Of a stretch of DNA of 64,000 bases, positions 1-64,000 are shown in pieces. This DNA comes from Progne subis subis. Its lineage: Eukaryota > Chordata > Aves > Passeriformes > Hirundinidae. Every line of letters begins with the position of its first letter. Positions within the stretch are counted from its first letter, which is position 1. The DNA is taken from the NCBI GenBank assembly GCA_022316685.1, contig JAKJHU010000046.1, forward strand, positions 5,121,001 to 5,185,000, given 5' to 3'. The notes beneath the pieces are model-generated. The model searched no databases and was not told where the DNA came from. It saw nothing but the letters and a program-made list of their open reading frames with translations. The translations under genes and the position numbers were made by a program.

Positions 1-3000
1 AGCCCCCAGCCCCAAAGAAATACTAAAACAGAAAATCAACCCAAACGAACACAGCCCAGCCCTAAGGGTCCTGCATAGTCGTCCTTTTCAAGGCAATCTG
101 GCAATTTACAGGAGGACAAATCGACCTGATGGTTCTGCGTGTGCCACACTGGTCTGTGTTCTCTTTCCAGGCAGGAAAGTATTGGGAGGTTTTTTGTGCG
201 GCAGACAATGTCTCCCGGCTCCTCTGTTTTAGCAACACGATGTTAGATAGGAGTACTTGCACTGAACAACCAGGTGGACCTCTAGGTGAATAAGGTGGGG
301 GCAAAGAGGCCACAGACCCACACAATCCCAAATTTTTGCCCCATGAAGTGCAAAAGACTAGAGGGGGAAAATGAGAAGCAGTGATGGGTTCATCAGACCA
401 GTGTAAAGAGCACTGTTGCGGCACATAAAGCTTCAGCCAATTTTGATCCTCAAAATTCTCCAGTTGTCTTCCAAGGGCTGCAGGTATTTCAGCTCATTCC
501 TAACGACAGTGTTAGATAAAATAATATCCATTCAGCTACCTGCCTGAGAGCTTGGAAAGAGACTAGTAAGGCAGAAAAAATCATCGCTAGACTGTTTTTC
601 AGTCAACCTAAAAAGCTTTGCTTCCACTCCACTGCTTCTTCACATGCTTATCCTCACAAACCCTACCCTGCCCTTGGGTCTCTTCATTTACTCCCAGTAT
701 CCTCCCATGGCATATACCTTCGTTTTTACTCTCATGGTGCTGCTTCCAGACATTAATGTCTGGGAACACATAGCTAGGGTTCCCGAAGAACCTTAACTCT
801 GCCCCAGAGGCAAAGATTTATGAAAAAAATCCTCTCTGTTTAATATAAGCTGGGACCACAAACAACGAAATGCCTCTATCGTAGTGCAACCGCAGAAATT
901 TCAGCCTACAGTTAGCCAAACGTAACCCACTGAGTGCTGTGTTCTTTTATTTTCATATTTCTGATTAGGCAAACAACATAATGAAAGTCTCTCTCCCTAT
1001 TCTTTTGTAAGGCTGCATGACTCACCACTTATGTAAGCCTTATGCAGGAGTTGGTCATAGCTCCTCTGACGATTCTAAGTCCTGGTTTGCAATTAGTGTA
1101 AGGCTTCAACCTCCCTGTTTTGTACAATAAAAAATAGGTTCTCTCAACGTACGTGTTCTGAGCAGTGTGGCTTTGGGAGCCCAGGAAAAGCTGGAAATTT
1201 GCAGGGAACTATGACAGTCAAAATTTTAGGTGGATTCTCGAGAGTTCAGCATTGGCGTTGCTGTCCCTTCTCTCTCCAGTGACTGGATAAACAGCTTGTG
1301 GGGTCTGAAGGGTTCACAGTCGTCTGGCTTTCAGGTATAGCGTATGGGTAAGAATGGAGGTGTTTATTATATGGCCTGCCACATCGTCTTTGGTGCCAGC
1401 GTGGTGAATACAGGTTAGCAATATTGAAAAAGCATGGTTATTGCACGGTATCATTAGCAGGCAGAGCAAACTTGGGAGCCTTCATTGTGCATTTCAGAAC
1501 TTTATCAAGTTTGGCAAGTCCAACCCTGCCGTTCAGAAAGGAAGAGCTCAGGTCAGAACACACCCTTCCTTCTCTCATTTGTGTCACATTAGCATGAATA
1601 AGAGCCCCTGGGTAAAGCAGGCTGGAAGCTGTTTCTTTCTTAACACTGCCTGAGACTTCCTATATTTTCTGTGCTTGTTGTGTAGTTCCTAATTTAATGA
1701 CTCACAACAGGTCTATTCTTTCTGGGGAAATTACTTTTCTGCACTGTGAATGAAACGATGATGCTCTGCAGTCTTCCCCAGGTTTTTCAGGCAGGGAGCA
1801 AGAACACATGGTATTTCAATCTGTTCCATAGCAGCTTAGACCCATTTAAAAAAGAAAAGAGGAATGGCCCTTGCATGAAAGATATAAGACTCCTCTTTAC
1901 TTTTAGTAGGAGAGGTAGCAAAACCACAACCAGAACAAGTTAAGAATTACTAAGGAAAGTTTCATCAACTAAGTCTCAGCTGAAGGCACAGGGCTGCACC
2001 ACATCAGCAATACTGCATGAAATAGGAACGGTGACATCACCCCAGAGCCTAGAATAGCAATCCCGTGAGGGCTGGGTAGATGGAGAGAGCCACTGAGTTA
2101 GTAAGCATTCAGTATATTCAGCATTTAGCCTGAATGTTGGAACATGGGCATTATAAATGGCCCTAAGTAGCAAAGTGTTTTTTACCATGTATCTAATATA
2201 TAAATACCTCTCCCAGAGGAGATAAACTCCCAAGTGCCAACTCACCAGCACATCCTGACTCCTAGACATGTGCCCTATGCAAGCCCTTCAAAAACTGCAC
2301 TCTCAGCATTTTTCTATGATAGTTTTGTGCAAATTAGAGTTGCTGAATTAATGATCTAGACAATAAAATGTCATATTACCCCTTTTTCCAATCAGGACTT
2401 CTTTGTACTGTGCTATCATTTCTTGAAGCATTTTTGAAGGACCTGAAACATGTATTGCTTCCCTCTAAAGACTGTATCCATCAGATGGAAGAATTAGAGT
2501 GTTGCATCCAAAGTTACCCAGAGCTTTATAGCAGGAAATTCTGACACCCCTGCTCCTAAAGGACCAAGCAGGTAGATTACCTCACATTTTAAATCATCTC
2601 AGTGACTATGTTACCCCAGGTAAAATATGAGAAAAAATCAGGAAGAAATTTAGTAATTTCTTAGCCCATTGGAAATAAGCCAGATTTGGATAAAGTTGCC
2701 ACATGATCTCTTCATATTTAAATTTTTTACCACCTTTATATGTCTTTTGAGAAGGCACAGCCACCAGCAGCACAAGAGCCATTGCAACATTCTTCCTTGC
2801 TGAGGAAGAATGAGGAAGAATCACTGAGATACAGCTGTTCCGCTGTAACCCCTTCTCCCTTCAAGAGAGAAAACTGCTTAAACTGTAATGACTAGATTTT
2901 ACATAGGAATCACAGCAGTATGCAGGAAGAATTCAAGCTAGATATTATCCCACCAGCTTAATTATTCATCTACCCAGTCCCTTATTTTAAAAATAAAATT

Positions 3001-3746
3001 ATTTTAGAATAAGAGAAAAAGAAAATAATCAAGTTTGTCCCTCCTGTTATAGCCAATTGAAAGGCAGAGAATTGCAGTAGTAGAAGACAGTAAAATTTAG
3101 CCAAGTTTAGCAATCTTAGAATCAAAAGCAAAACTGACTTTATGACTTGAGTACAACTGTCTATAAGTAACTCTCACCTGAAGCCAAAACTTGCAGATTC
3201 TTTACAGCTTTATTTGGGAGGATGGTATTTATTATCTGCAACAGACTCAATTCTCCACATGGTGCAGCCCTTTGAGAAGAGGCTGAGCCACAGACAGAAG
3301 TTAGGCATTTAAAAATTTTTAATCACCATTTCTAATCAATCTATCCATTCAGCATCTTACATTTCTTTTGTGGAGGGTCATTACAGTCCAGAAAAGTCAA
3401 AGGCCTACAACCCTTAGCTAAGTCTTTTTTCTCTATGTCAAGATTTAGTTCTATACCAGAGATGTTTTAGTCAGCTATACATATCCAGCAAAAGGTTGAA
3501 CACAGATGAGTAAGCACCTGGTATAATGTAAAAGGAGGATGGGATGGGAGGACAAGGGAAAACAAGTTTATGAACAAGTTTTTTTACCTCCCTCTTCACA
3601 AATATAGTTTGAAACCAGAAGGAACAATTATGTTTTAACTTCTGCTGTTAAAGTATCAATTCAGCACGTTTTACCTAAGCAGAGTACACACTTCCCACAA
3701 CTGCTTACAGAATAATCACAGTTTCTCCTATTTAGCTTTCTAGATT
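1..3746. other. Intergenic sequence beyond ERCC6, no gene recognised
   Basis: Only short open frames on both strands, none with recognisable domains or flanking splice signals that fit together. No homeobox sequence (the amniote neighbour DRGX) is present. A plus-strand AATAAA occurs near 1,126-1,131 but I cannot tie it to a gene. Confidence 0.5.
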
Positions 3747-5804
3747 TTTATTCAACTGCATTTGTCTGCTCAGCTGTGTGGATGGTAGGTCACATCCCAC
3801 AGTAGCATGGTGCTCAGCTTTTAGCACCTTTACAGGAAAGAAATTTTCAGTAGTTCCTTGTAGTATGCTGTATTTAATTTAGAATTTATAATCACTGTTC
3901 CATGCTAACATGTCTTTCCTTAGTAAGATTTAATGTGTTTGGTTTTTTTTTTTTTTTTCCCCCAGCTTGATTCCTAAATTAACATCTGTATTTTCAATTT
4001 TCTTTATCCCCTCTTTTTACTGAGGTAAGAAAATAAAATATAAGATCATACACATTCCACATGAGTGATTTTTGGAATCACACACAAATAAAGCAGCAAC
4101 TACCAAATACAGCACTGTATTTGGAAACTGAGACAGCTAAAATACAAGATTTGTTTGATTATGCAACACTTTAATCACATATGCTTTAGAGATTAAATTT
4201 TTTGAGGCATTTAAGATGCCTCCCTACCCACTCTTCCCACAGCCCAATGACTTCTAGAACACACTTTCATTTTTCCTTTTTTAATAAGTCCATAAAAGCT
4301 AAGAATTTATAAAAAGTACATGCAAATCTATTTACATTAACAAAACAAGAAGCTGCAAACTCGCCTTAGTATACAGGAACCATGTCTTTAAAACTGGGAG
4401 TACAAATAAAACAGGACACCATAACTAAGAGATAAGGTGACAACAGCAGCTTTGCTGACTGCTGAATTCCTAGTTTGTTGCTGGGATACGTAGAGATGCA
4501 TGGGCACATGACACCCAAACCAATTCATGTTCCCTATAGCTTTCAAGAAGACAGAAAAATTGGTTTGTTTTTACTCTTTTTCTGGCCCATTTCAAGTCAT
4601 ATCAACAGCAGGTGCAGCCCAAGTTCCTTATTTCACCTTTTTTCAAAAGAGAGAATGTAAGTGAATATAAATGGGAACAAAGAAACAGATCTTCGGAGAA
4701 GTCCCATCTCCAAATGCTATTAGGAAAACAAACATTCTTGAATTGTCTGCCCTGTCCAATTCCAGCCTCTGAAAAGCCAAGAAACACCACTTCTTGCAAA
4801 TCTCTACAGACCCTTTATCACAGGGTAAAAACAACAGGAAAAGCCATTGGAAAAAAAAAAGCTTTTTTTACAAAAAGCAAGTTTGTATTCTTGCTTCACC
4901 ATTCATCTTTGAATACCCGTACTTCCACTTAAAGTAAACAAGGTAATTTCACAGTGAACAAAAAAAGCTAAAAGTAACTCAGCTTTCCATAGCTTAGGGA
5001 TAGGAAGGACATCAGGCATATTTAACTATTCCTAGTTTAAGCCATATAGTAATTCACTGTCGCTGCAATAATGTGGTTTTCTTCTGAATATCTGTCCACA
5101 TTTTCCACCTTAAAATTTGCTTGTGTAGCACACAAGTACCTTGGAGACAGAACCAATGTTGTACTTGGATCTGCTAAAAATAACTGGTATTAAAGTTTCT
5201 TGACAGCCGGGCAAGTTCTAAGTTTTCTCTACCTATAGAAGATGAATGACATATAACTTCCATATATGCTCCAACTATGCCCAAAAATTATTACGGTGAG
5301 TAAAATACAGTGACACCCTTCCCCACCTGACCATCTAACACCCCAGTCTATGTCCACGTAAAAAAAATTAGAGTGCTAGGAGGTAACTGGATATAAATCA
5401 CAGTGAAACATATGAACATTTAATGAGATTTCAATTATAAGTCCACAACCTGTGACAAATGTTAACAGTTATGTTACCTCAGTTTTAAGAAATACTTTAG
5501 AGCAAACACTTGCCAGTGGTGTATGGGACTGTAACTGGATTGCTGATTATGGTGTTAATAGGTGTTCCGGAATTTATCAAGTTTTCCATAACTATCAGTT
5601 GTCAGTTAACTCAATATCCTGACACACTTTTCTATTTTTGTGATTAAGCCTCCATGGCACTAGAATTATTTCCCAAGTTAGTTTAACATGACAACAAAAT
5701 TCTCACTACTGATGGAAGTTACGTGAAATGATTCTGCTGCACTTGTTCAGTACAAGTGAATCTCTCATGCTAACTAATATCATCTTCCCCCACACACTTT
5801 TTTT

Positions 5805-5836
<32 letters not shown>

Positions 5837-6256
5837 GATGGCACACTGTGTGCCCTATGATCATTCAAGTAATAAACAGGAAATCAAGGAAGCAGGTTTC
5901 TGGAATTTCACAGAAATCAAAGTCTTACAACCCACGGCAACATCCATGGTTCTTATTGTAATAAAAGGTCAGTATATGCTCTTTATCCCATTTATATTAA
6001 AATTTCTTTTGAAGAAAAGGTGCTGATATTTTGTAATGTTTCATCTATGAGGTAGATGGCACTTTTATATAAATAATGTAAATCAGAAATTAAATTAGCT
6101 TTAAGCCTGCAACAAGTCCTGCACCACTGACTGTTCAAGGCATTAAATTAATTCAGGAATACAAAATACTCCAAAAATTTCAAAGTCACACAGTGTTCCT
6201 CCTTTGAGAGAAGAGCGGTGGTCGGCTGCACAGAGAGGCACCTTCACTGACAAGGG
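3747..6256 (-). other. ERCC6: Probable ERCC6 3' UTR (end uncertain)
   Basis: AT-rich non-coding sequence follows the ERCC6 stop on the minus strand. The nearest canonical minus-strand AATAAA signals I find are at 3,747-3,752 and 3,209-3,214; earlier variants (ATTAAA, for example near 4,280 and 5,415) could also be used. A T-rich run at about 5,801-5,837 (A-rich on the minus strand) could be mistaken for a poly(A) tail. No coding feature is seen. Confidence 0.35.
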
Positions 6257-44077
<37,821 letters not shown>

Positions 44078-44971
44078 CCTCTGCTCGAAGGCAACAAAGG
44101 AGAAACACATTATCATAAGGACATCCACACATACAAAACTCCTCACGAAGACTGTGCCCCCCAAAAAGTAAGCAAACCAATAAGCATGTTTATAAATTCT
44201 TGTTTCAAAACACCTGGTAGACTACTTCACCATCAATCCTCTTGCAGAGGCACCTCCACACAAACTTCCACAATCAAAAGAGTGGCCAAGACCTCTCAGA
44301 GACAACTACGTCTAACCCTCCCGGAAAATGTTGATATGAAGACAAATAAGACAACGTGTAAAAATTACTCTCCTTGCCAGACAGTGAACTCAGTCTTGTG
44401 TGTAAATGGTCATGCTCCAGAAGACTGTGACATAAGAAAAACATATGCAACTTGATATACCCAAACCCCAAAAATACAACTTTTGGAAACAAGTTAAGAC
44501 TTGCCTTTGAAAGCACTAGTGAATGTAGTTGGCCGTAAGCTTTAGTTTGACAATTCAGCTTCAAAGTGGAGCATAAAGCATCTCGGTTCTCAGGAAACGA
44601 ATGCTGGACTGACTTGCAAAGGCAAGCCTCTCCGGAGCTGGTATGTTCACCAGCCTCTCCCAGCACGGCGGCCCATGGATCTCAGTCCCATCTCACGCAT
44701 TTCTCCCACCCGCTCGGAACATGCCTGCACAGGGCTTGGTCCTGCATTCAAGCAACAGGTACCACACCACACCCGGCCCGCCCCTCCAAGGAACCCGGGG
44801 GCCCTCCGCTCCGACCGCACCGAGCGGGGCTCGGGCAGAAGCGGAGCCTCACCCACCTCTGTGTCAGAGCGAGCGCTGGGCTGCTAAGGGGCCGCCGGGC
44901 GAAGGTTGTCCCCACTGCGGCAGGAGGCAAAGCGCGGCTGGGACGGGACACGCGGGGCTCCGGCTCCCACC

Positions 44972-45215
44972 GGGCAGTGCCCGAGCCACGGCCCCGCAGA
45001 GCAGCGGGAGCGGACACCGCCGGGCCGGGCCGCACTGCTGCCACGGGGCAGTGCCCGAGCCACGGCCCCGCAGGGCAGCGGGAGCGACACCGCCAGGCCG
45101 AGCCGGCCCGGGCCGCACTGCTGCCACCGGGCAGTGCCCGAGCCACGGCCCCGCAGAGCAGCGGGATCGACACCGCCGGGCCGGGCCGAGCCGGGCCGGG
45201 CCGCACTGCTGCCAC
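44972..45215. repeat. GC-rich tandem repeat, about three 74-83 bp units
   Basis: Near-identical units begin with GGGCAGTGCCCGAGCCACGG at 44,972, 45,046 and 45,129, so the spacing is 74 then 83 bp. A partial fourth unit begins near 45,207. Units differ by a few substitutions and by extra GGGCC-type blocks at the junctions. The array lies just downstream of the predicted ERCC6 start site, so it is probably in the 5' UTR or exon 1. Confidence 0.85.
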
Positions 45216-45324
45216 CGGCACGGCTCCGGCACTGCGCCTGCGCGGCACGCGCCGCGCCACGCGTCACTTCCGCAGCGGCGGGGCAGCGGGGCGCCTGCGC
45301 GGAGGGCCGGTGCTGTCAGGGCTT

Positions 45325-45465
45325 CCCCGGGGCTCCGCTGGTGACAGGAGCAGGTGTGACATCTTTCCCCGGGGCTCCGCTGGTGACAGGAGCAGGTGTG
45401 ACATCTGTCCCCGGGGCTCCGCTGGTGACAGGAGCAGGTGTGACATCTGTCCCCGGGGTCCTGCC
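45325..45465. repeat. 42-bp minisatellite, three full units plus a partial one
   Basis: Units start with CCCCGGGG at 45,325, 45,367, 45,409 and 45,451, an exact 42-bp period. The first three units are almost identical (one T/G difference near the unit end); the fourth diverges after about 10 bp. Because 42 is a multiple of three, the array keeps reading frames open and accounts for spurious open frames on both strands. Confidence 0.9.
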
Positions 45466-46924
45466 GCTTACTCTGCATGTTTGCCCCATCCTTCTGTCTC
45501 CCGATTTCAGCGTCGTGAAGCTCCCGCATCCAGCTACCTCCTTTGGGCAGCAGAACTGAGTTTACTTGCTGGCAGCCTTGGTCCAGCTGTGAGAGGATAA
45601 ATATACAGCAGAACACATAGATATTAATGAATAATTCCCAAAAGTGTTAATGGCTTTTCCCCCCGGCTTTATTCTGAACTACAATTTCAGGTCCTTGACT
45701 GAAGATGTTCTTTCTTTTCCATTACCTTATTCCTATCTTGTAATGTTTATGAGTCTCAGGGAAACACAGAATGGGTTCTCTAAAAATGGAAAGGTCATCA
45801 AGCAAATAAAGCAGTGCTATGTTGATAAACTCTTGTTTGTTTCCTTTGCTCTGAAAGACATTATTACTGCAAGCACCCTTTAGTGATTACAATGAGGAAG
45901 CTTTTTAAAATTTTTATTGCTGTGTTCTAAGTAGAAGGAATGATGTTTTGTAACTGCTGAAACAATTTAAAATGTGAAGTGCAAAGTCTTACAGGAGACT
46001 GAGAAAAGCAGCCACCAGGGATTTTTAAGGACAGAGCAATGTCAAGCTGCTGTCAAAACTAAACTGTGGCATGGACGGGTAAGCTCAGTTTTCCAGAAAG
46101 TTATTGATGACGGTCAAAAGATAAGTTGTCCTGGAAGCAGAAAAAAGGGCTTTGTATTATTAGCTAGGAGAGAAGTTTTCAAATGACAGGCTGCGTCTTT
46201 CCTAAGCACAGGAGAAGATTGAAGATTTCCCTACATGTTAGCAGACTTCTATGGGTTGAGCGATCACTAATGTCAGAGATGGTCACTACTAAGATCAGAA
46301 GAAGGCCTATAGTCAAACATTAAATATTTTTGTGTCAAAGCAGGTATTTGCAAAACAGGATAAACACATCACAGGGATGCACCCAGAATAACCAGCAACA
46401 ACCTACCAACAACCTGAGTGCTGGTTCTTAGCAGGAGATGATCCTCTCAAGCCCCTTGTGCTTGACAGCCTGGTTGTGCTGTAAAAGGTGTGACCTGCTA
46501 GCAGTTGGCCAAATCTTCATTCTTGCTTTTTAAGCAGGCCTTTCCTCCACAGATTTTAGTATGTGTTTTGCCAAACTGCAGGCTAAGGAAGGACTTTGTA
46601 GCAGAATATATTTATGGATTTTGTTCTGAGGAAATCATGTATGTGGACTATGACTAATGACAATGGAGCAACCACACAGAAAGGCTTGGACTGACTGTCT
46701 AAGAAAAAATGAATCAAAACCTAGTACATTTTCAGAGTTAAGTGACTATGGGTTTTGAGCATCTTCGAGCTCTCATGACACCAGTGTTTACATGACCTGA
46801 GATGGCTGAGCCTCAGGTGTGTGACTCCCACTTTTCTTAGTGGAGCAGTCCCAGTGGATGCAGTGCTTTGCTAAATAATTAAAGATGTTCCTTTGTCCCA
46901 AAGTGCTTAGGTCTAAGAGCTTCA

Positions 46925-47185
46925 TTTATTCATAGAACTTAAGCCCAGACAGGACCATTAGATCCTTCTTTCTGACCTCCTGTGTGACACTAAAAATACT
47001 CACTCAGTAACTTCTACATCAGGCCTGAGTCTTGGAGATGAGGTGGAACAGATGGCTTGGCAGGATAACACATTTTGATTTAAATACACTGAACAGTAGA
47101 AAATCCATGACATGACTTGGTAGATTGTTCCAGTGGCTGATTCTTCTAGCTATCTTTCATGTAGCCTGAAACACACTACCTTTAA
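46925..47185 (-). mobile_element. Ancient CR1-type LINE fragment (antisense)
   Basis: Segments such as GGACCATTAGATCC...TCTGACCTCCTGTGTGACAC and, further on, TGTTCCAGTGGCTGATTCTT resemble, in order and spacing, the antisense 3' part of old amniote CR1 elements as I remember them. No direct repeats and many substitutions, so it is an old, dead copy. Confidence 0.6.
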
Positions 47186-48889
47186 AAAAAAATGTCATGC
47201 ACTTAAAAGACAGACTGATCTGTTAAACATAGAGGAAGGAAATACTTCAGAATTTTAGAATAAGCCAAAACTTTGTAAAATCTTGAGGCTGGATTTCAGT
47301 AGAATAAACTTTCCCTTACCTGCTTAGACTTCTGAAATGGAATGGACACCAGAGGTTTCACCTAAAACTTCCCTAAGAGGTCATGTGCTTCCCTGTGCTG
47401 TAGCTGTTCCTAGAAATACTGCTTTTGTGGCTGAACTGATCAGCTGGCTACGCTTGTCCTGCCTGAGGCCAACGTAGAAGCCGAAAATCCCAACACTATT
47501 CTAGAGGGGTCAGTTAGTCAGGTATGGAGTATCCTAGTGCCCACAGGCACTGTTCTGCTAAAAAACAAATGGCAGTAGTAGATTTTAATGCATATCAGTT
47601 TAGGTTCTCTATTTTTCAATCCTTTCCTGATGAAGTATCAACTGTGGGTCTGAGCCAACACCCTAGGAGATTTCTGTGCTGGTGGTGAAAATGCTATACA
47701 CTGAGGCACACGGATACTTAAAAAAAAAATGCCAAAACCGTGAAGTTGTGATGAGAATAGATAATAAATGATTTAAGGGCTGCATTACTTCTCAGGAGGG
47801 CCCAGAATTGCCGGCAGCATTGGCAGAAATGGGAATTCCATCCACAGCAATAAAGCATCTGTATCTCTTTGTACCAACGAGTTGAGTGGCAAGTATCTCT
47901 CAGAGCCATGGCAGTGTAATAAAGCTAATATATCAACCTAAGAGAGATGCTAAGCTATTTGAAAATAATTGTGTAGTTGGCAAGCAATAACTGTTACTCT
48001 TTATATTGCAGAGAAATAAAATTGTTTTTTTTCCTTCCCTCACTCTCCCTGCTGTGGTGCATTTAAGAAATTAAATGCAGAAATCTACTTCCTAATGCCC
48101 TACTAGGTTGGAAAACTAATGACTGCAAATGGGAGCAAATTCCAGAAGTTAAGGTTTCTCCCACGGCTTTTCTGTGGTTAGATTGCTCACTTTTTGTATT
48201 TCCCACAAATATTGCTAGACAACAGCTCACATGTAAGGAAATTCTTGATAATACAAAATTTTTAGGAAAGTTCTGTGTCTGTGGTTATTTGGGCTGCATT
48301 TTTCTCCAAAGGAATTAAAAAGTGACTTTCTAGGTGAATCTGCTGCAGCTCATTAGAGGCCTTTTTCTGAGCTTGCAGCCTGATCGTTGCTTCACATGTG
48401 TCTTCGCTACATATCTTTCGTAGGTGTGTGTGTGGAATGTTTTAAACCCTGTGTAAAAAGGACAAAACAATTATAGACATTTTAAGAACTGAGTATAAGC
48501 ATGTAATAAGCTGTTGGCATCAATCTCCTGCAGGCAAAGAGGGAAGACAAACCTGGGCGTTTACTGTCTTTTCAAACCAGCCTTTCACATTTTGTATACT
48601 TCATAGTTGTTCTCTGAAAAGCTTAGGACAAGGCTGTGGCTCTTGCATCGCAGAACCAGGATCTTCCTTTGCTGTCTTACCCAGGTAGCCAAAGGCTGCT
48701 CATTTTCACCTGCTGTCGACTTGTGTAGGTCTCCTTGCAATGACTGCTAGCACCTATGATGATCCCTAGAGCTCGCTGGCAGAATCTTGCTCAGGCCGTG
48801 TTTGAACTGTCGATGGTGCCAGGAAGAGAAGCATAATAAATATCTGAGTACTTGAAAATCTTTCGCCTCCTCGAAAACTGGGCTGTCAG

Positions 48890-48918
48890 AAAGCCGGTGG
48901 TGGCCACCTGCCGGCTTT
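48890..48918. repeat. 29-bp near-perfect palindrome (hairpin)
   Basis: AAAGCCGG (48,890-48,897) pairs with CCGGCTTT (48,911-48,918), and between them GGTGGCCACC (48,899-48,908) is itself a perfect palindrome, with only a 1-2 nt asymmetry. This is unusually GC-rich symmetry for the surrounding AT-rich DNA. Confidence 0.8.
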
Positions 48919-48919
48919 A

Positions 48920-48935
48920 ACACTAGAGGGAGGCA
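48920..48935 (+). promoter_or_regulatory. CTCF-like motif beside the palindrome
   Basis: ACACTAGAGGGAGGC resembles the CTCF core but has A in place of C after the GGG. It starts two bases after the hairpin. Confidence 0.3.
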
Positions 48936-49212
48936 TCGCCTAAAAGAAATCGCAAGTGCTTCCGAAATAGCACAATTTAAAACGATTTATACGTCTTGGA
49001 AGGGAACAAAACACTGATTTCTTTTTAAAGCCTCTGTTTTTATTGGAACACATTATGGGAGGCCTCGTTTGTTGCTGGGAACGCTCTTGGCCAGAGTGAA
49101 ATCCAACCCTCCTGATGAGGTAGGCAGATTGAGCCCGCGCTGCTCTGCTTTGTCTTAGCCTGGGCTCTCCTGGGACAACGCTTTGCTCCAGGCCTGGAGG
49201 TAGTGCAGCCTC

Positions 49213-49220
49213 TATAAATA
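49213..49220 (+). promoter_or_regulatory. Isolated TATA box (TATAAATA)
   Basis: TATAAATAG with a GC-richer upstream sequence (CAGGCCTGGAGG) is a strong match to a TATA-type core promoter. No downstream coding exon is visible, so it could be a promoter of a non-coding or distant first exon, or chance. Confidence 0.25.
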
Positions 49221-52200
49221 GCCCACTGCTGAACTCTTGTGTGACCAGATTTGGAAGGGTGTGCCAAAGGATAAAGAATTGTGTTGTTTTAGTTCAGACT
49301 GACGCACCCAAACCGATTTTGCTGTCTGGCCTCAGGGCAGAGGTCAGGAAGATGAAATGTCAGTGCTTCACTCTGTATTCACTTCTCCCTAATTTCAAGC
49401 CTATAAGCAAAGTGATAGGGATAGTAATGGTGGTCGCTCTGTGGGAATGATTGCTGTCCCTGGAGACGTTTTCCCTCTCCCTCTTTACTCCCTTAGCTTG
49501 TCCCGTTACAGCATGGATTCTGTGCCATAAAAATGGGAGGCAGTACACAGTTCTCTGGTTCATGGTAGACTTCAATGCCTGTAAACTGCATTTTTCTACG
49601 TTGCACAAAAAGACCGTAGAAGAATGGGAAGAGTTATCTGTGGGCTCTGCAGCAGTTGGCAGTAACTCAGAGTTGTACAAAGCATATATTGTACTGAGCA
49701 GAGAGCTGAGAAGGAAAGTAGGGTAAAAGAAAGGACCCAGGTGCTCTGGGTGTCCTCCCCAAATCTTTCAATGAGTCCTGTTCACTGGAGATGCCTATTT
49801 ATTCTCCTAGAGTTTTATCTGCCTTGACTCAGTTGGTGAACAGAACTGCAGCTCACAGGCAAAGGTGGAAAAAGTGGTCTGAGGTAGTCTTTTCCAGTCA
49901 GGTAGAAGGGAATGAAACACTGCTGAAGGAGCAAGAGAGGCAGAGATGAGATGTGCAGGTGGGGACAGAAACAAATGTGAGAAGGAGATATGTAGATGGG
50001 GACCAGAGCAAAAACAATGGATGTGAAGGGTGAGGTAAGGCCTGTTTTGAAATCTGGGGATCAGAATTAGTTGCTGAGCAGAACACTGTACAGATGTAGG
50101 GGTGGCTGCTTTGAGTGAACTTAAATCTCTGCATTTTGAAGTGTAGCACACATGCTGATGAATTCAGGTACTCAAAGATAACTGAGATGGACGTCTTGAG
50201 AGACAGGTATATTGTCAGAAAGTGCAAGCTACAGACACTTCAAATGGATGACAGGAATTAAAAAGAATAATAAAATGTGTAAATTACAGGTGTAAAGACT
50301 CTGTTTAGAGTTAATTAAGCTGTTCCATTAATTTATCCTTTAACAAGTTCCAGGCAGTGCCTTTCATCCTTTTGGCAACACTAAGTGTCCTGAGTCTCTG
50401 CTGGAGTAGGACTCGGTGCTCTGTTCCTATTGCATCATGCTGCTCCATCTCAGCCCTCAACTGCTTCTAATAAAGGAACTTTCACAGTGTCTGTCTGCAG
50501 TTTCATTCTGTTCAATCCCTTGGATACCTCATCATCTGTGTTTCTCACCAAAGGCCTTGAGATATGGTTTGTTGAACAGCTAAAAGAAAATTGCTTTGCA
50601 AAAGCCGCTGATGTAGTTCTTTTTGCCTTTCAGAACATAATCCAGCAGATTTGTAGTTATTATAGCAGATCCCTGTTTAGAGCAAGGAAGATTTCTCAAG
50701 GTGCTGTTTAAAACTTCCTGGTTTGTGCTGCAAATTGTTAATCAGTCCGTGACAGCATAAATAAAATTAGAGGGTTTAATTAAAACTAATGAATGAGTGA
50801 ATGGAGAATTCACAGCGTGTTTCACTTGTAGTGCACTGGTGCTGTGAATAATTAAAATGTCACAGCATAGGAGATGTCTTAGTAAAAATGTTAGAGCTGC
50901 AAAAATAGAGGCCCCCAGATTTTGGAGCTTTGGGAAGATTTTGCTCTTTAAATTGTTGAAATTCGTTTATATAAATCAGGGGAAAATAAAAAATTATATA
51001 CAACTCTGATTTTTATTAGGATGGAGTCAAAGTTGGAAGCTTGGTGCCAAACAAATCCTACTGCATTTTGGATAGATTTGCCTGTCTCTGAAGATCGAAC
51101 TATGTTCATACCATATTAATCCTACAACCATATCACCCGGGGGATTAGTTTCCTCTTTTGACTCATCTGTGACTCTATTCTTGCAAAGTAAACTTATTAT
51201 TATAGGCTATTAAATTGTTGTTACTTGTTAATGTTCCATCTACTCAAATCACAAACTTTCTTTTGATTTAAACCCAAACCTGAACCGCAGGCTGAACTGG
51301 ATTTGCCTCTGGCTCTGATTTGGTTTATATGACGTGGTCAGATACCAGGCCAAGAAAATAATTTTAACTGGACTGTTTTAAATAGATCCAGAGGGCACGA
51401 GGTGAGAATTAGGAAGATGAGATGAAAGAGCTGATCACTCTGTTGTAAAGCTTGGGATTACATACTAGACCCTGAGTATAAATTCTCAGAATAATATGAA
51501 AATGTCTTTCATCTTTCTGCTTTACAGTGTTTGCTGTTGCCTGTGGTACAATGTGCTTTACCATCCCTCTGTGACTTATTCTGAGGTTGGTGTTCTCCTT
51601 TGCATCTCTGGATCTTACCCAGATCTATTCTGCTGACCCTATGACATCTTCTGAGGCAAGGAGCCTGTTACACCATGAAATAGGATCTGGACAAATGTTC
51701 TTGCTGCTGACTTTGCCAATGCAACAGTAATGCCCCCCCAGCCTGCTTTCTGTGTCAGAATGACCCAGGGTGAGCATCAGTGAGGGACATTACTCAGTGT
51801 AGGAGTTTAACTGTGTGTGTTGGGAGGTTTAAAAGGTACCATGCCTCCATCAAATGCCTCTAGAGGCTGTGATCTAATGATAGGCACTACTGCATGCAAG
51901 TTAGACTGGGGTGAAAAGATGAAAATCATCCAGGAGTGTTGTGTAGTCCTAGCTCTGTATAATGAAATTTCTTATGATGGCTGAATAAATATAGAGCATT
52001 TCCATCACTTAAGCCTGGTAGGTCAAGATGAGAGAACAGTGTAAGCTTCCAAGTGGCACTATGGAGTCTTCCATGTCCAGACTGGTATACAAAGCCTCAC
52101 TGCTAACAATATACACAGTATACTCCCCCTCAATGCTTGGCTGCCTATTTAGCAGAGGAACAGGCCAGATTATGACAATGATTTCCCTGAGCCTTAAACA

Positions 52201-52614
52201 TTTATAAAGGAAGAAGTAGACTTTGCCAGGAACTCAAATGATTTCCTAATGTTATATATATATACCATTTAAAAGTATGGCATGATTCTAACCTGTTCAT
52301 CATTGGCTTAATGCTTTGGCATGAAGAGTCATATGGAAAAAGGAGTCTCAAAAATCAGAAGAAAAGATCTTGAAGAATATGGTGGGGTTTTTACTTAAAG
52401 ACTGCTTTTCCCATATATGTTTTTGGGCTATTTTGTTCCAAAATTCAAATATTTTGGAAGCAGAACATTGAGAGACTAACTAAGAAAGAACTTATTTCTC
52501 CCTGCATATTACTATGAATGTGTTTGAGTTGAGGGAAGTTATGCTAAAGAAAATGTGGGCCTTTCAATTATGCTTCAAGTCCCAAATATCCATACATTGT
52601 CAAAGCAGAGCAGA

Positions 52615-52658
52615 TTTTTTTATTTTATTTTATTTTATTTTATTTTATTTTTTTTTTT
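52615..52658. repeat. (TTTTA)n microsatellite with T tail
   Basis: Six TTTTA-type units at exact 5-bp spacing between 52,615 and 52,647, followed by an 11-T run. Confidence 0.95.
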
Positions 52659-53241
52659 AGTGCCTCAGACTATAACATTAAGAGCCTTGGTTACTTGGCT
52701 TAAAAAAATAAAAATTAATAACCAACAATTTGAGTTAATTTGGTATGCTCAATTCCTCTCATAAATTATACTGATTTATGTGAGTTCTTCAACTTTAAAG
52801 GTTACATTAATAACTCACTACAAATTAACAATAATCACAAGTGCAATTGAGAAAATGTCTTCCCACTGTTACTTTAAGATTCAGTTTCAATTAAAGTGTT
52901 TGGTACTATTTTTCAATCAACCTGGGCTTGGATCCTGCTCCTGGTGACATCACTGTAAATCTGGGGTGAGGTTTTTATGAAGTTAATGGTGTTACTCCAG
53001 ATTTGCATAGATCTTGCCAAAAGCAAAATAGAGTCCATCAACTAAAGCATTCCTTTATCTTCAAAGGGAATTGGTTTCATCTGTAATAAAATATGTCAGG
53101 GCAGCCTAGGCTAAGCCTTGTTATTTGACTTCACTGAGCTGCTTTGTGTGAATGAACTTTTTTAGATTTGAGCCTAAAAGGTTGAAATCCATAAGCAACC
53201 TTCCCTAGACTACGCTAGAGCAGATCCAGGCTCTATAGAGC

Positions 53242-53246
53242 CTCTG
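53242..53246 (+). repeat. Target-site duplication, left copy (CTCTG)
   Basis: CTCTG immediately before the LTR TGTC end; repeated exactly at 60,108-60,112 immediately after the ACA end. Five bases is the usual duplication length for ERV-L-type integrases. Confidence 0.92.
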
Positions 53247-53908
53247 TGTCTTGGGGTGACTGTGTATCCCCAATCGTCTGTTGGGTGCAGGGGGGAGGGC
53301 AAGCGCGGTTTGTTTTTCCCTAGGAAAACTCTGCTCATCTAAGTGACCTTGAAGCGGGGGAGCTGGAAGTCGGCGAGACTGAAGAAGCTCTGTTGTTTTT
53401 CTCGGGCAGTTAGTTTAGTTTAGTGCTAGCATAGTGTTAGATGCTGTAGAATAGCTGAAGCTTTTTTTGCTTTTTTTTTGCTTTCTTCTTTTTTTTTCCT
53501 TTTTTTCTTTCCTTTTTTCTTTTTTTTTTTTGCCCTCTCCTCGGAACTGTTCCAACCTCTCCAGACTGAGGACCTGAGGAAGCACCGGGGGGCCTCCACA
53601 GGGGACCCACCCCACCGAGACCACCAAGACCAGCCCTGCACATTTTTTTTTTTTTTCAACGTCAGCGGAGAGAGAGTGGTGGAGCACACTGACAATCTTC
53701 AAGAGGAGAGACTTTCTTTAAGTTTGTTATCCCTCCGTAAGCGGCACGAAGCTCTTATCATCGGGTATTGTGCTAGGAGTGCTTTGCCTGTGTAATAAAC
53801 AGGTTTTTTCCACTTCTCTCTGAGGAAGTTTTTCCCGAACCAGTTGGGGGAAGGGAGAGGGGGGCCCCTTGGGAGGATTTCTCCCAAAATCTGCCTGAAA
53901 CCACCACA
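53247..53908 (+). repeat. 5' LTR
   Basis: 662 bp, TGTCTTGG...CCACCACA. It has a long T-rich tract (about 53,461-53,531), a second T run (53,643-53,656) and AATAAA at 53,794-53,799, which places the R/U5 boundary shortly after. It matches the 3' LTR except for T rather than C at 53,251, 53,321 and 53,340, the 11 G/A sites in U5, and two 1-nt T-run differences. Its U5 retains G runs with quadruplex potential (about 53,845-53,876). Confidence 0.97.
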
Positions 53909-53915
53909 AACTTCT

Positions 53916-53941
53916 TGGCGCCCAACGTGGGGCTCGAACCC
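53916..53941 (+). promoter_or_regulatory. Primer-binding site, tRNA-Lys1,2
   Basis: TGGCGCCCAACGTGGGGC is the complement of the 3' end of tRNA-Lys1,2, and the following TCGAACCC extends the match into the T-loop. It starts 7 nt after the LTR. The same primer is used by foamy viruses and several betaretroviruses, while mammalian ERV-L is named after Leu. Confidence 0.93.
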
Positions 53942-53992
53942 ACGAGAGAGTGGAAAAACCCTGAACTGATTAGTATTTAGCAGTCAGTAAAT

Positions 53993-54250
53993 ATGCTGTT
54001 TGAACTCATGTCTCTTAGGGTGGGGGCCTTGATGTGTTTTGGATCCTTAGGCTTCTTTGAGGTCTTAATACCTTTGTGGTCCTTAAGTTTATTTGCATAT
54101 CCAGAGATAGCCCCAATATTATCATTAATACACAGTTTTTACAGTAGAGGGACGCGGATTAGAGTAGCTATTGGCCTTGGCTTAATGATAATAATTTGTA
54201 GGAAGTTTATAAAGGTGCTGAAGTCTGTTCCTTCTATGTATGGGTCATAG
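53993..54250 (+). CDS. Leader ORF, small hydrophobic protein (85 aa), unknown function
   Basis: An ATG-initiated frame starts 52 nt after the primer-binding site and ends at TAG 54,248. It is rich in Leu, Ile, Phe, Val and Met, with one hydrophobic block near residues 10-48 and another near 56-66, so membrane association is plausible. It is in a different frame from gag. Its frame is open again after the TAG up to another TAG at 54,344, so it overlaps the start of the gag frame. It may be a separate leader protein or a displaced gag N-terminus; I do not recognise it. Confidence 0.45.
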   Translation: MLFELMSLRVGALMCFGSLGFFEVLIPLWSLSLFAYPEIAPILSLIHSFYSRGTRIRVAIGLGLMIIICRKFIKVLKSVPSMYGS

Positions 54251-54339
54251 TTATGGTTATTCACCCTGTTTGTGGGAGGAGGAGCAGAGGATGAAGCATT
54301 GCAGTCTTTTGTTTCCTTCTCCTCTAAATCAGTAAATCA

Positions 54340-55689
54340 TTGCTAGAGAATGTTGAGTTTCCCCTGAGTGTTAAAGAGACCATCTTTCTGATATGTCATC
54401 TGGTAAGCCTCCTCTATACAGTCTGCAGCTTCTCTAAAATATGGGCTGAGATTTCTAGAGGGGCTGATGAAACTCCCGACCCAGGCAGAGGAAATCCTGA
54501 GTGGTGTGGAGAATGGGAGAATATGGGCCAACTCCTCAAGGAATTCTCTGACCCTGTAGTCTGGGATTTTCCACGGGAACAAATTCAGAATCCAGTGGAG
54601 CTAGGGAAATACCTGAAAGAGAGGTACCATGATGGCTCTAAGGAGGAGAAGGTCGCTGCAGTAAGCTGGGCCCTGGCATATGCTTATCGCACCTTGCTAA
54701 AGACTGTAGGGCAGCAGACAGAGGCAGAGGGGAAGGGATACAAATCAACAGCTACCCCAGTCACTCAGGCTGCAGCCAACACCCCAGTTATGAATCCAGC
54801 AGCTAAACCAGACAATAAGCCTAAGCCCCTGGCAGTTGCTCCAGCAAAGAAGCACACACATAAAACCGATCGACCAGTGGACGATGATGACGCAAGAGAA
54901 GGACCTTCACCAAAATCAGAAGCCAAATCTTCCAGCACAGGATCAGAAGCCAATATTGACTCCTTTTCCCTGAAGGACCTTCGAAGCCTAAAAAAAGATT
55001 ACCGGCGACAACCTGATGAATCTATAATTAGTTGGTTAGTCCGTCTTTGGGATGCCGCAGGTGAGGCTACAATTCTGGATGGCACTGAAGCGAGGCATCT
55101 GGGATCCCTGTCACATGATCCAGTCATCGACCAGGAGATGATGAGAGAGGCTAGTCCTTGCAGTCTCTGGATACGGGTCCTAAGAAGCGTGGCAGAAAGA
55201 TACCTATGTGCAGATGATCTCTATATGCAGCAAACCCCATGGAAGACCATAGAACAAGGGATTCAACGCTTGAGAGAAATGGCAGTAGCAGAGATGGTTT
55301 TCTCAGATGACATAAACACTAGGAACCCAGACTTAGTATCATGTACATCTGTGATGTGGCGAAAACTTATACGACTCAGGCCATTAGAATACGCTTCTGC
55401 TTTAGCAGTAATGAAGCGGGAGGACATGGAGGAAACTGTGCTTAATATGGCGAAGAAGCTCCGAGCATATGCAGATGCTGTGCATGGCCCAACACACGCC
55501 AGAATCGCAGCTGTGGAAACACGCCTACAGAAACTAGAGGATAAGATAAATAAGAATCATAAGAAACTCAGGGAGGAGATTAGAGAGGACCTTCTCCAAA
55601 TCTCAGCAGTGCAGATCAGAAGTTCTGGTACCCAACGTAGACGCTCCCCGGCTAGAGAGAGAAGGTACACTCCACGCGCTGAGCTGTAG
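54340..55689 (+). CDS. gag: gag-like polyprotein frame (449 codons, open)
   Basis: An open frame without internal stops, in the same frame as the downstream protease and pol. No ATG begins it: the frame opens after TAA at 54,325 and the first in-frame ATG is at 54,523, so the true start is uncertain. Visible parts are a mid-region rich in Pro, Lys and acidic residues (about residues 150-205), a capsid-like helical region with the Arg/Trp-containing segment near 220-245, and a coiled-coil-like Lys/Glu-rich stretch near 395-430. About ten Trp codons are intact here, in contrast to pol. It closes with TAG at 55,687. The frame stays open beyond it, so that stop may be one of the acquired ones. 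Confidence 0.75.
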   Translation: MLENVEFPLSVKETIFLICHLVSLLYTVCSFSKIWAEISRGADETPDPGRGNPEWCGEWENMGQLLKEFSDPVVWDFPREQIQNPVELGKYLKERYHDGSKEEKVAAVSWALAYAYRTLLKTVGQQTEAEGKGYKSTATPVTQAAANTPVMNPAAKPDNKPKPLAVAPAKKHTHKTDRPVDDDDAREGPSPKSEAKSSSTGSEANIDSFSLKDLRSLKKDYRRQPDESIISWLVRLWDAAGEATILDGTEARHLGSLSHDPVIDQEMMREASPCSLWIRVLRSVAERYLCADDLYMQQTPWKTIEQGIQRLREMAVAEMVFSDDINTRNPDLVSCTSVMWRKLIRLRPLEYASALAVMKREDMEETVLNMAKKLRAYADAVHGPTHARIAAVETRLQKLEDKINKNHKKLREEIREDLLQISAVQIRSSGTQRRRSPARERRYTPRAEL

Positions 55690-55980
55690 TTCTTCCTGCG
55701 AGATTGCGGAGAAAATATGAACAGATGGGATGGAAAATCTACAGCTGCCTTGGCACAACGGGTGCGTGAATTGAAGGAAGTCAAGACTCAAAGAAGAAGT
55801 TTCACCAAAAGGGAAGCGGCTCCAGTTGCCCGTAGCCGAACGGCCAAGTATGACGATGATGACATGTCCGACCCCCTTAAAGGAACCTCTAAGGCATATG
55901 CTCAAGCAAAGAAAGATAACCAGGCTTAGAGGGGCCCTGCCTCTAGCCAGGTAGAGGCTAGGGAAAACCGTGTATTTTAG
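55690..55980 (+). pseudogene. gag C-terminal / gag-pro junction, interrupted by TAG
   Basis: Same frame as gag and protease, bounded and interrupted by TAG at 55,687, 55,927 and 55,978. Basic and acidic low-complexity residues (RRRSF..., YDDDDMSDP). No Cys-His zinc knuckle is seen. No frameshift is needed between gag and pro, so in an undamaged element expression would be by readthrough or as one polyprotein; which cannot be told. Confidence 0.6.
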
Positions 55981-56523
55981 ACTGTGTGGATTCGTTGGCC
56001 TGGCACATCAGAACCACAAAGATATGAGGCCTTAGTTGATACTAGTGCGCAGTGCACATTAATGCCATCAAGACAAGTAGGGGCAGAATCTGTCTCTATT
56101 GCTGGCGTGACGGGGGGATCACAGGATTTTACTGTGGTAGAAGCAGATGTGAGCCTAACTGGAAAGGAGTGGGAGAAACACCCTATTGTGACTAGCCCAA
56201 AGGCCCCATGTATTTTGGGCATAGACTTCCTCCGAAGTGAGTATTTCAAAGACCCGAAAGGACTCAGGTGGGCATTCGGGATAGCGGCTGTAGTAACAGA
56301 AGGCATCCGGCAATTGAACACCTTGCCTGGACTGTCCAAGAATCCTTCTGCAGTAGGACTCTTGAAAGTACAAGAACAACAAGTACCAATTGCCACTTCT
56401 ATAGTGCACCGCCGACAGTATAGAACCACTCGAGATGCTGTAATTCCCATTCATAAGATGATTCAAGAGCTGGAGAGCCAAGGGGTGGTTAGTAAAACCC
56501 ACTCACCCTTCAACAGCCCCATT
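55981..56523 (+). pseudogene. pro: Retropepsin-like protease and N-terminal RT segment
   Basis: The aspartic protease active-site region reads LVDTSAQCTLMPS around 56,033-56,071. The usual catalytic triplet is DTG (or DSG); here Gly is replaced by Ser (AGT). A single G-to-A change at a GG pair would explain it, so the enzyme is probably inactive. The flap/C-terminal motif ILGIDFLRSEYF lies near 56,214-56,249. The frame ends with TAG at 56,524. Confidence 0.8.
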
Positions 56524-57396
56524 TAGCCTGTGCGCAAATCTGAAGGAGAATGGAGATTGACTGTGGACTACCGTGCATTGAATGAGGTAACACCACCACT
56601 GAGTGCTGCTGTGCCAGACATGTTGAAGCTCCAGTATAAGCTAGAGTCCAAGGCAGCAAAATAGTATGCCACAGTTGATATTGCCAATGCATTTTTCTCC
56701 ATTCCTTTAGCAGCAGAATGCAGGCCTCAGTTTGCCTTCACATGGAGGAGCGTGCAGTACACCTGGAACCGACTGCCCCAGGGGTGGAAGCACAGTCCTA
56801 CCATCTGCCATAGACTGATCCAAGCTGCACTAGAAAAGGGTGAGGCTCCGGAGCACCTACAGTATATCGATGACATCATTGTGTGGGGGAACACGGCAAT
56901 GGAAGTGTTTGAGAAAGGAGAGAAGATCATCCAAATTCTCCTGAAAGCTAGTTTTGCCATCAAGCAGAGCAAGGTCAAGGGACCTGCCCGAGAGATCCAG
57001 TTCCTGGGAGTAAAGTAGCAAGATAGACGGCGGCAGATTCCTACTGATGTCATCAACAAGATCACAGCAATGTCTCCACCAACCAATAAGAAGGAGACAC
57101 AAGCTTTCCTAAGTGCTATAGGTTTCTGGAAGATGCATATTCCCGAGTATAGTCAAATCGTGAGCCCTCTTTACCTAGTCACCCGAAAAAAGAATAATTT
57201 CCACTGGGGCCCTGAGCAGCAACAAGCCTTTGCCCAGATCAAGCAGGAGATCGCTCATGCAGTGGCCCTTAGCCCAGTAAGGACAGGACCAGAAGTAAAG
57301 AATGTGCTCTACTCAGCAGCCGGGAACAATGGCCTGTCCTGGAGCCTTTAGCAGAAAGTGCCTGGTGAGACTCGAGGCCGACCACTAAGATTTTAG
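56524..57396 (+). pseudogene. pol: Reverse transcriptase domain, stop-interrupted
   Basis: Motifs in order: VDYRALNEVTPPL, the VDIANAFFSIPL block with the catalytic Asp codon at 56,677, LPQG at 56,773-56,784, YIDD at 56,863-56,874, FLGVK just before 57,016, and the connection region with the TGG-rich GFWKM and FHWGP motifs. All are in frame 1 with no indel. TAG codons at 56,524, 56,662, 57,016, 57,349 and 57,394 break it. Confidence 0.92.
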
Positions 57397-58233
57397 AGTC
57401 GAAGCTACAGAAAGTCTGAAGCCAATTACACCCCAACTGAGAAAGAAATCTTAGCTGCCTATAAAGGAGTTCAAGCCGCCTCGGAAGTGATTAGTACAGA
57501 GGCGCAACTCCTCCTAGCACCCCGACTGCCTGTGCTAGGGTAGATGTTCAAAGGGGAGGTCCCCTCCACCCATCATGCCACTGATGCCACATAGAGCAAG
57601 TGGATTGCTCTTATTACGCAGCGCGCCCGTATGGGTAAACTGAATCGCCCTGAGATTTTAGAAATAATTACCAATTAGCCTGAGGGTAAAAATTTTGGCC
57701 TCACAGATGAAGAACAAGAGCAAGTGACACGGGCTGAAGAGGCTCCACCATACAACCAATTGCCAGCAGAAGAAAGGCATTATGCCCTTTTCACTGACGG
57801 TTCCTGTCGTATTGTAGGGATGAACCGGAAGTAGAAAGCAGCCGTGTGGAGTCCCACACGACAAGTTGCTGAGGCCACTGAAGGAGAAGGTAGATCAAGT
57901 CAACTTACAGAACTCAAGGCTGTTCAATTAGCCTTAGATATTGCTGAAAGAGAAAAGTAGCCGAGGCTCTACCTCTATACTGATTCGTGGATAGTAACCA
58001 ATGCTCTGTAGGGATAGCTGAAGAAGTAGAAAAAGGCTAATTGGCAGCGTGGAAGGAAACCAATTTGAGCTGCTGAAGAGTGGAAAGACATTGCTACCAG
58101 GGTAAGGAGACTACCTGTGAAAGTCCGCCACGTAGATGCCCACATCCCCAAGAGTAGAGCTAATAAAGAGCATCGAAACAACGAGCAAGTAGATCGGGCA
58201 GCAAAAATAGAAGTGTCAAAGATAGACTTAGAT
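57397..58233 (+). pseudogene. pol: Connection and RNase H domain, stop-interrupted
   Basis: FTDGS (57,790-57,804), the TELKA motif near 57,907 and YTDSW (57,976-57,990) are the RNase H catalytic motifs in the right order. In-frame stops are TAG at 57,541, 57,592, 57,676, 57,832, 57,958, 58,009, 58,015 and 58,027, and TGA at 58,066. Three TAG codons within 21 nt (58,009-58,029) mark a dense cluster. Confidence 0.9.
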
Positions 58234-59109
58234 TAGGAACACAAAGGAGAGTTGTTCCTAGCTCGATGGGCCCATGATGCCTCAGGTCACCAGGGCAGAA
58301 ATGCCACCTATAAGTGGGCACGAGACCGAAGGGTGGATCTAACCATAGACAGTATTTCTCAAGTTATCCATGACTGTGAGACGTGTGCTGCCATCAAACA
58401 AGCCAAGCGGGTAAAGCCGCTATAGTATGGCAGGCGATAGTCCAAGTATAAGTACGGGGAAGCCTGGCAGATTGACTACATCACCCTTCCCCAAACCCGC
58501 CAAGGCAAGCGCTACGTGCTCACAATGGTGGAAGCCACCACTGGATAGTTAGAGACCTACCCTGTGCCTCACGCTACTGCCCGGAACACCATCCTGAGCC
58601 TAAAAAAGCAAGTCCTGTAGAGACATAGTACCCCTGAGAAGATTGAGTCAGACAACGGGACTCATTTCAAGAACAGCCTTATTAACACCTGAGCTAGGGA
58701 ACATGGCATTGAGTGAGTGTACCATATTCCCTACCATGCACCTGCTGCAAGCAAAGTGGAGAGGCACAATGCATTGTTAAAAACCCAATTGAAAGCATTG
58801 AAGGGGGGATCGTTCAAGAATTGAGAGCAGCACTTAGCAAAGGCCACCTAGTTAGTCAACACCCGAGGCTCCACCAGCCGAGCAAGACCCGCCCAAGCTG
58901 AGCCTCTGCATACAACAGATAGAGATAAAGTCCCAGTAGTGCATGTCAGAAGTCTGTTAGGGAAGACAGTGTAGATCAGGTCTGCCTCAAGTACAGACAA
59001 ACCCATTCGTGGGGTTGTCTTTGCTCAGGGACCAGGTTGCACATGGTAGATAATGCAAAAAGATGGAACAACTCGATGTGTACCTCAAGGAGATCTGATT
59101 GTTAGATAA
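58234..59109 (+). pseudogene. pol: Integrase domain, stop-interrupted
   Basis: The HHCC zinc-binding region is visible (HDASGH near 58,270-58,287; CETC at 58,375-58,386). The DDE catalytic residues lie at IDY (58,471), SDNG (58,648) and VER (58,756). Stops: TAG 58,234, 58,423, 58,438, 58,546, 58,618, 58,849, 58,972 and 59,047; TGA 58,690, 58,714 and 58,822, each followed by G. TAA at 59,107 is the only TAA and the likely original end. Confidence 0.92.
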
Positions 59110-59424
59110 GAATAATTTGTAAACATCACTGTTTGCTGAATGCTATTGCCATTGTCTGTACATTAAACCATGCAAAATGAAATAGAAGGAAATGTGTAAG
59201 TGAGAGGGTATGTGTTAAGTGTTGAAGGTATGAGCAAGTGTTGAAAGTATGAGTAAGTGAGAGAGGAATCCTGCTGCCCTGCAGCCTAGGGCCTGGATTC
59301 AGTGCCTCAGTGTGGAACATAACAGGAGCATGACAGGTATTGCTTGTATTGTTTTTTTTATGGGGAGAATAGATGGAAGTTTTATGTAGAATATACATTA
59401 GTTCTGTCTGTAAGTCAACGATAT
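59110..59424 (+). other. Proviral 3' non-coding segment, no env
   Basis: About 315 bp between integrase and the polypurine tract. It has loosely repeated GTAAGTG/GTATGAG elements near 59,194-59,262. There is no open frame long enough for an envelope, as expected for the ERV-L group. Confidence 0.8.
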
Positions 59425-59443
59425 GGGGATAAGGGGTAGAAGA
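59425..59443 (+). promoter_or_regulatory. Polypurine tract (plus-strand primer)
   Basis: GGGGATAAGGGGTAGAAGA directly before the 3' LTR is purine-rich with only two T interruptions. It still contains two intact GGGG runs although flanking pol is heavily GG-to-AG changed, as would fit protection in an RNA:DNA hybrid. Confidence 0.7.
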
Positions 59444-60107
59444 TGTCCTGGGGTGACTGTGTATCCCCAATCGTCTGTTGGGTGCAGGGGGGAGGGCAAG
59501 CGCGGTTTGTTTTTCCCCAGGAAAACTCTGCTCATCCAAGTGACCTTGAAGCGGGGGAGCTGGAAGTCGGCGAGACTGAAGAAGCTCTGTTGTTTTTCTC
59601 GGGCAGTTAGTTTAGTTTAGTGCTAGCATAGTGTTAGATGCTGTAGAATAGCTGAAGCTTTTTTTGCTTTTTTTTTTGCTTTCTTCTTTTTTTTTCCTTT
59701 TTTTCTTTCCTTTTTTCTTTTTTTTTTTTTGCCCTCTCCTCGGAACTGTTCCAACCTCTCCAGACTGAGGACCTGAGGAAGCACCGGGGGGCCTCCACAG
59801 GGGACCCACCCCACCGAGACCACCAAGACCAGCCCTGCACATTTTTTTTTTTTTTCAACGTCAGCGGAGAGAGAGTGGTGGAGCACACTGACAATCTTCA
59901 AGAGGAGAGACTTTCTTTAAGTTTGTTATCCCTCCGTAAGCGGCACGAAGCTCTTATCATCGGGTATTGTGCTAAGAGTGCTTTGCCTGTGTAATAAACA
60001 AGTTTTTTCCACTTCTCTCTGAAGAAGTTTTTCCCGAACCAGTTGAAAGAAGAGAGAGGAGGGCCCCTTAAGAAGATTTCTCCCAAAATCTGCCTGAAAC
60101 CACCACA
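59444..60107 (+). repeat. 3' LTR
   Basis: 664 bp, TGTCCTGG...CCACCACA, AATAAA at 59,993-59,998. Relative to the 5' LTR it has A for G at 59,975, 60,001, 60,023, 60,046-60,048, 60,053, 60,060, 60,070, 60,071 and 60,074. Each changed base was followed by G in the 5' LTR. The first 530 bp show no G/A difference. Confidence 0.97.
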
Positions 60108-60112
60108 CTCTG
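60108..60112 (+). repeat. Target-site duplication, right copy (CTCTG)
   Basis: Exact copy of the left duplication at 53,242-53,246. Together they define the insertion ends. Confidence 0.92.
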
Positions 60113-62301
60113 TTAAGATTCTTTTCATTATGGCAATATGAAGTTAAGGCTACAAAAAGTTTGTTGGGCTTTTCATAAGAACACATGTAAAAACTTGTAT
60201 TTCCTAAATTCCAGAGGCTGACAAATATGATCAGAATGTAGCTAGAAGCAGGTGGGCATGAGGTGTTTGGGACCCTGTCCATTCTGGTCTGTTTATGCAA
60301 GGGATAGTTCTAATCAGCTATATTCTCTTGCTCTATATATCAAACAAATTTTTTTCCCCAAATACAGATCAATAATTTTCCTTATTAGTTTATTTTCTTA
60401 GTTAGTTTTCAAGTGCTCAAGAGGTGGAACTTAAGATAAAGATCCCTCAATGAATAGTCCCATGTTTTTAACTTTAGTTTGTTGAGTTTAATGCTTGCTA
60501 CAGTGTAGAATATACAGTGTATACTTTTAGAGTGTGGGAGCTCTTGTATTTTACCACGTGGTTGGGCAGCAATACCTTTGGGTATCTACAAAAGGTTCTG
60601 CTATGCTTTCCTTCAGGACACAGTAGGAATTGTGAGCCAATAAGTCCTGCAGTAAAATACTTGTCCTTGCTCAATCCATTCAGGATGTTGGCACACTTCT
60701 TCCCATTCTTATATCTTGCTGCATGAATAAGACAAAGAGTGGATCAAGAATTGGTTCACAGAGCTCAAGGATTTTTCTAGTGGAAGCTTTGCATCCTTTC
60801 CTTGTATTGGAATGTTGGCATAGTTCAGCTTTTCCCTCACGGCCAGGTAGGATGTGTGATAGTCCTGGAAATGTCTGTGTATCAGTATCAGTGTAGGGAG
60901 CGTGGTCCTCCCAGAGCTGCTGGGCAAGGGTAGATGGCTGTGCCATGCACTGCACCACCAGGCTGGAGAAAAGATGCCTGGGGGTAGGCTGCTGACACAA
61001 TACAACCTTGTCAGCATTCAGCGTGCTTTCCAGATGAGCAGGCTGAGCTAGCAGATCAAGGAACTCATAGGTCCTGCATCAGAAGGAAGCTTGCAAGAAC
61101 TTTTTCAACACATTAACAACCATAGAAGAAACAGGAGAGGATTCCTTTGATTGGGTGGGATTCACCTATCACTGTTAGGGAAGGCTTCGTGTTCTCTGAA
61201 TGTTTTGGATCAAGATGTGCTCTTTTACAGTCCTTGTCTCTGTAAAGTTGCTGGAGACAACATTAATTTATAACTGGAAGTATTATGACAATGTCAACCC
61301 CCGAAATTTAAACTAAATATCGAAGTACTTAATGACAGCTAAGTTTATCACAGTTGAATCAGCCTAAAGAAACATCAGAAGGCCTGTAGCATGGGTTACA
61401 TACAACCACGATATACCCAAACCTGAGAGAATAACGTGTGAGAAATAATCTTAATCTGAAAGATAAAGAAAAAGAACAATAAAGAAAATAAAACACTGGG
61501 GCAGAGGTCCAGAGAAGTTCAGGTATCTCCATCCTTAGTATGCAATTGGAATTGCCCTTGTTGCACCTTGTGTATTGCTGCTTATAGTATTAATCTGATT
61601 TTAGACTGTTTATGCCAGCAGGCCATGGAGTCATGCAGCTGTGAATCAACTCCAATAACCAGAGTAGGATCAATACCTAATTCTATAAAGAAATCCTCTT
61701 AAAAAGGGCAGGAGACCAAAGCTGGGATTAATAGAGTCTTCCAGTGTACACCTCCAATTGCACATCAGAGAGTTGTCAGTATCCCTGATACAATTTATAC
61801 TGCCTCAAAAACACAAACCTCAGCAAGTACAGAAAGTGAAAGCAGTTTTGGAATGATCTGTGTTAGCGTTGATTCCCTCCACAATAGGCCTAAGCTAACC
61901 CAAACTGATGCTTTTTATACAAATGATTATAAATAGAAGCCAAAATTTTGTCAGACCAATAGTGCAAACTTAACATATTGGCCCCTTGGTGTCATTTGAA
62001 GAAAATTAATGCAGGGGGCCAAAGAGACAGAGTCTGCAATATGTAATGCTCCAGAGACATAGCTGAGATTTTGTTCCTAATGTTGCAGAAATAAATGCTC
62101 TTGGCAAGTCATAGGGGAGGAATAAGACATGCATAAGTAAGATTAATCAGTAAAGCCAGTATCTATCTCATGAGTCATATCTGACATCAAAAATGCCAAG
62201 GTTGTTGCATGTTAAATTTTGCTACTACAGGAAAGGAAAATAACAAAGAATCTCTTGTGCAATTTGTGCCATAGTTTTGGGTAACTGGGAATCACTAGAG
62301 A

Positions 62302-62328
62302 GGAGGGGGGTGGGGGAAGGAGTGGGGG
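62302..62328 (+). other. G-rich tract with quadruplex potential
   Basis: Runs of 6, 5 and 5 G separated by T and by AAGGAGT, with flanking GG pairs, could fold as a G-quadruplex. Sequence pattern only. Confidence 0.4.
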
Positions 62329-63033
62329 CTCTTCTTTCCTCTTTCAATAGAAAACTAAGTGTGAAATCCTGGCCAGGTCAAGTCACTGACAGTGCTGCTG
62401 TGGCTTTTAGCAGGGTCAGGTCCTACACATGGTTTGTACATACGGGTTTACAGTGTAAGGGCAGAATTTCTCAGCCTTTTCTTAGGTAAACTCTCAGAGA
62501 ACTAAGAAGGAATGACAACAGGCCAAAGAGTCTTTCTCTGCTGAAAATGCTAGATCTGTTAAATCAGAGGCAAGAGAATTTTTACTCAGTGAAGGTCCAA
62601 TAGGCTGTTGTGAGCCACTGTTTTGTGACTCAGTAATGAGGGGCTGGGGAGAAAGAAGCAGAGTGTGTCTGAGTGTGCAGTTGTGGCCCCCAGGCTGCAG
62701 GTTCCCAGCTCACCCCCCCTTCCCGTAGTCTGTGCAGAAGTGACCTGATGCAGGAGTGCCTCTTTTTGTGTGCACTGAGCAGTGATGGCTCAGTGTGTGC
62801 TGCTTTGCCTCCCCTTGCAACAAACCACCCTGCTCGCTGTCTGCCCTTTCTGCAAGGGCAGGGAGGTGTGAAGGACAGAAAAGGGGTTTCTGAAGCATTG
62901 TTTTCTGTTTCACTCCTAGGTTTCATGGCACAGTCTAACTTTGTGATGGACTGGACATGTTTTTGCTCTGCGTCAAGGACAACTCTCGATCAGGTCCAGA
63001 AGAAAACACATCAGCAGAACCAAAAGGCATTCT

Positions 63034-63054
63034 TTCAGCACGTGAGACAGAGAT
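63034..63054 (+). promoter_or_regulatory. RE1/NRSE-like motif
   Basis: TTCAGCAC followed four bases later by GACAGAG gives 15 of 21 positions of the RE1 consensus as I remember it, including both half-site cores. In mammals the cholinergic locus next to ERCC6 is controlled by such an element. Weak on sequence alone. Confidence 0.25.
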
Positions 63055-64000
63055 GCCTAATCTTGCTTTTTAAAAGATTATGTTGAATGGGACAGATCCA
63101 AGTTCTTTATCTGTTTACTGCTTTTTTTCCCCACTAGTCCCTTCCCCCTCAGTTTTCTGACTCTTACTTTCCGAGCTTAGGGAAATTGTCAGGCACCCTC
63201 ACTGGTAATAAGAAAGAGGGCAGTGCTTTCAGCATAGAGGAGATTACTGTCAGTCAATGGAAGGACTGCACTTCCTCCTGGAGAATCACATTTCAATCTT
63301 CTGCTTGGATCCTGCAGCTCAGTGGTGCTCCCACATGGGCCCAAGCCTTCAAGGTGCAATCTGGCTCTGCTGGATTTGTGGCAGCAGTTGTCTAGGCAGA
63401 TTCCCCCAGGACTGAAATGAGAGACCTCCTGTACTGAAAACACTTGGGTTTGTCCAGATTGAGCTAAAGTGGGCTCTGCAATTAAGGTTTGTAATGGCTT
63501 ATATCCTTGGGGAAATGACTGCAGGGTTCAGGATGTGGATCTACAAAGGCTGGCCAAGCAGTTGAAGTGGCCACACGGGTGTGAAGTGTTGAGGATGCTG
63601 GGCACCAGGGCAGGAGGGTGGGTGGATAGGGGTCCCCATTTCATTTTTATGATATGTAAAGCACTGTGGAAGAACATTTTTTTGCTGCAGTATCAAGAAC
63701 AAGCGGTTAAGATGGAGTTTTGTCTGCCTCTTTGTGATTCTAATGCTGATCTGCTCCTCTTTGCAGAGAGAAGTCTAACACTTCAGGACATTTTCCCATT
63801 TTGTTCAAATACATTTTTCACTTGTCAGTTTCCCCAGAACAGAAAAACAAAATGGTACCCTAATACAGTTTAGAGATCAACGACTGCACAGGCAAAACAG
63901 AACTCAGTGGACTAAAATCAGAAGGGGAAAACGTACCCCGCTTGCACCACAAACTTGTTGTGTAAAGCATTTCAAAAGGGTTTCGGATACTGATGCCAAT

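What the first reader, a model, noticed from the sequence alone, without database searches (positions are those of the whole stretch)
55687..59049. Endogenous retrovirus inactivated almost purely by GG-to-AG changes: 28 stops, no frameshift, no internal TAA
Between the end of gag and the terminal TAA at 59,107 the gag-pro-pol frame stays the same for 3.4 kb, yet holds 24 TAG and 4 TGA codons. TAG arises from TGG by G-to-A at a G followed by G. All four TGA (58,066, 58,690, 58,714, 58,822) are followed by G, so they too fit TGG-G changing at GG. Random decay would also give TAA, CpG-derived TGA not followed by G, and indels. This is the signature of cytidine deaminase editing of minus-strand cDNA at CC, as made by APOBEC3G in mammals. 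Birds lack APOBEC3 and keep AID and APOBEC1-type enzymes; I recall reports of edited avian LTR elements, not checked here.
Basis: partly seen in the sequence, partly recalled or inferred. Interest (0 to 1): 0.93.

Follow-up and report, generated by a model that had tools for sequence, protein, structure and literature searches.

The report
Deaminase-killed bird retrovirus, both strands
A young retrovirus copy in what is probably a songbird genome was wrecked by a DNA-editing enzyme while it was being copied, and its two end repeats carry marks of editing on opposite strands, although birds lack the mammalian APOBEC3 enzymes known for this.

Summary
In detail: 24 TAG, 4 TGA (all followed by G) and no internal TAA in one 1,141-codon frame. 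Against five close copies from the same genome, 3' pol shows GG-to-AG at 50-52 of 140-146 GG sites, other G-to-A at 12-14 of 283-306, and 0-3 reverse changes. Most relatives carry Trp at 27 of 28 stops. About 12% of GG sites are edited in leader/gag and about 35% in 3' pol.

The LTRs differ at 14 bases: 11 G-to-A at GG in the last 133 nt of the 3' LTR, and 3 C-to-T at CC in the first 95 nt of the 5' LTR. Thirty other LTR copies give the direction. Both stretches are 5' ends of DNA strands, which fits flaps displaced late in reverse transcription, so editing happened while this insertion was made. A second provirus has 20 of 21 LTR differences as G(5')/A(3').

Edited bird ERVs are in print, and 3'-LTR-only editing was reported in mice in 2025. 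The mirror plus-strand marks (3 sites, one provirus) are the new element. Deaminase loci found: APOBEC2, AID, two APOBEC1-like.

The parts
53242..53246 (.). 5-bp target-site duplication, left copy
   Evidence: identical 5 bases at 60108-60112
53247..53908 (+). 5' LTR (662 nt, TG...CA)
   Evidence: 97.6% identical to the 3' LTR
53247..53341 (+). first 95 nt of the 5' LTR (U3): C-to-T at 3 of 8 CC sites, absent from the 3' LTR; read as plus-strand editing
   Evidence: 30, 30 and 28 of 30 other LTR copies carry C
53794..53799 (+). AATAAA polyadenylation signal in the 5' LTR
   Evidence: sequence
53916..53933 (+). primer binding site, tRNA-Lys type (match recalled)
   Evidence: sequence; tRNA identity from memory
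54523..55686 (+). gag, no internal stop (388 aa from first in-frame ATG), lightly edited
   Evidence: 177 relatives found, 120 listed; about 12% of GG sites changed in leader plus gag
55687..59109 (+). pro-pol frame with 28 premature stops; pieces match RVT_1 (above cut-off) and, below cut-off, RVP, RT_RNaseH_2 and Integrase_H2C2
57944..59443 (+). 3' pol plus noncoding: about 35% of GG sites changed
59420..59443 (+). purine-rich tract before the 3' LTR (probable PPT) with GGGG runs
   Evidence: sequence
59444..60107 (+). 3' LTR (664 nt)
59975..60107 (+). last 133 nt of the 3' LTR (AATAAA, U5): G-to-A at 11 of 17 GG sites, absent from the 5' LTR; read as late minus-strand editing
   Evidence: at 10 sites 30 of 30 and at one site 29 of 30 other LTR copies carry G
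60108..60112 (.). 5-bp target-site duplication, right copy

Best explanation
This is a young full-length ERVL-like provirus (6.86 kb, 5-bp duplication, gag-pro-pol in one frame, no env seen) in a bird genome. It was inactivated during reverse transcription by a cytidine deaminase that prefers CC on single-stranded DNA. Shown: GG-to-AG changes at about a third of GG sites in 3' pol and about an eighth in leader/gag; 11 G-to-A private to the end of the 3' LTR; 3 C-to-T at CC private to the start of the 5' LTR; no other substitution between the LTRs. Inferred: minus-strand cDNA was edited while single-stranded. [quoted passage not shown] Because the last edits differ between the two LTRs, they were made in the cycle that produced this insertion, not inherited. 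The editor is most likely one of the two APOBEC1-like enzymes next to AID (about 0.7; inferred).
For: DNA-level pairwise test. Trp in most relatives at 27 of 28 stops. Nearest-relative protein test: GG targets 48 of 162 changed against 22 of 424 other G, p 2.2e-14, reverse AG-to-GG 0 of 184. GG rate above every other context in 169 of 170 relatives with at least 20 targets, and forward above reverse in 167 of 170. LTR asymmetry with polarity from 30 other LTR copies. Five further G-to-A shared by both LTRs and absent from those 30 copies, 4 at GG, as expected for edits made before the plus-strand copy of the LTR. Gradient: stops/(stops+TGG) 0/10 in gag, then 5/14, 8/14, 15/22. Recurrence: provirus L018/L051 has 20 of 21 LTR substitutions as G(5')/A(3'), 17 of the 20 at GG and 11 of the 20 in the last 133 nt; L026/L055 has 6 of 8, 5 at GG. 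Two other proviruses (L017/L016, L024/L022) have 0 LTR substitutions. Host deaminase loci.
Against: The plus-strand part rests on 3 sites in one provirus (chance of all three at CC about 0.03, all in the first 95 nt about 0.003). None of the six other duplication-matched pairs shows T(5')/C(3') at CC outside the T-rich tract; L030/L056 has two T(5')/C(3') outside CC. In L018/L051 9 of 20 and in L026/L055 4 of 6 of the 3'-LTR changes lie outside the last 133 nt, and the two of L020/L050 are not at GG; polarity of those pairs was not tallied. The position test within pol alone is modest (one-sided p 0.024). Reverse AG-to-GG in leader/gag reaches 7 against L020, which looks edited itself. Enzyme identity is untested; a GA excess (16 of 184, reverse 4 of 140) is left over. 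Some 'other G' changes may be GG sites whose second G was edited in the other copy.
Confidence: 0.95

Rival explanations
1. Ordinary neutral decay after insertion (CpG deamination and random mutation).
For: All 14 LTR substitutions are transitions, as decay favours.
Against: 0 of 14 LTR substitutions are at CpG and all are at GG or CC. In 1.5 kb of 3' pol, C-to-T 0-2 and A-to-G 2-5 stand against 62-65 G-to-A. Two other proviruses of this family have no LTR substitutions.
Confidence: 0.01
2. The edited state was inherited: an edited master copy was mobilised in trans and this is one of its daughters.
For: 5 G-to-A are shared by both LTRs, and pol edits cannot be timed by the LTRs. PMC12548423 passages describe such a daughter in mice (Mtv23).
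Against: None of 30 other LTR copies carries the five shared changes, and the 14 LTR-private changes cannot be inherited. Only 40 of 1,707 LTR candidates were scored and 30 loci fetched, so an edited parent that was not sampled remains possible for part of the pol edits.
Confidence: 0.07
3. AID, not an APOBEC1-like enzyme, did the editing.
For: A gene that I read as AID (recalled) is present in the genome.
Against: AID prefers WRC (recalled), i.e. G followed by C or T on the plus strand. Those contexts changed in 6 of 240 targets (GT 2 of 96, GC 4 of 144) against 48 of 162 for GG.
Confidence: 0.12
4. Post-integration clustered deamination of chromosomal DNA at transcribed provirus ends.
For: Clusters of strand-coordinated changes are known from APOBEC mutagenesis (recalled).
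Against: Edits run through leader, gag and pol with a higher load in 3' pol, and the two ends are hit on opposite strands, at the 5' terminus of each strand. A second provirus repeats the 3'-LTR bias. Host flanks were not compared.
Confidence: 0.03

Closest known systems
Edited LTR retrotransposons of birds (Knisbacher and Levanon 2016; zebra finch TguERVl1_I-int, TguLTRK1_1)
   Same: Heavy G-to-A editing of bird ERVs, including an ERVL family (known here only through passages in PMC6523648 and PMC12548423; the paper itself is not held).
   Different: I saw no LTR-pair strand analysis in those passages. Here each strand's terminal segment can be read, and the host's deaminase loci were looked for.
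Mouse endogenous MMTV proviruses with 3'-LTR-only G-to-A (Shaffer et al. 2025, PMC12548423; passages read)
   Same: G-to-A private to the 3' LTR, explained there by displacement of the minus strand late in reverse transcription.
   Different: There all but two of the 3'-LTR changes are in U3, mouse A3 prefers XTC or T(T/C)C, and all but one LTR mismatch are 3'-LTR G-to-A. Here they lie in the last 133 nt, at CC, in a bird, with a mirror C-to-T set in the 5' LTR.
APOBEC3G hypermutation of HIV-1 and primate ERVs
   Same: GG-to-AG context and a load that rises towards the polypurine tract (passages of PMC4488724, and PMC2564838).
   Different: No APOBEC3 locus was recognised in this genome (lower bound). 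[quoted passage not shown] Plus-strand editing in the HIV 5' U3 by APOBEC3G (Yu et al. 2004) is recalled, not seen.
Lizard APOBEC1 and LINE-1 editing (PMC3880073; passages read)
   Same: G-to-A editing outside mammals, linked there to an APOBEC1.
   Different: LINE elements in a lizard; no LTR readout.

Membership tests
APOBEC-hypermutated provirus | Excess G-to-A over the reverse and over C-to-T against other copies | tested here: met
   62-65 G-to-A against 2-5 A-to-G and 0-2 C-to-T per copy in five copies of 3' pol
APOBEC-hypermutated provirus | Fixed dinucleotide context | tested here: met
   GG 50-52 of 140-146 against other G 12-14 of 283-306; 11 of 11 3'-LTR changes at GG and 3 of 3 5'-LTR changes at CC
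APOBEC-hypermutated provirus | Load rises towards the polypurine tract | tested here: met
   about 12% to about 35% of GG sites; stop/TGG positions one-sided p 1.7e-4 with gag, 0.024 in pol alone
APOBEC3G substrate in the strict sense | Host encodes APOBEC3G | tested here: not met
   PF08210 search of the genome: 11 candidates scored, 7 matches in four loci, read as APOBEC2, AID and two APOBEC1-like (a lower bound, and the assembly may be incomplete)
ERVL (class III) element | 5-bp target-site duplication | tested here: met
   6 of 9 partner-LTR pairs also share 5 bp
ERVL (class III) element | Spuma-like reverse transcriptase | tested here: inconclusive
   RT piece best matches 7kse (Peptidase A9/RT/RNase H, spuma type recalled), E 1.4e-15, ahead of MMLV RT 1mml at 2.4e-11; no tree built
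ERVL (class III) element | No env | tested here: inconclusive
   334 nt between the pol stop and the 3' LTR, no + strand ORF of 100 aa there; family copies not surveyed

The most novel reading that the evidence does not exclude
Songbirds may run their own counterpart of APOBEC3G. An APOBEC1 paralog beside AID, whose presumed substrate-recognition loop is the most variable stretch of the exon in the sequences compared, may have acquired CC preference and edit retroviral cDNA in the germline, including both displaced 5' flaps, so that young proviruses record which strand was bare at each step.
Probability: 0.4. Interest if true: 0.8.

Novelty: new variant of a known kind. Interest (0 to 1): 0.62.

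Why it matters
It gives direct evidence, from one insertion, of CC-type editing during reverse transcription in an animal in which no APOBEC3 was found. If the opposite-strand marks in the two LTRs hold up in further cases, they show that both displaced 5' termini are exposed to the enzyme, so fossil proviruses can be used to map single-stranded intermediates. LTR dating is also misled: all 14 LTR substitutions are edits, so a naive age (about 3-7 My at assumed rates of 3.5e-9 to 1.5e-9) stands against a 95% upper bound of about 0.7-1.6 My from the zero other substitutions (rates assumed, not looked up). The variable loop of bird APOBEC1 is a testable lead on which enzyme is responsible.

Tried and rejected
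Relatives were sought in viral contigs and genome contigs: none found. A hairpin in the end of the 5' LTR that is broken in the 3' LTR was considered as polarity evidence; it folds no better than shuffles (175 of 200 shuffles as good), so it was dropped and polarity was taken from 30 LTR copies. Ten of the 36 mechanical ORFs, from elsewhere in the window, gave no Pfam match at E 0.01 except one weak TFIIF_beta below cut-off; Rfam gave none at gathering scores. No other copy of the element was found in the window. Genome searches with a pol piece and a gag piece did not complete, so the genome-wide share of edited copies is unknown.

Rows dropped: 2 of 15 leader/gag copies and 2 of 9 pol copies with alignments under 250 nt; L010 (partial pol) and L038 (74% identity) are left out of the five-copy range but agree (22/55 against 6/114; 41/99 against 28/197, the latter with many other differences). 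In one search, 1 of 10 had no partner LTR; L021 (3 substitutions) and L010 (18, of mixed kinds) lack a shared duplication and probably are not one provirus; L034 (1, G/A) shares 4 of 5 bases. In one search, 61 of 231 relatives had fewer than 20 GG targets. In one search, 9 of 17 pro-pol pieces of at least 20 aa were scanned. Only 40 of 1,707 LTR candidates were scored by the tool and 30 loci fetched, two of them this provirus's own, so copies nearest to this LTR are over-represented.
Full report
What is there. The window is part of a 1.17-Gb genome (G000:C2298:5121001-5185000). The provirus spans 53247-60107: a 662-nt 5' LTR, a tRNA-Lys-type primer binding site (identity recalled), gag without internal stop (388 aa from its first in-frame ATG), pro-pol in the same frame to a TAA at 59107, a purine tract and a 664-nt 3' LTR, flanked by a 5-bp duplication. 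Of nine pro-pol pieces scanned, one matches RVT_1 above cut-off; protease, RNase H and integrase zinc-binding models match below cut-off. The RT piece is closest among solved structures to a spuma-type protease-RT (7kse; type recalled). This fits an ERVL-like element; no tree was made.

The stops. There are 24 TAG, 4 TGA (all followed by G) and no internal TAA. Where such a codon is not followed by G, 22 are TAG, none TGA and 15 TGG. Most relatives carry Trp at 27 of 28 stops; the odd one is covered by 2 sequences only. The first stop, 55687, is Trp in 42 of 42, so it is not the natural end of gag.

Spectrum at protein level. With the nearest relative for each of eight pieces, GG targets changed in 48 of 162 cases and other G (GA, GT, GC) in 22 of 424 (p 2.2e-14). 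The reverse AG-to-GG was 0 of 184; CA-to-TA and CG-to-TG changes were 1 of 116 and 0 of 97. The second- and third-ranked relatives give 46 of 161 against 19 of 421 (reverse 2 of 186), and 47 of 163 against 23 of 413 (reverse 0 of 189) (all). Among 170 of 231 relatives with at least 20 GG targets, GG is the context with the highest rate in 169, and forward exceeds reverse in 167.

Spectrum at DNA level. Internal flanks of LTR copies from the same genome were used. 3' pol shows 50-52 of 140-146 GG sites changed against 12-14 of 283-306 other G, reverse AG-to-GG 0-3 and C-to-T 0-2, in five full-length comparisons (odds ratios 11-14). Leader plus gag shows 11-16 of 99-119 GG sites against 6-9 of 240-278 other G in 12 copies, plus one shorter copy at 6 of 38 against 2 of 93; reverse AG-to-GG is 0-2 except 7 against L020. 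The same five pol flanks compared with one another show 0.5-5.8 GG-to-AG on average; the 5.8 is L016.

Gradient. Stops over stops plus TGG: 0/10 in gag, then 5/14, 8/14 and 15/22 in thirds of pol. Position test one-sided p 1.7e-4 with gag, 0.024 within pol.

The two LTRs. They differ by 14 substitutions and two poly-T indels. Eleven are G in the 5' LTR and A in the 3' LTR, all followed by G, all in the last 133 nt: 11 of 17 GG sites there, 0 of 40 in the first 529 nt. Three are T in the 5' LTR and C in the 3' LTR, all preceded by C, all in the first 95 nt: 3 of 8 CC sites there, 0 of 40 beyond. No other substitution exists. In 30 other LTR copies (from 28 loci) the G sites carry G in 30 of 30 (one site 29) and the C sites carry C in 30, 30 and 28, so the direction is G-to-A and C-to-T. 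Five more G-to-A (4 at GG) are shared by both LTRs and absent from all 30 copies.

Reading (inference). Shared G-to-A were made on minus-strand DNA before the plus-strand strong-stop copied the LTR, or came from an unsampled parent. The 3'-only set lies at the 5' end of the minus strand, which is displaced when the minus strand's 3' end copies the plus-strand strong-stop. [quoted passage not shown] The untouched middle of the LTR would be where the two syntheses meet. Such private sets cannot be inherited, so editing belongs to the cycle that made this insertion.

Recurrence and controls. Of 10 further 5' LTRs, 9 gave a partner LTR and 6 of these share the 5-bp duplication. Among the six, L018/L051 has 20 of 21 substitutions as G(5')/A(3') with one reverse, 17 of the 20 at GG and 11 of the 20 in the last 133 nt. 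L026/L055 has 6 of 8, 5 at GG, 2 in the last 133 nt. L020/L050 has 2 of 2, neither at GG. L011/L052 has none. L023/L054 and L030/L056 have 7 and 2 substitutions of other kinds. Their polarity was not tallied. L017/L016 and L024/L022 have no substitutions (duplication not checked). L020 and L018 also show raised GG-to-AG in leader/gag (10.5 and 5.8 per comparison, the other ten copies 0.1-2.9). No second case of T(5')/C(3') at CC was seen among the six outside the T-rich tract, where L023/L054 has three T(5')/C(3') among six mixed C/T differences; L030/L056 has two T(5')/C(3') outside CC. The plus-strand part is thus the weakest part of the reading.

Which enzyme. A family search with PF08210 gave seven matches in four loci: one on C2491 whose exons I read as APOBEC2 (recalled), a four-piece minus-strand gene on C1112 read as AID (recalled), and two matches at C1112 7,712,976 and 7,724,526 on the plus strand, within about 23 kb of AID. 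Both of these match solved APOBEC-1 best (E 8e-18 and 9e-34), and named relatives of the first are mostly called ABEC1 or APOBEC-1 in birds. Both keep H[AV]E and PCxxC. AID-type contexts (G followed by C or T) are not raised. In the first gene the loop that aligns with IYDD of APOBEC3G reads IYPD. Windows over this stretch are the most variable of 121 eight-column windows over 66 sequences, 64 public plus the two here. Its role in context choice is recalled from APOBEC3G work; the sequences may mix orthologs and paralogs.

Literature. Knisbacher and Levanon 2016 is not held. Passages in PMC6523648 say zebra finch was especially edited among 111 vertebrates, and PMC12548423 Table 3 lists TguERVl1_I-int with 392 G-to-A. 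PMC12548423 reports 3'-LTR-only G-to-A in mouse Mtv proviruses as new and explains it by displacement of the minus strand. Searches listed no paper that I could see, from titles, abstract starts and the passages read, reporting 5'-LTR-only C-to-T in an endogenous provirus; no paper was read whole, and Yu et al. 2004 on HIV is recalled, not seen.

Noticed in passing
L046:4875-5360 (+) (G000:C1112 near 7,712,976): Exon of an APOBEC1-like gene whose presumed recognition loop (IYPD...) is the most variable stretch among 121 eight-column windows over 66 sequences; the named ones are birds. A possible arms-race site.
   Followed up: partly
L047:4425-4883 (+) and L048 (G000:C1112:7,712,976-7,735,976): Two APOBEC1-like loci (36% identical to each other over 146 aa) lie within about 23 kb of a gene read as AID.
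   Followed up: partly
L018 and L051 (G000:C2439): A second provirus of the family with 20 of 21 LTR substitutions as G(5')/A(3'), 11 of the 20 in the last 133 nt of the LTR.
   Followed up: partly
L020 and L026 (G000:C2150, C2551): Probably lightly edited copies: raised GG-to-AG in leader/gag for L020, 6 of 8 LTR differences G(5')/A(3') for L026/L055.
   Followed up: no
53461-53533 and 59658-59730: Long T-rich tract within each LTR; the two indels between the LTRs fall here.
   Followed up: no
44500-45500: GC-rich stretch (63-75%) with 83-bp and 42-bp minisatellites in an otherwise 39% GC window.
   Followed up: no
59217-59259: Short 19-bp tandem repeat in the noncoding stretch between pol and the 3' LTR.
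   Followed up: no
54520-55686: gag C-terminal part has a weak match to DUF7553 (E 1e-4, below cut-off), a domain also listed for several bird relatives.
   Followed up: no
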